From: Terriglobia bacterium
GTDB taxonomy: Bacteria > Acidobacteriota > Terriglobia > Bryobacterales > Bryobacteraceae
Length of the DNA stretch: 63,233 nt
Reading direction: 5' to 3'
NCBI GenBank assembly: GCA_020073345.1
Contig: JAIQFI010000038.1
Location: 1 to 63,233, forward strand
The notes beneath the pieces were generated by a model, which did no database searches, was not told the DNA's origin, and saw only the letters and a program-made list of their open reading frames with translations. Shown piece after piece: positions 1-63,233 of this stretch. The stretch's first letter is position 1; each line of letters opens with the position of its first letter. Position numbers and translations under genes: made by a program.

Positions 1-547
1 TGCCCTTGCCGATCAGGTCTACGATCGTCCAACGAGCATCACGCAACTGAATATGCTCGACGGAAAGGGTTGTCGCTTCCCGGCGTCGCAGGCCGCAGCC
101 GATCAAAACGGCCAGTAACGCCCGGTCCCGCGAGCCCTTCAGCGTTGCCGGATTGGGAACAGAGATGAGACGTTCGGCCTGTTCGCGAGTCAGCCACTGG
201 CCGGTACGGATGCCGGATTGTTTGGCTCCCTTCACCCGCGAAATCGCCGAGGCTTGCTCGGGCGGCATGAAGCCGTTGTCGGCAGCCTCCATAGCGAGCT
301 TGCGGATGGCGGAGAGACGCTGGTTAATGGTGGAACACGAGAGACGCCGTGCTTCGAGGTCTGCTCGATAGGCGTTGACAGTGGCCTTGGTGAATCCGTC
401 GACCGCTTCAGCACCACACCAGCCGAAGAAATCATCGAGCGCCTGGCCATACGCACGTTTACTCTCAGGCGAGGGGAGCGTGTCGAGGACCAGAGCTTTG
501 ATCCGCGCAAGCGCCGCGGCTCGTGGCGTTAGGATCGACCCGTTCAT
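1..547 (-). CDS. Tyrosine recombinase/phage integrase, C-terminus cut by window edge
   Basis: Read on the minus strand from ATG at 547, an open frame of 182 codons runs off the window start. The first ~100 residues look like a SAM-like core-binding domain (SKRAYGQALDDFFGWCG, then STINQRLSAIRKLAMEA). The catalytic domain follows, with the first active-site arginine in the helix ALLAVLIGCGLRRREA and then LSVEHIQLRDARWTIVDLIGKG. The remaining catalytic residues (K, HxxR, H/W, Y) would lie outside the window. The family cuts and rejoins DNA in element integration or chromosome resolution. It faces away from a truncated kinase gene, which suggests a mobile or decaying locus. Family is secure; specific role unknown. 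Confidence 0.85.
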   Translation of the reverse strand, partial: MNGSILTPRAAALARIKALVLDTLPSPESKRAYGQALDDFFGWCGAEAVDGFTKATVNAYRADLEARRLSCSTINQRLSAIRKLAMEAADNGFMPPEQASAISRVKGAKQSGIRTGQWLTREQAERLISVPNPATLKGSRDRALLAVLIGCGLRRREATTLSVEHIQLRDARWTIVDLIGKG

Positions 548-701
548 GACGACCGTCCTATTGGTCGCCAGGTGACGCTGCACCACCCGCAAGGCGGAGC
601 CGACGGGCACGGACGGCTGCTCGCGTGTGTGTTTACGTGTGTGTAGGGCGATCTTCTAGGCTTTTTGGAATCTTTGGACGATCCGAGAATCGGCAAGTTG
701 C
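548..701. other. Intergenic junction between recombinase and truncated kinase
   Basis: This 154-base stretch separates the recombinase start from the kinase remnant. It has no convincing gene. It contains a short GT-rich direct repeat around 624-644 (gtgtgtgttt, then cgtgtgtgtag). The bases encoding the kinase N-lobe and catalytic loop, expected here if the kinase were intact, are absent. It may hold the recombinase promoter or a recombination junction; neither can be shown from sequence alone. Confidence 0.35.
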
Positions 702-2701
702 GTGTTTTCAAGGGGTACCGTGACTTCGGAGCAGGCACAGGGTAAGGACTCCGACAAACGCGCCGATGTGTGGGCGTTTGGTGTGGTCCTATATGAGCTG
801 TTGACGGGGAGACGGCCGTTTCGTGGGGATTCAGTGCAGGCGATGCTGGCGGCGGTCTTGACGCAGGAACCCGACTACGCGAAGGTTCCAGGCTCGGTGC
901 AGCGATTGCTCCGAGCGTGCTTGCAGAAGGAGCCGCGGGAACGGTTGTCGAATATCGGAGACTGGCGTTTGCTGCTGGATGCAGACTCGGCGAGCCCGCA
1001 GAAGCGGGCACGCGCACGATGGGCGCCATGGGCGATCGCAGCCGCCGGCGTTGCGCTAGGGGCTTTCGGCCTGCTGCGTTTTACCTCCACGCGGGCGCCG
1101 TCCGCACTTGTACGCTTCAGCGTGCCGATTCCAGGTGGCGTCGTCGCCGACGTGATGTCAGCGCTCTCGCCGGACGGCCGCAACCTCGCCATCTCCGCAA
1201 TCGAGGAGGGCAAGTCTAGGTTGTGGGTTCGTTCGCTGGATGACATAGACGCGCGCCTGCTGCCCGGCGGCGACGGCGCGCGATTTCCTTTCTGGTCGCC
1301 CGATGGCAAACAGATTGGGTTCTTCGCGGGCGGAAAGCTGAAGACGATCCTCGCCACCGGCGGCGAGCCTGTCAACATATCTGCGGTTGGCGCCACGATA
1401 CTCGGCGGTACATGGGCCCGCGAAGGCTTGATCGTTTTCTCACAGGCACGGCAACTGTTTAAGGTGAACGACAAGGGTGGGACGCCAGAGCTGCTCTATA
1501 AGCCGCCGGGCTCGGATATCCTGTTCGATCCGGCATCTCTACCGGATGGGCGTCATTTCCTGTTCGTAAACAACGTCAGCGGTGTTTACCTTGGCTCCTT
1601 GGATGGTGCGCCGCCGGTGCGTATTCTGCCAGACGTATCGACAACGGTGTATTCGCCCGAGGGATACCTGCTGTTCGCGCGGCAAGGTCGATTGAATGCG
1701 CAGCCCTTCGACTTGAAGACACTTGCGGTGACGGATGAAGCTGTCCCTGTGACCAGGGAATCTGTGGTGAATGAACTGCTGGCGCCCGCGCTCTCAGCGG
1801 GCGAAGGCGGAACGTTAGTCTATGAAGCACAGTCGCCTGGACAACTGCAATGGGTGGACCGGACCGGCGCAGCGCTGCAAAAGGTTACATCGACGCAGGG
1901 TTGGCGCAGCTTCAGCCTGAGCCCCGATCAGAACAAGGTCGCGTTTGACTTCTCGCCCACCCAGGGCGCGGAAAATACTTTTGACATATCTGTCATCGAT
2001 CTGCTGCGCAACACCACGGAACCGCTCACGACGTCAGAGGGGAAAGGCGCACTGATTCCGCCATACTCTCCAGACGGAAAGCAGATCGCATTTTCATCGA
2101 ATCGGATGGGCCGATTCAATCCCTACATCACTAGCGGCCTAAATCAAGAGCGTCTGGTGAGGGATCTGGGAATGAAAGGGGGGTATCCGGTGGACTGGTC
2201 GCCCGACGGTAAGAACCTACTGTGGTGGGGCGACGATGATTTGTGGATTGTGCCAGTGGACGGCAGCAAACCTTGCCCTGTGGCGAATTCCAAAGCCGGG
2301 GAGCCATCGGGCCATTTCAGGCCGCCCGACGGACAATGGATCGCGTATTCATCAAATGAATCGGGCCGCTATGAAATCTATCTTATGCCCTTCCCAGCCG
2401 AAGGCGGACGACGCTACCCGGTGTCGAGCCAGGGCGGCTCAAGTCCTGCGTGGCGGCACGATGGCAAAGAACTCTTCTTTTAGCCGAGGACGGACGGCTG
2501 AACGCGGTGACGGTAACGATGCGCGGCAGCGAGCCGCAATTCGGGATTGCCAAGAGCTTGTTTCCAGTGAAGTTCAGCGCCTTCAACCGAGCATACGAGC
2601 CCTCCGCGGACGGCAAGAGATTTCTGGTAACGGCTCCTCCCGCAGGCAGTCTAGCGTCGATTACCGTCATGCTGAATTGGAAGCAAGCACTGGCTAAGTG
2701 A
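702..2701 (+). pseudogene. Decayed Ser/Thr protein kinase with TolB-like propeller
   Basis: The frame begins inside a Hanks-type kinase domain: after a degenerate activation segment (GTVTSEQAQGK for the usual GTxxYMSPEQ) comes the C-lobe motif DKRADVWAFGVVLYELLTGR. The ATP-binding lobe, HRD loop and DFG are missing. A single membrane segment (about residues 107-127) is followed by WD40/TolB-type repeats with SPDGK/SPDGR motifs. At 2478-2481 a TTTT run puts the frame into TAG after GKELFF. Restoring one T continues without a break into LAEDGRLNAVTV and on to a stop at 2701. The gene thus has two lesions, a lost 5' end and a 1-base deletion. Intact relatives are signalling kinases common in Acidobacteria. 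A sequencing error at the TTTT run is possible but would not explain the missing N-lobe. Confidence 0.8.
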
Positions 2702-2863
2702 AGCTGCCAGGGAGTTGGTTCAAAGAAATACCGATACCAGCACGAACCATTTCTTGATGATATAAGCTTAGCTGGATCAGCAGTATGCCTCTGCCCTCGC
2801 GCCTACACTTCGACTCTGGATTTGGCCCTGGGGGCGCTGGCTCAGGAGGTAGAAAGGCGTAGC

Positions 2864-3694
2864 ATGAATACAAATCGTCGGCGGTTGGCTACAAGCGGAA
2901 CTTTTCTGGTTGCTCTTCTGGCGTGGGGACCAAATTCCCTTCGCTCGGACACTCCCGTACTCACCATCGATCAGCAGGAGACCTTCCTGCGGACGGCCAA
3001 AATTATCAGTGCCAAGGGGAACAAGAAAGGCGTCACCGACACCGTACGCGTGACTCTGACGGATGGGAAAATCACTCACGACGCCAGCGTCCAGCGTATC
3101 TACGAGCACAAGCAGACTTACCAGTTGTCATCCGGAACCACCATACTCAATTTCAAAGACACGTACGAAGACAATATCGCGGCGTGGAAACTGGCGCGCG
3201 TGCTAGGCCTGGGCGATTTGCTGCCGCCATCGGTTGACCGTAAGTACCAGGGCCAAAGCGCATCCTTCACGTGGTATATCGACGACTTCCAAATGGATGA
3301 AGGGGACCGCATAGCCAAGAAGATCCAGCCTCCCGATCAGGAATCCTGGGCCAAGCAAATCAATGTTATGCACGTTTTCGACCAGTTAATCTACAACTGG
3401 GATTCGAATGCCACCAATCTGCTGATCGACAAGCAGTGGAGGATCTGGCTGATCGATCAGTCACGCTCGTTCCGGACAGACAGGAGCTTGCAGGATCCCA
3501 AGATGCTCAGCCAGTGCGATCGCGCTTTGCTGGCCAGGCTGAAGACTCTGGACGAGGCGACGCTGACAAAAGCGCTGAGGCCTTACGTCAGCAAGGACGA
3601 GATCAAGGGTCTGCTGGCGCGGCGCGATCTGATCGTGAAGTTTTTCGATGCGAAAGGGGAAGGCGCTCTCTTTGACCGCCCCTTGTGGCATTAG
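2864..3694 (+). CDS. Secreted kinase-like protein (HipA/PI3K-like fold suspected)
   Basis: The protein has 276 residues. ATG 2864 was chosen because AGGAGGT lies at 2844-2850 and AAAGG nearer the start. Residues 1-29 form a signal peptide (MNTNRRR, then a hydrophobic core ending near SLRSDT). Two motifs recall HipA/PI3K-like kinases: a helix with DNIAAWKLARVLGLGDLLPP near residue 105, and YNWDSNATNLLID followed by IWLIDQSRSF at about 175-197. The latter matches the pattern D..N..N.L followed by a metal-binding ID. If active it would phosphorylate something outside the cytoplasm. The assignment is motif-based inference; the substrate is unknown. Confidence 0.6.
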   Translation: MNTNRRRLATSGTFLVALLAWGPNSLRSDTPVLTIDQQETFLRTAKIISAKGNKKGVTDTVRVTLTDGKITHDASVQRIYEHKQTYQLSSGTTILNFKDTYEDNIAAWKLARVLGLGDLLPPSVDRKYQGQSASFTWYIDDFQMDEGDRIAKKIQPPDQESWAKQINVMHVFDQLIYNWDSNATNLLIDKQWRIWLIDQSRSFRTDRSLQDPKMLSQCDRALLARLKTLDEATLTKALRPYVSKDEIKGLLARRDLIVKFFDAKGEGALFDRPLWH

Positions 3695-3802
3695 TCGGGC
3701 GGCCGAGGGTTCTAAGCGCTGAACTATCGGGCGGAACTGAAGAAATAGGCTTTTTGAGCCAAACCGGCACGTCATCGGGTCGACGGCGTCCAGCGGGAGG
3801 AT

Positions 3803-3821
3803 CCGGGACAGGCTGTCCCGG
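3803..3821. repeat. Perfect 19-base palindrome upstream of small membrane gene
   Basis: The arms CCGGGACAG and CTGTCCCGG flank a single central G. It lies 16 bases before the start of the small membrane protein and 109 bases after the kinase-like gene. A weaker hairpin (ggctttttgagcc) is at 3749-3761. It could be an operator or an RNA hairpin; there is no U-tract for an intrinsic terminator. Confidence 0.45.
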
Positions 3822-3836
3822 CGGTGTCGCGCGATA

Positions 3837-4133
3837 ATGTACAAGGGCATGCAATTCTCAGACTGGCTCGATATGGACGGCCTGAAGGTTATGTCCCAGC
3901 ACCTTTCCTCCACTCTTGCATCCCTGCTAGCGTTTGGTGTGGTCGGCTGGGTGCTGAAGCTGGTGCTTCGAGGATCGGACTTTATCGAACTGATACTGGA
4001 GCGGCTAGAACAAGTCGTGCTCGTTGGGCTGGTGCTATGGTTTACGATCCAGCTGGCGGTATTACTTTGGAAGAAAAGCGCATGGATGGAGAACGTTCAG
4101 AATGGCCCAGTGGCTAACATCCTGGTTATCTGA
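3837..4133 (+). CDS. Small two-helix membrane protein, unknown
   Basis: The protein has 98 residues with two hydrophobic segments, about residues 23-43 (LASLLAFGVVGWVLKLVL) and 55-76 (VVLVGLVLWFTIQLAVLLW). An amphipathic linker joins them, and the second ends in a positive KKS stop-transfer. ATG 3837, 3849 or 3873 could each be the start; none has a strong Shine-Dalgarno. I do not recognise the family. The region 4134-4305 after it holds nothing I can call. Confidence 0.5.
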   Translation: MYKGMQFSDWLDMDGLKVMSQHLSSTLASLLAFGVVGWVLKLVLRGSDFIELILERLEQVVLVGLVLWFTIQLAVLLWKKSAWMENVQNGPVANILVI

Positions 4134-4305
4134 GTTTCGGCGACTGTTTCTGTTGTACTTGTCCGTAGCTCACCAAATCAAATCACCACCGCGCACTGCA
4201 GAGCGCCTGAGGACGGCCAGTCAATACTCCACGGCACGTTTGAAGAGCAGTTTCCCAGTGCGTTCGGAGACTCTCTAATGTAACGGAGTTTTCTCAGGAT
4301 CACTT

Positions 4306-5466
4306 CTACCGGGGCCACAACTGTTTGCTGGCCAGTGCAGCGCCCTCACCCAGCGCCTTCAGCTTGGCCCAGCAAATCTGGGGATGCACGCGAAGCCCCA
4401 TGCCACAATCCGTGCCGGCGATTACGTTCTCGCGACCCACTAGCCCCGCGTATAACGCGATCCTGTCCGCCACCAGCTCCGGGTGCTCCACCACGTTGCT
4501 GGCGTGGCTGACCACGCCCGGGATCAGAATCTTCCCGTCCGGCAGTTTGACGTCCTTCCACACTTTCCACTCGTGCTCGTGGCGCGGATTCGCTGCCTCC
4601 ACCGAGTAAGCCCCCGCCTTCACCTTCAACATCAGATCCACCAGGTGCTTCAGCGGCAGGTCGTGAGTATGGGGACCATGCCAGCTTCCCCAGCAGATGT
4701 GATAGCGTACGCGGTCCTCCGGCAGGCCTCCGAGAGCATGATTCACCGCCTCCACCCGCACCTCGGCGAATCTCCTGTATTCCTTGATGGTCGGCGTGGG
4801 CACGATCATATCGTAGGTATCCGGCAGCGCCGGATCGTCGATCTGAAGAATGAAGCCAGCGTCCACGATGGCCTTGTATTCGTGCTTCATCGCGTCGGCC
4901 AGGGCAAACAGGTACTGTTCGTCGCTCGAGTAATACTCATTGTGGAAGAAATGCTCCAGCCAGCCCGGAGCCAGCACACACATGAAGGCTTCCTCCGGCT
5001 TCGAGTTCGCCGACGCCAGCGCGGACTGAAAGAGCTGAAGGTCGTTCGCAACCTCTTGCTCGCCAATGTAGGTGATGGGGCCGGAGCAGACGGCACACTC
5101 CGTGCGATCCGGGAAGAAATTGAGTTCCTTATAGAACTCGGCAAACTCGGCGCGCTCGCCACTCCCCTGCCCCATCCATCCCGACTCGCCCGGCTTGAGC
5201 GGCCGCGAAGTCAGGCCGCTGAGGCGACGCCCATAATAGGCCCGCCCGAAGCCCAGCTTGCCCAGTTCGCCGTCGCTGACGATGTCTATACCCGCGTCGG
5301 TCTGCTTGCCGATGATGTCGATGATCCCGCGTCGCACCAGCGGCCTGACGGCCTCGAGGTCCGAGGAATTCCCGGCCATAATCGCCCCGGTCTTTTCCCT
5401 CAGTTCAAGCGGCCCATCGAGCCTGCCGGCGTGGGTGGTGAGAATGCGATCCGTGCTGCGTTTCAT
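4306..5466 (-). CDS. MetE C-terminal-like cobalamin-independent methyltransferase family protein
   Basis: This 386-residue protein matches the stand-alone catalytic barrel of the MetE/UROD superfamily, roughly half the length of full MetE. Likely zinc ligands are the HxC of RYHICWGSWHG, a glutamate in AYSVEAANPRHEHEW, and the cysteine of VIAGTDCGMGLRVHP. The N-terminus (ILTTHAGRL and DIVSDGELGK) is typical of the short paralogues. These usually use folate, cobalamin-bound or smaller methyl donors, and many are not methionine synthases, so no gene symbol is given. It is transcribed alone and divergent from the metallo-beta-lactamase gene. Confidence 0.8.
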   Translation of the reverse strand: MKRSTDRILTTHAGRLDGPLELREKTGAIMAGNSSDLEAVRPLVRRGIIDIIGKQTDAGIDIVSDGELGKLGFGRAYYGRRLSGLTSRPLKPGESGWMGQGSGERAEFAEFYKELNFFPDRTECAVCSGPITYIGEQEVANDLQLFQSALASANSKPEEAFMCVLAPGWLEHFFHNEYYSSDEQYLFALADAMKHEYKAIVDAGFILQIDDPALPDTYDMIVPTPTIKEYRRFAEVRVEAVNHALGGLPEDRVRYHICWGSWHGPHTHDLPLKHLVDLMLKVKAGAYSVEAANPRHEHEWKVWKDVKLPDGKILIPGVVSHASNVVEHPELVADRIALYAGLVGRENVIAGTDCGMGLRVHPQICWAKLKALGEGAALASKQLWPR

Positions 5467-5639
5467 TTCGCACCCATATTATCGCGAACCGCTTTGGGTG
5501 CGGGAATCCGGGTGGTCACGTGTTAAGGGTCTTTCGTTGCCGTTCCAGAACGCCTCTGTAGGCACGACCGGCTAGACTCGTCCGGCGGGATGCGATAAAG
5601 TCTAAAACTCCAAGGCCGGGTTGAAGAGGAGAAACAACC

Positions 5640-6791
5640 ATGCATCACCATGCCCATGCGCATTCGCGGCGCGATTTTTTCAGCAAGGCCTTCGGAGGCG
5701 CGCTCGCCGGGGCTTCGATCATCGAGGAAGCGTTCCTGCGCGCGACCTGGGCGCGGGCCCAGGCGCCGGGAGCGAGCCCGAATCTGTTCACCATCGAGAA
5801 GGTCGCCGACGGCGTTTATGCCGCGCTGGCACGGCCGCAGGTTCTGACGAACTGTAACGCGGCCATCTTCGTGAACTCGCAGGACGTGCTGGTTGTGGAC
5901 GCTCACTCGAAGCCCTCGGCAGCCGCCGCACTCATCGCCCAGATCAAGAAGGACGTTACAACCAAGCCAGTCCGCTATCTGGTCAACAGCCATTTCCACT
6001 GGGACCACACGCAGGGCGACGCAGCTTATAAGACCAGCGGCGCGAAAGTGGACATCATCGCCAGCGACGCGACCAAGCAGTTGATGACCCAGCTTTCCCG
6101 CAACCGCCTCAAGGAATCGCTCGACGGCGTTCCGAAGCAGATCGATGACGTTCAGGCCCGCCTGGCCAAAGCGACCTCGAGTGCCGACAAGGAACGCTAC
6201 ACAGAACTGATCCGTCAACTGAAGGCGTATCAAACCGAAATGAAAAGTTACACACTCGAACTGCCGACCATTACCTTTGCCAAGTCGCACGTGATAAAGG
6301 ACACGGCGGGAGATCTGCATATCGAGTTCCATGGGCGTGCCCACACTGCAGGGGACGTCGCTGTGTTCTCGCCCCAGAAACGCGTGGTCGCTTCAGGAGA
6401 CGTGATTATCGGCTTCCTGCCTAACATCGCCGACGGGTATCCGAAACCCTGGCCCGCGACGATCGATTCGGTCGGGCAACTCGCGTTCGATCACATCATC
6501 CCGGGACACGGGCCGGTCCACCACGACCGTGCACGCATGACGCAAATGCGGAATTATATCGAGGAGTTAACCGGACGCGTCGAAGAGGGCAAGAAAGCGG
6601 GCAAGCCGCTTGCTGAATTGCAAAGGACGCTCACGATGGCGTCGATCAAGACCTTACAAGCCAACGGATACCGCAGCTACGTTGCAGACAATCTGAACAA
6701 GTTCACGGTGTACCTCGGGCAGAAAACGGCGGTCGAGGACCGTCTGTCGGCGAATATCGAAGCGATCTACAAGAATCTGGACCGCGCTTGA
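5640..6791 (+). CDS. Tat-exported metallo-beta-lactamase-fold hydrolase
   Basis: The 383-residue protein starts at ATG 5640, preceded by gaagaggag. A twin-arginine signal (HSRRDFFSKAFGGALAG) indicates export of the folded, metal-loaded enzyme. The metal site has HFHWDH (about residues 117-122), a histidine in GRAHTAGD (about 231), an aspartate in VVASGDVI (about 251) and a histidine in IIPGHGPV (about 290). The C-terminal ~90 residues are helical. The substrate is unknown; this subgroup includes quinoprotein-relay-like and lactonase-like hydrolases. Its 3' end overlaps the convergent cyclase-like gene by 25 bases. Confidence 0.9.
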   Translation: MHHHAHAHSRRDFFSKAFGGALAGASIIEEAFLRATWARAQAPGASPNLFTIEKVADGVYAALARPQVLTNCNAAIFVNSQDVLVVDAHSKPSAAAALIAQIKKDVTTKPVRYLVNSHFHWDHTQGDAAYKTSGAKVDIIASDATKQLMTQLSRNRLKESLDGVPKQIDDVQARLAKATSSADKERYTELIRQLKAYQTEMKSYTLELPTITFAKSHVIKDTAGDLHIEFHGRAHTAGDVAVFSPQKRVVASGDVIIGFLPNIADGYPKPWPATIDSVGQLAFDHIIPGHGPVHHDRARMTQMRNYIEELTGRVEEGKKAGKPLAELQRTLTMASIKTLQANGYRSYVADNLNKFTVYLGQKTAVEDRLSANIEAIYKNLDRA

Positions 6792-7693
6792 ACGCGGGCT
6801 CCACATGGGTCCCGCCTTGGCGAGCCGGGTGCTTCATGTGCTACGGCCTTTACAGTGAGCGCACTGAGTACCGTTGCGGTGGTAAACACGCGTTGGGGGT
6901 CCGCAAAACATGGGCCTGCGTCGTCGCTCCCCTGGGGGACATACAAATCGCGATGCGTGAGTCTCAGGATCGGAGCGGTGGGCCAGCTTCCGTCAGAATC
7001 CTGCCCGCGACTAAGGTCTCCCGTATCGCCGCAAAGAACCAGACTCCGCAATGCCGCCTCAAAGGAATTCAGCGGCCGGATCCTGCGTAAGGCGCTGCAG
7101 GCTTCCAGCCGCGCCTGCTCGCCCAGTAAACGCACGGTCATCTCTGTCGCATAGCATGTGGACGTCCACCAATAGGAATCCCAAAGCCCATCCGCCCTTC
7201 GCCGCCGGCGCAGAAATACCGCTGCGCGTTCGATTGCTTGCGGGGCAACTTGTGCAGCTTTGAGCGCAAGAGCCGCGGTCGCGGTCACCTCCACCTGCGA
7301 TGCAGTCCAAGCCCCGAAGCTCTGCTCGAATCCATAAGTGCCGAAGCCGCCATCGTCCCGGTGGAAGGAAAGCAAGCGCCTCACCGCGCTCGCGGGCGCA
7401 CGCCGTCCCATCACATGCACGAACAAGATTCCCAAAGCGGTCGAGTCCGCATCCGCTCCGGTGGATTCCGAATAGCCCCAGCCGCCGCCTTCCAGTTCGT
7501 TCGCTTCCAGCCAATCCGCGGCGCGCTCCAAAGTGCCCTTCGCCGCCTGCCCGCACGAGGCCAGCCGCCAGCCAACATAAGCCGTCGTCCACATTCGCGA
7601 CGAGCCGACCGGGAGTTCCCAATCCTGCCAGAATCCCGACGCGTCTTGCTGCGAGGCCAAGAAAGCCAGCCCTATTTCGACCGCGCGGTTCAC
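6767..7693 (-). CDS. Terpenoid cyclase/prenyltransferase-toroid-like protein
   Basis: GTG 7693 is chosen because it overlaps the upstream stop in GTGA, which implies translational coupling; an in-frame ATG at 7777 would extend 87 bases into the neighbour. The 308 residues form alpha-alpha toroid repeats with QW-like pieces: ASQQDASGFW, GGGWGYSES, RDDGGFGTYGF, ADGLWDSYWW and QDSDGSWP. GADADSTALG resembles the DXDD region of squalene-hopene cyclases but with Ser for the last Asp. It is about half the length of a true cyclase, so it may bind a prenyl substrate or be structural. It is the last gene of the run headed by the ECF sigma factor. Confidence 0.7.
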   Translation of the reverse strand: MNRAVEIGLAFLASQQDASGFWQDWELPVGSSRMWTTAYVGWRLASCGQAAKGTLERAADWLEANELEGGGWGYSESTGADADSTALGILFVHVMGRRAPASAVRRLLSFHRDDGGFGTYGFEQSFGAWTASQVEVTATAALALKAAQVAPQAIERAAVFLRRRRRADGLWDSYWWTSTCYATEMTVRLLGEQARLEACSALRRIRPLNSFEAALRSLVLCGDTGDLSRGQDSDGSWPTAPILRLTHRDLYVPQGSDDAGPCFADPQRVFTTATVLSALTVKAVAHEAPGSPRRDPCGARVQARSRFL

Positions 7694-8793
7694 AGATCGC
7701 CACGTCCCGGATTCAAGTAGATACTGGCGTAAAGCTGATCGCGCCTCATCCCGACGCCCACGTAGGTATGAACACACGTAGACCCCCGGCTATCGCGATC
7801 GCCAGTAAGAATCCTGATCACGTCGCGATATACATCCGCCTCCATCCCGAGCCGTTCGAGCCACGTCCCGCAGCGCGCCTCAGCCTCGCAGTCGCTATTC
7901 CAGGCGCAGTGCCCGCACAGCTCAAGTTTCGGCGACCATGCCCCATCGCCATTCGAGCCGAAGGAAAACACCGCGGAGTGCGTTGGGAAGGCCGACTCGG
8001 CTTTCAGCGTTGCTTCGAAAAATACCGCAAGTGCGCGATCAAATGGTTCGGGGGCGCCTGCTTCTCGAAACATTCGCCTGTAATCCTGCGGCGTTACGCC
8101 GTACGCCCCAAAGTAGACGCGCGCGTGAAGGCGGCCGTGACCCGTGATCCGCACTCCAGCGCCCAGTGGCTTTAAAGTACCCGCTTGGGCAACGGCAAAA
8201 ATTCGCCCCCATTCAGCTTCCGCTACAGACCCAGCGAATTCCGCCAGCCGATTCCAACGCGAGTCTTCTGGTCCGCGGCGCGCATTCGCATGGACGGTCA
8301 TTGAGGCGGCACCTTCCGGCTCAAACGACGCCCCAATCCAAAACGCTCCCGCCGGATCTTCACCATCGCCCGCGGCCCCGCCGTGCGCCAGTGCTTCGAG
8401 AGGCTGTCGCACCGGCTCCAACTCAGGTGTCGCACCGATTGCCCCGGCAAGCCGCGTCATGCGCTCCAGGCCGGATTCGCGCCGCGCGGAGTATTCCATA
8501 CCGGTCTGAAATGCCTCGCCGACGAACTCGAAGGAAGGTCTCCGGCCCTCAATCAGCGATAGTGCAAATTGAACGGGCGTGCCGTCGGCATTGAGACTCG
8601 ACCAGCCCGCACCTGGACGCAGGGATTCGGCGCACACCAGATCCAGGCATCGGCGGATTTCCGCCTCCCGCTCGCGAAAGCCGAGGCGCCGGACCAGCCT
8701 CGTGAACCGGCCCGGCGTCCGTGCCTCTGGTTCACGCAAGCTGAACTTTTTGAAAGCCTGTTCGGCCGCGATTTGGTCTCCGAGGGCCATCAT
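7690..8793 (-). CDS. DMATS/ABBA-fold aromatic prenyltransferase-like protein
   Basis: ATG 8793 is preceded by GGAG seven bases away and gives 367 residues. Its start lies 62 bases inside the end of the previous gene. Features recalling bacterial tryptophan dimethylallyltransferase-type enzymes are SSLNADGTPVQFALS, ARVYFGAYGVTPQDYRRMF in the middle, and a final strand HTYVGVGMRRDQLYASIYLNPG. Such enzymes move a prenyl group from a diphosphate to an aromatic ring. A cysteine/tryptophan stretch (LCGHCAWNSDC) before the last strand is unusual. The assignment rests on motif pattern, not alignment. The partner directly downstream is a cyclase-fold protein, which fits an isoprenoid theme. Confidence 0.55.
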   Translation of the reverse strand: MMALGDQIAAEQAFKKFSLREPEARTPGRFTRLVRRLGFREREAEIRRCLDLVCAESLRPGAGWSSLNADGTPVQFALSLIEGRRPSFEFVGEAFQTGMEYSARRESGLERMTRLAGAIGATPELEPVRQPLEALAHGGAAGDGEDPAGAFWIGASFEPEGAASMTVHANARRGPEDSRWNRLAEFAGSVAEAEWGRIFAVAQAGTLKPLGAGVRITGHGRLHARVYFGAYGVTPQDYRRMFREAGAPEPFDRALAVFFEATLKAESAFPTHSAVFSFGSNGDGAWSPKLELCGHCAWNSDCEAEARCGTWLERLGMEADVYRDVIRILTGDRDSRGSTCVHTYVGVGMRRDQLYASIYLNPGRGDL

Positions 8794-9490
8794 CGGGTTT
8801 CTCCAATTTGATTTCGATGCGCGAGTCGGTGCGAGCATTAAAAACCAGGCCCTGTCCGACTCCAAGATCAAGTCGCCCTTTGATATCGAACCCGTTCGCC
8901 GTGCATTCGATCCGCACCGGAGCAGGCGGCACATACGGCTTGTCACCGATGATCGGGTAGCGCACCACAGCTTCCGCCACGGCCTTAGTCAGCGTGTTCC
9001 TGATCGAATAAGCGCCAGGCCGCAGAATCATCGCCGTGAACGCGTCGCCATTCTTCAATGTTCGCGTGTCGTAGCCTTTGTCGTTCTCCGCGGCGTCGAT
9101 CCGGCGCAGATGCACGTAGTATCCGCCTTGTCCGCCCTGGACGTGGAACAGCACGTAGCCGCGAGGATTGACGGCGTAACGCTTGCCGCCCGAGCTGTCT
9201 TTCGAATCCCCAGCACAGCCGCACCATTCTTCCGCGTCGGACGCGGGCGCGGCCGACTGGGCCTTCTCCAGACCGGCCAAATCAACAGTCACCTGAGCGA
9301 CCGGACTGTTACTGTCGGCCAGGATGAAGAACACCGCCTTAACATCGGGGCCGTGGTGCAGCGCTCCGCGATACTCCCCTGGTTCGCCCAACTGGTGCAC
9401 GATCGTTCCCAGCATGGTGAGCGAGCCGCTGTCCAGCCCGATCTGAGTGTACAGGTTCGGGTCAAGTGTCGTTTTCAATCTTGTCGTCAT
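8732..9490 (-). CDS. Unknown protein of the sigma-factor-headed cluster
   Basis: This reads as 252 residues from ATG 9490, with gaaggga upstream; longer in-frame extensions run antisense through the next gene and were rejected. There is no signal peptide or membrane segment. It has a WCGC motif near residue 85, a Gly-rich strand pair (LFHVQGGQGGYYVHLRRID) and a beta-rich C-terminus ending basic. I do not recognise the family. It lies 23 bases after the upstream gene and overlaps the prenyltransferase-like gene by 62 bases, so co-expression is very likely. Confidence 0.7.
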   Translation of the reverse strand: MTTRLKTTLDPNLYTQIGLDSGSLTMLGTIVHQLGEPGEYRGALHHGPDVKAVFFILADSNSPVAQVTVDLAGLEKAQSAAPASDAEEWCGCAGDSKDSSGGKRYAVNPRGYVLFHVQGGQGGYYVHLRRIDAAENDKGYDTRTLKNGDAFTAMILRPGAYSIRNTLTKAVAEAVVRYPIIGDKPYVPPAPVRIECTANGFDIKGRLDLGVGQGLVFNARTDSRIEIKLEKPDDGPRRPNRGRTGFQKVQLA

Positions 9491-9513
9491 TGTATTTGGC
9501 TCCCTTCTTCGCC

Positions 9514-10419
9514 TCAGCCCACATCGGCCGTGACAATCATTTCCTTGGAGTTCACGTGTGACGCCAGGTTCCGGATCGGAATCTTCACCGGAATCAGACC
9601 AGGCCCCGCGTCCAGCACCGGATAGGGATCTTCGAACTCGTAAATCGGCGTCTTCGCTGCGAAGTAATCCGCGATCGCCGTCTCGATAATTCCCAGCAAA
9701 TCGAAGGTGTTCATCAACAGGTCGGTGAGCCAGTCGTTGATGTCGCCAACGATGCCTAGTAACCCTTTCACCAAATCGAGGATCGGCCCGATGGCGGCGA
9801 GCAGCGCGTCCACGATGAATCCGGGAAGCACCGGGAACATGTTCTCGATAGCGTCTCGCACAATATTCTCGATGATATTCGCGATCGACGCAGGTATGTC
9901 GATCGGATCGACGTGGACGAATACGGGGTCGAGAAAGATGCGCCACTTGTTCGGATGCCCGGCGAACTCCGCGTCGAGATCCGATTCGCCGGCGGTCCGA
10001 GCCGGATCGACGAAGTAAACGGGTTTCAGATTGGCCTTTAAGTCGTTCACTTCGGAAACTAGTCCGCTTAGATCGAGCGGCACGCAGATCGGTCCTCCAA
10101 TGCAGATCTTGGGCACGCCCACCAGGCAGCCGTTCCACGGATCCGGAATGATGCACCAGCCTCCGATGCAGAATCCAGGAAGATTAAAGCACACTTCCAC
10201 TTTCAAGGTATCCCAGACGATCTTGAGATGCTTCACCTCCACAGTGTCATCATTGTTGAGCTGGATATTGCCACCTTCCAGGTGCATGGCAACCGAGTAG
10301 CTTGCGGAAAACGGACCGAAGCTGCCGGAGTCGCTCTTGGAGAACGTGAAGTTATCGCGGATCTTGTTGAACAACTGCACGAACGCGTTCGATGATGCGG
10401 CGATTGTAATGTGGCTCAT
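9514..10419 (-). CDS. Unknown hydrophobic/amphipathic protein, possible TULIP-like lipid binder
   Basis: The 301-residue protein has no signal peptide. The N-terminal half is beta-rich with several cysteines (LPGFCIGGWCIIPDP, PKICIGGPICVPL). The middle is a long amphipathic helical stretch (IENIVRDAIENMFPVLPGFI, then LLAAIGPILDLVKGLLGIV). The end (GLIPVKIPIRNL) is a beta strand pair. A helix-wrapped beta arrangement of this type recalls tubular lipid-binding proteins, including the signal-less OrfX/P47 type; that is a hypothesis. The next gene upstream is of similar size and character, 14 bases away. Confidence 0.6.
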   Translation of the reverse strand: MSHITIAASSNAFVQLFNKIRDNFTFSKSDSGSFGPFSASYSVAMHLEGGNIQLNNDDTVEVKHLKIVWDTLKVEVCFNLPGFCIGGWCIIPDPWNGCLVGVPKICIGGPICVPLDLSGLVSEVNDLKANLKPVYFVDPARTAGESDLDAEFAGHPNKWRIFLDPVFVHVDPIDIPASIANIIENIVRDAIENMFPVLPGFIVDALLAAIGPILDLVKGLLGIVGDINDWLTDLLMNTFDLLGIIETAIADYFAAKTPIYEFEDPYPVLDAGPGLIPVKIPIRNLASHVNSKEMIVTADVG

Positions 10420-10433
10420 GGTCAGCCTCCTTT

Positions 10434-11240
10434 CTAGACCGTCATCTTGATGAAGATCTTGAGTTGATCTTCTTCCACCGCCGGATTATTGGGAACCGGC
10501 GGATTTGGACTCGGCGATAGCGTCACAGTCGCAATGTCAAACAGGGGGAAACTCAACGTGAGCTTCTCCATCTGAATCGCCAGCTTCTCCCGAAGCACCG
10601 CGGTGACGCACATCTTGAGGTAGCACTCGAGGTTTGACTCCAGCCCATCCGGCGTGATGTCGACGATCTCGATGCCATCCACGTGCCCGAGCAGGAAGCC
10701 ATTCTCGAGCGTGAAATGGCCGGTGGCGAACACCTCCAAGCAGAAACAGATCGGCTGGGTGCGGAGCACCACTTGAGTCTTTGGCCCTTCGAACGTCGCC
10801 GCATTGGGAGAAGTACCGCCGATAGGGATCTGCTCGAGTTCCTTTTCCGAGGCACACCCCAATCCACCACACACCTGGAAGTCGAGTGCAAAGTGCTGCG
10901 GTTGCAGGGGCGGGCTCAACTGCGGCGGAAGCGAAAACTTATTGCCGGGATGGAAGTCAATCAACGCCTTCGTCAGTTGCGCGATGAACCCGATTCCAAT
11001 GGGAGGGGAGTCCGCACCGAGAATGGGCAGCGGCGGCAGGATGGTGAAGAAGGAGTTCTTATACTTCACCACATCGCTGGTTACGTCGATTTTTGAACAC
11101 CACAGCTCGCGGTTGCTGGCAATATCCGCAGTTGCGTAGTTGAACCACGATGGCCGCTGGCGCCGGATGTGGTTGATGACCCGATTCACTCCGTCCTCGT
11201 GGACGGAAGCGAAAAGCTCGCAATTGTCTGTGAACGCCAC
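10434..11240 (-). CDS. Unknown protein paired with the downstream amphipathic protein
   Basis: GTG 11240 is the start because AGGAGG lies nine bases before it; an ATG at 11282 lacks a ribosome site. The 268 residues begin AFTDNCELFASVHEDGVNRVINH and include a WFNYATADI motif, a cysteine cluster (VCGGLGCASEKE, QPICFCLEVF) and a C-terminal beta region ending QLKIFIKMTV. There is no signal peptide. I do not recognise the family. Like its neighbour it alternates amphipathic strands with proline-rich loops. It is the first structural gene after the sigma gene, from which 210 noncoding bases separate it; these could hold an internal promoter. Confidence 0.65.
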   Translation of the reverse strand: MAFTDNCELFASVHEDGVNRVINHIRRQRPSWFNYATADIASNRELWCSKIDVTSDVVKYKNSFFTILPPLPILGADSPPIGIGFIAQLTKALIDFHPGNKFSLPPQLSPPLQPQHFALDFQVCGGLGCASEKELEQIPIGGTSPNAATFEGPKTQVVLRTQPICFCLEVFATGHFTLENGFLLGHVDGIEIVDITPDGLESNLECYLKMCVTAVLREKLAIQMEKLTLSFPLFDIATVTLSPSPNPPVPNNPAVEEDQLKIFIKMTV

Positions 11241-11450
11241 GGAATCAGTCCTCCTGCTTGCTAATAGTGACAACTGAAGCACGGGCGTTTCACCATTTCG
11301 CCTCGGATTCTTCCGTGCCGGAGCGAGGCGCGAACATTTCGACTACACGAGTTCGCGCTGCTCACACTCAAGGAAAGCGGGGCTTGACAGTCAAACTGCA
11401 GCCGTGCCGCAGTTTGCGAGTTCACGAGAACCTGCGTGAGAAACGCGTCT

Positions 11451-12023
11451 TCAGAATGTGCCCGTCGCGGCGTGACTCTTGGAGGCGCCTTCACGAAAGC
11501 GGTTCTTGGCCCTATGAAGCAGTACTCGAAGATAGTCCCGCTTCACACCGCAGATGCGGCAAACCTCGTCCTTCTCTTTCTCTTCCAAGAAGAGGAGACG
11601 AAGGATTTGGCGGTCACGGGCAGGAAGCTGCTCTAGAATCTGACGGACGGCCCACTTCCGCTCCTCGTTGACATACCCTGCCTCCGGGTCCGGACCCGCC
11701 TCAGGAACGTCAACGCATTGTTCCGGCGGGGGAGAATGCCGCGAAACGGAGCGGTAATACTCGATCAGCACGTTGCTGCAAACGCCATTAACGAAAGCAC
11801 CCAACTTTTCCGGGTTCGTCAGTCCCTGCTTCCGCTTCAGCACATGAAGCACACGAAGGAAAGTCTCCTGTCGGGCATCTTCAACCGCCTGATCGTCTCG
11901 CAGCGCCCTACGGAGCTTGATCCGTAGTAACTCACTGAAATATGAGACGAACTGTTGCTCGGTTTCCCGTTCGCCATCGATCAAACGCTGAACGTATTCG
12001 CACGTGAACGCTTCGTATTGCAA
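11451..12023 (-). CDS. ECF-type RNA polymerase sigma factor
   Basis: The protein has 190 residues. Region 2 is seen as RDDQAVEDARQETFLRVLHVL followed by LGAFVNGVCSNVLIEYYRS. Region 4 is seen as LEQLPARDRQILRLLFLEEK plus the helix-turn-helix VCRICGVKRDYLRVLLHRAKNRF. No anti-sigma factor gene is adjacent. It is divergent from the cysteine-rich gene and upstream of five co-oriented unknown or prenyl-related genes, so it probably controls one or both arms of this cluster; that is inference from position. Confidence 0.9.
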   Translation of the reverse strand: MQYEAFTCEYVQRLIDGERETEQQFVSYFSELLRIKLRRALRDDQAVEDARQETFLRVLHVLKRKQGLTNPEKLGAFVNGVCSNVLIEYYRSVSRHSPPPEQCVDVPEAGPDPEAGYVNEERKWAVRQILEQLPARDRQILRLLFLEEKEKDEVCRICGVKRDYLRVLLHRAKNRFREGASKSHAATGTF

Positions 12024-12289
12024 GTAGGAGTTGCTCCTGCAGCTTCTGTAGTCTAGGCCCTAACCTAGAACCAGTCAAGAATTAGTACTAAAAGTGTTTT
12101 ACTTACGACTCCTCCGGCCACCTACAACTCAGAAATAATTACCATTCGCATTGACCGCCTCTTGCGATCACCGGTCGTCAATCAAGTTCCACAGTTTTTT
12201 CCCGCTACGTGAAACGCCTGCCCAACCTAACTCACATAGACCAAGTGAAGAGCGAAGCATAAAGCAGATCCACACACTTGGAGGAACCC
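12024..12289. promoter_or_regulatory. Divergent promoter region of the cysteine-rich cluster
   Basis: The 266 bases between the sigma gene and the cysteine-rich gene are visibly more AT-rich than the coding flanks (for example ttagtactaaaagtgttttacttac near 12082-12106). This fits promoters for both directions. I cannot identify an ECF -35/-10 pair with confidence. The Shine-Dalgarno GGAGG just before 12290 serves the plus-strand gene. Confidence 0.45.
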
Positions 12290-14533
12290 ATGGCTGATGA
12301 TACTCGGACTCCGTCCGGAGGCGGCAGCGACAACATTCAGGATCCAGATTTCCGATTCTTGCTCGAATCGCTTCTGGCGGCCTACGAACCAATCCTCGCC
12401 GAAGACCTTAAGCTGGTGAAATCACTGGATAAAATCGTGGACCCGGGCGACGGCCCGGACTGCGATTCCGAGATCGAACTCGCCAATCAGATCTTCGGCA
12501 AATTCTGGAATGAAAAAGTCGCAGTAGCCGTGCTGCCCGCCGACGCTCGCGAGCGTCTCGGCCCCATCGAGAAATGGCGCTGGTGTTTCCTGCACATCCG
12601 TTGTTGCATCATCTTCGGCTGGTTGCTGTGCCGTGGCCCGCGCGGGATCCGCGGCTATAGCTACTACCTCAACCGCTATTGGCGGTGCGTCCGTGAAGTT
12701 CTCGAGCGACCGGTGTCCAATCCCCCCACGGCGGCGGAGCTGCGCGATTTCGAGGTCCTCGTTTCCGCGTTGTCCGACGCCTACCGGCCGTACCTGCAAG
12801 ATCAGCTCAGCACAGCCGACGCCTCAGCGCAAGTAGCCGGCGACGTCATCTCCGGCAAAATCGACTGCGAAACCGACACGGGCGAGGTCATCGCAGTCTT
12901 CGAACGCGCGCTCACGCCAGCAGCCGTCGAAGCTTTGCTAGGCGCCGATGCGTTTGCAGCTCACCGTCAGGATCCGTTCTTCTGGTTCTGCCGCTGCTGG
13001 TGCCTATGTGCGATTCGCTTCGGATGCTGCCTGGCCCGCGCACGCCGCGTACGCGACATCTATCGCTGTCTCCGCTTCTTCCGCGCCTGCCTGCGCGATT
13101 GTTTCCGGCCCTTGGTCTGCGAGCTCACCGGTCCCACGGGCTGCGCGGACGAAATCACCATCCAAGCCTTACCCGGTTTCCTGGTCCCCGTCACCGGAAC
13201 CGCGGGTGGATCTGGCTTCTCCCACTACATCCTGGAATGGTCGACCGATGGCGTGACTTACCATGCCGACAGTTTCTACTACCCGCCCATTCCCCCCGGA
13301 AATCCCGTGCAAGGAAATCTGCCCGTGTTCGGCGGCCTTCTGGGGTATTTCGATACCACCCTGCAAGGTCCCGGGCTGCACTTCATCCGGCTCCGTGTGT
13401 TCTCTGTCACAGGAGCCATTTGCGAACAAGTCAAGTTCTTCACTCTCTCGAAGAAAGACGTCCGCATCTTGGGCGTGGGCGGCTACTTCAACCTGAACAG
13501 CGGCCCGACCGACCCCAATGCCATGTTCGTCGAGACGGTACCCCTACTGTGCACGCGTCCCCAGTCCATCTCGGAAGTCTCGTTCGGAGGTTGCCTCTCG
13601 GTCAGCGGCGGAGCCTTCGTCGGCGGCTGCGAAAACAAGAGCATCAAGCGCTACACGCTCGACTTCAAACCTGGCTTTGAAATCAGCTGCGCAACACCGG
13701 GCTGGACCAAGTTCTGGGAAGTCGACTACGATACGCCCGCGAAAAATCGCTTCATCAACTGGCGCCTGGACTCCTCCGTCCTCACCAGCGATTGGGTGGA
13801 CGATTGTTTCATCCCCAGCTTCATCCCGCCGTTCTGCGCACCGCTGACTCGGGTTCTGCCGCAGTCGCTGCTGTCTCCCGATTGTTGGAAGACGCTCACC
13901 GGCGCCTGCGAGATGAGCGGCTTGGTCACGCTGCGCCTCACGGTGGAGGCCACCGATGGCTCTACCTACTGCGATACCCAGCGCATCTGGCTCGACAACA
14001 AGAACATCTGCGCCCGGATCCGTATCGATGCGGTGCCGAAGTGTGCCGACCTTTTCGTAAGCAAATTCGCAGTGCCGCCCGATTGCTTCACAGAATGGAA
14101 ACTGCCTGTTTCCGGCATTGCCTACGATCCCTACATCGATCCTCTGGCGCCGCTCAGCCGGCCCAACGACAACTTCGACTACTACACGGTCACCGTCACC
14201 AAGCAAGGAGGGCCGTCCCTCCAGATTCCGATCCCCGGACCGGGCGGATCCTGCTACCACGGCGTCACCCGGGTAGGCTCCTGCACGCAATGTCCTGGCG
14301 ATCCCCTGGGTGGCGACATCTACGGAACACTGGCCACGTTCGACCTGCGTGCCGTGGACCCGAAGTGCAGTCAGCAGCTCCCCTATAACGTGCCGAATGG
14401 TTTCACCATCGACCGTCAGGAGTGCTGTGTTTACACCTTCTCGATCTACGCCCAGGACCGGACCATCACCCCTGGAGGGCCGCATTGGGCGACCGATTTC
14501 TGGCCGGTCAAGATCTGCAATGACCTAAAGTAG
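12290..14533 (+). CDS. Large cysteine-rich protein with tandem N-terminal repeat and Ig-like segments
   Basis: ATG 12290 follows GGAGG and gives 747 residues with about 38 cysteines. Residues ~19-150 and ~152-279 are two copies of one domain. Each starts DF..L...L..AY.P.L, passes DC.(S/T), and ends in a basic, aromatic, cysteine-dense helix pair (WRWCFLHIRCCIIFGWLLCRG; FWFCRCWCLCAIRFGCCLARA). From ~285 a beta-rich Ig/FnIII-like segment follows (HYILEWSTDGVTYH to HFIRLRVFSVTG), then more beta domains with spaced cysteines. There is no signal peptide. I do not recognise a family. It could bind metal or be disulfide-stabilised after non-classical export. It forms an apparent operon with the next two genes (15- and 16-base gaps). 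Confidence 0.75.
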   Translation: MADDTRTPSGGGSDNIQDPDFRFLLESLLAAYEPILAEDLKLVKSLDKIVDPGDGPDCDSEIELANQIFGKFWNEKVAVAVLPADARERLGPIEKWRWCFLHIRCCIIFGWLLCRGPRGIRGYSYYLNRYWRCVREVLERPVSNPPTAAELRDFEVLVSALSDAYRPYLQDQLSTADASAQVAGDVISGKIDCETDTGEVIAVFERALTPAAVEALLGADAFAAHRQDPFFWFCRCWCLCAIRFGCCLARARRVRDIYRCLRFFRACLRDCFRPLVCELTGPTGCADEITIQALPGFLVPVTGTAGGSGFSHYILEWSTDGVTYHADSFYYPPIPPGNPVQGNLPVFGGLLGYFDTTLQGPGLHFIRLRVFSVTGAICEQVKFFTLSKKDVRILGVGGYFNLNSGPTDPNAMFVETVPLLCTRPQSISEVSFGGCLSVSGGAFVGGCENKSIKRYTLDFKPGFEISCATPGWTKFWEVDYDTPAKNRFINWRLDSSVLTSDWVDDCFIPSFIPPFCAPLTRVLPQSLLSPDCWKTLTGACEMSGLVTLRLTVEATDGSTYCDTQRIWLDNKNICARIRIDAVPKCADLFVSKFAVPPDCFTEWKLPVSGIAYDPYIDPLAPLSRPNDNFDYYTVTVTKQGGPSLQIPIPGPGGSCYHGVTRVGSCTQCPGDPLGGDIYGTLATFDLRAVDPKCSQQLPYNVPNGFTIDRQECCVYTFSIYAQDRTITPGGPHWATDFWPVKICNDLK

Positions 14534-14548
14534 CTCCTGGGAGAAATC

Positions 14549-14869
14549 ATGGCACTCGAGTGGGGTAGTGGCGAATTTTGGGCCCGATTCGCCATTGCCT
14601 CGCTCGCCACTTGGCGCATCGCTCACTTGTTCGCCTTCGAAGATGGGCCCGGCGACGCGGTCGTTTGGCTGCGGCAGAAAGCAGGCTCCGGCTTCTTCGG
14701 ACAGCTGATGGATTGTTTTTACTGCCTGTCGCTCTGGGCCGCGGCACCTTTTGCCCCTTTCGTCAACCCGAGCCCGGCCAAAGCTTTCATTGCCTGGGTG
14801 GCCCTGTCCGGCTCGGCGTGCCTGTTAGAGCGGGCCACATCTCCACCAATTCCGATCGACCGTTCCTAA
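14549..14869 (+). CDS. Small membrane protein, DUF1360-like
   Basis: The 106 residues begin at ATG 14549, with gggaga upstream. The pattern ATWRIAHLFAFEDGPGDAVVWLRQKAG followed by MDCFYCLSLWAAAPFA matches the DUF1360-type membrane family, with its conserved CxxC near the second helix. Two or three hydrophobic helices are present. Function is unknown in the family. It lies 15 bases after the cysteine-rich gene and probably acts with it. Confidence 0.7.
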   Translation: MALEWGSGEFWARFAIASLATWRIAHLFAFEDGPGDAVVWLRQKAGSGFFGQLMDCFYCLSLWAAAPFAPFVNPSPAKAFIAWVALSGSACLLERATSPPIPIDRS

Positions 14870-14885
14870 GTGGGAGGAAAAGACG

Positions 14886-15197
14886 ATGTCATGTTGTGGA
14901 CAGAAACGTGAAGCAATGGCCGACGGTGTCCGTTCCGAGCAGCGCTCCACCGGCTACGCGGCGCCTTCTCCAAGAAGCTCCTTCGTGGACCGCGGTCCCG
15001 TCAGACCGCCCGTCGTTACCGTCGCCACGCCCAGCGAGCTGGCCGTCACGCTTGTCTGCCGGAACTCCGCGGTGGTGTCCGTGACGGGTCCCGTCACTGG
15101 CAAGCGCTACCGTTTCACCGGCGCCGGCTCCATGCAAGCCATAGACCAGCGCGACGCCGATGGCCTGGTGGCGACCGGCTCCTTTCAACGCGTCTGA
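14886..15197 (+). CDS. Small protein with N-terminal SCCGQ motif
   Basis: This 103-residue protein starts MSCCGQKRE. A disordered Ser/Arg/Pro linker follows, then a compact beta domain (VVSVTGPVTGKRYRFTGAG, then AIDQRDADGLVATGSFQ). GGAGG lies seven bases before ATG 14886. The vicinal cysteines at the very N-terminus suggest metal binding or thiol chemistry, in keeping with the cysteine-rich partner upstream. I know of no function for it. It ends 18 bases before a convergent gene. Confidence 0.65.
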   Translation: MSCCGQKREAMADGVRSEQRSTGYAAPSPRSSFVDRGPVRPPVVTVATPSELAVTLVCRNSAVVSVTGPVTGKRYRFTGAGSMQAIDQRDADGLVATGSFQRV

Positions 15198-15215
15198 CAC
15201 TTCTTGGTTCGAGGG

Positions 15216-15665
15216 TTACTGCTTGACCTTGCGGTCGCCGTTAGGCTTGGCGCTGAAGGGCTGCGGCGGAAGGCCGCCCAGCGTGATGACCGTCTTGCCG
15301 TCGCTACGCGTCAGGCCGGCGGCCCAGGCGTGCTTAGCGCCATCCTTGGCCAGGAACGCCGTCACCGTGATTTCCTCATGAGCCTCCTCCATGGCTTCGT
15401 ACACCGAGGTGTCGAAGCCGTTTCGCCGGAGAACGTTCGGCGGAGGCAGTTCCAGAGCCCAGCCGATGATCCTGCCCTTGTCGTTTTTCACGTCCAGATA
15501 GATCCAGCCGTGCGGATTGTCGGGCGACACCTTCGTCACCGTGCCCGTCAAGGTGATCGGCTTCTGATCGTCGTACTCGGCTTGGAAGGAGTGATGAGCG
15601 GACATTGGAATCCAAGCGCACAGCAAGCAGGCACCGAGCGAGAACAGCAACTTCAGTTTCTTCAT
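15216..15665 (-). CDS. Secreted DUF6152-like small protein
   Basis: This 149-residue protein has a clear signal peptide (MKKLKLLFSLGACLLCAWIP) cleaved near SAHHSF. The mature part begins HHSFQAEYDDQKPITLTGTV and continues NPHGWIYLDV, GWALELPPPNVLRRNGF and ITVTAFLAKDG. This is the usual pattern of the DUF6152 family of periplasmic OB-like proteins. Role unknown. It follows the SUMF1-like gene by 19 bases, probably in one transcript. Confidence 0.75.
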   Translation of the reverse strand: MKKLKLLFSLGACLLCAWIPMSAHHSFQAEYDDQKPITLTGTVTKVSPDNPHGWIYLDVKNDKGRIIGWALELPPPNVLRRNGFDTSVYEAMEEAHEEITVTAFLAKDGAKHAWAAGLTRSDGKTVITLGGLPPQPFSAKPNGDRKVKQ

Positions 15666-15684
15666 GAGCGCCCTCCAGACAATT

Positions 15685-16584
15685 CTATGGTGCTTCCCGT
15701 ACTACTCGGAAGCCGATGTCGCCGACTTTCAAATCCGTACCGTAATAGTAGTAGCGCGAGGACAGGCGCACGTAGGGGGCGAAATTATCCCAACCGCCGC
15801 CGCGGAAAAGCGGGAGCCCCTCGGCTCCGCCGCCGTTGATCAGGAGCCTCCCCTTCTCGTCGAAACCCTTGGGTGGGCCGCCATTGGCGCCACCACGGCC
15901 GCGGCCGCCGCCACCACCGCCGCCACGACCGCCCTGAGGTCCCTTGGGATCCACGCTCACCTCAGGCAGCGGGGCGTAGTCATAATAGGCCGCCCGGTCG
16001 TCGACCCATTCGCGTACGTTGCCAAGCATGTCATGGAGGCCCCAGGCGTTCGGCTTCTTCAAGCCCACCGGATGCGACTCATCGTCAGAGTTATCGGCGA
16101 ACCAAGCGTAGTCACCCAGGGAAACCCGGGGGGGCTCGGGGGCGCCCGCGCGAGCGGCGTATTCCCACTCCGCTTCAGTAGGTAGCCGGTACTTGTAGCC
16201 GTCGTTCTTCGCGTTGAGTTTGTCGAGGAACGCGTGTATTTCGGCTTTGTTCACGCTATCCACGGGATTCTTCGGGCCTTTGGTTTTGCTGGGGTTAGAG
16301 TCGGGCCCCATCACGGCTTCCCACTGCGCCTGCGTGACTTCGTACTCGCCGAGTTCGAAGCCCTTGGTCAGCTGCACTTTATGGCGCGGCACTTCATCTT
16401 CCAGGCAATCCATGTCGCCCGGCACGCAGCCCATCATGAATTCGCCGGGAGCGATCTTCACGAATTCGATTTGCGCTGGGGGCTTAGCTCGATTGGGGGC
16501 CCCACCAGGCGCCGGCTTGGACGGATTCGGGCTTTGAGCAACTGCGGTCAACGCCACCAGGAATCCGACGCGGATCGAGATCAT
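15685..16584 (-). CDS. SUMF1/formylglycine-generating-enzyme-like secreted protein
   Basis: The protein has 299 residues with a signal peptide, then the FGE-sulfatase (C-type lectin-like) fold: FVKIAPGEFMMGC, FELGEYEVTQAQWEAVMG, YRLPTEAEWEYAARAG, NAWGLHDMLGNVREWVDD and a final RGGGWDNF, RLSSRYYY, IGFRVV. The two active-site cysteines of true formylglycine-generating enzymes are not in the C-terminal core, so this is probably a non-catalytic or differently acting relative. A Gly/Arg-rich insertion sits at about residues 213-232. It is co-oriented with the DUF6152 gene. Confidence 0.85.
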   Translation of the reverse strand: MISIRVGFLVALTAVAQSPNPSKPAPGGAPNRAKPPAQIEFVKIAPGEFMMGCVPGDMDCLEDEVPRHKVQLTKGFELGEYEVTQAQWEAVMGPDSNPSKTKGPKNPVDSVNKAEIHAFLDKLNAKNDGYKYRLPTEAEWEYAARAGAPEPPRVSLGDYAWFADNSDDESHPVGLKKPNAWGLHDMLGNVREWVDDRAAYYDYAPLPEVSVDPKGPQGGRGGGGGGGRGRGGANGGPPKGFDEKGRLLINGGGAEGLPLFRGGGWDNFAPYVRLSSRYYYYGTDLKVGDIGFRVVREAP

Positions 16585-16676
16585 AGGGTTCTCCAGGACA
16601 CTGGCCGATTAGGCTGACAGCGCGCCCTTTCGTCAGTATCTCTTAACCTGATAGAGGCGTAGGACCGCAATGAGGA

Positions 16677-17003
16677 TCAGCAAGTACTCTTCCGGGCAGG
16701 CCTGCGCTGACCAGAGCCCTTGATGCGGGGAGGCACGTAGTGGAACCGAACCAGATAGACATTCTGGCCCTTACCGTGCTTCGCGACTTTAAGCAGATCG
16801 ACGACACCAAGGAAACCCGACTCTCGCGCCAACTCTGGAGTAATTTCAAGAAGCCCGATCGGCTCGATCGAATCCACCTCGATCTCACCTTCGTCCATTC
16901 GGTACCGGACGCCTACTTTGACATGAGGGCGAGTCCAGATTCGGACGCTGCAAGTGATTTCTCCGAGACGAACTCGATCGCGAAGACGTTTGGTGAACAC
17001 CAT
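16677..17003 (-). CDS. ASCH/PUA-like domain protein
   Basis: This 108-residue protein reads VFTKRLRDRVRLGEITCSVRIW, KVGVRYRMDEGEIEVDSIEPIGL and YLVRFHYVPP. The layout, a short beta-barrel with a GxKxxTxR-like start and a DSIE strand, is typical of small ASCH-type RNA-binding domains. It is divergent from the NHL gene, with 71 bases between the starts. The last ~15 residues are basic and poorly conserved-looking. Role unknown. Confidence 0.65.
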   Translation of the reverse strand: MVFTKRLRDRVRLGEITCSVRIWTRPHVKVGVRYRMDEGEIEVDSIEPIGLLEITPELARESGFLGVVDLLKVAKHGKGQNVYLVRFHYVPPRIKGSGQRRPARKSTC

Positions 17004-17074
17004 AAAAAGAGTCTACAATCCAATTCCTGCGATCCATGTATGATGAACTCAAATTGGCAAAGTGGAGGATCACG

Positions 17075-18151
17075 ATGAAACGCCCTTGGCTCGCACGTCT
17101 CCTGCTACTGACTAGCCCGGCCTTCGCTCAGCAAAGCGCGCCTGAAATCGCCTTCGATTCCGTTCCGGACTTCCCCAAACTCCCGCCGGGGGTAAATTTC
17201 GGAGAGGTTCCGGGCGTGGCAGTGAACTCCAAAGGCCACGTCTTCGTGTTCACGCGCTCGAACAGCGCGAGCGGCCCGGCCTATGCTCCGGCGGCGGCGC
17301 AATTGTTAGAGTTTGGTCCCGACGGCGAATTCGTGGGCGAAGTCGGAAGGGGCCTTTATGCCTGGTCCTTTGCTCACTCCGTTCGCATCGACAAGGACGA
17401 CAATATCTGGGCGATCGACAAGGGCTCGGATATGATCGTTAAGTTTAACCCCGCCGGCCGCGTGGTGTGGGTGTTCGGCCGAAGAAAAGAATCGGCGGAC
17501 GACGAGGCCAAACCGTGGGAGCATGTCGATCCGCCGCTTGCAGCCGTCGACGGACTCTTCCTTCAACCGACCGATGTCGCATGGGACTCCAGCGGCAACA
17601 TTTACATCACCGACGGCTATATCAACTCGCGCGTCGCCAAGTTCGACCAGAACGGCGATTGGGTGAAATCCTGGGGCACCAAGGGTACCGGGCCTGGGCA
17701 ATTCAACCTGCCTCATGCCATTGCGATCGATCGCAACAACAACATCTATGTCGGCGATCGCTCGAACCGGCGCATCCAGGTCTTTGACACCGAAGGAAAA
17801 TTCTTGCGCATGTTCACGATTGACGTGCCTCCGGATCCCAAGACCCGAGCCGTCAACGGCAACACCCCGACCGGTCAGCGTCTGGCGCAGGTGATCGGGG
17901 CGCCCAATTCGCTGTGCATTACGTCGGGACCAAACCAAGTGCTTTTCGTCGGGGAATCGACCTATCCCGGGCGGATCTTCAAACTTTCCCTCGACGGCAA
18001 AGTGCTCGGGGTGATCGGCCGCTCCGGACGTCAGCTCAAACAGTTCTCCGGCGCCCACGCGCTCGCATGTCCCTCGGAAAACGAAATCTATGCCGCCGAA
18101 ACTTCCAATTGGCGTGTGCAGAAGCTGATTTTGCGTCCGCCGCAGAAATGA
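17075..18151 (+). CDS. Secreted NHL-repeat beta-propeller protein
   Basis: ATG 17075 is chosen because TGGAGGA lies at 17063-17069; a start at 17036 would lack this site and hide the signal peptide (MKRPWLARLLLLTSPAFAQQ). The 358 residues form six or so NHL blades, e.g. GVAVNSKGHVFVF, SVRIDKDDNIWAIDKGSD, DVAWDSSGNIYITDGYINSRV and AIAIDRNNNIYVGDRSNRRIQVF. The family resembles the lyase half of peptidyl-alpha-amidating enzymes, but no catalytic claim is made. It is probably periplasmic and a binding scaffold. It is convergent with the M19 gene, 10 bases apart. Confidence 0.85.
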   Translation: MKRPWLARLLLLTSPAFAQQSAPEIAFDSVPDFPKLPPGVNFGEVPGVAVNSKGHVFVFTRSNSASGPAYAPAAAQLLEFGPDGEFVGEVGRGLYAWSFAHSVRIDKDDNIWAIDKGSDMIVKFNPAGRVVWVFGRRKESADDEAKPWEHVDPPLAAVDGLFLQPTDVAWDSSGNIYITDGYINSRVAKFDQNGDWVKSWGTKGTGPGQFNLPHAIAIDRNNNIYVGDRSNRRIQVFDTEGKFLRMFTIDVPPDPKTRAVNGNTPTGQRLAQVIGAPNSLCITSGPNQVLFVGESTYPGRIFKLSLDGKVLGVIGRSGRQLKQFSGAHALACPSENEIYAAETSNWRVQKLILRPPQK

Positions 18152-18161
18152 CGTGCAGTCG

Positions 18162-19292
18162 CTATCGCTTTGACTGCACGGACTTGCCCGCCCTTTGCGC
18201 TTCGCCCCAGACACGCAGGAAATTCCCACCCCAGAGCTTGGCGATGTCGCGCTCGGAGTAGCCGCGGCGGAGTAGTTCCACAGTCACGTTTTGTGCCTCG
18301 CCTTCGTTCTGCCAGCCGGCGACACCGCCTCCATGATTGAAATCCGAGGCAATTCCAACATGATCCATGCCTATTTTCTTCACAGCGTAAACGATCCCAT
18401 CCACCAACTGGGCAACGGTGGCCGGCGGTGCCGGCTGTGCGCTCTCCGCCGCCGGCGGCTTACGTAAATAGTTGCTGAAGGCCACTACCTGAACCACTCC
18501 GCCGTTCTTCCGGATTAGTTCGAGTTCCTCGTCGCTCAGGTTGCGCGGTGCGTCCACGATGGCCTTGATCCCGGAATGTGACGCGACTACGGGAGCTTTC
18601 GTGAGGCTGAGAACCTGCTTCAAGGCCGCAGTCGTAAGCTGGGAAACATCGATGAGCATGCCCAGCTCATTAAGGCGCGGGATGCCCTTTTTTCCGAGAT
18701 CGGAGAGCCCACCGTGCTCCTCCGGCTTATCCTTCAGCGCGGCAGTCGGGCGTGAGGAATCCGACCAGTCGTTATTGCCTGCATGCGTGTAGCCCAGAAC
18801 TCGTACGCCACGCTTGTACCATTCGTCCAACTGAGACAGATCGGAGCCAAGCGGGTAGGCATTCAGAAGGCTGATCACCACGGCGAACTTGCCCTGTGCG
18901 GCGATGCGGCGTACATCGTCGGGGGAGTAGGCAATCGCCGCGCGATTCGAATTCGCCTCGGCTACCGCTTTGATCAAGCTGTACTTCTTCCCGGCGTCCT
19001 CCCTGGCTTTGGCATAGCCTTCCGTCGTACGCGGCCCCTGTGGCACGAACACGGCAAGCGCCGCACCTTTCAATTGCCCGCGGAACGCTTTGGGCAGATC
19101 AAACTGCGTTTTCCCATCTTCGGCTGCACCGGTATAGTCAAACGGAAGGTCCAGGTGACTGTCAAACGCGACGATTCGCTTATGAATCTCGGCGGCTTTA
19201 TTCAGTAGTTTGGCGTCCGCTGCACCATCAGCGGCGAATACCGGCACGGCAACCGATAACACGGCTGCGGAAAGTATGGCGGCAAGCCTCAT
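18162..19292 (-). CDS. M19 (renal dipeptidase) family homologue lacking two metal ligands
   Basis: The 376-residue protein has a signal peptide (MRLAAILSAAVLSVAVPVFA) and the M19 barrel: FDSHLDLPFDY, THAGNNDWSDSS, LIDVSQL, VVASHSGIKAI, VGIASDFNHGGG and LWGGNFLRVW. HxD, the second histidine (SHSG) and the late aspartate remain. The bridging glutamate expected in an IENGYP-like strand is leucine here (ISLLNAYPLG, about residue 140), and the histidine expected in DVSH is glutamine (DVSQ, about 215). It may therefore be inactive or use a different metal arrangement. It precedes the GlcG/HbpS-like gene's 3' side in the same direction (33-base gap). Confidence 0.85.
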   Translation of the reverse strand: MRLAAILSAAVLSVAVPVFAADGAADAKLLNKAAEIHKRIVAFDSHLDLPFDYTGAAEDGKTQFDLPKAFRGQLKGAALAVFVPQGPRTTEGYAKAREDAGKKYSLIKAVAEANSNRAAIAYSPDDVRRIAAQGKFAVVISLLNAYPLGSDLSQLDEWYKRGVRVLGYTHAGNNDWSDSSRPTAALKDKPEEHGGLSDLGKKGIPRLNELGMLIDVSQLTTAALKQVLSLTKAPVVASHSGIKAIVDAPRNLSDEELELIRKNGGVVQVVAFSNYLRKPPAAESAQPAPPATVAQLVDGIVYAVKKIGMDHVGIASDFNHGGGVAGWQNEGEAQNVTVELLRRGYSERDIAKLWGGNFLRVWGEAQRAGKSVQSKR

Positions 19293-19325
19293 CGTCGTTC
19301 TCCTCTTTCAACCGTGACTCGTACA

Positions 19326-19871
19326 TTACCGTGCCGAAGAAGCGGCTTGTCCGTTGAACACCGCGTCGATCGCCGCCTGGGCGCATTTTTCGCCGTCGGC
19401 GCCGGACACGCCCATCGCGCCTATGACTTGGCCATTGACCACGACGGGAAGCGCGCCCGGTTGTGGGAAGTCGTTCATGAAGGTCGGCGCCAAATTCTCG
19501 CCGCTTCGGACCATCTTGTTGGTTTCCGAGGTGGGGCGCCGCCAGCGCAAGGCCGACTTCGCCTTCAGCAGGGCGGTGTCGATCGCGTTCATCGGCGCGC
19601 CTTCCATGGCGTGCGACTCGATGAGATTGCCGCCCCAATCCAGAATCGCGATCGCTACGATCTGCTTGTTCTGCTCGGCCCAAGCGCTGCAGGCGTCCAC
19701 TAAGGCACGGGCGCCGGCGCTCGAGATGACTTTGATATCCCTGGTCGCCTTGAGATTATTCGCCGCTTGCTTCGCTGGCACTGAGCGTGCCGGTTGCTGA
19801 GCGCGCGACGGTGCGAGTAGGGACAGCGTCAGTCCTGTGACGATTCCTGAGATAACAAGAATGTTCCTCAC
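19326..19871 (-). CDS. GlcG/HbpS-family secreted protein
   Basis: GTG 19871 is preceded by GAGGAGGG, five bases away; an ATG at 19886 has no such site. The 181 residues begin with a signal peptide (ISGIVTGLTLSLLAPSRAQQ). The mature domain shows GARALVDACSAWA, VAIAILDWGGNLI, LLKAKSALRWRRPTSE, PGALPVVVNGQVIGAMGVSG and CAQAAIDAV, typical of the GlcG/HbpS (haem-degrading/binding) fold. Ligand not predicted. It is probably co-transcribed with the M19-like gene. Confidence 0.85.
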   Translation of the reverse strand: MRNILVISGIVTGLTLSLLAPSRAQQPARSVPAKQAANNLKATRDIKVISSAGARALVDACSAWAEQNKQIVAIAILDWGGNLIESHAMEGAPMNAIDTALLKAKSALRWRRPTSETNKMVRSGENLAPTFMNDFPQPGALPVVVNGQVIGAMGVSGADGEKCAQAAIDAVFNGQAASSAR

Positions 19872-19886
19872 GTCAACCCTCCTCAA

Positions 19887-20228
19887 ACCCCGTACGCACT
19901 ATGGTGCAGGCGTTCGGAGCGGTCTTTTCCCGGTTCAAGCAATCCTAATGCTACTGAATCTGGCGAGTCGACATGCGTTGCTCACACGCTCCCCAAAAAA
20001 TGCGGACCGTTCTTGATGACGCCTGCCGGGGGACTAGGGTAACCCCTAGTATTTTGCCAGCCAATCCTGTATGATCGGGGCGGCTCGATCTAAGCTTACG
20101 GTCGAACAGCGCCGCTAGGTGGTGGTCGCTGCGTGGGAAGGCAAGCTTTCAATGATTGACTGACCTGACTGGGGGCGCAACCGAGATTCACGAACGCGTG
20201 GAGCGGTGTCGCAGAAGGGAGGGCGTCC
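19887..20228. other. Intergenic region with one strong inverted repeat
   Basis: These 342 bases between two divergent genes have no frame I would call a gene. The only clear structure is the ACTAGGG/CCCTAGT repeat at 20033-20050. An AT-rich patch follows it (tattttgcc). The last part, from 20100, is GC-rich with no obvious promoter. AGGGAGGG near 20217-20224 serves the next gene. Confidence 0.4.
20033..20050. promoter_or_regulatory. ACTAGGG-TAAC-CCCTAGT inverted repeat, candidate operator
   Basis: Seven-base perfect arms flank a 4-base spacer in the gap before the small protein at 20229. The symmetry and short spacer suit a dimeric regulator, and the short loop is poor for a terminator without a U-tract. 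No regulator gene is adjacent. Confidence 0.45.
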
Positions 20229-20549
20229 GTGCAATATCTCCTGACTCTTCCGATGATGGTGCTCGCCTTCAAGGACAACCATCAAGCCGCTGTCACTATT
20301 CCAGCGGGAAAGTTCATCGAGGTTGTCGGTCCCGTCGAGGATGACGATCGCTTCTTGGTTATTAAGGCGGAGGATGGGCAGTTCCACATCTTCGCTTCGG
20401 ATCTTGCGGACCGAGCAACCCCAGTTGTTGCTCGCGAGACGGAGCCAAGCTTTTCGAAGGAGAGTCCCGCATCAAATCCGAACCCAAAAGAGGAGCGCAC
20501 CGGCGAGCCGTTGCTGGACGTAGTGAGTTTTTCCACTCTGTCCAAGTGA
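20229..20549 (+). CDS. Small unknown protein
   Basis: GTG 20229 follows a GGAGGG site and gives 106 residues. The first ~60 form a compact beta domain (LAFKDNHQAAVTIPAGKFIEVVG, DDRFLVIKAEDGQFHIFASDLADR); the rest is disordered and Ser/Pro/Glu-rich. It resembles small acidobacterial proteins of unknown role. It stands alone, with 80 bases to the convergent cupin gene. Confidence 0.6.
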   Translation: MQYLLTLPMMVLAFKDNHQAAVTIPAGKFIEVVGPVEDDDRFLVIKAEDGQFHIFASDLADRATPVVARETEPSFSKESPASNPNPKEERTGEPLLDVVSFSTLSK

Positions 20550-20629
20550 GAGCGTATCGCTCGCCACTCGCCCTGGTGGGTGATCCTCGGACGTGGACGG
20601 TGCGGGCCTCGCGGTCGAGAGCGGCTTGA

Positions 20630-21085
20630 CTACTGCTTAGGCGTGATTTTAACCACCATCGCGGTGAAGCTCTTCCCCGGCTCGACAATGAACTGGTGCA
20701 CGGTGTTCGCGGGAATGTAAAGGATGTCGCCTGCGGCGATGGGGTACCTGGTTCCGCCTTCAATCGACTTGCCCCGCACTTCGTCTGGGCCGCTAGGCTT
20801 GCCCTCGATCATTTTGCCGCCAACCAGGACAGTGCCTTCCCCGGATCGGATCAACAGCAGGTCCGCCAGCTTTTCGTGCAGTTCAGCCTCTCCATTTCCG
20901 TTGCGGAAAGCAACGAACGCGGAGTCGAGCATGCGCTCGGTTCCCAGGTGCCGGTCCGCGTTGAGCTTGGATAGCGCCAGCTTATCGAAATCCTTCTGTT
21001 GAGCCGCGCTCCAGAACATGGGCTGAGCGGGATCGGCGGCCAGGATACAGAGGCAAGTTGTAAGCGCAAGCAGAGTGGTTTTCAT
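20630..21085 (-). CDS. Secreted cupin-domain protein
   Basis: The 151 residues start with a signal peptide (MKTTLLALTTCLCILAADP). A single cupin barrel follows: ELHEKLADLLLIRSGEGTVLVGG, then YPIAAGDILYIPANTVHQFIVEPG. The metal motif is reduced: one histidine in AELHEK and one in NTVHQF are present. Ligand or reaction unknown. It ends convergent with the small gene at 20229 and follows the M28 peptidase gene in the same direction. Confidence 0.8.
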   Translation of the reverse strand: MKTTLLALTTCLCILAADPAQPMFWSAAQQKDFDKLALSKLNADRHLGTERMLDSAFVAFRNGNGEAELHEKLADLLLIRSGEGTVLVGGKMIEGKPSGPDEVRGKSIEGGTRYPIAAGDILYIPANTVHQFIVEPGKSFTAMVVKITPKQ

Positions 21086-21123
21086 ACTGCGGCCAGTATA
21101 CGCCTTCCCGGTGGATCGTGGAC

Positions 21124-21960
21124 CTATTCGAGTTTCTGATCTAGCACTGCCAAGTAAGCGGCTAGAAGGCGATACGTTCGGTAGTACTCATCGAGATGTA
21201 CGGCTTCGATTGTATCCGCCTTGGAATGGAGGATCTTCAAGGTCTCCTGGGTGACGGAATGCACCGTGATGGCGGGGATTTTCTGTTGCCTGAAGGGCTC
21301 TGAGTCAGAAGTACCCACATTGTCCACGTTCATACCGGCCACAGGCAGATCCAGGGCCTTGGCCACTCCACCGAGCAGCCCCACAAGATTCTGGTCAGCA
21401 TGACTTGTCCATACCTTGGTCTCGGACAATCCTAGTGAATCCAAGTTAACCATTGCTCTCACTCGCTGACGTCGATCTCCAAGTTGCTTAACGAACCCTA
21501 AAGAACCGTGTAGTCCGGTCTCTTCGCCGCTGAATGCCACAAAAACGTAGGTGTGCAGTCGAGGGGTCGCCGCAAGACCTTGATACAGGCTGGACAGTAG
21601 GGCCGCACCGGTCCAATTGTCGACGACTCCATTACCAGCCTCCACAAGGTCAAAATGGGCGCCGACGACGATGATCGAATCGGTGGTACTACCCAAAGTG
21701 CAGAGTACGTTGGGAGCTTTAGCTCCTTTCACTGTTTGTTCAGTAAGCGCGTCGCCGGTACATCCCGCCTCTTCGAATAATCGGCGTACCGCGGGTTCGC
21801 GTTCTGCATTCTTCCGAGCGTAGGCGCCAAGCCGGTCCTGGACCACCTTTTTCGGCGCGAGGCTGTACTGAAACGGCGAGTCGTTGGTCTGCTGAGCTAC
21901 TCCGTGACTCGCGGCTGCCAATAGGATATATATCGGCAATGCAGATTTAATAGCCCGCAT
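21124..21960 (-). CDS. M28-family zinc aminopeptidase, exported
   Basis: This protein has 278 residues. The signal peptide is KSALPIYILLAAASHGVAQQ. The five M28 zinc ligands are visible: His in VVGAHFD, bridging Asp in GVVDNWTGA, the Glu pair in FSGEETGLHGS, Asp in NLDSLG and His in LHSKADT. The family removes N-terminal residues from peptides in the periplasm or outside. Length is typical of single-domain members. It lies 30 bases after the PQQ dehydrogenase stop in antisense gene order and 38 before the cupin gene, all on the minus strand. Confidence 0.9.
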   Translation of the reverse strand: MRAIKSALPIYILLAAASHGVAQQTNDSPFQYSLAPKKVVQDRLGAYARKNAEREPAVRRLFEEAGCTGDALTEQTVKGAKAPNVLCTLGSTTDSIIVVGAHFDLVEAGNGVVDNWTGAALLSSLYQGLAATPRLHTYVFVAFSGEETGLHGSLGFVKQLGDRRQRVRAMVNLDSLGLSETKVWTSHADQNLVGLLGGVAKALDLPVAGMNVDNVGTSDSEPFRQQKIPAITVHSVTQETLKILHSKADTIEAVHLDEYYRTYRLLAAYLAVLDQKLE

Positions 21961-21990
21961 AACAATGTTAAGCGTAGCATTTAAGACCGC

Positions 21991-23592
21991 CTACTGCCGC
22001 AACGCGTAGACAAATAGCACGCTGCCCGCGGCCACGGCAATGTACTGGCGATTGTTCACCATGTAGCTCATCGGGCCGCTATTCACCTGGCCGCCGAGGC
22101 TCTGCTTCCAAAGCAGGTTCCCGTTCTTGCCGTCGAGCGCGAAGAAGTAGCCGTCGCGCTCACCGCTGAACACGAGATCTGAGGCCGTCGAGAGGACGCC
22201 GGCCCAGGTGATGTCGGTCATCTTGTATTCCCATTTCATGTCGCCCGTCTTCGGATCGAACGCGCGGACGATGCCGAAGCCGTCCTCGGGCGTCTTGAGA
22301 TTGACCGCGAGATTGGGCTGCGCCATGGGTGTGTTCCCGGTGGCACGGCCGAATCCTGCGCCCTTGGCGAACATGGTGCCGCTGTTTTCCCAGCCAGGAA
22401 TATAAAACAGGCCCGTGTGGGGACTGAACGAAGGAGGATACCAGTTGGTCCCGCCCAGGCCGTTGGGTTGAATCAGCACGGGCGTGGCGCTATCCTGCTG
22501 CCCCGGAGTGCGCATGGGACGGCCCTTCTCATCGAATCCCGTCAGCCAGTTCGCTTTGACGAAAGGCTTGCCTAGCAGGAACTGGCCGCTGGTCCGGTCG
22601 AGCACGTAGAACACGCCGTTACGATTGGCCCACATCATGACTTTGCGCGGACGGCCCTGATAGTCGATGTCGGCCAGCACAGGGACCTGCGTGGAGTCGT
22701 AATCCATCGTGTCGTGCGGCGTGAACTGGTAATACCACTTGAGCTTGCCCGTGTCGGCATCCAGAGCGACCACCGAATCGCTATACAGGTTGTCACCGAG
22801 GCGGACGTCGCCATTGGTGTCGGGCGCCGGATTGCCGATGCCCCAGTAGGTGAGATTGGAATCGGGATCGTAGGCGCCGACGTTCCAGACGGCTGCGCCG
22901 CCGGTTTTCCAGGAATCGCCCGACCAAGTTTCATTGCCCGGCTCGCCCGGCCCAGGGATGGTGTAAAAGCGCCAAACTTCTTTGCCCGTCTTCGCATCGA
23001 ATGCCGCGATCGAGCTGCGGATGGGACCGTCGCCGCCTGCCAGGCCGACGATGACTTTGTCTTTCACGATCAGAGGGGCGTGCGTGATCGCATATCGATC
23101 CGCGGCGTTACCGACGGTCGAGTTCCAGAGAATCTTTCCGTTCGAGGCATCAATCGCGAGCAGATGCGCGTCGAGCGTTCCCATGTAGAGCGTGTCGCCC
23201 AAAATGGCCAAGCCGCGATTCACACGTCCACAGCAAGGGCGCGCTTCGGGCGCGGGCGTGTACGGAAGTGTCCAGAAGATGCGCCCCGTGACGGCGTCCA
23301 GCGCGTAGACATCGTTGGGAGCCTGGATGGTGTAGAGAATCCCGTCGACCACTAGCGCCGTGGTCTCGAACTTCTCGATCGAGCGGGCCTGCCAGACCCA
23401 TTGCAGCTCGAGGTTCTTCACATTGGCGGGGGTGATCTGGCTCAGCGGACTATAGCGCTGGCCGCCGACGGTTCCGGAATACGTGAGCCAATTCTGGGGT
23501 TCCCGGTCGGCGTGCAGGATGCGATCGAAAGTGACACCCTGGGCCCACACGGATCCGCTTACAGAAACCAGCAGGAGCGCGCGAAAGAGCAT
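21991..23592 (-). CDS. PQQ-dependent alcohol dehydrogenase-type quinoprotein
   Basis: The protein has 533 residues, a signal peptide (MLFRALLLVSVSGSVWAQ) and an eight-bladed propeller. Diagnostic are the adjacent cysteines in ARPCCGRVNRG (about 118-119), which in this family form a vicinal disulfide over PQQ. Also seen are YWGIGNPAPDTNGDVRLGDN, DSVVALDADTGKLKWYYQF, THDxxDYDS-like TPHDTMDYDST and NRNGVFYVLDR. No CxxCH is present, so there is no fused cytochrome c domain; an electron acceptor must be supplied elsewhere. It probably oxidises alcohols or sugars in the periplasm. It follows the doxX-like gene by 22 bases. Confidence 0.9.
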   Translation of the reverse strand: MLFRALLLVSVSGSVWAQGVTFDRILHADREPQNWLTYSGTVGGQRYSPLSQITPANVKNLELQWVWQARSIEKFETTALVVDGILYTIQAPNDVYALDAVTGRIFWTLPYTPAPEARPCCGRVNRGLAILGDTLYMGTLDAHLLAIDASNGKILWNSTVGNAADRYAITHAPLIVKDKVIVGLAGGDGPIRSSIAAFDAKTGKEVWRFYTIPGPGEPGNETWSGDSWKTGGAAVWNVGAYDPDSNLTYWGIGNPAPDTNGDVRLGDNLYSDSVVALDADTGKLKWYYQFTPHDTMDYDSTQVPVLADIDYQGRPRKVMMWANRNGVFYVLDRTSGQFLLGKPFVKANWLTGFDEKGRPMRTPGQQDSATPVLIQPNGLGGTNWYPPSFSPHTGLFYIPGWENSGTMFAKGAGFGRATGNTPMAQPNLAVNLKTPEDGFGIVRAFDPKTGDMKWEYKMTDITWAGVLSTASDLVFSGERDGYFFALDGKNGNLLWKQSLGGQVNSGPMSYMVNNRQYIAVAAGSVLFVYALRQ

Positions 23593-23614
23593 GCTCTACA
23601 GCATATACCGGCAG

Positions 23615-23979
23615 CTATAGCGGCGCTAGCCGCCAGCGGCCGTAGGCGACGAACGCCGCAAGAACTGTCGTCACCGCGGGGAGTACCGCCGTTGCGATCA
23701 TACCGCCCATCAGCGTAACCACGGTCGCGCCGATTACGATGATCGTCAGGCATGCAGCGGCCAGAGGAGTCAGGCCCGGCTTGATGTGCACGAGTCCCGG
23801 GAGGATGAGACCAATCGCTCCGAGCACCTCGCAGGCGCCGATGAAGTGCAGAAACGAGATCGAAAGCCACGCCGGCATGCCCTGGGTCATCTGCTCCGCC
23901 GGCCCACGAACTTCGCTCCTCCGGCGAACAAAAAAATAAGCGCGAGCAGTATCTGAATCGTCCACAGGATTTTCGTCAA
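23615..23979 (-). pseudogene. DoxX-like membrane protein gene with 1-base frameshift
   Basis: From TTG 23979, which overlaps the upstream stop in TTGA, the frame reads TKILWTIQILLALIFLFAGGAKFVG. It then must shift by one base near 23900-23905 to continue GPAEQMTQGMPAWLSISFLHFIGACEVLGAIGLI and three more helices to the stop at 23615. Together these make a normal ~121-residue DoxX-like protein of four helices. The simplest lesion is loss of the third base of a Gly codon (GTG GGN CCG). The position at the end of an arsR-AHSA1 operon is the usual context for this family. A sequencing error is possible. Confidence 0.75.
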
Positions 23980-25415
23980 GATCGGTTGTCTCCCTGAGCG
24001 TCCGCGAGGTGCGCGGCAAGTTTGTCCAGCGTTCCGGTAAAACCTTGCAGCATCCAGTCGCGGCTGGCAGCGAAGGTGTTGCGTTCCTCTTCAGTCGCGT
24101 TTATCGGAAAACCAGTAACCGTCATGGTCGTCTTGCCGTCGTGCTCGGCCAATGTCATTGTATAAAGCATTTCGAGCGGCCAGGTGGGACTCTTGGGATT
24201 TCGCAGCGGATTCCCGTGCTCGTCCGTCTCCGAAACGACGCTGACAACGCGCTTCGGCGGAACGATTTCACGATACACCCATCGTCCCCACATGGTGTGG
24301 CCATCCGGCGCCCGCATCGAGTATTGGAATTGTCCGCCGGGCCGGAGATCCACGTTGCACGCCAGCGTAGTGAAACTTTTCGGACCCCACCAGTGAATCA
24401 AATGCTCCGGCCGGGTAACCGCGTTCCATACCAGATCGCGCGGTGCATCGAATACGCGTGAAACCAGGAGCTTCGGAATCCCCGCGGCTGTGTTTGCCAG
24501 GTGCTCCCCGAAACGATCCAGAGTCTGGTTCCCACCTTCAATGGCGTGATACTTGGCGACCACCATGTCGCGTTCCTCACGCGTTGTGAACAGCGACCGC
24601 ATGGTGAGCCGGGTCTTGCCGTCCTGATCAGCGAAGGTCACGGTCACGCGAAAATAGCCCGGTTCGCCTTCGTCGCCGTGATCGTAGACCAGCCGTTCGG
24701 GCCTTGCGATCTCCAGATAGACGATCTTGTTCGGATAGTCGACGCCGTCGGGGCCGTGCATGATGAAGCGCCAAACGCCGCCGGGTCTGACATTAATCTC
24801 GTGAGTTGTGGTCGTGAAGCCTTTCGGCCCCCACCAGGAACCGACGTGCTGGGGATCGGTCCACACCTGGAACACCAAGTCTCGCGGCGCATCGAAGACA
24901 CGCGTGATGACGATCTCCCGGCCGGAAGTCGTCTGCAGCGATTCCGCGAGGCGCTCCAGGCTCTGCGTCCAGCCCATCTCCATCCCCTTGAGGTAGTTCG
25001 CCGCGTATGCGACTATGGCCACTCCGCGCGTTTGAAGCGTGATTTTCGTTTTGCCGTTCTGATCGTCGAAGGTGACGGTGGTAAAGCCGGCGATGATTAC
25101 ACTGCCGTCCTTGTCCACGGCGTCGTTGGTGAAAACTAGCCGCTCGGGCGGTACGATCTCGCGATAGACACCCTGCGCGGGATGTTCGTTGCCATCCGGG
25201 GCGCACATGACGATCCTCCAAGCGCCGCCCGGTCTCACGTCCATCTGTTCCACGCGGCTGGTGAAGTGCTTGGGCCCCCACCATCGCCCCATGTGTTGCG
25301 GATCGGTCCATGCGCGGAACACCATCTTGCGCGGCGCATCGAAGACACGGGTGATGACCACCTCTCGTTCCATTGGGTTCGAGGCGGGACTAGTGCTTGG
25401 GTTGCTTGCGGCCAT
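23976..25415 (-). CDS. Triple AHSA1/SRPBCC domain fusion protein
   Basis: The 479 residues contain three complete AHSA1-type domains at about 17-160, 164-308 and 312-470. Each opens with (T/S)RVFDAPR and repeats WWGPK.FT, (D/N)(V/L)RPGG and a YREI/YLEI..P.R(L/V)V strand. Most relatives have one domain; three in tandem suggest successive duplication or fusion of neighbouring genes. The fold binds hydrophobic ligands in a deep cavity. AAGGAG precedes ATG 25415, inside the 3' end of arsR (26-base overlap). Ligand unknown. Confidence 0.9.
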   Translation of the reverse strand: MAASNPSTSPASNPMEREVVITRVFDAPRKMVFRAWTDPQHMGRWWGPKHFTSRVEQMDVRPGGAWRIVMCAPDGNEHPAQGVYREIVPPERLVFTNDAVDKDGSVIIAGFTTVTFDDQNGKTKITLQTRGVAIVAYAANYLKGMEMGWTQSLERLAESLQTTSGREIVITRVFDAPRDLVFQVWTDPQHVGSWWGPKGFTTTTHEINVRPGGVWRFIMHGPDGVDYPNKIVYLEIARPERLVYDHGDEGEPGYFRVTVTFADQDGKTRLTMRSLFTTREERDMVVAKYHAIEGGNQTLDRFGEHLANTAAGIPKLLVSRVFDAPRDLVWNAVTRPEHLIHWWGPKSFTTLACNVDLRPGGQFQYSMRAPDGHTMWGRWVYREIVPPKRVVSVVSETDEHGNPLRNPKSPTWPLEMLYTMTLAEHDGKTTMTVTGFPINATEEERNTFAASRDWMLQGFTGTLDKLAAHLADAQGDNRS

Positions 25416-25764
25416 GCTTCTTCTCCTTAGTCTTGAGTTCTTGATGTTTTAACTGGCGCAGGTAATCGTCCAGGCGATCGAGGCTCTGCTCCCAGAAACG
25501 GCGGTAGTGCTCCACCCAATCGGCGACTTCCTTGAGCCGGCTGGCTTCGAGGCGGCACGGCCTCCATTGAGCATCGCGGCTGCGGGCGATCAGGCCGGCA
25601 TGCTCTAGCACCTTGAGGTGCTTGGAGATCGCGGGCATGCTCATGTCGAAAGGCTTGGCCAGTTCGGTGACAGGGGCCTCGCCCGAGGCCAAACGCGCCA
25701 GGATCGCGCGCCGGGTAGGATCGGCCAGGGCGGCGAAAGTGGAGCTGAGATGGTCGGGCGACAT
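25390..25764 (-). CDS. ArsR-family winged-helix repressor
   Basis: This 124-residue protein has the ArsR/SmtB-type winged helix: STFAALADPTRRAILARLASG, VTELAKPFDMSMPAISKHLKVLEHAGLI, then a C-terminal helix with WVEHYRRFWEQSLDRLDDYL. No metal-binding cysteines are present; this is the subgroup that sits beside AHSA1 genes. No Shine-Dalgarno precedes ATG 25764; the operator-like repeat runs almost to the start codon, so the message may be leaderless. It probably represses its own operon. Confidence 0.92.
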   Translation of the reverse strand: MSPDHLSSTFAALADPTRRAILARLASGEAPVTELAKPFDMSMPAISKHLKVLEHAGLIARSRDAQWRPCRLEASRLKEVADWVEHYRRFWEQSLDRLDDYLRQLKHQELKTKEKKHGRKQPKH

Positions 25765-25768
25765 TGGA

Positions 25769-25800
25769 TTAACCGTTAAGTTAAATAACCACCGGGTTAA
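25769..25800. promoter_or_regulatory. Candidate ArsR operator between arsR and fumC
   Basis: TTAACC at 25769-25774 and GGTTAA at 25795-25800 form outer dyad arms around an AT-rich core (gttaagttaaataacc) holding further TTAA copies. It lies 4 bases upstream of the arsR start and in the only gap between arsR and the divergent fumC. Self-repression of arsR is the natural reading; an effect on fumC is possible. Confidence 0.5.
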
Positions 25801-25844
25801 ATATACTTCTGGGCTGCCGAGTTGTCAAGAGCTTTAATGGAGGC

Positions 25845-27221
25845 ATGAGCGAAACGTTTCGAACCGAACATGACACCATGGGCCCCGTGCGCGTCCCGGC
25901 CGAGGCCCTGTATGGAGCCCAGACCCAACGCGCGGTTGAAAACTTTCCCATCAGCCGGATGCGGTTCGGACGAGGTTTCCTGAGTGCGCTCGGGCTGGTA
26001 AAGTTCGCTGCAGCCCAGGCGAATCAGCAGACCGGTACTCTGCCCTCCCCCATAGCCAACGCCATCGAGACAGCCGCGCAGGAAGTCATGGACGGCCGCC
26101 ACGATTCCCAATTTGTCGTGGACGTGTTCCAGACCGGAAGTGGAACCTCCACCAACATGAACGCCAACGAAGTGATCGCCGCGCGGGCGACAACGTTACA
26201 CGGCAAACCTATACATCCCAATGATCACGTCAACCGCAGCCAGTCGAGCAACGATGTGTTTCCCACGGCGCTACACATCGCCGCGGCGCGAACCGCGCAG
26301 GAAACGCTGCTGCCCGCGATAGACGCGCTCCGTCAGACGCTCGAGGCCAAGCGGAAGCAGTTCTGGGAGATTCTCAAGATCGGACGGACGCATTTGCAGG
26401 ACGCCGTACCCATGCGTCTCGGACAGGAATTCGGCGGATACGCCCGCCAGGTGGAATTGTCACAGGCGAGAATCCGCAAGGCGCTGGAGGATCTCTATGA
26501 ACTCCCGTTGGGCGGCACGGCCGTAGGCTCGGGGATCAATGCTGCACCGGGATTCGCCAAGACAGCCATCGCGATCATTGCGGAGCGAACGGGGCTACCC
26601 TTCCGCGAAGCTCAGAACCACTTTGAAACGCAGGCCGCCCGTGACGGAGCCGTGTTCCTCAGCGGCGCTCTCAAGACCTACGCGATCGCGCTTACGAAAA
26701 TCGCCAATGACATCCGCTGGCTGGGGTCGGGACCGCGCTGCGGCTTGGGCGAACTCCAATTGCCCGAAGTGCAGCCGGGATCGAGCATCATGCCGGGCAA
26801 GGTAAACCCGGTGATCGCAGAAAGCGTGCTGATGGTGTGTGCGCAGGTGATCGGCCACGATGCGACGATTAGCTGGGGCGCGGGCTCGGGCGCGCTCGAG
26901 CTGAACACCATGATGCCGCTGATCGCTTACGACCTGCTGGAGTCGATTGAGCTGCTCGCCGCAGCTTCGCGTAATTTTGAAGAACGATGCATCACGGGGT
27001 TGGAGGCGAACGAAGTCCGCCTGCGGGATACACTCGAACGCTCACTTGCACTGGCGACCGCGCTGACGCCCGAAATCGGCTACGAACGCGCGGCATCCCT
27101 CGCTCATGCTGCGTACGATTCCGGCAGGACAATTCGCAAAACCGCGGAGGAACAGAGTGGCATCGCGCCAGAGAGGCTGGCGGAGCTCCTCGATCCCACG
27201 AAGATGGTCGGTCCTGCTTAG
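25845..27221 (+). CDS. fumC: Class II fumarate hydratase
   Basis: This 458-residue enzyme of the fumarase/aspartase superfamily interconverts fumarate and malate in the TCA cycle. Seen: TEHDTMGPVRVPAEALYGAQTQRAVENFPIS at the start (class II signature region), VFQTGSGTSTNMNANEV, NRSQSSNDVFPTA, IGRTHLQDAVPMRLGQE and the superfamily signature GSSIMPGKVNP near residue 315. The length is normal. GGAGG lies very close to ATG 25845. It is transcribed alone. Confidence 0.95.
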   Translation: MSETFRTEHDTMGPVRVPAEALYGAQTQRAVENFPISRMRFGRGFLSALGLVKFAAAQANQQTGTLPSPIANAIETAAQEVMDGRHDSQFVVDVFQTGSGTSTNMNANEVIAARATTLHGKPIHPNDHVNRSQSSNDVFPTALHIAAARTAQETLLPAIDALRQTLEAKRKQFWEILKIGRTHLQDAVPMRLGQEFGGYARQVELSQARIRKALEDLYELPLGGTAVGSGINAAPGFAKTAIAIIAERTGLPFREAQNHFETQAARDGAVFLSGALKTYAIALTKIANDIRWLGSGPRCGLGELQLPEVQPGSSIMPGKVNPVIAESVLMVCAQVIGHDATISWGAGSGALELNTMMPLIAYDLLESIELLAAASRNFEERCITGLEANEVRLRDTLERSLALATALTPEIGYERAASLAHAAYDSGRTIRKTAEEQSGIAPERLAELLDPTKMVGPA

Positions 27222-27382
27222 GTTGAACCGGATATCGCACGCAACGTAAGAACTACCGCGGAGATTTTTCGCGATTCCCGTGGTCCCGTAGCGGAAGCAC
27301 GTTTAAATTCAGGCACTAGCGTGCCGCGGCCTGTTACCTGCATTACCGTTACACGGGATCTACCCCGTGAAGGAAACAAATC

Positions 27383-28183
27383 ATGAAACGTTTCTCCTCA
27401 TTGAAAAATGGGTTACCAATAGCGGCCCTAGCCCTGCTGGGTTGCGCGATTCTCAATCCGCTGTTGAAGGCGGATGAATACAATCGAAAAACCGTGATCA
27501 CCATCAACCAACCTCTCGAGGTTCCGGGCGTGGTATTGGCGCCGGGAACTTACGTGATGAGGTTGTTCAATTCGTCCAGCGACCGCCATATCGTCCAGTT
27601 CATGACCGAGGACCAGAAACAGCAACTGGCGCTCACGTTCGCAGTCGCGGCGGATCGCGTCCGTCCGACCGGGAGGACCGTTCTGACGATGTATGAAGGC
27701 GCCCGCGGAGAGCCGCCCGCTATTCGCACGTGGTTTTATCCGGGTGACGTGGTAGGACAGGAATTCCTCTATCCGCACAAGCAAGCCGTTCGCATCTCAG
27801 AGCGAACGAACCAAAATGTGCCGGAGGTGGAGACCGGGCAGGCAGCTTCGGCCAAGGAAGCTGCCGCCGCGGTCGTTCCTGCTGCCGAACCGGCGAAGAG
27901 TAACGAGTCACCCGGTGAGTCGGTCTTCATCGCCAAGGCTGAACCCGCTCCCCCGCCAGCGCCCGCGCCGATAGCGGCGCCTGAACCACAGCAGCCTGCG
28001 GCCGAACAGCAGTCTCCTGCCGCGAACAACGCTCAGGCTCCCGCGGAGCCACCTGCAGCCACGGCAGCCGATGACACTTTGCCGAAGACCGCCGGTAAGG
28101 GGCCGCTGGCGGCTTTGATCGGCGGCCTTTCGTTCATCCTGGCATTCTGCCTGCGAAAGATGAAGGGCAGCCGGTTGCTCTAG
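27383..28183 (+). CDS. Exported protein with LPKTA sorting signal, likely sortase substrate
   Basis: The protein has 266 residues; AAGGA precedes ATG 27383. A signal peptide (residues ~1-30) leads to a beta domain (TVITINQPLEVPGVVLAPGTYVM, then HIVQFMTEDQKQ). An Ala/Pro/Glu-rich disordered linker follows (about 150-230). The C-terminus has LPKTAG at 233, a hydrophobic helix (LAALIGGLSFILAFCL) and a basic tail (RKMKGSRLL), the full layout of a sortase sorting signal. The sortase gene follows 15 bases later, so the pair is very likely functional together. Confidence 0.85.
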   Translation: MKRFSSLKNGLPIAALALLGCAILNPLLKADEYNRKTVITINQPLEVPGVVLAPGTYVMRLFNSSSDRHIVQFMTEDQKQQLALTFAVAADRVRPTGRTVLTMYEGARGEPPAIRTWFYPGDVVGQEFLYPHKQAVRISERTNQNVPEVETGQAASAKEAAAAVVPAAEPAKSNESPGESVFIAKAEPAPPPAPAPIAAPEPQQPAAEQQSPAANNAQAPAEPPAATAADDTLPKTAGKGPLAALIGGLSFILAFCLRKMKGSRLL

Positions 28184-28198
28184 ACCGCCGGAACACAC

Positions 28199-28735
28199 GT
28201 GTTGAAGACGACATGGTTCTTGTGGACGCTTGGTCTCCTCAGCGTTGGTTACTGGGTCCAGCTCAGTGTCAAAGCCAAGTGGAGTCAGATGCGGGGCGCT
28301 CGCGAGCTTGAGCGCCCGGGCGTTTCGACAATGACACACTCGCCCGGCGACGTGGTCGGGCGCTTGGAGATCCCGAGGCTAAGTGTGTCGACGGTTGTTT
28401 TCGAAGGCGCGGATCAAGACGTGCTGGAACGCGGGGCCGGACACCTCCCCGGCTCCGCGCTGCCGGGGAATCGGGGGAATACGGTGCTGGCCGCGCATCG
28501 TGATACGTTTTTTCGACCCCTGCGCGGCATCCGGATCGGAGACGTGGTTAAAATCCACACGCCACCCAAGGACAGCGTCTACATTGTGGAATCGGCCCGG
28601 GTGGTCGAGCCGGATGAAGTGGACGTCCTCAAGCCAACGCGGGAGCCGGCTCTGACACTGATTACGTGTTATCCGTTCCGTTATATCGGTCCAGCGCCGG
28701 AACGGTTCGTAGTGCGGGCGGTCCTGGCTCGCTGA
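28199..28735 (+). CDS. Sortase, class D-like
   Basis: The 178 residues start at GTG 28199. A membrane anchor (FLWTLGLLSVGYWVQLSV) precedes the sortase barrel. Catalytic residues are His in VLAAHRDTFF, Cys in LTLITCYPF and Arg in PERFVVRAV. The TxTC-like motif with CYPF and the LPxTA-type partner suit class D. The enzyme would cleave its substrate between Thr and Ala/Gly and join it to an amine; in a diderm cell the acceptor is not obvious. Confidence 0.9.
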   Translation: MLKTTWFLWTLGLLSVGYWVQLSVKAKWSQMRGARELERPGVSTMTHSPGDVVGRLEIPRLSVSTVVFEGADQDVLERGAGHLPGSALPGNRGNTVLAAHRDTFFRPLRGIRIGDVVKIHTPPKDSVYIVESARVVEPDEVDVLKPTREPALTLITCYPFRYIGPAPERFVVRAVLAR

Positions 28736-28747
28736 CAGGCGACAATA

Positions 28748-28770
28748 GACAGGCGACAAGATCGCCTGTC
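28748..28770. terminator. Hairpin between convergent sortase and TPR genes
   Basis: GACAGGCGA and TCGCCTGTC are perfect 9-base arms around CAAGA, in the 49-base gap between two convergent stops. An extra upstream copy of aggcgaca makes an alternative pairing. The U-tract is weak on both strands, so it may act as a bidirectional terminator or an RNA stabiliser. Confidence 0.55.
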
Positions 28771-28784
28771 ATAGCCCTAAACTG

Positions 28785-30392
28785 TCAGGCCTGGAAGTAT
28801 CCAGCGGCCAGATCAGGCTTCTGTTCCAGGGCCTGGCGCCAGTAGTTGCGTGCTTCCTCGACCGACCCCTTGGCCTTGAGAGCATGTCCCAGGTTGAGCA
28901 GAGCCTCGGCGAAGTTGGGCCGCTCGGTGAGCGCTTCTTTGTAAAGCTTGATGGCGTCGTCCAGTTGCCCGGATTTCTGAAGCAGCAGTCCGGTGTTGTA
29001 GAACAGTTCCGGAGTGCGCTCACCGGATTCGATGAGCTTGGCCTGCAGATCGAGAGCCTTAGGCAAGTCCTCGCGCTCGACGGCCATCGCGGCCAGGCCG
29101 CGCATCGCGTCCAGCGACGCTGGCTCGGTTTCGAGGACAGCCTGGAAGGCTTTCGCGGCTTCGTCGTGCACGCCCAGCTTCCAGTACGCCAAGCCCAGAT
29201 TCAACTGCGCCTCGGGCCACGGAGTCCGCTTCCGGACGCAATTCTGGAAGGCTTCGGCCGCCCCGCGATGATCGTCGCGCTGCAGGCGCAGGTATCCCAG
29301 GCGGAACCAGGCATCTTCCCATTCGGGATTCCGCGCCAGAAGCTTGGCGTACAGCCGCTCGGCTTCTTCCTTCTGACCTTGCTGCTCGAGCACGCTGGCC
29401 AGGTTGTAAATCACGTCCGCCAGATCCGGCGCGATTTGCAGAGCCCGCTCGTAGTTTTCGCGCGCGCCCTTCAAGTCGCCCTTTTCCTGCAGAACGATGC
29501 CGAGATTGACATGTGCCTGCTTGGCGTCGGGCCGGATGCGCACCGCTTCGGCATACGCCTTGACGGCGGCATCGGTCCGGTTGCACTTCTGCTGTGCCAC
29601 CCCGAGATTAAACCAACGCTCGAAGTGATCCGGCGTAAACTCAACTAATTTCTCGCAATAACGCGCTGCCGCTTCGTAATCTTTGGTATGAAATGCGCAG
29701 GTGGCCAGACCTTCCAGCGCGGCCTGGGAGTGCGGGCGGATCGACAGGAGCCGCTCGGAATATTTCTGGATGGAATCGGTCTCTTTACGGGCCATGCCGA
29801 TGGTAATCAGATTCACCAGGCATTCTTCCGATTGCGGGCTCTTTTCCAGGATCTTGGTGTAGAGGCTGCTGGCCTCGTCGAACTTCCACAGCAATTGTAA
29901 GGCGACAGCCTTGCCGAACAGAGCGGTCTCGTGTTCCGGCTGCCCCGCCAGAACCTTGTCGAAGCAGCTGATCGCCGGCTCCGGCTTCTCCTGGCGCAGC
30001 AGGCAGATGCCCCAGCCCAGATTGGCCTCTTCCCGCTCCGGGTCCACTTGCAAGGCTTTCTGGAAACAATCCGAGGCTTCCTGCCAGCGGCCGAGTTTCT
30101 CGAAACAAATCCCCAGGTTGAAATGCGCGGTGGGATGGTGCGGGACGGCGCTCAGCAGCTTCTCGTAGGTCTTTACAGCGTCGTCATACTGCTCCAGCTC
30201 AAACTGGATATGGCCTTTGGCGGCGTAGATGTCGGCGCCCTGCTCGCCGTTTTCGATGGCGGTGTTGAGCTCGCGCAAGGCTTCCTTGCGCTTGCCTTCC
30301 AGGTGCAAGGAAACCGCTCGCGCCAGAGACGCCGATACCGGCTGTACGCCAGCGGCTTGTGGCGCCGCGTCTGTTTTTTTCTTTCCACTCAT
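28785..30392 (-). CDS. Long TPR-repeat protein
   Basis: ATG 30392 overlaps the upstream stop in ATGA and gives 535 residues. After a basic start (MSGKKKTD) nearly the whole protein is TPR, about 14 repeats, e.g. AHFNLGICFEKLGRWQEASDC, AQLNLGLAYWKLGVHDEAAKA and ALLNLGHALKAKGSVEEARNY. There is no signal peptide, so a cytoplasmic scaffold is likely. Coupling to the zinc-ribbon membrane protein gene upstream implies joint action; partners unknown. Confidence 0.88.
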   Translation of the reverse strand: MSGKKKTDAAPQAAGVQPVSASLARAVSLHLEGKRKEALRELNTAIENGEQGADIYAAKGHIQFELEQYDDAVKTYEKLLSAVPHHPTAHFNLGICFEKLGRWQEASDCFQKALQVDPEREEANLGWGICLLRQEKPEPAISCFDKVLAGQPEHETALFGKAVALQLLWKFDEASSLYTKILEKSPQSEECLVNLITIGMARKETDSIQKYSERLLSIRPHSQAALEGLATCAFHTKDYEAAARYCEKLVEFTPDHFERWFNLGVAQQKCNRTDAAVKAYAEAVRIRPDAKQAHVNLGIVLQEKGDLKGARENYERALQIAPDLADVIYNLASVLEQQGQKEEAERLYAKLLARNPEWEDAWFRLGYLRLQRDDHRGAAEAFQNCVRKRTPWPEAQLNLGLAYWKLGVHDEAAKAFQAVLETEPASLDAMRGLAAMAVEREDLPKALDLQAKLIESGERTPELFYNTGLLLQKSGQLDDAIKLYKEALTERPNFAEALLNLGHALKAKGSVEEARNYWRQALEQKPDLAAGYFQA

Positions 30393-32710
30393 GGTTGCCA
30401 GCTCCCGTTTGTAGTGTCGTAAGGCGCCAGATAAGCGCACAGGCGTCCTAACATGTCGTACTGGTGCGTAATCTGCACCCAACGCAAACGGCTCGCCTCG
30501 CCGCTCGCGGTAAAGAACCCGACCCCACCCCGAGGTAAGCGGGTCTCTGTCCAGCTATCGGCCATTTGTCCCTGCACCTCTACAGTAAAATCGGAGCCTC
30601 GCATATCCATGCGGACGCGGTAGAGCGTATCCTCACGTGCGTTAAGGGGAATCGTGACGTCATGGCGATCCATCGCCTTGCCGCCGATCACGGCATAGCG
30701 AGTCATGCCGATGACCGGAATCGGGCCGGATTTCACCACCTCCAGCTTCACGACGTAGAAGTTATCGAAGTCGGCTGCGCGCACCACCCAGCTCAGAGCT
30801 TTCTTGTCGATCAGCCCCAGAAACTGTACTTGATAATCGGCCAGGTTCACCGAGGGCCGGTATATAGCCAGGGGGCCGGGCCGCACAAATCCGGTGGCGT
30901 CGAAGGACCATTCCGTGGTGGAGCCGCCGGGGCTGGCCCAATTGTCCAGGCCCGAGCGGAAATCTTCATCCAGAGCGATGGCTGCGCGACTTTCCAGAGA
31001 CTGGCGGACGTTCACTAACCCGTCATTCAAAACCCGCTTGAAGCTGGTCGGGACACTGGTTGAGGCCTGAGGAGCGGCAGACGCGATCCGCGGCCAATCT
31101 TTATGGAAGACCAGGGCGAGCAGCATGGGAATCGCGAATAACAGAAGTTTCAGATCGCGGGGTGCGTGCTGCCAGAAACCGGTGGCATGGGCCCATGCCG
31201 GTTCCAGCTTCTTCAGCCCATTACCACGCGTCCAGGAGCCAAACCCGGTTTCCTTCGTCCGCAGGGCGTCCTCGGGCGGCTTGCGATCCAGTGGCTCGAG
31301 TCCTGAGGACGGAAGCACCGGATGGGCCTCGACAGCCTGAGGCAGCAGGCGCGCGATCGGCTCGGGACGTGTAGCATCCCCGGCCGGTTGGCCCGTCTTG
31401 CCAAAAGTCAGCGGCAGTAATCCAGTGGTCTGCGGCCCTGCAGTGTCGCAGGCGCGGCAGGCGAAGCTCGGCATGGTGATATCCGAGGAGACCCCCGTCG
31501 ACAGATCCAACGCCGCGGAGTCGGTTGTTCGAAGCGCGAAACCCTTCTGCACGGGCCTCTGGATAGAGACGAGGCTTCGGAGTCCCGCCAAGCCCATGTG
31601 GTTGACGGACGCCACAACCGGCATGCGTGCGACGGAAATCCCTGCCGGATTTACCACGATCTCTGAAATCTCGACGCCGTTTACGACATTTCCTTGCGCG
31701 GGCAGCACGGTGCCTGGAAGCTGCCGCATTCCCGCGCTGAAAAGTTGATAAGCGGGGGCTACAGCCAGCGAGGCCACGGCGGGTAACGCCATCTGCACGG
31801 TCGCATCGAACTGGGTCGGCGGCGGGCAGGCCACTGCCCAGGCCGGCTGGTGCGCGACGAACTGACTCAGTGCGTGCAGCCGGTCCGGATGCGGAACCTG
31901 CTGGTCGAGCAATTCAACCAGCACGTCGCTCTGCGGGGGAACTTCCAGCACAACCTTGGTGGCGGGCGCCGGTTCCATCTCCAGAACCTGGAAGTTCGAT
32001 TCCATCGAGGCGGCGGTTGGCCGGGGTTCAAGCGCCACCGTGAGCGGCAATCCCACCCGACCGGCCTTGCGCATCCCAACTGCGGGCTTTTTCGACCGCG
32101 GAAGGCAAAGCGCAATTTCGCTGTCTTGCGGAACGCTGGCTGCGCCGGCGGATTTTAGGCTATCCGGAAGCTGCGGTCCAAGGTACCACCAGATGGGGAT
32201 CGGCTGGCCTTGCGGCAGGGCCTTGGTTTCCCAGACGCTCGATACGTGTGATGGTGGCAGCGGCTGACAGGTGATTTCGTATTCGAACGGGTCGGCTGCC
32301 ACCAGTTCCGGTGAACATCCGCTCAAGGGAAGCAACTCGGGAGCCAGCAAGCCGAGCAAGTCTGAAGCCTCGAGAGGAGCCTCGGTCAGGTCAGGAATCC
32401 GATTCAGAAGAGGAGCGGAAACTGGATCCAGCTCCAGCTCGGGGAGCTCGAGGCGGACCACGGTCGCCGTTTCTGGTTCAGGGTATGGGGTTGGTTCCTG
32501 GGCAGCTTGCTGCTGAGCCAGGGACCGGAAGGAGCGGAGCGAACTGTGGCTCTGGTGGAGCCGTTCGATGGCTAACCGCTCTTGTTCCTGCCAGTATGAC
32601 TTCCGGTGCGCGCTGGAACAGAATTGTCCGTGCGTGATTTTGCGATAGAGCGGCAGTCTGCCCTCGCAATATAGACACCGGGTGTCATCCGACCATGACA
32701 TCGATTCCAT
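30389..32710 (-). CDS. Unknown zinc-ribbon/membrane protein with C-terminal LamG-like domain
   Basis: The protein has 773 residues. The N-terminus has a small zinc-finger pattern (CLYCEG, then QFCSSAHRKSYW). A long, low-complexity, Pro/Leu/Glu-rich middle follows (about 60-500). One membrane helix is at about 520-540 (LKLLLFAIPMLLALVF). The C-terminal ~190 residues form a jelly-roll of the LamG/DUF1080 kind (EDFRSGLDNWAS, WVVRAADFDNFYVVKLEV, PRGGVGFFTASGEASRLRWV). The zinc finger would be cytoplasmic and the jelly-roll external. I know of no function. The start could also be ATG 32701. The 109-base gap up to cimA holds nothing clear. Confidence 0.65.
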   Translation of the reverse strand: MESMSWSDDTRCLYCEGRLPLYRKITHGQFCSSAHRKSYWQEQERLAIERLHQSHSSLRSFRSLAQQQAAQEPTPYPEPETATVVRLELPELELDPVSAPLLNRIPDLTEAPLEASDLLGLLAPELLPLSGCSPELVAADPFEYEITCQPLPPSHVSSVWETKALPQGQPIPIWWYLGPQLPDSLKSAGAASVPQDSEIALCLPRSKKPAVGMRKAGRVGLPLTVALEPRPTAASMESNFQVLEMEPAPATKVVLEVPPQSDVLVELLDQQVPHPDRLHALSQFVAHQPAWAVACPPPTQFDATVQMALPAVASLAVAPAYQLFSAGMRQLPGTVLPAQGNVVNGVEISEIVVNPAGISVARMPVVASVNHMGLAGLRSLVSIQRPVQKGFALRTTDSAALDLSTGVSSDITMPSFACRACDTAGPQTTGLLPLTFGKTGQPAGDATRPEPIARLLPQAVEAHPVLPSSGLEPLDRKPPEDALRTKETGFGSWTRGNGLKKLEPAWAHATGFWQHAPRDLKLLLFAIPMLLALVFHKDWPRIASAAPQASTSVPTSFKRVLNDGLVNVRQSLESRAAIALDEDFRSGLDNWASPGGSTTEWSFDATGFVRPGPLAIYRPSVNLADYQVQFLGLIDKKALSWVVRAADFDNFYVVKLEVVKSGPIPVIGMTRYAVIGGKAMDRHDVTIPLNAREDTLYRVRMDMRGSDFTVEVQGQMADSWTETRLPRGGVGFFTASGEASRLRWVQITHQYDMLGRLCAYLAPYDTTNGSWQP

Positions 32711-32819
32711 TGTGCGGTCGGGGCGGGGAAAATACTACGCAGTGAACCCCTTAGGCAATACTTAGGGATTTTGCTTATCTTTGGGCTTCTTCTTTAGCCG
32801 ATTCGAGCTATCCGGAGTC

Positions 32820-34418
<1,599 letters not shown>

Positions 34419-34422
34419 AGCG

Positions 34423-35445
34423 TTACGTAGCGGCTGGTACGCCCACTTCCTTTTTCTTCTTGAGGAACGTCATCATCTTGCGCAGCTCGGCCCCGACTTT
34501 CTCGATGGGCTGATTCTCCTGCGCGGCGCGCATCGCCAGGAACTTCTTGCGTCCCGTCCTGTTTTCTTCCATCCATTCGCGCGCGAACTGGCCGGACTGG
34601 ATCTCTCCCAGGATCTTTTTCATCTCGGCGCGGGTCTGGTCGGTAACGATGCGCGGACCACGGGTGTAATCGCCATACTCGGCCGTATCCGAAACGGAAT
34701 AGCGCATGTAGCTGAGGCCGCCCTCATAGATCAGATCGACAATCAGCTTCACTTCATGCAGGCACTCGAAATAGGCCATTTCCGGGGCATAGCCGGCGTC
34801 GACAAGGGTTTGGAACCCGGCGCGGATCAGCTCGCTGACCCCGCCGCAGAGGACGGTCTGCTCACCGAACAAGTCGGTCTCGGTTTCTTCCTTGAACGAC
34901 GTTTCGAGAATGCCGGCTCGCAGGCATCCAATCCCGCCGCCGTACGCCAGAGCGTTCTTGAGCGCGTTGCCCGAGGCGTCCTGATGGATCGCGACCAATC
35001 CGGGGACTCCCTGCCCTTCCGTGAACACTTCGCGGACGCGATGCCCGGGAGCCTTCGGAGCGATCATGCTGACGTCGATATTCTTGGGCGGCGTAATGAA
35101 CCCGAAGTGAATATTGAAGCCGTGCGCGAACATCAGGGTCTTACCGGGGGTCAGGTACGGCTCGATATCTTTTTTGTACAGCTCGCCCTGGATGTGATCC
35201 GGGACCAGCATCATGATGATCTGGGCGGCCTTGGCGGCGTCGGCGACGGAGAGGACCCGCAGTCCCGCGGCTTCCGCTTTCGCCTTGCTCTTGCTGCCTT
35301 CAGGCAGGCCGACGATGGAATCGAGGCCCGAATCGCGCAGATTCAGCGCGTGCGCGTGCCCCTGGCTGCCGTAGCCGATAATGGCGATCGTCTTGCCTTT
35401 GAGAAGCGAAGGATCGCCGTCTTTTTCGTAATATTTCGTGACCAT
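34423..35445 (-). CDS. ilvC: Ketol-acid reductoisomerase
   Basis: The 340-residue class I enzyme carries out the second step of valine/isoleucine synthesis. The Rossmann motif [19 protein letters not shown] and the cofactor loop [12 protein letters not shown] indicate NADPH preference. Mg/substrate residues are in the C-terminal knot ([30 protein letters not shown]). It sits between ilvN and cimA. Confidence 0.96.
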
Positions 35446-35454
35446 TTACGTGGG

Positions 35455-36006
35455 TTACTCCGTGGTTTTCAGGACCTCTTGGTCCATTTCTAAATGTTCT
35501 TTGTGCACCGGCGGCGCCAGCTTTACTTTCTTCGCTTCGAGCGGCACCGAAACCAAGCCGGACCGGGTCACTTCAATCTCGCCATAGCGCTGCATGGTGC
35601 GGATGAATGCATCGAGCTTTTCTGGATCGCCTGTGGCTTCGAGAGCGTAGCCGTCCGCCGCGCTGTCTACCGCCTTCGCGCCGAAGATCTCGGCTTCTTT
35701 GAGCACGGCCATGCGATTCTCCTGTGTAGTCCCGATCCACAGCAGAACTAATTCGCGTCGAACAGCGGAGCCTTCGGTCAGATCCGTGACTTGCAGCACG
35801 TTAACCAGCTTGTTGATCTGCTTGATCACCTGCGCGCGCTGGCTGGATTCGATATCGACCACGATGCTCATGCGCGACAGCTCCGGATCGAGCGTCCTCG
35901 CGACCGTGAGGCTTTCGATGTTGTAGCCGCGAGCCGAGAGCACACCCGTCACGCGCATGAGAGCGCCCGGCTTGTTCTCGACCAGCAATGAAATCAATTG
36001 CAACAT
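35455..36006 (-). CDS. ilvN: Acetolactate synthase small (regulatory) subunit
   Basis: The 183 residues contain an N-terminal ACT domain (ISLLVENKPGALMRVTGVLSARGYNIESLTV) and a C-terminal activation domain (LVLLWIGTTQENRMAVLKEAE). It confers valine feedback control on the IlvB subunit. It starts 9 bases after the ilvB stop. The name ilvH would be equally valid. Confidence 0.95.
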   Translation of the reverse strand: MLQLISLLVENKPGALMRVTGVLSARGYNIESLTVARTLDPELSRMSIVVDIESSQRAQVIKQINKLVNVLQVTDLTEGSAVRRELVLLWIGTTQENRMAVLKEAEIFGAKAVDSAADGYALEATGDPEKLDAFIRTMQRYGEIEVTRSGLVSVPLEAKKVKLAPPVHKEHLEMDQEVLKTTE

Positions 36007-36015
36007 TCGCTACTC

Positions 36016-37743
36016 CTAAACAGCGACCGGTTGGACCGGCCCCAGCACCATTTCGTTGATCGCGCCGCCCGCCGGAACCATGGGATATACGTTCTCGAAC
36101 GGCGTCACGCGCACGTTCAACAAGTAGGGACCCGGCTCCTTCACAGCGGCTTCGAGCACGCTCCGCAGCTCACGAGGACTCTCTACGGTCCGGCCACGGA
36201 ACCCGTAGGCGCCCGCCAGTTTTTCAGGATCGGGGAACCCATCGAGTTGTACCGAGCTCAGACGATTGTTATAGAACAGCTCCTGCCATTGCCGGACCAT
36301 GCCCAGGTAGCCGTTATTCATCACGATGATCTTGACCGGCAGCGCGTGATTGGCGATGGTGGCGAGCTCGGGGATCGACATCTGGAATCCGCCATCGCCG
36401 ACCAGTGCGAACACCAGTTTGTCGGGCCGCGCGAACTGCGCCCCGATGGCCGCGGGCAGGCCGAAACCCATCGACCCCAAACCTCCTGAGTTGAGCCACA
36501 GTCGCGGATGATTGAACCGGATGAACTGCGCGCCCCACATCTGGTGCTGTCCGACATCGCTGGCCACGATGGCTTCGCCGCCCGAGAGACGGTCGATTTC
36601 CGCAACCAGATGCTGCGGCTTGATCTCATCCGTCGACATTTCGGGCTCCAGCGGATGCTCTTCCTTCCAGGCTTTGACTTGCGCCCACCAGGCCGTGCGG
36701 GCAGTGGCATTCTTCGCTTTCATCGTGGGCGCGAGATCGACCACGGCTTCCTGCAGACGCTCCAAGACTTTTTTGACGTCGCCCACAATGGGAATATCCG
36801 CGGCGCGATTTTTCCCGATTTCCGCAGGATCGATATCCACGTGGATCACGCGCGCATGCGGGGCGAAGGCGGCGAGCCGCCCGGTGACGCGATCGTCGAA
36901 GCGAACACCCAGCGCGATAATCAGATCGGTCTCGGTCATCGCCATATTGGCGGCGTAGCTGCCGTGCATGCCCGGCATGCTGATGAAATTCGGATGCGTG
37001 CTGGGCATGGAGCCGAGACCCATCAGCGTGCAAACCGACGGTGCATCGATAAGTTCCACGAATTGCCGCAGATCGTTCGCGGCTTCGGCTGCGACGATGC
37101 CGCCGCCGGCGTAGACGATCGGACGCTCGGATTCCCAGATCATCTCGGCTGCCCGCCGGATCTGTCCGGCGTGGCCCTCCGTGTTCAGCCGGTAGCCCGG
37201 AAGATGAATCGTCGAAACCGGCGTGTAGTGTCCCTGAGCCTGAAAGACATCCTTGGGAATATCCACCAGCACCGGACCGGGTCGGCCGCTGGCGGCGAGG
37301 TGAAACGCCTCATGGATGATCTGCGGAAGTTCCGCCAGCTTCTTCACCATGAAATTGTGCTTGGTGCAGGAGCGCGTGATGCCGAATGTGTCGGCTTCCT
37401 GGAACGCATCGCTGCCGATGAGCTTCGTGGAGACTTGCCCCGTGATAGCGACAACGGGTATCGAATCCATCAGGGCATCGACCAGCGCGGTCACCAGGTT
37501 GGTGGCGCCGGGACCCGAAGTCGCGCAGCACACGCCGACTTTGCCCGTGGCGCGAGCATATCCTTGGGCAGCGAAGCACGCATTCTGCTCGTGCCTTACC
37601 AGGATGTGCCGGATCGGGTGATCGTAAAGCGCGTCGTACAGCGGCAGCGTCACGCCGCCCGGATAACCGAAGAAGCACTCAACCTTTTCGCGCAGCAGAC
37701 ATTCCAGGACGACTTGCGCACCGGTCATCAGTTTGGTCGACAT
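36016..37743 (-). CDS. ilvB: Acetolactate synthase large subunit
   Basis: This 575-residue TPP enzyme starts at ATG 37743 with GGGAGG upstream. The TPP-activating glutamate lies in LVRHEQNACFAAQGYARATG. FAD-type domain residues follow (YAANMAMTETDLIIALGVRFDDRVTG), and the Mg-TPP motif is LVFALVGDGGFQMSIPEL with NNGYLGMVRQWQ. It makes acetolactate or acetohydroxybutyrate. It is the first gene of ilvB-ilvN-ilvC-cimA and is controlled by the leader attenuator upstream. Confidence 0.96.
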   Translation of the reverse strand: MSTKLMTGAQVVLECLLREKVECFFGYPGGVTLPLYDALYDHPIRHILVRHEQNACFAAQGYARATGKVGVCCATSGPGATNLVTALVDALMDSIPVVAITGQVSTKLIGSDAFQEADTFGITRSCTKHNFMVKKLAELPQIIHEAFHLAASGRPGPVLVDIPKDVFQAQGHYTPVSTIHLPGYRLNTEGHAGQIRRAAEMIWESERPIVYAGGGIVAAEAANDLRQFVELIDAPSVCTLMGLGSMPSTHPNFISMPGMHGSYAANMAMTETDLIIALGVRFDDRVTGRLAAFAPHARVIHVDIDPAEIGKNRAADIPIVGDVKKVLERLQEAVVDLAPTMKAKNATARTAWWAQVKAWKEEHPLEPEMSTDEIKPQHLVAEIDRLSGGEAIVASDVGQHQMWGAQFIRFNHPRLWLNSGGLGSMGFGLPAAIGAQFARPDKLVFALVGDGGFQMSIPELATIANHALPVKIIVMNNGYLGMVRQWQELFYNNRLSSVQLDGFPDPEKLAGAYGFRGRTVESPRELRSVLEAAVKEPGPYLLNVRVTPFENVYPMVPAGGAINEMVLGPVQPVAV

Positions 37744-37764
37744 TCAAACATCCTCCCAAAATGG

Positions 37765-37806
37765 AAAAGGCCACTGTCCGGGGGTCTGTTTCCCCCGCCA
37801 GTGGCC
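37765..37806 (-). terminator. Transcription attenuator of the ilv operon
   Basis: In transcript direction, GGCCACTGGCGGGGG, a 7-base loop, then CCCCCGGACAGTGGCC form a near-perfect stem, followed directly by UUUU. This is an intrinsic terminator 22 bases before ilvB. Bases 37793-37799 of the 5' arm (GGCGGGG in the RNA) are also complementary to 37840-37846 (CCCCGCC) at the end of the leader peptide, giving an exclusive antiterminator. Confidence 0.85.
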
Positions 37807-37836
37807 AAGTTCCGTATCCCTACGAAATCGGGCCGT

Positions 37837-37953
37837 TCAGGCGGGGCCGGCTACACCGACCCCGATAATAAGAACGAGCCCTAATACAGGAATGAATTCG
37901 GTAGAGACCGCGTTGCCGCGCGAGAGAGCCTGGTTGGGATCTGCAAATGACAT
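37837..37953 (-). CDS. ilv leader peptide
   Basis: ATG 37953 opens a 38-codon reading frame ending at TGA 37839-37837. The C-terminal half IPVLGLVLIIGVGVAGPA is dense in Ile, Val and Leu codons (about 11 of 18). Its last codons contain the antiterminator arm. This matches attenuation by ribosome stalling at branched-chain codons. The frame extends further upstream but homologous stretches and a start are clearest here; the Shine-Dalgarno is weak (gaga). Confidence 0.75.
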   Translation of the reverse strand: MSFADPNQALSRGNAVSTEFIPVLGLVLIIGVGVAGPA

Positions 37954-38024
37954 CGTCGTCTCTATGAATCTAAGAGTACAGCACAAGAATCGCAAATGCA
38001 AGAGGGGTATCCCATAAGAAACAC

Positions 38025-39200
38025 TTATGTCGCTATCATTGCCCCGGCTCGGATGGGTCCTTTCCAGAACACCAGGGCCATGCTGACCGTCAATATCTGC
38101 ACGCATGCGATGAACACGACGCAAGCGGGCCAGCCGCCGACGTTCCAGAAGTATCCCGGAATCGCCGCACCTAGACTGCCGCCCACATAGTAAAAGGCTG
38201 CGTACAATCCCACTGCCAGCGAGCGGCTATGCTCGGCCGCGGTACCCACGAAGTTATTGGCTGCGGTGGTCGCTGCGAAGACGCCGCTGCTGCAGATGGT
38301 CAATCCCAGCCCGACCATCCACAGGTTGTGAAAAAGAGTGAGGAAGACGCCGGCCACCCCAGCTCCGATCCCGCACGCCAGCACGGTGCGCTGCCCGAAT
38401 CGGTCGATTGCGCGCCCCGCCACCGGATTCGCCGCCGCGCCGATCAGGTAGACGAAGAAGATCGACCCCAGCGCCGCGGGTTCCAGATTGAAAGGAGGCG
38501 CTGCCAAGTAAAAGGTGACGTACGTGAAGATCGCCACCAGAGAGAACAGCACGCAAAACCCGACCAGATAGGTACCCAGTAGCGGGCGATTTTTCAGGTG
38601 GGACTTCACCGCCGAAAACCACGATCCTTCCCACCGCGCCGCATGATGCGCATGCCGCTCAGGTTCGAGTAATCGCGCGATCGCTCCTGCGCCAGCCAGG
38701 GTCAGCACACCGAGGATGACGAATACCCATCGCCAGCTCAGATGGGAAGCCACCAGGCCGGAGATAAACCGGCACGAGAATCCACCGAGCACGGTGCCGC
38801 TCACGTAGGAAGACAGTACGGCGCCTGCGCCGCCCGCGGCCCATTCGTCATTGATGTACGCGACGGTAACGGAAAACACGCCGGGCGTGCACAGGCCCTG
38901 GCAGAATCGCCAGAAGAGAAGTGTATTGAGTCCCGGAGAGGTCGCGGCAGCGAGGCTGCAAACACCCAACAGAAACGCGGACCAGACAATCACGCGCTTG
39001 CGGCCGATCTTGTCAGCCAATATGCCTGCGATCGGCGCCGCGATGGCTACGCCCAATCCGGCCAGGGTGACGGTCATGCTGACGGCGATTTTGCTGGCGT
39101 GGAAGATTCCAGTCAGCATCGGCAGCAGGGGCTGCGTCGAGTACATCTGCAGGAACGAGCAGAATCCCGCGACCACTACCCCGAACTGGCGTGAGCTCAC
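38025..39200 (-). CDS. MFS transporter, YnfM-like exporter
   Basis: The 391 residues form 12 predicted helices. GTG 39200 overlaps the upstream stop in GTGA. The motif A region reads GILADKIGRKRVIVWSAFLLG between helices 2 and 3, and AINDEW and RAIDRFGQRTVL in the second half. It resembles small-molecule exporters of the YnfM type; substrate unknown. It lies 71 bases upstream of the ilv leader on the same strand, so it might influence branched-chain export, but that is conjecture. Confidence 0.88.
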   Translation of the reverse strand: MSSRQFGVVVAGFCSFLQMYSTQPLLPMLTGIFHASKIAVSMTVTLAGLGVAIAAPIAGILADKIGRKRVIVWSAFLLGVCSLAAATSPGLNTLLFWRFCQGLCTPGVFSVTVAYINDEWAAGGAGAVLSSYVSGTVLGGFSCRFISGLVASHLSWRWVFVILGVLTLAGAGAIARLLEPERHAHHAARWEGSWFSAVKSHLKNRPLLGTYLVGFCVLFSLVAIFTYVTFYLAAPPFNLEPAALGSIFFVYLIGAAANPVAGRAIDRFGQRTVLACGIGAGVAGVFLTLFHNLWMVGLGLTICSSGVFAATTAANNFVGTAAEHSRSLAVGLYAAFYYVGGSLGAAIPGYFWNVGGWPACVVFIACVQILTVSMALVFWKGPIRAGAMIAT

Positions 39201-39640
39201 TGGGCTGCTTTAATTTCCCAGGGCCGCGGATGATGCGGAGCGTCGCGGTCTTCCACGCGGTCGTAGAGATGATCGTCGCTGGTGGTGCCGAGCGACAAGT
39301 TGTACAGGCTGGTCAGACCCAATCCCTCGCGCAGATCTTCGTCGAACGCGTGCAGTTTCTTGAGCTGATCGGCTTGGGCGGGAATTTCTTTTCCCGTAGG
39401 AGTCCGGAGGAACATCTGGTAGCCGCGGCTCACGAGCGAGGCGATCTCGCCGCCCACCAGCACGCCGGCTTTGCCGACCTTAACCTGCCCGCCAGTCAGA
39501 TCCTGGACCATCGCACCGCAGCCATCGCGGGTGACCAGGGCGCCCGCGCCTTCGCGGCGAACATCGAAGCGAAACTGCTTCAGATTGGCGACGCGCTCCT
39601 CAAAGGTCCACTGGTGAGGCTTCTGGTTGCGAAAGAACAT
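39197..39640 (-). CDS. Unknown conserved-looking protein
   Basis: ATG 39640 is preferred over TTG 39649 and gives 147 residues: FFRNQKPHQWTFEERVANLKQFRFD, then a beta domain (VTRDGCGAMVQDLTGGQVKVGKAGV), and a helical region naming LHAFDEDLREGLGLTSLYN. No signal peptide. It follows glmM by 22 bases and overlaps the MFS gene by 4, so it belongs to the cda-glmM transcript. TATAAT occurs just upstream (minus strand, about 39650-39655). Function not known to me. Confidence 0.65.
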   Translation of the reverse strand: MFFRNQKPHQWTFEERVANLKQFRFDVRREGAGALVTRDGCGAMVQDLTGGQVKVGKAGVLVGGEIASLVSRGYQMFLRTPTGKEIPAQADQLKKLHAFDEDLREGLGLTSLYNLSLGTTSDDHLYDRVEDRDAPHHPRPWEIKAAQ

Positions 39641-39662
39641 GTTTCTCAATTATAGTTCGCGG

Positions 39663-41006
39663 CTAACCCAGCTCGCTGCGAATCGCGGATGCGATCGATT
39701 CCGCGAAGTGCTGCACCCGGTCCAGTTTCGGCCCCTCCACCATCACCCGGGCCAGTGGCTCGGTTCCTGAAAACCGCACGACGACGCGGCCGGCGTCACC
39801 GAACTCGGCTTCCATGCGGCGAATCTCTTCCTTCACTGCGGCCATATCCTCCAGCGGACGCCGCTCTTTGACGCGCACGTTGACCAGGAGCTGCGGATAA
39901 ATCTCCAGCTCAGCGGTCAGTTCGTCCAAATCGCGGCCGGACGTCTGCATGGCGTCGCATACGCGCAGAGCGGTCAAAAGCCCGTCGCCGGTGGTGGCGA
40001 ATTCGCGGAAGATCACGTGTCCGCTCTGCTCGCCGCCCAACAATGCATCCCGCTTGAGCATCTCTTCCAGAACGTACTTGTCGCCGACCGGCGTCCGCAC
40101 CATGCCGATGCCATGCCGGCTCAGCGCCCGCTCCAGGCCCAGATTCGACATCACCGTCGAGACCACTTCTTTCAATCCGCGAGTGGCTTGCAAACGGCGG
40201 GCGGCCAGCAGCAGCACGCCGTCTCCATCGACGAGTTTGCCGGAATGCGAAATGAACATCGCGCGGTCGGCGTCGCCGTCGAAGGCGACACCCAAGGTGG
40301 CGCCCGTCTCCATCACGCGCTTCCTCAGCGCTTCCACGTGAAGGGCGCCGCAGTTGAGATTGATGTTCTTCCCGTCCGGCGCGCAGTGGATGCGGTCAAC
40401 CTTGGCGCCCAGGCGCTCAAACAACGCCGGTCCGAGGTGGGTGGCCGCGCCGTTGGCCGCGTCGACGACGATGGTCATCCCCGCGAGCCCATCGGGCATG
40501 GTGCTGGCTAGATGTTCCACGTAGGCGCGATCAAGCCCTTCATCCACGGTAAGCTTCAGCGGCGATGGAAGCTTCCCCTGACCTGTCTTTTGAGATGCAA
40601 CCCAGGCAAAGATGTGGCCTTCGATGGTGTGCTCCTGCTGATCGGGCAGCTTGAAACCGGAATGATCGAATATCTTGATGCCGTTGTCCTGAAAAGGATT
40701 GTGGGAAGCGGAAATCATCACGCCGGCCGCGAAGGGCCCCGTACGGGCGACGTACGCCAGGCCGGGCGTGCTGATCAGACCGGCGCTGCGCGCTCGCACG
40801 CCGCCCTGAGCCAGACCTCCCGCCACGTGTTCGGCGATCCAGGGACCGGACTCGCGTGTATCCATCCCGATGACCACTTCCGGATTCAGATGGTTTGTGC
40901 CGATCCACTGCGCCAGCGCGACGCCCACTGCAAACGTTGTCGGGCGGTCAAGAGGATACTCCCCGGCGGTGCCACGGATGCCGTCGGTTCCAAATAACTG
41001 TCTCAT
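39663..41006 (-). CDS. glmM: Phosphoglucosamine mutase
   Basis: The 447-residue enzyme converts glucosamine-6-phosphate to glucosamine-1-phosphate for UDP-GlcNAc, the precursor of peptidoglycan and LPS. The phosphoserine loop is MISASHNPFQDNGIK (about 100). Metal site DGDADR occurs in VAFDGDADRAMF, and the substrate loop GEQSGHVIF with RFSGTEPLARV at the end. It overlaps cdaR by 4 bases (ATGA), completing cdaA-cdaR-glmM. Confidence 0.96.
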   Translation of the reverse strand: MRQLFGTDGIRGTAGEYPLDRPTTFAVGVALAQWIGTNHLNPEVVIGMDTRESGPWIAEHVAGGLAQGGVRARSAGLISTPGLAYVARTGPFAAGVMISASHNPFQDNGIKIFDHSGFKLPDQQEHTIEGHIFAWVASQKTGQGKLPSPLKLTVDEGLDRAYVEHLASTMPDGLAGMTIVVDAANGAATHLGPALFERLGAKVDRIHCAPDGKNINLNCGALHVEALRKRVMETGATLGVAFDGDADRAMFISHSGKLVDGDGVLLLAARRLQATRGLKEVVSTVMSNLGLERALSRHGIGMVRTPVGDKYVLEEMLKRDALLGGEQSGHVIFREFATTGDGLLTALRVCDAMQTSGRDLDELTAELEIYPQLLVNVRVKERRPLEDMAAVKEEIRRMEAEFGDAGRVVVRFSGTEPLARVMVEGPKLDRVQHFAESIASAIRSELG

Positions 41007-41422
41007 TGTTTCGGTGCGAGGTTGCCTTTCGATTCCGAAGCTCTATCCAAGTGCAGCCTGAGTTCTGATGGATCGGAACGGACGAAGCTGACACCCGCCG
41101 GCAGCGTAACGTTGGCGCGGGAGATGGGGAACACCTTTTCGCCGGGTTCGGTCTGGCCAGCCAGGTCGAACAGGAGGGCGACGTCGGACAGATTGTTGCG
41201 GCTGAGGACGTCGGAGGCGCCGCGCAATTCGACCCGGACCGTAGCAGGAGGGCTCGATACCAGGGCCAAGGTCGGTTCCACGTTCCGATAGAAAACGGGA
41301 ACGGACTGTACAGTGACCAGTTCCGGCTCGCCCTCCACAGCGATCCAAAACAGCACGGCCAGCAGCACGGAAAGCAGTTTCCAGCCCAGGTTATTCGTAA
41401 GCACGCGCCATACTGCCGTCAT
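41003..41422 (-). CDS. cdaR: YbbR-domain membrane regulator of c-di-AMP synthase
   Basis: ATG 41422 overlaps the cdaA stop in ATGA; 139 residues. A membrane helix (WKLLSVLLAVLFWIAV) is followed by a single YbbR beta domain (VQSVPVFYRNVEP, ATVRVELRGASDVLS, VTLPAGVSFVRSDPSELRLHLD). Other CdaR proteins often have several YbbR domains, so this one is short. It modulates CdaA in Gram-positive bacteria. Confidence 0.9.
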   Translation of the reverse strand: MTAVWRVLTNNLGWKLLSVLLAVLFWIAVEGEPELVTVQSVPVFYRNVEPTLALVSSPPATVRVELRGASDVLSRNNLSDVALLFDLAGQTEPGEKVFPISRANVTLPAGVSFVRSDPSELRLHLDRASESKGNLAPKQ

Positions 41423-42237
41423 GGCTGGGCGCGCCTCCACTCGGGCTCGGGAGCATCGTCCCCGCGGGCGGGCCGTCCGGTGGCGTGGTGAATCAGGCGC
41501 TCGCGCAAGCGATCGATGCTGACGTCCGGCTCCAGTTCCTCGCGCCAGGCAATCGAAATTTCGCCGCGCTCTTCGGAGAGCACGATGGCCAGGGCATCGG
41601 TACCTTCGGTCACGCCAATGGCTGCGCGATGACGTGTGCCGATCTTGCGAATGGTGACGGGGTGAGTGTGCAGCGGGAGGAAACAGGCCGCCGCGGCAAT
41701 GCGGTCGCCCTGAATAATCACTGCGCCATCGTGTAGCTGGCCCCCGTGATGGAAAATCGAGCACAGCAGATCGCGGGATACCACGGCATCGAGCGCCACG
41801 CCGCTTTCGACAAAGGTGCGCAGACCGATTTCCCGCTCGACGACGATGAGCGCTCCGGTCTTGTCTTCGATCATCTGCTGTACAGCAAGAACGATTTCGT
41901 CCACCACTTCGCGGCGCTCCAGCTGCCCTCCGATCCCCAGCCAGCGAACTCGCCCGACGCGGGCCAGCAAGCCGCGAATCTCGGCCTGAAACATCACGAT
42001 CAAGGCGATGGCGGTATAGGGCGCCAGGGCCGCCAACACCGAGCGGAGCAAGTTCAGCCGCAGGGACAGCGCGACCAGATACAGCACCAGCAGCGCCAGC
42101 AAGCCGGTGACCACGTGCATGGCGCGGCGGCCGCGCAGCATCAGGATGAAGTGGTAAACCAGCACCGCCACGGCCAGGATGTCGATCACCGCAATGAGCG
42201 TAAGCTTCGGGATGACCGGCAACATGATCTGCGGCAT
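41419..42237 (-). CDS. cdaA: Diadenylate cyclase (c-di-AMP synthase)
   Basis: The 272 residues have three N-terminal helices (about 8-30, 37-57, 62-88), then the DAC domain. Catalytic motifs are LHDGAVIIQGDRIA (about 168) and IGTRHRAAIG (about 198). Two ATP are joined to c-di-AMP. The cdaA-cdaR-glmM order is the classic operon linking c-di-AMP to cell-wall precursor supply. Confidence 0.95.
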   Translation of the reverse strand: MPQIMLPVIPKLTLIAVIDILAVAVLVYHFILMLRGRRAMHVVTGLLALLVLYLVALSLRLNLLRSVLAALAPYTAIALIVMFQAEIRGLLARVGRVRWLGIGGQLERREVVDEIVLAVQQMIEDKTGALIVVEREIGLRTFVESGVALDAVVSRDLLCSIFHHGGQLHDGAVIIQGDRIAAAACFLPLHTHPVTIRKIGTRHRAAIGVTEGTDALAIVLSEERGEISIAWREELEPDVSIDRLRERLIHHATGRPARGDDAPEPEWRRAQP

Positions 42238-42547
42238 GGAGACGCTGGTTTCAGTGTATCGCGGCGGGGTGCGAAGTCAGCCTGTCGATCGGCCTATTCC
42301 GCGAATTAGTTCAGGTGCGGTGATGAGATTCCACTTCGAGGCAACCCACCCGTCTTGCCGCCCAGGACGGCGGATCGGGTTCTGGCGTCGGCTTGACTCC
42401 CTGGGCCGCTGCCCAGCGACAGGACACACTCCACGCCCCGGGGATACACCAGCTCCAGGAATTCGCGCGAGGCCGCCTGTCACGCTCGCTGTGTAGGCTT
42501 TAGATTCTCGAAAACCGGCGGAGTCATCTTGACTCCGTGCTCGCGTT
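42238..42547. other. Intergenic region between cdaA and higBA
   Basis: These 310 bases hold no gene I can support. Two partial copies of cttgactcc(c/g)tg occur near 42392 and 42530. They lie in front of divergent genes, so promoters for cdaA and the toxin-antitoxin pair are expected, but I see no clear -10/-35. Confidence 0.35.
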
Positions 42548-42859
42548 ATGCGAGCATATACTGTGAACGTGATCAGTGCGATGACCATCAAGAGGTACGC
42601 AGCTCTTCACGCGGATGCGGCCGAAGAACTATTACGGTGGAACAAGGCAGCCGGCCACGCCGTTTGGCGAGACGTTCATGAGGTTCGACTGCACTTTCCG
42701 GATGCCGATCAATACAAGTCGCTGTTGATTTTCAACATTCGGCGTAACTACTACCGCCTGATAGTGAAGGTAGACTATCGGGCAAAGCTTCTGATGGTCA
42801 AAGAGTTCCTCACTCACAAGGAATACACGCGAGGAGGGTGGAAAAAATGGGCGCGCTAG
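42548..42859 (+). CDS. higB: HigB-type toxin (RelE-superfamily mRNA interferase)
   Basis: At most 103 residues; the start may be ATG 42548 or a later GTG (42563, 42569). The core ADAAEELLRWNKAAGHAVWRDVHEVRLHFPDADQ, IFNIRRNYYRLIVKV and KEFLTHKEYTRGGWKK matches HigB toxins that cut mRNA on ribosomes. The expected His and Lys/Arg positions near the C-terminus (THKEY) are present. The antitoxin gene overlaps it by 13 bases. Confidence 0.88.
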   Translation: MRAYTVNVISAMTIKRYAALHADAAEELLRWNKAAGHAVWRDVHEVRLHFPDADQYKSLLIFNIRRNYYRLIVKVDYRAKLLMVKEFLTHKEYTRGGWKKWAR

Positions 42860-43251
42860 TCATCGACAACAAGAAGTACGCCCGGGTATTGTCGAAGGTC
42901 CTGCCGCGAGTGATCGCAACGGACAAAGAGCATGAACGCGTGCTGGCCGAAGTCGAGAAGCTGATGGACAAGGGTGAACGTCGTACTTTGGAAGAGGACG
43001 CCGCCCTTGACCTGATGGTTCGTCTTATCAAGGACTACGAAGAGGAGCACCATCCTCTGCTCGATCCGAGTCCGCACGAAATGTTGGTGTATCTGATGGA
43101 ACAACGGAATTTGAAGCAAGCCGACCTTCTTCCAATTTTCAAATCCAGAGGTTACGTATCCGACGTCGTCAGCGCGAAGCGCGCCATAAGTAAGGGACAT
43201 GCCAAACAGCTTGCCGAGTTTTTCAAGGTCTCGGCGAGCCTATTCATCTAA
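42847..43251 (+). CDS. higA: HigA-type antitoxin
   Basis: ATG 42847 follows GAGGAGGG; 134 residues. The N-terminus is helical and acidic (HERVLAEVEKLMDKGERRTLEEDAALDLMV); the C-terminal HTH reads MLVYLMEQRNLKQADLLPIFKSRGYVSDVVSAKRAISKGHAKQLAEFF. It neutralises HigB and likely represses the pair. It ends 9 bases before the convergent potD. Confidence 0.88.
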   Translation: MGALVIDNKKYARVLSKVLPRVIATDKEHERVLAEVEKLMDKGERRTLEEDAALDLMVRLIKDYEEEHHPLLDPSPHEMLVYLMEQRNLKQADLLPIFKSRGYVSDVVSAKRAISKGHAKQLAEFFKVSASLFI

Positions 43252-43260
43252 CGCGAAGAG

Positions 43261-44277
43261 CTACGTCTTGATTTCAGTCCACAAGCGGTCGCGTAGGCGC
43301 TGCCCGGCGGCCGATTGCGGCGCGAACCATTCTCCGCGCGCCAGGATGTCGGCGGGCGGATAGAGCACCGGGTCGGAGCGCAGTGCCTCGGGAAGGAATG
43401 CCTGCGCTGCGCCGTTGCAGGCAGCCGTATGCGTGGTCTCGACGATGGCCGCAGCCACCTGCGGCCGCAGGAGGTATGCAATAAAGTGATGCGCGGCTTC
43501 CTGACGGCTGCTTTCGCGCAAAATCGCGACGTTGTCGGCGTAGCGCGGGAACCCTTCTGACGGGAACGCGAACGCGAGCTTTTCAGGAGCCGCAGCGATG
43601 GCTTGCGCGGCCGTGACGGCCCAAGCCTGGGCTGCAGACACGTCGCCCGCAACCAGTTGGTCGCGCACTTCGGCGTTCAGATAGGCGCGGACCAGGGGTT
43701 TCTGCGCGATGGCCCTCTGCTGGGCGGCTTTGAGTTCACCAGGATCGGCTGAGTTGAGCGAATAGCCCAGTGTCTTCAGGCACGCGGCGAACACCTCCGG
43801 AGGGTCGTCGAGCATGGTGAGCTTTCCTGCCAGGCGCGCGTCCCACAAATCCGACCATGCGCGCGGCGTCCACCCCAAACTCTTCTGGTAAACAATCCCA
43901 GTGGCGCCGTGCATGTACGGCACCGACCAGTCGAGACCGGGATCCCATGGAGGCTTCTGAAACTGGCGGTCGAGCATGCTCAGGTTCGGCAACCAGTCGT
44001 GACGCAGCCGCGCGAGCAGGCCCATGTCGCGCATCGGCTGGATGTATTCGGCCGACGGGAAAATCACGTCCCATCCCGAGTTGCCGCTCATGACCTTGGC
44101 GAGCATTTCCGGGACGCTTTCGTAGGTTCCGTAGCGAACCCGGATGCCAAACTCGCGCTCGAAGTTGGGGATGGTATCGGGCGAGACGTAATCGGACCAG
44201 TTGAAGACGTTCAGGCGAGCAGCACGGCCGCAGGCAACGGCCGCCGCAGCTCCGATGAGAAAGGTCCGCCGATTCAT
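43261..44277 (-). CDS. potD: Polyamine-type ABC transporter substrate-binding lipoprotein
   Basis: The 338 residues start with a twin-arginine-like lipoprotein signal (MNRRTFLIGAAAAVAC, lipid Cys at 16). The mature protein follows the PotD/PotF pattern: LNVFNWSDYVSPDTIPNFE, YESVPEMLAKV, DVIFPSAEYI, VPYMHGATGIVYQ and YADNVAILRESSRQEAAHHFIAYL. It would bind spermidine or putrescine outside. It overlaps potC by 4 bases. Confidence 0.9.
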   Translation of the reverse strand: MNRRTFLIGAAAAVACGRAARLNVFNWSDYVSPDTIPNFEREFGIRVRYGTYESVPEMLAKVMSGNSGWDVIFPSAEYIQPMRDMGLLARLRHDWLPNLSMLDRQFQKPPWDPGLDWSVPYMHGATGIVYQKSLGWTPRAWSDLWDARLAGKLTMLDDPPEVFAACLKTLGYSLNSADPGELKAAQQRAIAQKPLVRAYLNAEVRDQLVAGDVSAAQAWAVTAAQAIAAAPEKLAFAFPSEGFPRYADNVAILRESSRQEAAHHFIAYLLRPQVAAAIVETTHTAACNGAAQAFLPEALRSDPVLYPPADILARGEWFAPQSAAGQRLRDRLWTEIKT

Positions 44278-45044
44278 GCTTTCCGAAACCTCTCTGAGAG
44301 CATGATCAGCATGCCCAGCCCGAACACCACCAGGGTCGAGACGGCGTTGAGGGCAGGATTTACGCCTCGGCGCGCCATGGCGTAGATCACCATAGGCAGC
44401 GTCTGCGAATCGACGCCCGCGACCAGGCTGGTGATCACATAGTCGTCGATCGAGACGGTGAAGGCGAGCATGGCGGCCGCGGCAATCGCAGGAGCAAGGT
44501 AGGGCAGCGTCACGCGCCAGAAAGCGCCGAACTCGGTTGCCCCCAGGTCAAGCGCGGCTTCTTCCAGCGTTCGATCGAAGCCGCGGAGGCGCGCTAATAC
44601 GACCACAACGACATAGGCCAGCGAGAACCCCACGTGCGCCAGGATCACCGTGTGCATCCCCAGGCGCAGATGCGCGAAGCGAAAGATCCACTGAAACAGC
44701 GCCAACAGAGAGACACCCGTGACGATTTCGGGCGTTACCAAAGAAAGATACATCGATCCGGAAAGCCAAGCTGAGCTCCGCTTCCAAAGACCGTAAGCGG
44801 CGAGCGTGCCCAGGATGGTAGCGGCAACCGTGGCGGCGATGGCGATCAGGAGACTGTTCAAGGATGCTTCGATCAGATTGGGATCTGCAGCGACGGCGCG
44901 GTACCACTGGAGCGAGAAACCTTGCCACACGGAGAATCGGGAGGAATTGAAGCTGAACACAGCGAGGATCAGCAAAGGCACATGCAGGAACGCATAGACG
45001 AACACGGCGTAGACGGCGAGTCCTCGCTTGGCTCCTTTATTCAC
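44274..45044 (-). CDS. potC: Polyamine ABC transporter permease
   Basis: The 256-residue protein has six predicted helices. The EAA loop with EEAALDLGATEFGAFWRVTLPYLAPAI, needed to dock PotA, is intact. It overlaps potB by 4 bases (ATGA-type) and lies before potD. Confidence 0.9.
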   Translation of the reverse strand: MNKGAKRGLAVYAVFVYAFLHVPLLILAVFSFNSSRFSVWQGFSLQWYRAVAADPNLIEASLNSLLIAIAATVAATILGTLAAYGLWKRSSAWLSGSMYLSLVTPEIVTGVSLLALFQWIFRFAHLRLGMHTVILAHVGFSLAYVVVVVLARLRGFDRTLEEAALDLGATEFGAFWRVTLPYLAPAIAAAAMLAFTVSIDDYVITSLVAGVDSQTLPMVIYAMARRGVNPALNAVSTLVVFGLGMLIMLSERFRKA

Positions 45045-45865
45045 AAGAGTTCCTCGCCGCGCCTTCGAGCCGCAAACAGCAGAATCATCGCGATGGCCAT
45101 CAGCGCCAGCGACAAGGCCGCGCCAAAGGGCCAGTCGCGCGAGGCGGTGAACTGGTTCTGGACTAAGTTACCGATGAGCACGGTCTTGCTGCCGCCCAAC
45201 AAGTCCGACGTCAAGTAAGTGCCGAGACACGGCACGAACACCAGGATGGCGCCGGCGCGGATTCCCGGAGCACACAACGGCAAGGTTACGCGCACCAGCG
45301 TGTCCCGGGGCCGCGCGCCCAGGTCAGCCGCCGCTTCGAGCAGGCTCGGGTCGAGACGCTCGAGCGTGGCGTAGAGCGGCAGGACCATGAACGGCAGGAA
45401 TCCATACACCAGGCCCAGGATCACCACGCCGTCGTTATACAGAAGCGCAAGCGGTTCGCGGATGATTCCTAACCCCTGCAGCGCCGAATTCACGATTCCG
45501 GTGTCGCGCAGGAGGAACATCCAGGCGTAGGTGCGGATCAGGAAGCTGGTCCAGAACGGCAGAATCACCAGGCTCAGGTACAGGTTTTTGCGGGGACCCG
45601 AGCGCGCGATGAACATCGCCAGCGGGAAGCCGAGGATCAGGCACAGCGCCGTGGAGACCGCGGCGATCCAGAAGGAGCGCACGAAGATCACGCCGTAAAC
45701 GGGATCCCACAAACGGGTGAAGTTCTCGAGGGTCCAGGGGAGCTCGACGCCGCCGTAGGCCCCGCGTGTGAGGAGACTGTAGACCACGATGATGGCGAGC
45801 GGAGCCAGCATGGTGACCGCCATCAGGATTGCGGTGGGCGCGAGGAATGCGTTACGCAGTCTCAT
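45041..45865 (-). CDS. potB: Polyamine ABC transporter permease
   Basis: ATG 45865 gives a 274-residue protein with the usual N-terminus (MRLRNAFLAPTAILMAVTML); an in-frame upstream ATG at 45940 would add residues overlapping potA. Six helices and an EAA loop (LLEAAADLGARPRDTLVRVTLPLCAPGI) are present. It begins 10 bases after the potA stop. Confidence 0.88.
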   Translation of the reverse strand: MRLRNAFLAPTAILMAVTMLAPLAIIVVYSLLTRGAYGGVELPWTLENFTRLWDPVYGVIFVRSFWIAAVSTALCLILGFPLAMFIARSGPRKNLYLSLVILPFWTSFLIRTYAWMFLLRDTGIVNSALQGLGIIREPLALLYNDGVVILGLVYGFLPFMVLPLYATLERLDPSLLEAAADLGARPRDTLVRVTLPLCAPGIRAGAILVFVPCLGTYLTSDLLGGSKTVLIGNLVQNQFTASRDWPFGAALSLALMAIAMILLFAARRRGEELL

Positions 45866-45875
45866 GACACGTTCA

Positions 45876-46826
45876 CTAAACCCGCACCTCGTCCTCCCGG
45901 TTCCACGTGACACATACGGCTTGGCCCGCGGTGAAGGCATCGCCCGAGGCTACTTGAGCATGGATCGTTTCCCCGCCGTCTTCTCCATTCACAAGCGTCA
46001 TCGCTACGTGACAAAACGAACCCAAATACGTCACGCCGGTCACAACCGCTTTTCTGCCTTGCGGACAGATACTTACCGCTTCGGGACGCACGCCGATGCC
46101 GTCGATCCAATTCATCGCGCCCAGGAAATCAGCGACGAAGCGGGTCCGCGGCCTGGCGTAGACTTCGCGCGGGGTGCCGACCTGCTCGAGAGCGCCCGCG
46201 TTCATCACCGCGATCTGGTCGGACATCGACAAGGCTTCTTCCTGATCGTGCGTGACGAACAGGAACGTGACTCCGACGCGGCGCTGCAAGTCTCGCAATT
46301 CGCCGCGGACCTGTTTCCGCAACTGCGGATCGAGCGCGGACAGGGGCTCGTCGAGCAAGAGTACGTCGGGCTGGAGGACGATCGCCCGCGCCAGTGCGAC
46401 TCTTTGCCGCTCACCGCCAGAAAGCTCGGATGGCCGGCGGGAGGCTTTCGCCTCGAGGCGGACTTGTTGCAGAACTTCCCGAACGCGTTTTTCGGCCTCC
46501 GCCACGCGGTTGCGGCGCAACCCGAACTCGACGTTGCCCTGGACGGTCAGATGGGGAAAGAGCGCATAGCTCTGGAATACGGTGTTGACATTGCGCTGGT
46601 AGGGAGGCAGCGGATCGATGCGCTGGCCATTCAGCCAGACTTCACCGGAGGTCGGTGTTTCGAAGCCGGCGATCATCCGGAGAATGGTGGTCTTGCCACA
46701 TCCGGATGGTCCCAGCAGAGAAAAGAAAGCTCCGCGCGGGATATCGAGAGAAACGTCCGCCACCGCCCGCTGCGTCGCAAAGTCTTTCGACACGTCACGC
46801 AGCTGAAGCACCGTCTCCGGGGGCAT
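45876..46826 (-). CDS. potA: Polyamine ABC transporter ATPase
   Basis: The 316 residues include Walker A GPSGCGKTT, signature LSGGERQRVALARAI, Walker B VLLLDEPLSALD and the switch TFLFVTHDQEEAL. A C-terminal TOBE-like domain follows (RKAVVTGVTYLGSFCHVAM). It is the first gene of potABCD, 18 bases after the ECF sigma stop. Confidence 0.93.
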   Translation of the reverse strand: MPPETVLQLRDVSKDFATQRAVADVSLDIPRGAFFSLLGPSGCGKTTILRMIAGFETPTSGEVWLNGQRIDPLPPYQRNVNTVFQSYALFPHLTVQGNVEFGLRRNRVAEAEKRVREVLQQVRLEAKASRRPSELSGGERQRVALARAIVLQPDVLLLDEPLSALDPQLRKQVRGELRDLQRRVGVTFLFVTHDQEEALSMSDQIAVMNAGALEQVGTPREVYARPRTRFVADFLGAMNWIDGIGVRPEAVSICPQGRKAVVTGVTYLGSFCHVAMTLVNGEDGGETIHAQVASGDAFTAGQAVCVTWNREDEVRV

Positions 46827-46844
46827 GAGCCCCCATTTTAAGCT

Positions 46845-47306
46845 TTAAGCCGCGATCGCGAGTTGGGCACGGATGCCCTGGCGGATCCGCAACATGCGCA
46901 CGCGGATGCCGGTGGAGCTGATACCCTCATCCCGCGCCATTTCTTCGGCGGAGTAGCCCTCGAGGCTCTTCTCCAGCAGAGCGCGGTCACGCTTGGGACA
47001 GAGATCGAGTATCCTGCGCACCTCGATCTGTTCCTCGAGGCCCATGGTGTAGAACGGATCCACGGCATCCAGCGTGAGCAGGGCCGGAGTCCGGAAGCGA
47101 GCGCGAAACAGATTACGCGCGATGGAGTTGACCCAGAAGCTGACCATGGACGGATCGCGCAACTGATCGCGGTATTCCCAGCCGCGAGCCCAGGCTGCCT
47201 GTGCGATTTCTTCAGCTTCATCGACCCCCGCGCCGCGGGACAGCAGAAAGCGGCGAGTGGCACTGTATCCGTTCTGGAACGCATCAGCGTACTCGTTACG
47301 TTTCAT
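46845..47306 (-). CDS. ECF-type sigma factor
   Basis: The 153-residue protein starts at ATG 47306 after AAGGGGA. Region 2: GVDEAEEIAQAAWARGWEY, SFWVNSIARNLFRARFR. Region 4: ILDLCPKRDRALLEKSLEGYSAEEMARDEGISSTGIRVRMLRIRQGI. No anti-sigma gene is near. It is just before potA on the same strand, so it may be co-transcribed with the transporter or simply lie upstream. Confidence 0.88.
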   Translation of the reverse strand: MKRNEYADAFQNGYSATRRFLLSRGAGVDEAEEIAQAAWARGWEYRDQLRDPSMVSFWVNSIARNLFRARFRTPALLTLDAVDPFYTMGLEEQIEVRRILDLCPKRDRALLEKSLEGYSAEEMARDEGISSTGIRVRMLRIRQGIRAQLAIAA

Positions 47307-47416
47307 GTATTCCCCTTAGAGCAATCGACTGACCATGAGTAACTCTTGTATTTGCAATAAGCAACAAGAACGCCGAGGTAAATCTTACCGGGTGTACTGT
47401 TGGATTTGATCTTCCG

Positions 47417-48379
47417 ATGAACGGTCATATGACATTGCGGCCGTATTTGGTCACCTGCGTTGTGCTTTTCGGCATAGGAAAGATCTCCGCGGAATCGCAT
47501 CCGGCCTGGTGGCGATATGCTTCGCCGGAGGCGACGGCTCTGGTGGGGATCCAGTGGGATCATCTGCGATCGTCCCCGTTTGCCGACGCGATTTCGGGCG
47601 AGCTCAGTGGAGACGGCGGCCTCGGATTTCCCGTTCTGGATTGTCTGAAGGAAGCACGGCAGATTCTGATCTCCTCGCCGGCCCTTCTGGCGATGGCTGC
47701 CGGAAACTTTCCGGCCGAAATCTTGCGCGATCAGGCGGGCCGGAAAGGCCTGAAGCGAATGTTCTACCGCGAAACTGAGATCTGGGTGACCCCCGGCAAG
47801 GAAACCCTCAGCATCGCGCGCATGAGCGACCAGCTGGTTCTACTGGGCCGTCTCAAAAACCTACAGGAGGCCATCGACCGAAGCCTGCTGGAAGAAGCGG
47901 ATCGCGGGTATTCTCCTCTGCTGGCACGCGCAGCTCACTATGCCCAGGACGATCTGTGGGTGGTGGCCGCCCGTCTGCCGGATGTTCTCGCCGAGCGTTT
48001 TGTTCCGATCGACGCCGAGGCGGACGGATTTGAAGGGGGGGTATCGCTCGGAAGCGGTTTGAAGTTGACGGCCGTGTTCCTCTCCTCGTCCGAGGAAGCC
48101 GCCAACCAGCTGGTGGAAACGCTCAAGGGGATGCTGGTTTCACTGCCACTGGCGACGCGGGGGATCGAGGTCCGCATCGATCAGAATAATGTGACTCTAT
48201 CCATGGCTGTTGCCGCGGAACAGCTGGCGGCGGCACTCAAGACAAGCGCACCTGTTGTGGCCAAAGCCGCGCCCAAATCCGAACCTAAACCCGACCCGGT
48301 GGCGACCAAGCCGCCCAGACCGCAGGTCATCCACATTTACGGTTTGGACGAAGGAACGCGGGAAATCGTGATGCGTTAG
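47417..48379 (+). CDS. Exported protein of unknown function
   Basis: The 320 residues have a signal peptide (LRPYLVTCVVLFGIGKISAES) and no recognised domain. Seen are ATALVGIQWDHLRSSPFADAI, a helix-strand core, IDRSLLEEADRGYSPLLARAAHYAQDDLWVVAARLPD and a Pro/Lys-rich tail (KAAPKSEPKPDPVATKPPRPQ). Start ATG 47417 or 47429. Likely periplasmic. It is divergent from the sigma gene. Confidence 0.65.
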   Translation: MNGHMTLRPYLVTCVVLFGIGKISAESHPAWWRYASPEATALVGIQWDHLRSSPFADAISGELSGDGGLGFPVLDCLKEARQILISSPALLAMAAGNFPAEILRDQAGRKGLKRMFYRETEIWVTPGKETLSIARMSDQLVLLGRLKNLQEAIDRSLLEEADRGYSPLLARAAHYAQDDLWVVAARLPDVLAERFVPIDAEADGFEGGVSLGSGLKLTAVFLSSSEEAANQLVETLKGMLVSLPLATRGIEVRIDQNNVTLSMAVAAEQLAAALKTSAPVVAKAAPKSEPKPDPVATKPPRPQVIHIYGLDEGTREIVMR

Positions 48380-48387
48380 GCCGTGCT

Positions 48388-49395
48388 TTAGTACGCCCAG
48401 CGCCAGAGATTGGCGCCCACTGTAAAGCCGGCGCCCACGGCAATGAACAGCACGACATCGCCCTTCTTCAGTTTTCCGCTCTCGAGCGCATCACGCGTAG
48501 CCAGGGGGATCGTCGCGCCCGTGGTGTTGCCGTAGCGATCGATGTTGATGATCACACGCTCACAATCCATGCCGAGGCGCTCGGCGGTGGCGGCGATGAT
48601 GCGGCGGTTGGCCTGATGCGGGATGAGCAGCTTCACGTCTTTGATGGTGAGGCCGTGGCGATCCAGCAGCTCGCAGCAGATTTCGTACATCTTGCGCACG
48701 GCGTATTTGAAGACCTGCTGGCCATCCTGTTTTACGTAGTGCAGATGATTGCGGACGGTATCGGCGCTGGCGGGCATGCGGCTTCCGCCCGCGGGCATTT
48801 TGAGATAGTCACCGCCAGACCCGTCGATTTCGTTGAGGAATCCGATAAAGCCGTCTTCTTCGGAGGGCTCCAGTAACATGGCGCCGGCTCCGTCACCGAA
48901 CAGCACGCAGGTGTTGCGGTCGGTGTAATCGATGATGCGCGACATGGTATCGGCTCCGATCACCAGGACCTTCTTGTGTGTTCCCGATCGAATGAAATGA
49001 GCCGCCGTCGTGAGCCCGTATACGAAGCCGGAGCAGGCGGCGACCAGATCGAATCCCCAAGCGTGTTTGGCGCCGAGCTGGTGTTGCACCAGACAGGCGG
49101 TAGAGGGAAACATCATGTCGGGCGTGACCGTGCAGACCAGGATCGCGTCCAGTTCGCTGCCGTCGATGCCGCGCTGAGCTAGTGCGGCGCGAGCTGCTTT
49201 GACCGCCAAGTCCGAGGTGGCAACGTCCGCGGCCGCGATGTGGCGCTCGGAGATCCCCACCCGCTGCAGAATCCATTCGTCGCTGGTCTCGACCATCTTT
49301 TCGAGATCGTGGTTGCTGAGTATTCCGGGCGGCACGTAGCAGCCCAAAGCGCTGATCTTTACTCCCGACATTACTCCCGACATCACTCCTGGCAA
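48388..49395 (-). CDS. fabH: 3-oxoacyl-ACP synthase III (FabH)
   Basis: The enzyme condenses acetyl-CoA or branched acyl-CoA with malonyl-ACP to start fatty-acid synthesis. The triad is Cys in [11 protein letters not shown], His in LIPHQANRR and Asn in [15 protein letters not shown] 49395 has a perfect AAGGAG six bases upstream and gives 335 residues; ATG at 49422, 49383 or 49371 are alternatives with poorer sites. A 12-base tandem repeat (ATGTCGGGAGTA twice) duplicates the start region. Branched starters would fit the ilv-rich context, but that is conjecture. Confidence 0.93.
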
Positions 49396-49439
49396 GACTG
49401 TCTCCTTAAGGGCAACGTCCATGTTACCTTTCGAAGGAG

Positions 49440-50174
49440 ATGTTCGTCGAGAGCCCAGCACTCGATATGGTGTGGGAACCAACGAGACCGGCCACACCGG
49501 AACAGATTTACGCGCGTGTGTTCCGGCGGATGAAGCCGCGTACTCCCCTGCCCTCGATCGAAGTGCAGGTGCGGCGTTATGCGAACGCCAACGCGCAGAT
49601 CCGGCTGGAAGAAGGAACTCTGCGGGTGCGGATGGCGGACACGCTGGCCGGAGCGCCGGAGAGCGTCCAAGAAGCCCTGGCCGAGATTCTGCTTGCCAAG
49701 CTGTTCCGCCGGCCGGTCCCGCCGGCCAGCAACGACCGGTATCGCCGGTATCTCAATCGCCGCGATGTGCGCCGCAGCCTGGATCTAGTGAAGGAGATGC
49801 GCGGGCGCAAGCATGTGGAACCTCCCCAGGGGAAACATTTCGATCTGGTGGAGATTTTCGAGGAGTTGAACCTGCGGTATTTCTTCGGGCTGATGGCGCG
49901 ACCCGAGCTGGGCTGGAGCAAGCAAGCCTCGCGCACCATGCTGGGGCACTACGATCCTCCCCACAATGCCATCGTGATCAGCCGGATTCTGGACCGGCCG
50001 GGAACGGCGAGGCTGGCGGTGGAGTACGTGATGTATCACGAGATGCTGCATCTGCGTCATCCCGTGGAGCACCAAGGCTCGCGGCGATGCGTGCATACCC
50101 GGGCCTTTAAGGATGCCGAGAAGCAGTTCGAATGCCTGAAGGAAGCCAAGGCGTTACTTCGGAAGCTGCCGTAA
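49440..50174 (+). CDS. SprT/YgjP-like putative zinc metalloprotease
   Basis: The 244 residues contain [14 protein letters not shown] (HExxH, about residues 200-213). Before it come [22 protein letters not shown] and [12 protein letters not shown], the usual SprT-like layout. A basic N-terminal region (residues ~20-130) is unlike known members. GAAGGAG abuts ATG 49440; starts further in are possible. Substrate unknown. It is divergent from fabH with almost no space between the genes. Confidence 0.75.
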
Positions 50175-50190
50175 TAGCCGCTCGTTGACA

Positions 50191-50225
50191 GTCGCGGTTC
50201 GGAACGAGCAGGACAGAACCGCGAC
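50191..50225. terminator. 10-base inverted repeat after the SprT-like gene
   Basis: GTCGCGGTTC and GAACCGCGAC are perfect arms around a 15-base loop, 16 bases past the stop at 50174. There is no U-tract, so a factor-independent terminator is uncertain. The rest of the 251-base gap to rpiA has no gene; a short frame (EFLATAITAAVEARQAGVED) near 50250 looks like a possible remnant. Confidence 0.45.
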
Positions 50226-50425
50226 AGCTATGGAGCGGCATCTTTAGTTTTCTTCCCGAGTTTCTCGCAACTGCGATAACAGCCGCTGTGGAGGCCCGTC
50301 AGGCCGGCGTTGAAGACCTGAACGAAGAGAATACGCGCACCTTACGGTGCTTCCCGGGAAATCTTTAATCGAAGCCGTCGTGGGAGATGCTATCAAGAAA
50401 GCAATGAACTTGAAGTGACTCACCG

Positions 50426-51103
50426 TCAGCGTGTTAGTACTCGGACACCCTCAGCTCTGCCCACGTGGACTTCGGTGGCCAAGCCGATGAACAGGCCGTG
50501 CTCCACGACTCCCACGATCTGGTCCAGATCGCTGGCCAGCGACGCCGGCGACTGGATGGGACCGAAGTCACAATCCAAAATGTAGTTACCGCCATCGGTT
50601 ATGAATTCGCGACGCTCTGTTTTCGCCCCGAGGTCTTCGATGCGGCGGGCTGTTGCCTTCCAGCCAAACTGGGTCACTTCGACCGGAACGGGTTTCGCCC
50701 CCAACACGTTGACCACCTTAGTTTGGTCGATTATCAGCAGAAATCGGGCGCTGGCTTGCGCCACGATCTTTTCCCGCAGGAGCGCGCCGCCCCGGCCCTT
50801 GATGACATTCAGTGTGTTCCGGTCTACTTCATCAGCCCCGTCGATGGCGATGTCGATTACTCCCTTCCCGTCCAACTCGGTCAGAGGGATTGCCAATTCG
50901 CGGGCACGCGCCACGGTTTGTTCGGAAGTAGGCACTCCGGTGATCCGAAGGCCTTCGCGGATTCTGCGCGCCAGCGCCAGCAGTGCGAACTCGGCCGTCG
51001 AGCCCGTGCCCAGGCCGACCATCATTCCGCTCGCGACCTGGGCCACCGCGGACTCAGCGGCGATCCGCTTCAAACCATCCAGTTCGTCTCGTTGGTCGGG
51101 CAT
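50426..51103 (-). CDS. rpiA: Ribose-5-phosphate isomerase A
   Basis: The 225-residue enzyme interconverts ribose- and ribulose-5-phosphate in the pentose phosphate pathway. Motifs: VGLGTGSTAEFAL, DIAIDGADEVD, KGRGGALLREKI and GGNYILDC. ATG 51103 is close behind gagga; ATG 51133 is the alternative. It is divergent from ubiX. Confidence 0.95.
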   Translation of the reverse strand: MPDQRDELDGLKRIAAESAVAQVASGMMVGLGTGSTAEFALLALARRIREGLRITGVPTSEQTVARARELAIPLTELDGKGVIDIAIDGADEVDRNTLNVIKGRGGALLREKIVAQASARFLLIIDQTKVVNVLGAKPVPVEVTQFGWKATARRIEDLGAKTERREFITDGGNYILDCDFGPIQSPASLASDLDQIVGVVEHGLFIGLATEVHVGRAEGVRVLTR

Positions 51104-51209
51104 TCCTCTATGATTTATTTGAATCGCGCACAACGCAGCGGGGCGCGAGCTTCTTATTATCTCGTGTGCGCCCCCCGCGCTGTGCGCTCCGGTTTGTTAG
51201 ATTCGGTGT

Positions 51210-51803
51210 GTGGCAGATCACTCCGTCCGGCTGGTGGTGGGAATCACCGGCGCCAGCGGCTCGGTTTATGGCTGGCGGCTGCTGGAGAAACTCCGCGCGG
51301 CGGGCGATGCCGAAATTCATTTAGTGATGACGCGCTCGGGCGAACGCACGGCGTTTCTGGAGCTGGGCAAAGCGGCCGCCGACTTTAAGGCGCTGGCGGA
51401 CTGTTCCTACGCTGTGGAAGACATCGGGTGCCGCCTGGCCAGCGGGTCATTTTCCACGGGCGGCATGGTGATCGCACCGTGCTCGATTCACACCATGTCG
51501 GCGATCGCCGCCGGGATCAGCTCGAACCTGGTGATTCGCGCGGCCGACGTAACGCTGAAAGAACGGCGCAAGCTGGTTCTGATGGTGCGCGAATCGCCGC
51601 TGCACCTGGGGCATCTGCGCTCGATGACGTCGCTGGCGGAGATGGGAGCGATCCTCGCGCCGCCGGTGCCCGCGTTCTATCACCAGCCGCAAAGCGTGGA
51701 CGAGATCGTGGATCAGAGCGTGGATCGCGTGCTCGACTTGATCGGGCTACCTTCGCCGGAGACACGCCGCTGGGATGGACCACCGCAAACAAGGAGCAAA
51801 TGA
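51210..51803 (+). CDS. ubiX: Flavin prenyltransferase (UbiX family)
   Basis: GTG 51210 gives 197 residues. The FMN/prenyl site has VGITGASGSVYG, GGMVIAPCSIHTMSAIAAG and RAADVTLKERRKLVLMVRESP. The enzyme makes prenylated FMN for UbiD decarboxylases. No ubiD is in the window. It overlaps pheA by 4 bases (ATGA). Confidence 0.93.
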   Translation: MADHSVRLVVGITGASGSVYGWRLLEKLRAAGDAEIHLVMTRSGERTAFLELGKAAADFKALADCSYAVEDIGCRLASGSFSTGGMVIAPCSIHTMSAIAAGISSNLVIRAADVTLKERRKLVLMVRESPLHLGHLRSMTSLAEMGAILAPPVPAFYHQPQSVDEIVDQSVDRVLDLIGLPSPETRRWDGPPQTRSK

Positions 51804-52633
51804 GAGTCGCATTTCAGGGAGAATTAGGCGCGTTCAGCCAGCAGGCGATCCAGCAACTGCTGGGCGCCAAGGCGCGTCCGGTGCCGCAAGCACGGTTTGA
51901 CCAGGTGTTCGCCGCGCTGGATAAAGGATCGGTCGATGCCGCGGCGATCCCGATCGAGAACACGCTGCACGGGTCCATCCATGAAAATTACGATCTGCTG
52001 CTGAAGTATGACTTCGCGATCACGGCGGAAGCCAACGTGCGCATCGTGCACAACCTGATCGCGCCGCCTGGCATGAGTTTCGCCCAGGTCCGCAAGGTGT
52101 ATTCGCACCCGGTCGCGATCAACCAGTGCCTAGAGTTTTTCGCTCGCCACAAGCGCATCGAACGCGAGCCGTTTTACGACACCGCGGGCAGCGTCAAGAT
52201 GATTATGGAGCAGCGGCCTCCGGGCGGGGCGGCGATCGCCTCGGAGCTGGCAGCGAAGGTTTACAAGGCTCGCATCCTGAAGCGCGGCATCGAGGACGAT
52301 CCGCAGAATTACACGCGATTTTTTTTGCTCGAGCCCGCGGGATCCAAGCCCCGCGGCAACCGAAAAGGGCAGAGCCCCTGGAAGACGTCGCTGGTATTTT
52401 CGACGAAGAATTTTCCGGGAGCGCTGTTCCGGGCCCTCAGCGCACTGGCACTGCGCGACCTGAACCTGGTGAAGATCGAATCGCGGCCGCTGCGGGGCAA
52501 GCCATGGGAGTATCTGTTTTACCTGGACCTGCTCGGGCGGCGCGACGACGAAGCGGTGAAAAACGCGCTGGCCCACTTGGGCGAAGTCGCGGACTTCCTT
52601 CGGGTATTGGGAAGCTATCGGGCGGCGGTGTAA
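51800..52633 (+). CDS. pheA: Prephenate dehydratase
   Basis: AAGGAG precedes ATG 51800; 277 residues. The catalytic domain reads VAFQGELGAFSQQA, AAIPIENTLHGSIHENYDLL and the TRF motif in NYTRFFLLEP. A C-terminal ACT domain follows (LVFSTKNFPGALFRALSALALRDLNLVKIESRP) with the ESRP phenylalanine-binding motif, so feedback inhibition is expected. Mono-functional; no chorismate mutase domain is fused. Confidence 0.95.
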   Translation: MRVAFQGELGAFSQQAIQQLLGAKARPVPQARFDQVFAALDKGSVDAAAIPIENTLHGSIHENYDLLLKYDFAITAEANVRIVHNLIAPPGMSFAQVRKVYSHPVAINQCLEFFARHKRIEREPFYDTAGSVKMIMEQRPPGGAAIASELAAKVYKARILKRGIEDDPQNYTRFFLLEPAGSKPRGNRKGQSPWKTSLVFSTKNFPGALFRALSALALRDLNLVKIESRPLRGKPWEYLFYLDLLGRRDDEAVKNALAHLGEVADFLRVLGSYRAAV

Positions 52634-52682
52634 TTGCTTTGATCTGAAATCCCAGGTAATCTTGTCCGGGAAAGGGACCCAC

Positions 52683-53954
52683 GTGAGAAAAGTCCTGTGT
52701 TGGATGCATCTGACCACCGGAGTCGTTTGCGGAATCGTCATTCTGATCATGTGCGTGACCGGCGCGGCGTTGGCCTTCGAGAAGCAAATCAACGCCTGGC
52801 TGGAACCAACCGACGCTCGTACCGTTCCCTCGACGCAAGGCTCGGCGAGGCTGCCGCTGGAAACGCTGCTCGCGAAGGTCAAGGAACACAAGCCCGGTGC
52901 GCCATCGGCTATCACGGTTCGATCGGGAGCAAGTGAGCCGGTGGAAGTTTCGATGGGGCGGGCGGGAACCTTGTACGTGAATCCCTACACGGGGGACATC
53001 CTCGACCAGAGCCAGCCAGTTCAACCCGGTCAACAGCCGCAAACCAAAGCGAGAGCCTTCTTCCGGACCATGGAGAACTGGCACCGCTGGATGGGTGCCG
53101 CGGGCCAGAATCGCAACACCGGCAAATCCATCGCGGACGCCGCGAACCTCGGATTCTTTTTCATTGTGCTGAGTGGTCTGTATATGTGGTTTCCGCGCAA
53201 CCTCTCGTGGCAGCGCTGGCGAGCTTCCCTATGGTTCCGCAGCGGGCTGACGGGCAGGCCTCGCGACTGGAACTGGCACAACACGATCGGTGTATGGTGC
53301 TGGGTGCCGCTTGTGCTGGTGGTGGGAAGCGGCGTGATCATGTCTTATCCGTGGGCCAGCAATCTGCTTTACACCATGACCGGCAGTCCTCTGCCGCCTC
53401 AACTCGGCCCTGGTCGGGGAGGACCAGGTAAGGGCGACGTTAAAGGACCCGGCGGAGGGGGAGAAGGTCGAGGCCCCGTCGTCGAGGGCCGTGGGCCCGG
53501 CTTCGGCGGATTCGGGGGTGGCCCTCCAGCCAACTGGGACAGTCTCGATCAAGCCTGGCCAAAGGCAGAGCAGCAGGTCGCCGGGTGGAAGTCGATTCGC
53601 GTCCAGGGATCCGCCAACGCGAATGCTCCTTTCAACTTCGTCATCGATCGCGGAGACGGCACGCAGCCGCAGTTGCGAGGCACACTCACAGTCAACCGCG
53701 GCACCGGTGCAGTCATGAACTGGGCCGACTTTTCCAGCAATAGCACGGGCCAGCAGCTTCGCTTGCTCGCGCGCTTCACTCACACCGGTGAGAGTCTGGG
53801 CGTGTGGGGACAAACGATCGCGGGCATCGCCACGCTAGGCGGCGCGGTGATGGTCTACACCGGCCTCGCTCTGTCGCTGCGGCGGTGGTTTGCATGGCGC
53901 AAGCGGCGGAAGCCGCAGCCGGAGCCGGAGTGGGCGAAGGTCGGCTCGGCTTAA
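52683..53954 (+). CDS. PepSY-associated transmembrane protein
   Basis: GTG 52683 gives 423 residues. Four helices are seen: residues ~8-30, ~155-175, ~200-225 and ~370-400, in the PepSY_TM pattern (LCWMHLTTGVVCGIVILIMCVTGAALAFE, ENWHRWMG, DWNWHNTIGVW). Conserved His residues may bind haem, as in ferric reductase relatives. An unusual Gly/Pro/Arg-rich loop fills ~236-283, in the periplasmic part. Likely linked to metal uptake or redox; role not proven. Confidence 0.88.
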   Translation: MRKVLCWMHLTTGVVCGIVILIMCVTGAALAFEKQINAWLEPTDARTVPSTQGSARLPLETLLAKVKEHKPGAPSAITVRSGASEPVEVSMGRAGTLYVNPYTGDILDQSQPVQPGQQPQTKARAFFRTMENWHRWMGAAGQNRNTGKSIADAANLGFFFIVLSGLYMWFPRNLSWQRWRASLWFRSGLTGRPRDWNWHNTIGVWCWVPLVLVVGSGVIMSYPWASNLLYTMTGSPLPPQLGPGRGGPGKGDVKGPGGGGEGRGPVVEGRGPGFGGFGGGPPANWDSLDQAWPKAEQQVAGWKSIRVQGSANANAPFNFVIDRGDGTQPQLRGTLTVNRGTGAVMNWADFSSNSTGQQLRLLARFTHTGESLGVWGQTIAGIATLGGAVMVYTGLALSLRRWFAWRKRRKPQPEPEWAKVGSA

Positions 53955-54004
53955 CCACACCACGCTATGTTGCTCGCAGCCCCGGGGTAAGCTCGATAAG
54001 AAAC

Positions 54005-54760
54005 GTGCCGGTAGATTGGGCTGTCCTTCAGGTGATTATCGTGCTGTTCGTAGCGACCCTGGTTCGCTCCTCCCTTGGTTTCGGCGAAGCCCTGTTCGCC
54101 GTGCCATTGCTTGCAATGACCATGCCGGTAGAAGAAGCCGCTCCCCTGGCCGTGCTGGTTTCGATCACGGTGGCGTTCCTCATTCTCCTTCAAGATTGGC
54201 GATCCGTACACGCGCGCAGCGCGGGATGGCTGGTTGTTTTTACGCTATTGGGTATCCCGCTTGGTCTCCTGCTGCTCAGGACGGTCTCAGAATCCGCTGT
54301 CAAAGGGATTCTGGGCGCCATCATTATCGCCTTTTCAATGTACTCATGGACGGGTCACCACAGGCATACGTGGAAGGACGACCGGTTCGCCTGGCTCTTC
54401 GGCTTCCATGCAGGGGTACTGGGAGGCGCCTACGGAATGAATGGTCCACCTCTGGCAATCTATGGCGCACTGCGAGGCTGGACGCCTGAGTATTTCCGTG
54501 CGACGCTGCAAGCGTACTTCTTTCCCGCAAGTCTGGCCAGCATGGCGGGCTACTCTTTCGCGGGCTTTTGGACTCCCGCCGTGACTCACCTTTACGTCGT
54601 CTCCCTCCCAGGCGTCGTGATCGCGACCTTTCTGGGAAGAAGCCTGCATCGCCGCATACCCGGACCCCGATTCATCCGCTACGTTTATATTGCTCTGAGC
54701 GCAATTGGCGCGGTCTTGCTACTGCAAGCCATCACGGGTTGGTCCAAAGTGCTCCGCTAG
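54005..54760 (+). CDS. TauE/SafE (TSUP) family permease
   Basis: GTG 54005 gives 251 residues and seven or eight helices. The duplicated TSUP half-motif is seen as VRSSLGFGEALFAVPLLAM and FGFHAGVLGGAYGMNGPPLAIYGAL. The family exports sulfur-containing or organic anions. It starts 50 bases after the PepSY gene, and its end overlaps the ClC gene (convergent, 4 bases). Confidence 0.88.
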   Translation: MPVDWAVLQVIIVLFVATLVRSSLGFGEALFAVPLLAMTMPVEEAAPLAVLVSITVAFLILLQDWRSVHARSAGWLVVFTLLGIPLGLLLLRTVSESAVKGILGAIIIAFSMYSWTGHHRHTWKDDRFAWLFGFHAGVLGGAYGMNGPPLAIYGALRGWTPEYFRATLQAYFFPASLASMAGYSFAGFWTPAVTHLYVVSLPGVVIATFLGRSLHRRIPGPRFIRYVYIALSAIGAVLLLQAITGWSKVLR

Positions 54761-56577
54761 GGTCTCTTCTCTGCCGTCGGAGAACTGAATGGCAGGCGGA
54801 TGCGAATCACGCGCTCGCGATCGCGCTCTTCGGAAAGATTCCTGGCCCGAGCGCTCAGCAAGTCTTGCAGCGAAACCATGCCCACGAGCCTGCCGTCGGG
54901 ATCCAGAACTGGCATTCGGGTGAATCCGCTGGACGCCATGCGATTGACCACCACACGGAGGGGCTCATCTGCGGACGCCACCACAGGCTCCCCGCGAACG
55001 AAAGTCCCGATCCTATGGCCGCGGGGCTTTTCCGCAACAAGCTTTCTAAGATCTTTGCGCGTGATCACCCCCGCCAGGCTCTTGTCTTCGTCCAGCACGG
55101 GGTACAGATGCTGACCTCTCGGCGAGTGGTCCGGCCGCAAATGCGCTGCCGCCTCTTCCACGGCGGTTGAGGATGCGAATGCGGCGACATGGGTCCGCAT
55201 TACTTCGCGCACGAAGAGAATCTCCAAAGGATCTACCGAATACTCGCGGCTCAAGTGGAATCCGCGGCGGATCACTTTCTCCGTGAGGATGGAACGCTTG
55301 AGCAACAGCACGCTGACGGTATACGAAAGCGCGGTTGCCACCAACAGCGGAAGCAAAGCGTTGAAATCGTGCGTCAGCTCCATCGCAAACACGATACCCG
55401 TGAAGGGTGACCGCATGGTTCCTCCCAGGATCGCGCCCATGCTCACCAAAGGCCAAAATCCGGCCCCTTCAAACGGTAGGAACATGCTCTCAAGTCCTCC
55501 CAACGCGCCGCCCATCATCAGTAAGGGAGCCAGCACACCTCCTGAAGTACCCGACCCGAGAGCCACCGCCCATATGATGGACTTGACCACCAGGATTCCC
55601 GCGATCATGGTTCGCGGCACGTCTCCCTGGATGAGCGCGCCGATGGTGTCGTAACCCACGCCGAGAGCCTGCGGAAAAACCAGCCCGCCGAGTCCGATCA
55701 CCAGGCCGCCTATGGCCGGCCACCACATCCAATGAATCGGAAGCTTCTGGAAAAGATCCTCTGAGGCATAGACCGCCCAGGTCAGGACTGCCGAGAGCAG
55801 CCCGGCCAGCACTCCGGCCAACACGCAGCCCGCCAGACCCTGCGGTCCGATGAAGACGGGGTGAGCAGCCACGGGGAATAGCGGCCCGAGCCCCATGAGG
55901 TACCGCCTCGCGGCTCCCGCGGTCGCACTGGCCAGCGCTACGGGAATCATGCTGCGGGGTTTCCATTCGAACAACAGCAGCTCCACGGCCAACAACGCGG
56001 CCGAGAGAGGAGCCGCGAACGTCGCGGACATCCCAGCCGCTGCGCCCGCGACCAGCAGCGTTTTCCGCTCGACGCTGCTCAAATGAAACAACTGGGCGAT
56101 CATCGAGCCGAAGGCGCCACCCGTCATGATGATCGGCCCCTCGGCTCCAAACGGTCCTCCCGACCCTATGGAGATCGCCGCCGATAATGGCTTCAGGACG
56201 GCGAGCCGCGGTTGAACGCGGCTGCCGTGAATCAGGATCGACTCGAGCGCTTCCGGAATGCCATGACCTCGTATCCGCTCAGACCCGTATCGTGCCATCA
56301 GACCGATGATGAGCGCTCCGATCACCGGAACAATGACGGCCATCGCGCCAAGCGTATTCTGCGCCGGAGAGCTCGCGGCCATGCTCCAACGCTGAAAATA
56401 GAAAACGTTCGTGAACAATGCGATCAGGCGGAGCAGGCCTAGGGCAAGAAATGAGCTCACGATCCCGATCCCGACCGCCAGTAACGAGAGCAACAGGACC
56501 CGCGGCGTCACTGTAAAGTCAGCCTGTATTTCAGTGCCGTACTCTGAGATGGACGGAACAACTCTGCGGTGACTCAC
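54757..56577 (-). CDS. ClC-type chloride channel/antiporter with CBS domains
   Basis: GTG 56577 overlaps the marR stop in GTGA; 606 residues. ClC motifs: GSGGPFGAEGPIIM (gating Glu), GMSATFAAPLSAALLAVELLL and GSGTSGGVLAPLLMMGGALG. Two CBS domains form the C-terminal ~150 residues (REVMRTHVAAFASSTAVEEA, YPVLDEDKSLAGVITRKDL; PVVASADEPLRVVVNRM, MPVLDPDGRLVGMVSLQDLL). Chloride or fluoride/proton transport; nucleotides may regulate through CBS. Confidence 0.93.
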   Translation of the reverse strand: MSHRRVVPSISEYGTEIQADFTVTPRVLLLSLLAVGIGIVSSFLALGLLRLIALFTNVFYFQRWSMAASSPAQNTLGAMAVIVPVIGALIIGLMARYGSERIRGHGIPEALESILIHGSRVQPRLAVLKPLSAAISIGSGGPFGAEGPIIMTGGAFGSMIAQLFHLSSVERKTLLVAGAAAGMSATFAAPLSAALLAVELLLFEWKPRSMIPVALASATAGAARRYLMGLGPLFPVAAHPVFIGPQGLAGCVLAGVLAGLLSAVLTWAVYASEDLFQKLPIHWMWWPAIGGLVIGLGGLVFPQALGVGYDTIGALIQGDVPRTMIAGILVVKSIIWAVALGSGTSGGVLAPLLMMGGALGGLESMFLPFEGAGFWPLVSMGAILGGTMRSPFTGIVFAMELTHDFNALLPLLVATALSYTVSVLLLKRSILTEKVIRRGFHLSREYSVDPLEILFVREVMRTHVAAFASSTAVEEAAAHLRPDHSPRGQHLYPVLDEDKSLAGVITRKDLRKLVAEKPRGHRIGTFVRGEPVVASADEPLRVVVNRMASSGFTRMPVLDPDGRLVGMVSLQDLLSARARNLSEERDRERVIRIRLPFSSPTAEKRP

Positions 56578-56999
56578 GCTGCGTGCCGTCTCCTGCTTCG
56601 GAGGATGTTTCGTAACGTCCTCGCCAGCTCCGGGCCCTTTACTTGAAGCTCGTCACGATGCGCTAACGACAACGACCGGAGCTTGGCCGTACCTTGCGGG
56701 GTGACATGAATCAGAATCTGGCGCCCGTCTTGGGGATCTGGCTGGCGTTTGACGAAGCCAGCGGATTCCAGCCGATCGGTCAGCTCCACAACCGTGTGAT
56801 GCCGCAGGACCAGCCGGCTGGCCAGCTCGCTGACAGTCGGCCGTTTTCCCTCAGGCAGTCCCTTGAGAGCCAGCAGGGCCTGATGCTGCTGTGGCTCGAG
56901 ATCATGGTCTCTAGCTTGTAATTCACTGAAATGAAGAAAATGCCGAAGCTGGTATCGAAATTCCGCCAGTTCCTGGTAGTCACGCAACGTGAGATCCAT
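56574..56999 (-). CDS. MarR-family regulator
   Basis: The 141 residues contain the winged helix TVSELASRLVLRHHTVVELTDRLESAGFVKRQPDPQDGRQILIHVTPQG. It probably controls itself and the ClC gene, to which it is coupled by a 4-base overlap. The effector is unknown. The 77 bases between it and the chaperone gene contain no clear operator. Confidence 0.9.
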   Translation of the reverse strand: MDLTLRDYQELAEFRYQLRHFLHFSELQARDHDLEPQQHQALLALKGLPEGKRPTVSELASRLVLRHHTVVELTDRLESAGFVKRQPDPQDGRQILIHVTPQGTAKLRSLSLAHRDELQVKGPELARTLRNILRSRRRHAA

Positions 57000-57076
57000 C
57001 GCACTTATATCGTAACACGATAGACTATTCCGACCAAGAAACCTGTTAATCGTTGGGTGACTTTAGATTCCGGAAA

Positions 57077-58090
57077 CTATTTTTGTTCGCTGCCCGCGAT
57101 GCTGGAGGCCAGGTAATTGATCACCTTGGCTTCGTTGCGGGCGACTTCGTAATACGCAGCCTTGAGCAACTGATCCTTGCGATTCAGCAGCGTCTCGCGG
57201 ATGGTTTGCTGCACGGCGGGATCGCCCAAAACGCGCTGGCCGGCCGGTTCGCGCGTGATCACTTTCAGGATTCGGTAGCCTTCCGGGGTACGCTCGACCG
57301 GCGTCACCTCGCCCGGCTGCAGGGCCATGATGGCCTTGCGCAGTTCGATATTGGCCTGCTCCAGCGCCGACTCGCGCACAAAGCCGACATCGCCGCCGGC
57401 CTGGGCTGAATCGGGATCTTCGGAATAGTTCTGGGCGAGCATGGCAAAGTCCTCGCCCTGGCGGACCCGCGCGTACAGGCTGTCGATCTTCTTGCGCGCC
57501 TGCGCATCGTTCTGGGCCTTGTCGTTCCGCAGATTCCGGACATTGGGGTTAGGCGTGGGCGTCACCAGAATCTGCGCCAGGTGAATCTGAGGCTCGGGCA
57601 AATTGAAGTTGGCCTTGTTGGTGTTGTAGAAATCGGCGATGTCTTTGTCAGAAATACTGATGCGGGAGGTGGTTTCCTTGTTCAGCAGCTTCTGGACGCT
57701 AAGATCGCGGCGGAGCTGGGCTTTCAGATCCTCGACAGTCATTTTGCGTTCGTTGAGCTGCTTCTGGAATTCCTCCTGTGTGTAGGGTGCCTTGAGCTCG
57801 GCGAACTTCGCGTCGACGTCGGAATCGGTGGCCATCAAGCCGCGTTGCTCGGCGCGCTGGAGCATGATTTCGTTGTCGATAAGGGTGCGCAGGACCTCCA
57901 GGCGCTGGATAGCCACCTGGTCGTCGCTGGGGTGCTCGGATTGGCCGAACTGGGAGTATTGATATTGCTTGTCGAGCTCGGCGAAGGTGATGGCGCGTCC
58001 GTTGACGGTCGCGGCGACTCCGGCCGGCGCGGAGCGGTTGCAGGCGGAAAACACCAGCAGCAAAAGAGGGGCGACAAGGACGCGGCGCAT
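57077..58090 (-). CDS. SurA-like peptidyl-prolyl isomerase lipoprotein
   Basis: The 337 residues begin with a lipoprotein signal (MRRVLVAPLLLLVFSAC, lipid Cys at 17). A SurA_N-type helical chaperone region follows (ATVNGRAITFAELDKQY, LIDNEIMLQRAEQRGL), then a parvulin domain (IHLAQILVTPTPNP, LYARVRQGEDFAMLAQNYSEDPDSAQAGGDVGFV, YRILKVI). It folds outer-membrane or periplasmic proteins. It is divergent from a second SurA-like gene. Confidence 0.88.
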   Translation of the reverse strand: MRRVLVAPLLLLVFSACNRSAPAGVAATVNGRAITFAELDKQYQYSQFGQSEHPSDDQVAIQRLEVLRTLIDNEIMLQRAEQRGLMATDSDVDAKFAELKAPYTQEEFQKQLNERKMTVEDLKAQLRRDLSVQKLLNKETTSRISISDKDIADFYNTNKANFNLPEPQIHLAQILVTPTPNPNVRNLRNDKAQNDAQARKKIDSLYARVRQGEDFAMLAQNYSEDPDSAQAGGDVGFVRESALEQANIELRKAIMALQPGEVTPVERTPEGYRILKVITREPAGQRVLGDPAVQQTIRETLLNRKDQLLKAAYYEVARNEAKVINYLASSIAGSEQK

Positions 58091-58271
58091 GGGGCGGAAG
58101 TCCTATTCTAACAGGGTGGAAAGCGCATCCTGACACCGAGCGATCGCTTCGGCGGGCAGGGTGACTCAAGTGCGAATCCGGGGGCTCAGTGTGCGGGCCA
58201 CGCCACACGCCAGACATGCAATCTGTTGAGCGGATGGGGCACCCGTCCCGGCATATGAATTGCTGTGATCT

Positions 58272-58300
58272 CAGACATGTCTGCGACCACGGGATATAAT
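58272..58300 (+). promoter_or_regulatory. Strong -10 box right before the SurA-like start
   Basis: TATAAT at 58295-58300, with CAGACA (4 of 6 matches to TTGACA) 17 bases upstream at 58272-58277. Transcription would start at about 58307, the A of the predicted ATG, so the message would be leaderless. The rest of the 216-base gap to the divergent chaperone gene has no clear feature. Confidence 0.55.
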
Positions 58301-58306
58301 CGAAAC

Positions 58307-59446
58307 ATGCGTTACCTAGTCGTACTTGCGGGACTGGTTGCCTTCGTCATCGCGTCGCAGGCGGACGTAGTCACGGTCGAGCAGATCGTCTGCAAACTGA
58401 ACGGGGACATCATCACCAATATCGACCTCGATCACGACCGCGCCGATCTTGAAAAGCAACTGCGCATCAATGGCTATACCGGCAAACGCCTGGAAGACGC
58501 CCTCACGGAGGAAACTCCTAACCTGCTGCGGAACAAGATCGATCACCTTTTGATGGTCCAGAAAGGCAAAGAGCTGGAGTTAAAGGTGGATCCCGACGTG
58601 AACAAGTACATCGCGGATCTCCAGCGCCAGAACAATGTTGCCGACCCGGAAAAATTTCAGGCACTGGTGCGGCAGGAAACCGGAAAGTCGTACGAAGACT
58701 TCAAGCAGGATCTGAAGAACACGTTCTATGAACAGGGAGTGATGCGCGAAGAAGTGATGCGCAAGATCCAGTTCACGACCGAAGAAGTCCGCGCCTACTA
58801 CGACGCGCACAAGGACGAGTTCCAGCGCGAAGAACGCGTGTTTCTCCGGGAAATTGCGATTTCGACACAAGGCAAGGACGACGCTGCCGTCGAGGCCGCG
58901 CAAAAGAAATCCAAGGATCTGGTAGACCGGGCCCGCCGAGGCGAACGCTTCAATGAGCTGGCGCAAACCAATTCCGATTCCCCCACGGCGAAGGACGGCG
59001 GCGCGCTGGATCCTTACAAGAAAGGCGATCTCGCTCCCGCCATCGAAGCCGCGGTTTGGGATAAAGAGCGCGGGTATGTCACCGATCCCATCAAAATCCC
59101 CGCCGGCTTGCTGATCCTGAGAGTGGACGAGCACTACAAGGCCGGGCTGGCGGGCTTTGAGGAAGTGGAACCCGAGATTCAAAACCGGATTATGGATTCC
59201 CGCCGGCAAGCGGCGCTGCGCGCCTATCTCACCAAGCTGCGCACCCTCTCGTTTCTGGAGATCAAGCCGGGATTCGAGGACACCGCAGCCGCCCCCGGCA
59301 AGGACACTAACTGGCAAGATCCCGCGCAGCTCAAGCCGGAGACCGTCACCAAGGAACAGGTCCTGCAGAATCCCTCGAGGAAGCGCGTCATGGGCCTGAT
59401 CCCCATTCCGGGCACGAAGGCTTCGGGATCATCCTCTTCGCGCTAG
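58307..59446 (+). CDS. SurA-like peptidyl-prolyl isomerase
   Basis: ATG 58307 gives 379 residues and a proper signal peptide (MRYLVVLAGLVAFVIASQA); a start at 58265 would bury it. The chaperone domain reads EQIVCKLNGDIITNIDLDHDRADLEKQL and LLRNKIDHLLMVQKGKEL; the parvulin domain reads LREIAISTQGKDD, RARRGERFNELAQTNSDSPTAKDGG and GLLILRVDEHYKAG. It probably guides outer-membrane proteins. YhaM-like and blaI follow closely. Confidence 0.88.
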   Translation: MRYLVVLAGLVAFVIASQADVVTVEQIVCKLNGDIITNIDLDHDRADLEKQLRINGYTGKRLEDALTEETPNLLRNKIDHLLMVQKGKELELKVDPDVNKYIADLQRQNNVADPEKFQALVRQETGKSYEDFKQDLKNTFYEQGVMREEVMRKIQFTTEEVRAYYDAHKDEFQREERVFLREIAISTQGKDDAAVEAAQKKSKDLVDRARRGERFNELAQTNSDSPTAKDGGALDPYKKGDLAPAIEAAVWDKERGYVTDPIKIPAGLLILRVDEHYKAGLAGFEEVEPEIQNRIMDSRRQAALRAYLTKLRTLSFLEIKPGFEDTAAAPGKDTNWQDPAQLKPETVTKEQVLQNPSRKRVMGLIPIPGTKASGSSSSR

Positions 59447-59452
59447 GGGTCA

Positions 59453-60538
59453 ATGAAGTCGCCCTACCTTAGCGAGCTTCAGCCCAACCAAACTGTTCAA
59501 GGCACGTTCCTGGTTTCGTATAAGGACGTGCGCCAGAAGAAATCGGGCGAGCCGTATCTCTCCCTGACCCTTACCGACCGCTCCGGCGAGCTGGACGCCA
59601 AGATGTGGGACAACGCGGCGGAATCGCTCAACACGTTCGAGCGCGACGATTTCGTGCGCGTCAAAGGCTTGCTGCAGATCTTCCAGAATCGCCCGCAGCT
59701 TACGCTGCACAAGATCCAGCCGGTGCCGGAATCGGAAGTCGACCTGGCCGACTATCTGCCGGCCTCCAAGCGCGACCGGGACGAAATGTTCCGCGAGCTG
59801 CAAGGCTGGATCGCGGGCATGTCTAACCCGCATCTGAAAGGCCTGCTGGAAGCGATGTTCGCCGATGAAGTGATCGCCCAGGCCTACCGCACCGCTCCGG
59901 CCGCCAAAACGGTCCATCACAACTGGATCGGCGGCTTGATCGAGCACGTTCTTTCGCTGTGCAACCTGGCCAAGATCAGCGCGGCGCATTATCCCCATAT
60001 CGATTTCGATCTGCTGCTCACCGGCGTGCTGCTGCACGATGTCGGCAAGATCCGCGAGCTGCACTACGCGCGCAGCTTCGGTTACACCACAGAAGGGCAG
60101 CTCCTGGGACACATCCAAATTGGCGTGCAGATGGTTCTCGACAAGCTGCGGCTGATGCCGGACTTTCCGCCCCGCTTGCAGGAGCTGGTAGTGCATATGA
60201 TCCTCTCGCATCACGGGGAGCTCGCGTTCGGTTCGCCCAAAATTCCGCTGTTTCCCGAGGCTCTGCTGCTGCATCTGCTGGACAATATGGATTCGAAGAT
60301 GGAATGTATGCGGGCGTTGATCGATCGCGACCAGCAGATCCAAGGCGTGTGGACCGGATACAATTCGGCGCTCGAGCGAGCAGCCCTGAAGAAGCGCAAG
60401 TATCTGGATGCAATTCCCGATCCCGTGATCGAAACGCCGGTGGCGAAACCGGGTCCGCGAGTGTCCGAACCTGCGTCCGCGTTTGCCGATAAGCTGAAGG
60501 GGGCTCTCGGCACCAACGTGACCGGCGACAATTCTTGA
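59453..60538 (+). CDS. YhaM-like OB/HD-domain 3'-5' exonuclease
   Basis: The 361 residues contain an N-terminal OB fold (GTFLVSYKDVRQKKSGEPYLSLTLTDRSGELDAKMWDN) and an HD phosphohydrolase domain (HHNWIGGLIEHVLSLCNLA, LLTGVLLHDVGKIRELHY, HMILSHHGELAFGSP). The layout equals Bacillus YhaM, an RNA/DNA 3' exonuclease. It is 7 bases after the SurA-like stop and overlaps blaI by 4. Confidence 0.9.
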   Translation: MKSPYLSELQPNQTVQGTFLVSYKDVRQKKSGEPYLSLTLTDRSGELDAKMWDNAAESLNTFERDDFVRVKGLLQIFQNRPQLTLHKIQPVPESEVDLADYLPASKRDRDEMFRELQGWIAGMSNPHLKGLLEAMFADEVIAQAYRTAPAAKTVHHNWIGGLIEHVLSLCNLAKISAAHYPHIDFDLLLTGVLLHDVGKIRELHYARSFGYTTEGQLLGHIQIGVQMVLDKLRLMPDFPPRLQELVVHMILSHHGELAFGSPKIPLFPEALLLHLLDNMDSKMECMRALIDRDQQIQGVWTGYNSALERAALKKRKYLDAIPDPVIETPVAKPGPRVSEPASAFADKLKGALGTNVTGDNS

Positions 60539-60885
60539 GACGAAAACCCGCATCGCGCGGCCTTCCACCGCCGCTCGAGTTGATCTGCCTCCAGGCGCTG
60601 TGGCGGCTCGGCGAGGGCACGGTTCACGACGTTCGAAAAGCGGTGTCGAAAGAGCGCGTCCTGGCGTATACCACGGTCATGACGCTGCTCGATCGGCTGG
60701 AAAAGCGCGACTGCGTGGGGCGCCGCAAGCCCGGGCGTTCCTACGTGTACCGGCCAAAGGTCAGCCGCGACACCCTGCGCCAGCACGCGCTCAAGCAGCT
60801 TCTGGACGGGTTTTTTGACGGGTCGGCTGACGCGTTGCTGAACTTTCTCCGCCAACCGCGCGAGCCGCATGCGGGCCCGCGCTAA
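60535..60885 (+). CDS. BlaI/MecI-family repressor
   Basis: TTG 60535 overlaps the upstream stop in TTGA; 116 residues. The winged helix reads LELICLQALWRLGEGTVHDVRKAVSKERVLAYTTVMTLLDRLEKRDCVGRRKPGRSYVYRP, and the dimer tail reads LRQHALKQLLDGFFDGS. No BlaR-type sensor protease is adjacent, so it is an orphan repressor with unknown targets. Confidence 0.9.
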   Translation: MRRKPASRGLPPPLELICLQALWRLGEGTVHDVRKAVSKERVLAYTTVMTLLDRLEKRDCVGRRKPGRSYVYRPKVSRDTLRQHALKQLLDGFFDGSADALLNFLRQPREPHAGPR

Positions 60886-60915
60886 GATCTATAGGTAACA
60901 ACCACATCGCGCTCC

Positions 60916-61062
60916 ATGGCAAAATTCAGACCGGCGGGATCGAAAAAGAGGAAATCCGCGTCCAACTCCAAGCGGGGCCTGTTGCCCTGCGCGTTCATCG
61001 TTGCGTTGGGCTTCGCTCTGATTTTCGGGTTGCTTTACCTGGTGCTGAGGTCCGGAAGCTGA
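60916..61062 (+). CDS. 48-residue single-helix membrane protein
   Basis: ATG 60916 opens a 48-codon frame ending directly before the rph ATG. A basic start (MAKFRPAGSKKRKSASNSKR) is followed by one membrane helix (LPCAFIVALGFALIFGLLYLVL). The size, charge and packing between blaI and rph suggest a real gene, but no family is known to me. Confidence 0.6.
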   Translation: MAKFRPAGSKKRKSASNSKRGLLPCAFIVALGFALIFGLLYLVLRSGS

Positions 61063-61779
61063 ATGCGAATCGATCAAAGACAACCTGGCCAGCTGCGGCC
61101 GCTGAAAGTCACCACCGATTATCTGCTGACCGCCGAAGGCTCGGCGCTCATTGAAGTCGGCAATACGCGCGTGCTATGCGCGGCGTCGGTTGAGGAAACC
61201 GTTCCACCGTTCCTGCGGGGCTCGGGCAAGGGCTGGGTCACGGCCGAATACTCCATGCTGCCGCGCGCGACCGCGACACGAACAGCCCGCGAGGTGTCCA
61301 AAGGACGCGCCTCCGGCCGCACGATGGAGATCCAGCGCCTGATCGGGCGGTCGCTTCGCTCCGTGATCGATATGGACGTTCTCGGCGAACGCAGCGTGAT
61401 TCTCGACTGTGATGTTCTACAGGCCGATGGCGGAACCCGGACGGCGGCCATCACCGGCGCGTACATCGCGCTGTCGGCGGCCCTACGGAAACTGGTGAAA
61501 TTCGGAACGCTTAAGAAATCACCTATTCGTGATTTCGTGGCCGCCACCAGCGTGGGGATCATCGGAGGCACGCCGATGCTCGATCTGTGTTATTCGGAAG
61601 ACTCATCGGCCGAGGTCGACATGAACGTGGTCATGACCGGCGGCGGAAAATTCGTCGAGGTGCAGGCCACGGCGGAAAAGACGCCGTTCGACGACGCGCA
61701 ACTAGCCGGCCTGCTGGCACTGGCGCGGCAAGGGATCGATGAATTGGTGGCGCTCCAGAAAACGTTTGAGCCACATTGA
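61063..61779 (+). CDS. rph: Ribonuclease PH
   Basis: This 238-residue phosphorolytic exonuclease trims tRNA 3' ends. Typical: [82 protein letters not shown] and [20 protein letters not shown]. It overlaps rdgB by 4 bases. Confidence 0.96.
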
Positions 61780-62396
61780 TAAGCCCAGTGACGGTCTATT
61801 GCGCGACGTCCAATCCTGGAAAACTCCGAGAGTTTCAGCTCGCCGCACCGGATTTCGATGTGCGGCAACTTCCCCGCTCCGTTCCGCCGCCCGAGGAGCA
61901 CGGGTCCACCTTTGAAGACAACGCTGCGCTTAAGGCACTGTACTACGGGGGCTTCACGGAGGGATATTTGTTCGCCGACGATTCAGGCCTCGAGGTCGAC
62001 GCGCTGGGAGGCGCGCCGGGAGTGCATTCGGCCCGCTACGCAGGTCCCGAGGCTTCCGATGCCGACAACAACTCACTCTTGTTGCAGCGACTGGACGGTA
62101 TCGCAGACCGGCGTGCGCGATTTGTCTGCGTGATTGCTCTGGTGAAAGACGGCAAGCTGGTCCGTACTTTTCGGGGCGCCGTCGAAGGCCGCATCTTAGC
62201 CGCGCCACGCGGCTCGGGTGGATTCGGATACGACCCGCTGTTTTATTTCGAGCCCTTCGGCTGTACGTTCGGAGAAGCGCCCATCGGCGACAAGATGCTG
62301 GTCAGCCATCGCGCGCAGGCGCTCGATGCCATGTTTACTTTCCTCCGAGGTAACGCTGCCAGCGCAGGAACCCAATCATCGTCTTCGCATCGATGA
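61776..62396 (+). CDS. rdgB: XTP/dITP diphosphatase (RdgB/HAM1)
   Basis: TTG 61776 overlaps the rph stop (TTGA); 206 residues. Motifs: [56 protein letters not shown] and [13 protein letters not shown]. It removes non-canonical purine triphosphates. A Ser-rich tail overlaps the convergent NUDIX gene by 62 bases. Confidence 0.95.
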
Positions 62397-62862
62397 TCTT
62401 GCCAGACTGAATCAGCTTGTCAATTTCGACCGCTGTGTACCACTTGGTTTCGATGCGTTCGTCTTCCATCGGCTTTGACTCGCCTTGGGTGAGTTCTCGC
62501 GCCGTGTAGATGGTCATCTTTTCCGCCAGGAAACCGGGGCTGGGATAGAACTCGGCCAGCTTGGCCCATTTTCTGGCGCGATACCCGGTTTCCTCCACCA
62601 GCTCGCGCCGGGCGGCCTGGAGCGCCGTTTCGCCTTCATCGATGCGCCCGGCCGGGAGCTCCCACATGTATCGGCGCGCGGGGAGACGGAATTGCTTAAC
62701 GAGAAGCACGCGGCGGCGCTTGTCGATCGGCATCATCACGGCCGAGCCTCCGTGCTGCACGATCGCCCGCTTGATTTCGAAGCCGTCCGGATCCAGGGCG
62801 CGATCCGAGGTCACGTGAAAAATAGGTGTACTGATAAGTTGGGTGGAAGAGATAAGTTTCAT
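62335..62862 (-). CDS. NUDIX hydrolase, ADP-ribose pyrophosphatase-like
   Basis: ATG 62862 overlaps the upstream stop (ATGA); 175 residues. The Nudix box is [23 protein letters not shown], preceded by [18 protein letters not shown], the ADP-ribose-type pattern, and followed by [12 protein letters not shown]. It hydrolyses nucleoside diphosphate-linked compounds, probably ADP-ribose. Confidence 0.92.
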
Positions 62863-63233
62863 TTGGATTTGATCGCCCGAGCGAACTGCTTCAAGGGCAG
62901 AGTATTCAGGATATCGCCGGGCTCGAGCCACCCGCGCCGCGCCATGAGAACCCCGTAGCGCATGTTAGCCAGATGTTTGGGATGATGAGCGTCCGTTGAA
63001 ATAACGAACTTCGCTCCCCGGGCTTTTGCTGCGCGCACCAGGGACGCCGTCAGATCCAGGCGCTCGGGACTGGCGTTGATTTCGAGATAGACATTGCGCC
63101 TCGCCGCCACTGCCGCCACCGCATCGAAGTCGAACGGATACGCGTCGCGATTCAGAAGAATGCGGCCGGTAGGATGTCCTAAAGCGCGCAAGTGCGGGCA
63201 CTCGAGCGCGCGCAGCAAGCGGTCCGTCATCTC
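62859..63233 (-). CDS. PolX-type PHP domain protein, 5' end outside window
   Basis: The last 124 codons of a gene entering from the right edge. [69 protein letters not shown] and [11 protein letters not shown] are the conserved end of the PHP phosphoesterase domain of bacterial family X DNA polymerase/3'-5' exonuclease. It is coupled to the NUDIX gene by a 4-base overlap. Confidence 0.85.

Follow-up and report, generated by a model that had tools for sequence, protein, structure and literature searches.

The nine genes described here lie in a stretch of 63,233 nucleotides from a Bryobacteraceae bacterium (the whole stretch analysed, hereafter the window) and, on balance, appear to form a composite cluster of two modules within a CHAT-linked ECF sigma factor regulon, both modules being switched on together. 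The same promoter motif is present at the sigma-CHAT locus and before both arms of the window, and it recurs across genomes. The preliminary description had proposed one self-regulated system that makes or binds an isoprenoid and uses a cysteine-rich scaffold; the ECF-type motif on both arms and the enzyme families of arm A speak for part of that reading; the single scaffold/isoprenoid system is not supported, and no autoregulation was seen.

Organization of the locus

All nine open reading frames were found, arranged in two divergent arms that flank an ECF sigma factor gene, with the order and the 4- and 62-nt overlaps previously described. Arm A (minus strand) begins with the trio w268 (10434..11240, GTG start, AGGAGG upstream), w301 (9514..10419) and w252 (8732..9490, no assigned function), followed by the genes of a DMATS/ABBA-type aromatic prenyltransferase-like protein of 367 aa (7690..8793) and a monodomain class II terpene cyclase-like protein (6767..7693). 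The 62-nt overlap is between w252 and the DMATS-like gene, taking the start of the latter at ATG 8793, and the 4-nt overlap is between the DMATS-like and cyclase genes, taking the cyclase start at GTG 7693. Arm B (plus strand) encodes a 747-aa Cys-rich protein (12290..14533), a DUF1360 protein of 106 aa with a CxxCLSLW motif (14549..14869) and the CCGQ protein (14886..15197), which starts with MSCCGQKR and has a conserved C-terminal GPxTGxxYxF part.

Searches of Pfam and NCBIfam at E<=0.05 gave no match for the 747-aa, w301, w268, w252 and CCGQ proteins, the best sub-threshold match being w252 with DUF5013 (E 0.054), and none of the 747-aa, DUF1360, w301, w268 and cyclase proteins matched PADLOC models at E<=0.01. 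A crude hydropathy scan of the eight proteins other than the sigma factor found no N-terminal hydrophobic stretch, in line with the proposed lack of signal peptides in the unknown proteins. The strongest hydrophobic segment belongs to w301 (2.01). The DUF1360 assignment was confirmed by Pfam (PF07098, 1.6e-6), while the hydropathy of this supposed membrane protein is merely moderate (maximum 1.33).

Sigma factor and promoter motif

The central gene (11451..12023, minus strand, TTG start) encodes sigma_a, identified as an ECF sigma factor by Sigma70_r4_2 (2.6e-8) and TIGR02937 (1.2e-18), as had been expected. On one side of it, the motif TGAAACG-N15-TCACTA (11265..11292, minus strand) lies 24 nt before w268 with a matrix score of 24.8; on the other, TGAAACG-N15-TCACAT (12210..12237, plus strand) lies 52 nt before the Cys-rich gene and scores 16.4. 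The motif was first noticed in upstream regions that included the window, and the matrix was then trained on 18 sites outside it, picked by pattern and including congeneric orthologues. This matrix ranked the w268 site first and the Cys-rich site second of 126,412 positions, and one of 20 shuffled windows gave a best score (22.6) above that of the Cys-rich site.

With each locus left out of training in turn, 10 of 24 CCGQ operons scored at least 15, versus 0 of 179 genes outside regulon loci. The strong motif is absent from the other 14 operons, including the Cys-rich genes of L006, L008 and L052, and intermediate scores were obtained for L048 (11.6) and L049 (10.6). The exact pattern TGWAACGN15TCACTA was found 23 times across 16 genomes, about half of these matches being earlier training sites, versus three times for the backward control. 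The genome of the window holds four exact matches (control, 0), at the patatin/peroxidase, MNIO/sigma_b, CHAT and w268 loci; the looser TGWAACGN15TCAC gave 10 matches there versus 6 for the control, with 5 of the 10 outside regulon loci. Moreover, the exact motif is missing from six congeners without the CHAT partner and occurs at least once in 8 of 10 CCGQ genomes; among these ten, motif and CHAT partner fail to coincide in G910, which has a match and lacks the partner, and in G908 and G980, where the partner occurs and a match does not. Window positions 4279-4304 match the strict pattern in a 26-nt form and have no fitting gene. Two other hits were not taken as evidence, one lying within a GMC oxidoreductase gene (L121) and the other directed towards a protein kinase that neighbours a gene of the thermolysin family (L124).

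RNA polymerase carrying an ECF sigma factor of this class would initiate at TGAAACG-N15-TCAC(TA) to either side of the sigma gene. Sigma_a could itself read the motif, and at least two related sigma factors are candidate readers. The proposed self-regulation was not borne out, as the 300 nt upstream of the sigma gene reach an ECF-motif score of only 3.8 and carry one sigma70-like promoter match by consensus (TTGACT-17-TAGACT, 12050..12078, minus strand; mean of 0.3 in shuffles).

A proposed CHAT-linked regulon

In the congener G020, one island joins the DUF1360-CCGQ pair and a sigma factor 58% identical to sigma_a with orthologues of regulon genes from the genome of the window: CHAT (73% identity), a 279-aa partner (72%), sigma_b (83%), MNIO (77%), papain (90%), phosphoesterase (91%), peroxidase (91%) and patatin (85%). 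Genes for a sigma factor, an anti-sigma factor and a TPR-CHAT protein are adjacent at C51 of the window's own genome and also in L051 and in L057, and sigma and CHAT genes are adjacent in G020. The window itself showed no anti-sigma or CHAT gene, either beside its sigma gene or elsewhere. The CHAT protein of L057 gave weak PADLOC matches only. The CHAT-partner family occurs in 19 of 25 CCGQ genomes versus 62 of 175 others (p=1.5e-4, ignoring phylogeny and treating two 200-genome draws as identical); this comparison counts the partner family, and the presence of an adjacent CHAT gene was checked for part of the 81 partner matches. An MNIO-type gene likely belongs to the regulon as well, MNIO being a RiPP-modifying family.

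The CHAT protease may act on the anti-sigma side and so provide the trigger. The presence of patatin, haem peroxidase, phosphoesterase, papain, TPR-CHAT protease and MNIO members points to a response induced for attack, for defence or under stress. A closely related arrangement is the Type III-E CRISPR-associated CASP system (Csx29 TPR-CHAT, Csx30 and CASP-sigma), in which an ECF sigma factor is tied to a TPR-CHAT protease. Both cases share an ECF sigma factor with TPR-CHAT, and in both candidate target promoters lie at the locus itself and across the genome (PMC10028731); here, in contrast, zf-HC2-like proteins and a 258-285-aa family are the linked candidates for the inhibitor, and the candidate targets are enzymes and large proteins. 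No CRISPR genes turned up in the loci examined. Conflict neighbourhoods of the EACC2/caspase kind also contain ECF sigma and TPR genes, in an account that does not use the words 'acidobacteria', 'patatin' or 'peroxidase' (PMC8195603). If the regulon reading is right, protease-linked ECF sigma control extends beyond the CRISPR-associated case to an Acidobacteriota lineage, and the promoter motif makes the regulon readable from genomes.

Putative terpenoid enzymes of arm A

Class II terpene cyclases use a DADST acid motif in catalysis. The cyclase frame (336 aa when open to 7777, 308 aa from GTG 7693) matches Pfam SQHop_cyclase_C (6.5e-9) and, by phmmer against the PDB, 8paj (1.6e-27) and MstE 6sbb (7.9e-14). 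It has a single cyclase domain, and its DADSTA aligns with 8paj. It resembles the monodomain class II cyclases (8paj, 8pak, 6ij1, MstE 6sbb-6sbg) in size and aligned DADST, matching them across residues 28-218 and 255-314; it differs from them in scoring about 100 bits at best and in having a DMATS-type partner prenyltransferase.

The DMATS-like protein matches TIGR03429 (E 2.9e-5) within its 75 C-terminal residues only, at 23.5 bits versus a curated cut-off of 163.85. Its predicted model (low confidence, single sequence) is a barrel of five alpha-beta-beta-alpha repeats, and in the searches with this model all 50 matches listed in each carry prenyltransferase or DMATS titles, all of which we take to be ABBA-type. 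Identity to DMATS1 (8daz), TleC (4yzj), MpnD (4yl7) and auraA (8y9d) is 8-16% in VIA alignments and, unlike in this comparison set, the gene adjoins that of a class II cyclase. Sequence and predicted structure thus support the presence in arm A of one protein with a prenyltransferase fold and one of the terpene cyclase family, as had been proposed; to judge by their families, the two could add a prenyl group to a small molecule and close it into a ring.

Both genes have near-neutral codon scores and were overlooked by a simple gene caller; the case for their being coding is therefore made by homology and fold. Together with the lack of a convincing DMATS-like relative in 246 other genomes of the phylum, these scores would fit recent imports without a working role, the working unit being the sigma, Cys-rich, DUF1360 and CCGQ genes, perhaps with the trio. 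We consider this improbable, since the frames are open, the translational overlaps and the aligned DADST are in place and the predicted DMATS-like fold pattern is intact. In the composite cluster, induction of arm A would provide the trio, the ABBA prenyltransferase and the class II cyclase; an aromatic acceptor (or an amino acid or peptide) would receive a prenyl chain, and cyclisation of that chain would give a meroterpenoid-like product, which the leaderless trio proteins may carry or use. If so, the pairing of a DMATS-type prenyltransferase with a monodomain class II cyclase could lead to bacterial meroterpenoids that are new.

Distribution of the two modules

Counting the genome of the window, w268 has matches in 2 of 396 phylum genomes and 3 of 250 order genomes, and neither w268 nor w301 has a PDB sequence match. 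The trio is collinear in L007, L014 and L069, where relatives of w301 occur and the Cys-rich and terpenoid genes are absent; w252 is strongly similar to its counterpart in L014 and weakly, by direct comparison, to those in L007 and L069, which resemble each other. The Cys-rich protein (38 Cys in 747 aa) has a low-confidence model with a helical Cys/Arg/aromatic part at about 19-271 and then a strand-rich part. Its module occurs at nine loci in two phyla, the window's included, and none of the five arm A genes lies near it in the other eight.

The preliminary description had named missing neighbourhood conservation in relatives as a ground for rejection, and on this point the outcome is mixed: the nine-gene set was found nowhere else, each half being conserved separately. 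A single system with a Cys-rich scaffold for an isoprenoid is not supported. This separation in every other genome found, and the lack of the ECF-type motif before the trio in its three other loci, would also fit chance neighbours, with the prenyl/cyclase set and the trio having landed by an unrelated sigma/Cys-rich locus under separate regulation. It is an unlikely explanation, as the site with the top motif score of the 63 kb immediately precedes the trio arm, is correctly oriented and stands 24 nt from the start codon.

The DUF1360-CCGQ pair

Induction of arm B would provide the large leaderless multidomain protein and the DUF1360-CCGQ accessory pair. At E<=0.01 the CCGQ protein has matches in 30 of the 200 genomes of the order that were searched, that of the window among them, and the DUF1360 gene adjoins it in 20 of 20 fetched loci. 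Across these, the pair accompanies four classes of large protein, and both terpenoid genes lack a tblastn match there. This tells against reading the locus as a secondary-metabolite cluster under sigma control, with the Cys-rich, CCGQ or trio proteins as the prenylated substrates and DUF1360-CCGQ maturing or exporting them. Judging from PDB titles, amino acids and cyclic dipeptides are indeed among the substrates of DMATS-fold enzymes, and the MNIO-type gene would suit such a cluster; even so, we find it rather implausible.

The composite cluster under CHAT-linked control could also be read more boldly. It is conceivable, if doubtful, that a switch gated by the caspase-like CHAT protease fires a set of lipid-, protein- and redox-attacking enzymes that lack leaders, together with a new meroterpenoid in this species, and that DUF1360-CCGQ serves several large leaderless effectors, most of them unrelated to one another, as a general accessory pair. 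If the composite reading holds, DUF1360, seldom named in the literature searched, gains a genomic context.

The Cys-rich protein and the DUF1360-CCGQ pair

All nine genes listed in the preliminary description are present as described, in a host genome of 6.2 Mb that is 97.5% complete. Counting the window, nine loci with the 747-aa Cys-rich protein were found: L006 (the same as L010, the Cys-rich locus of genome G027, a relative from the same family, with the same contig and match coordinates), L008 from a Rhodospirillales MAG, L009 from a Kiloniellales MAG, and L048-L052. Its gene is followed by DUF1360 and CCGQ genes in eight of the nine, and neither lies directly downstream in L009. It was not found in the 22 congeners searched (G001-G022), nor in genome G037. 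The alphaproteobacterial and L010 proteins are 43-45% identical to the window protein and share invariant stretches with it, such as FWFCRCWCLCAIR. The occurrence of the gene in alphaproteobacterial MAGs at this level of identity suggests interphylum transfer or great age.

Among 200 genomes sampled from the order, the CCGQ profile had matches in 30 at E<=0.01 and in 25 at E<=0.001, counting the own genome and G027. Loci were fetched from 20 of the other 28 genomes by E-value rank, skipping one (L070), which was added later and carries both DUF1360 and CCGQ. A DUF1360 gene directly precedes CCGQ in all 20 fetched loci, and a protein of ~700-840 aa adjoins the pair in 16 of them. This large protein is the Cys-rich one in five loci and belongs to class 2 in two, class 3 in six and class 4 in three. 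Classes 2 and 3 are weakly similar by BLAST (best 1.2e-5); no other similarity between classes was detected at 1e-3. Regarding the four remaining loci, the contig ends close to DUF1360 in L062 and L064, and L054 (131-1696) presents a divergent Pvc16_N gene (8.8e-40) opposite the pair, where the contig begins; Pvc16_N is a contractile injection system family. In L055 (7912-10293), a peptidase of the papain family and an inhibitor of the chagasin family precede the pair, and no large protein was seen beside it.

The trio and the terpenoid-related genes

In the other arm, w268, w301 and a third gene form a collinear trio, which was found in four loci: the window, L007 (from the same order), L069 (from the same family) and L014 (elsewhere in the phylum). 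Both w268 and w301 are clearly related across all four. For the third gene, the window copy pairs with that of L014 (1e-40) and the L007 copy with that of L069 (5e-46), the two groups being only weakly joined in the four-sequence comparison (L007 to L014, 3e-4). Among 31 other neighbourhood loci, tblastn matched the trio genes in L007, L014 and L069 only, and gave no match at 1e-3 for the DMATS-like and cyclase genes. The w268 profile had no match in G027, G453, G454 or G455, all of which carry the Cys-rich gene; G455 is probably the same genome as G027. Only 3 of 250 genomes from the order matched w268, a count in which the genomes behind L048-L052 are not itemised. An NPQP(E/L)PP motif is present in L014 (1294-3636), in the L065 and L066 proteins of class 3 and in L069 (10885-11553), its carriers being large proteins plus one trio protein.

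A shared ECF-type promoter motif

Reading of upstream regions revealed the motif TG[A/T]AACG-N15-TCAC(TA). The strict pattern, written after that reading, has 10 matches in 440,547 bases, as against an average of 0.25 over 20 shuffles. A matrix built from 18 sites, all outside the window, was used to scan its 126,412 positions. The first two ranks (24.8 and 16.4) are held by the sites before w268 (11265..11292, minus strand) and before the Cys-rich gene (12210..12237, plus strand), and the third scores 12.8; the best scores in 20 shuffled windows ranged from 11.5 to 15.2, with 22.6 once. When each locus was left out of its own matrix, 10 of the 24 CCGQ operons still scored at least 15, including L063, whose site was found by the matrix alone. 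Six of 185 comparison genes reach this value; all six had served as training sites and lie in the sigma/CHAT loci or the G020 island, and the remaining 179 score at most 13.0.

Upstream of the trio, scores in L007, L014 and L069 do not exceed 3.7. For the Cys-rich genes, those in L006, L008, L009 and L052 stay at or below 5.4, and L048 and L049 come to 11.6 and 10.6. It thus seems that in the window this promoter has captured the trio arm (arm A).

A proposed wider regulon

Matches to the exact pattern TGWAACGN15TCACTA number 23, about half of them training sites already, and are spread over 8 of the 16 genomes searched; the backward control has 3. Four are in the own genome: before w268, after the TPR-CHAT gene, between an MNIO-family gene and sigma_b (a second sigma gene), and in the gap that separates a patatin-like gene from one resembling animal haem peroxidases, beyond which lie phosphoesterase, unknown and papain genes. 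Downstream of sigma_b, a protein resembling the L051 and L057 zf-HC2 proteins (31-34%) comes first, then a protein of 279 aa and TPR-CHAT.

In other genomes, a related sigma gene has two copies of the motif ahead of it in G036, and in G884 a single copy separates such a sigma from a protein that resembles the own-genome anti-sigma (31%) and has no Pfam hit at 1e-3. In G023, a pro-kumamolisin-type peptidase gene lies 89 nt downstream of a copy. In the congener G020, a single island brings together the regulon orthologues (72-91% identical), a class 2 protein, DUF1360, CCGQ and, among the sigmas compared, the one closest to the window sigma (58%).

The family of the 279-aa CHAT partner is present in 19 of 25 CCGQ genomes versus 62 of 175 others (p=1.5e-4, ignoring kinship and taking two 200-genome draws as identical). 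The exact motif occurs in 8 of 10 CCGQ genomes, including G910, which is without the CHAT partner, and had no match in six congeners without this family.

An ECF sigma of this kind most likely drives transcription of the two arms and of the wider regulon. Since the window sigma gene presents a sigma70-like promoter match, this sigma may be placed below or beside sigma_b. The TPR-CHAT protease could act on the anti-sigma-like protein, as gene order and the type III-E precedent suggest; in the authors' model, Csx29 cleaves Csx30 and inhibition of CASP-sigma is relieved (PMC10028731).

We infer the purpose of the regulon from its enzyme families, each of which is already known. The literature searched, which took in few subscription papers, yielded neither the gene combination nor the motif, nor exchangeable large proteins accompanying DUF1360-CCGQ. 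Judged by eye, leaders are missing from the other regulon proteins.

Locus L084 (8744-11563) encodes a protein of 939 aa that bears an animal haem peroxidase domain (6.1e-65) and is 91% identical in G020. Patatin-like, phosphoesterase and papain proteins are encoded nearby, and the motif is present in both L084 and G020. In L083 (6719-7690), an MbnB/TglH/ChrH-family (MNIO) gene is divergent from the CHAT-linked sigma.
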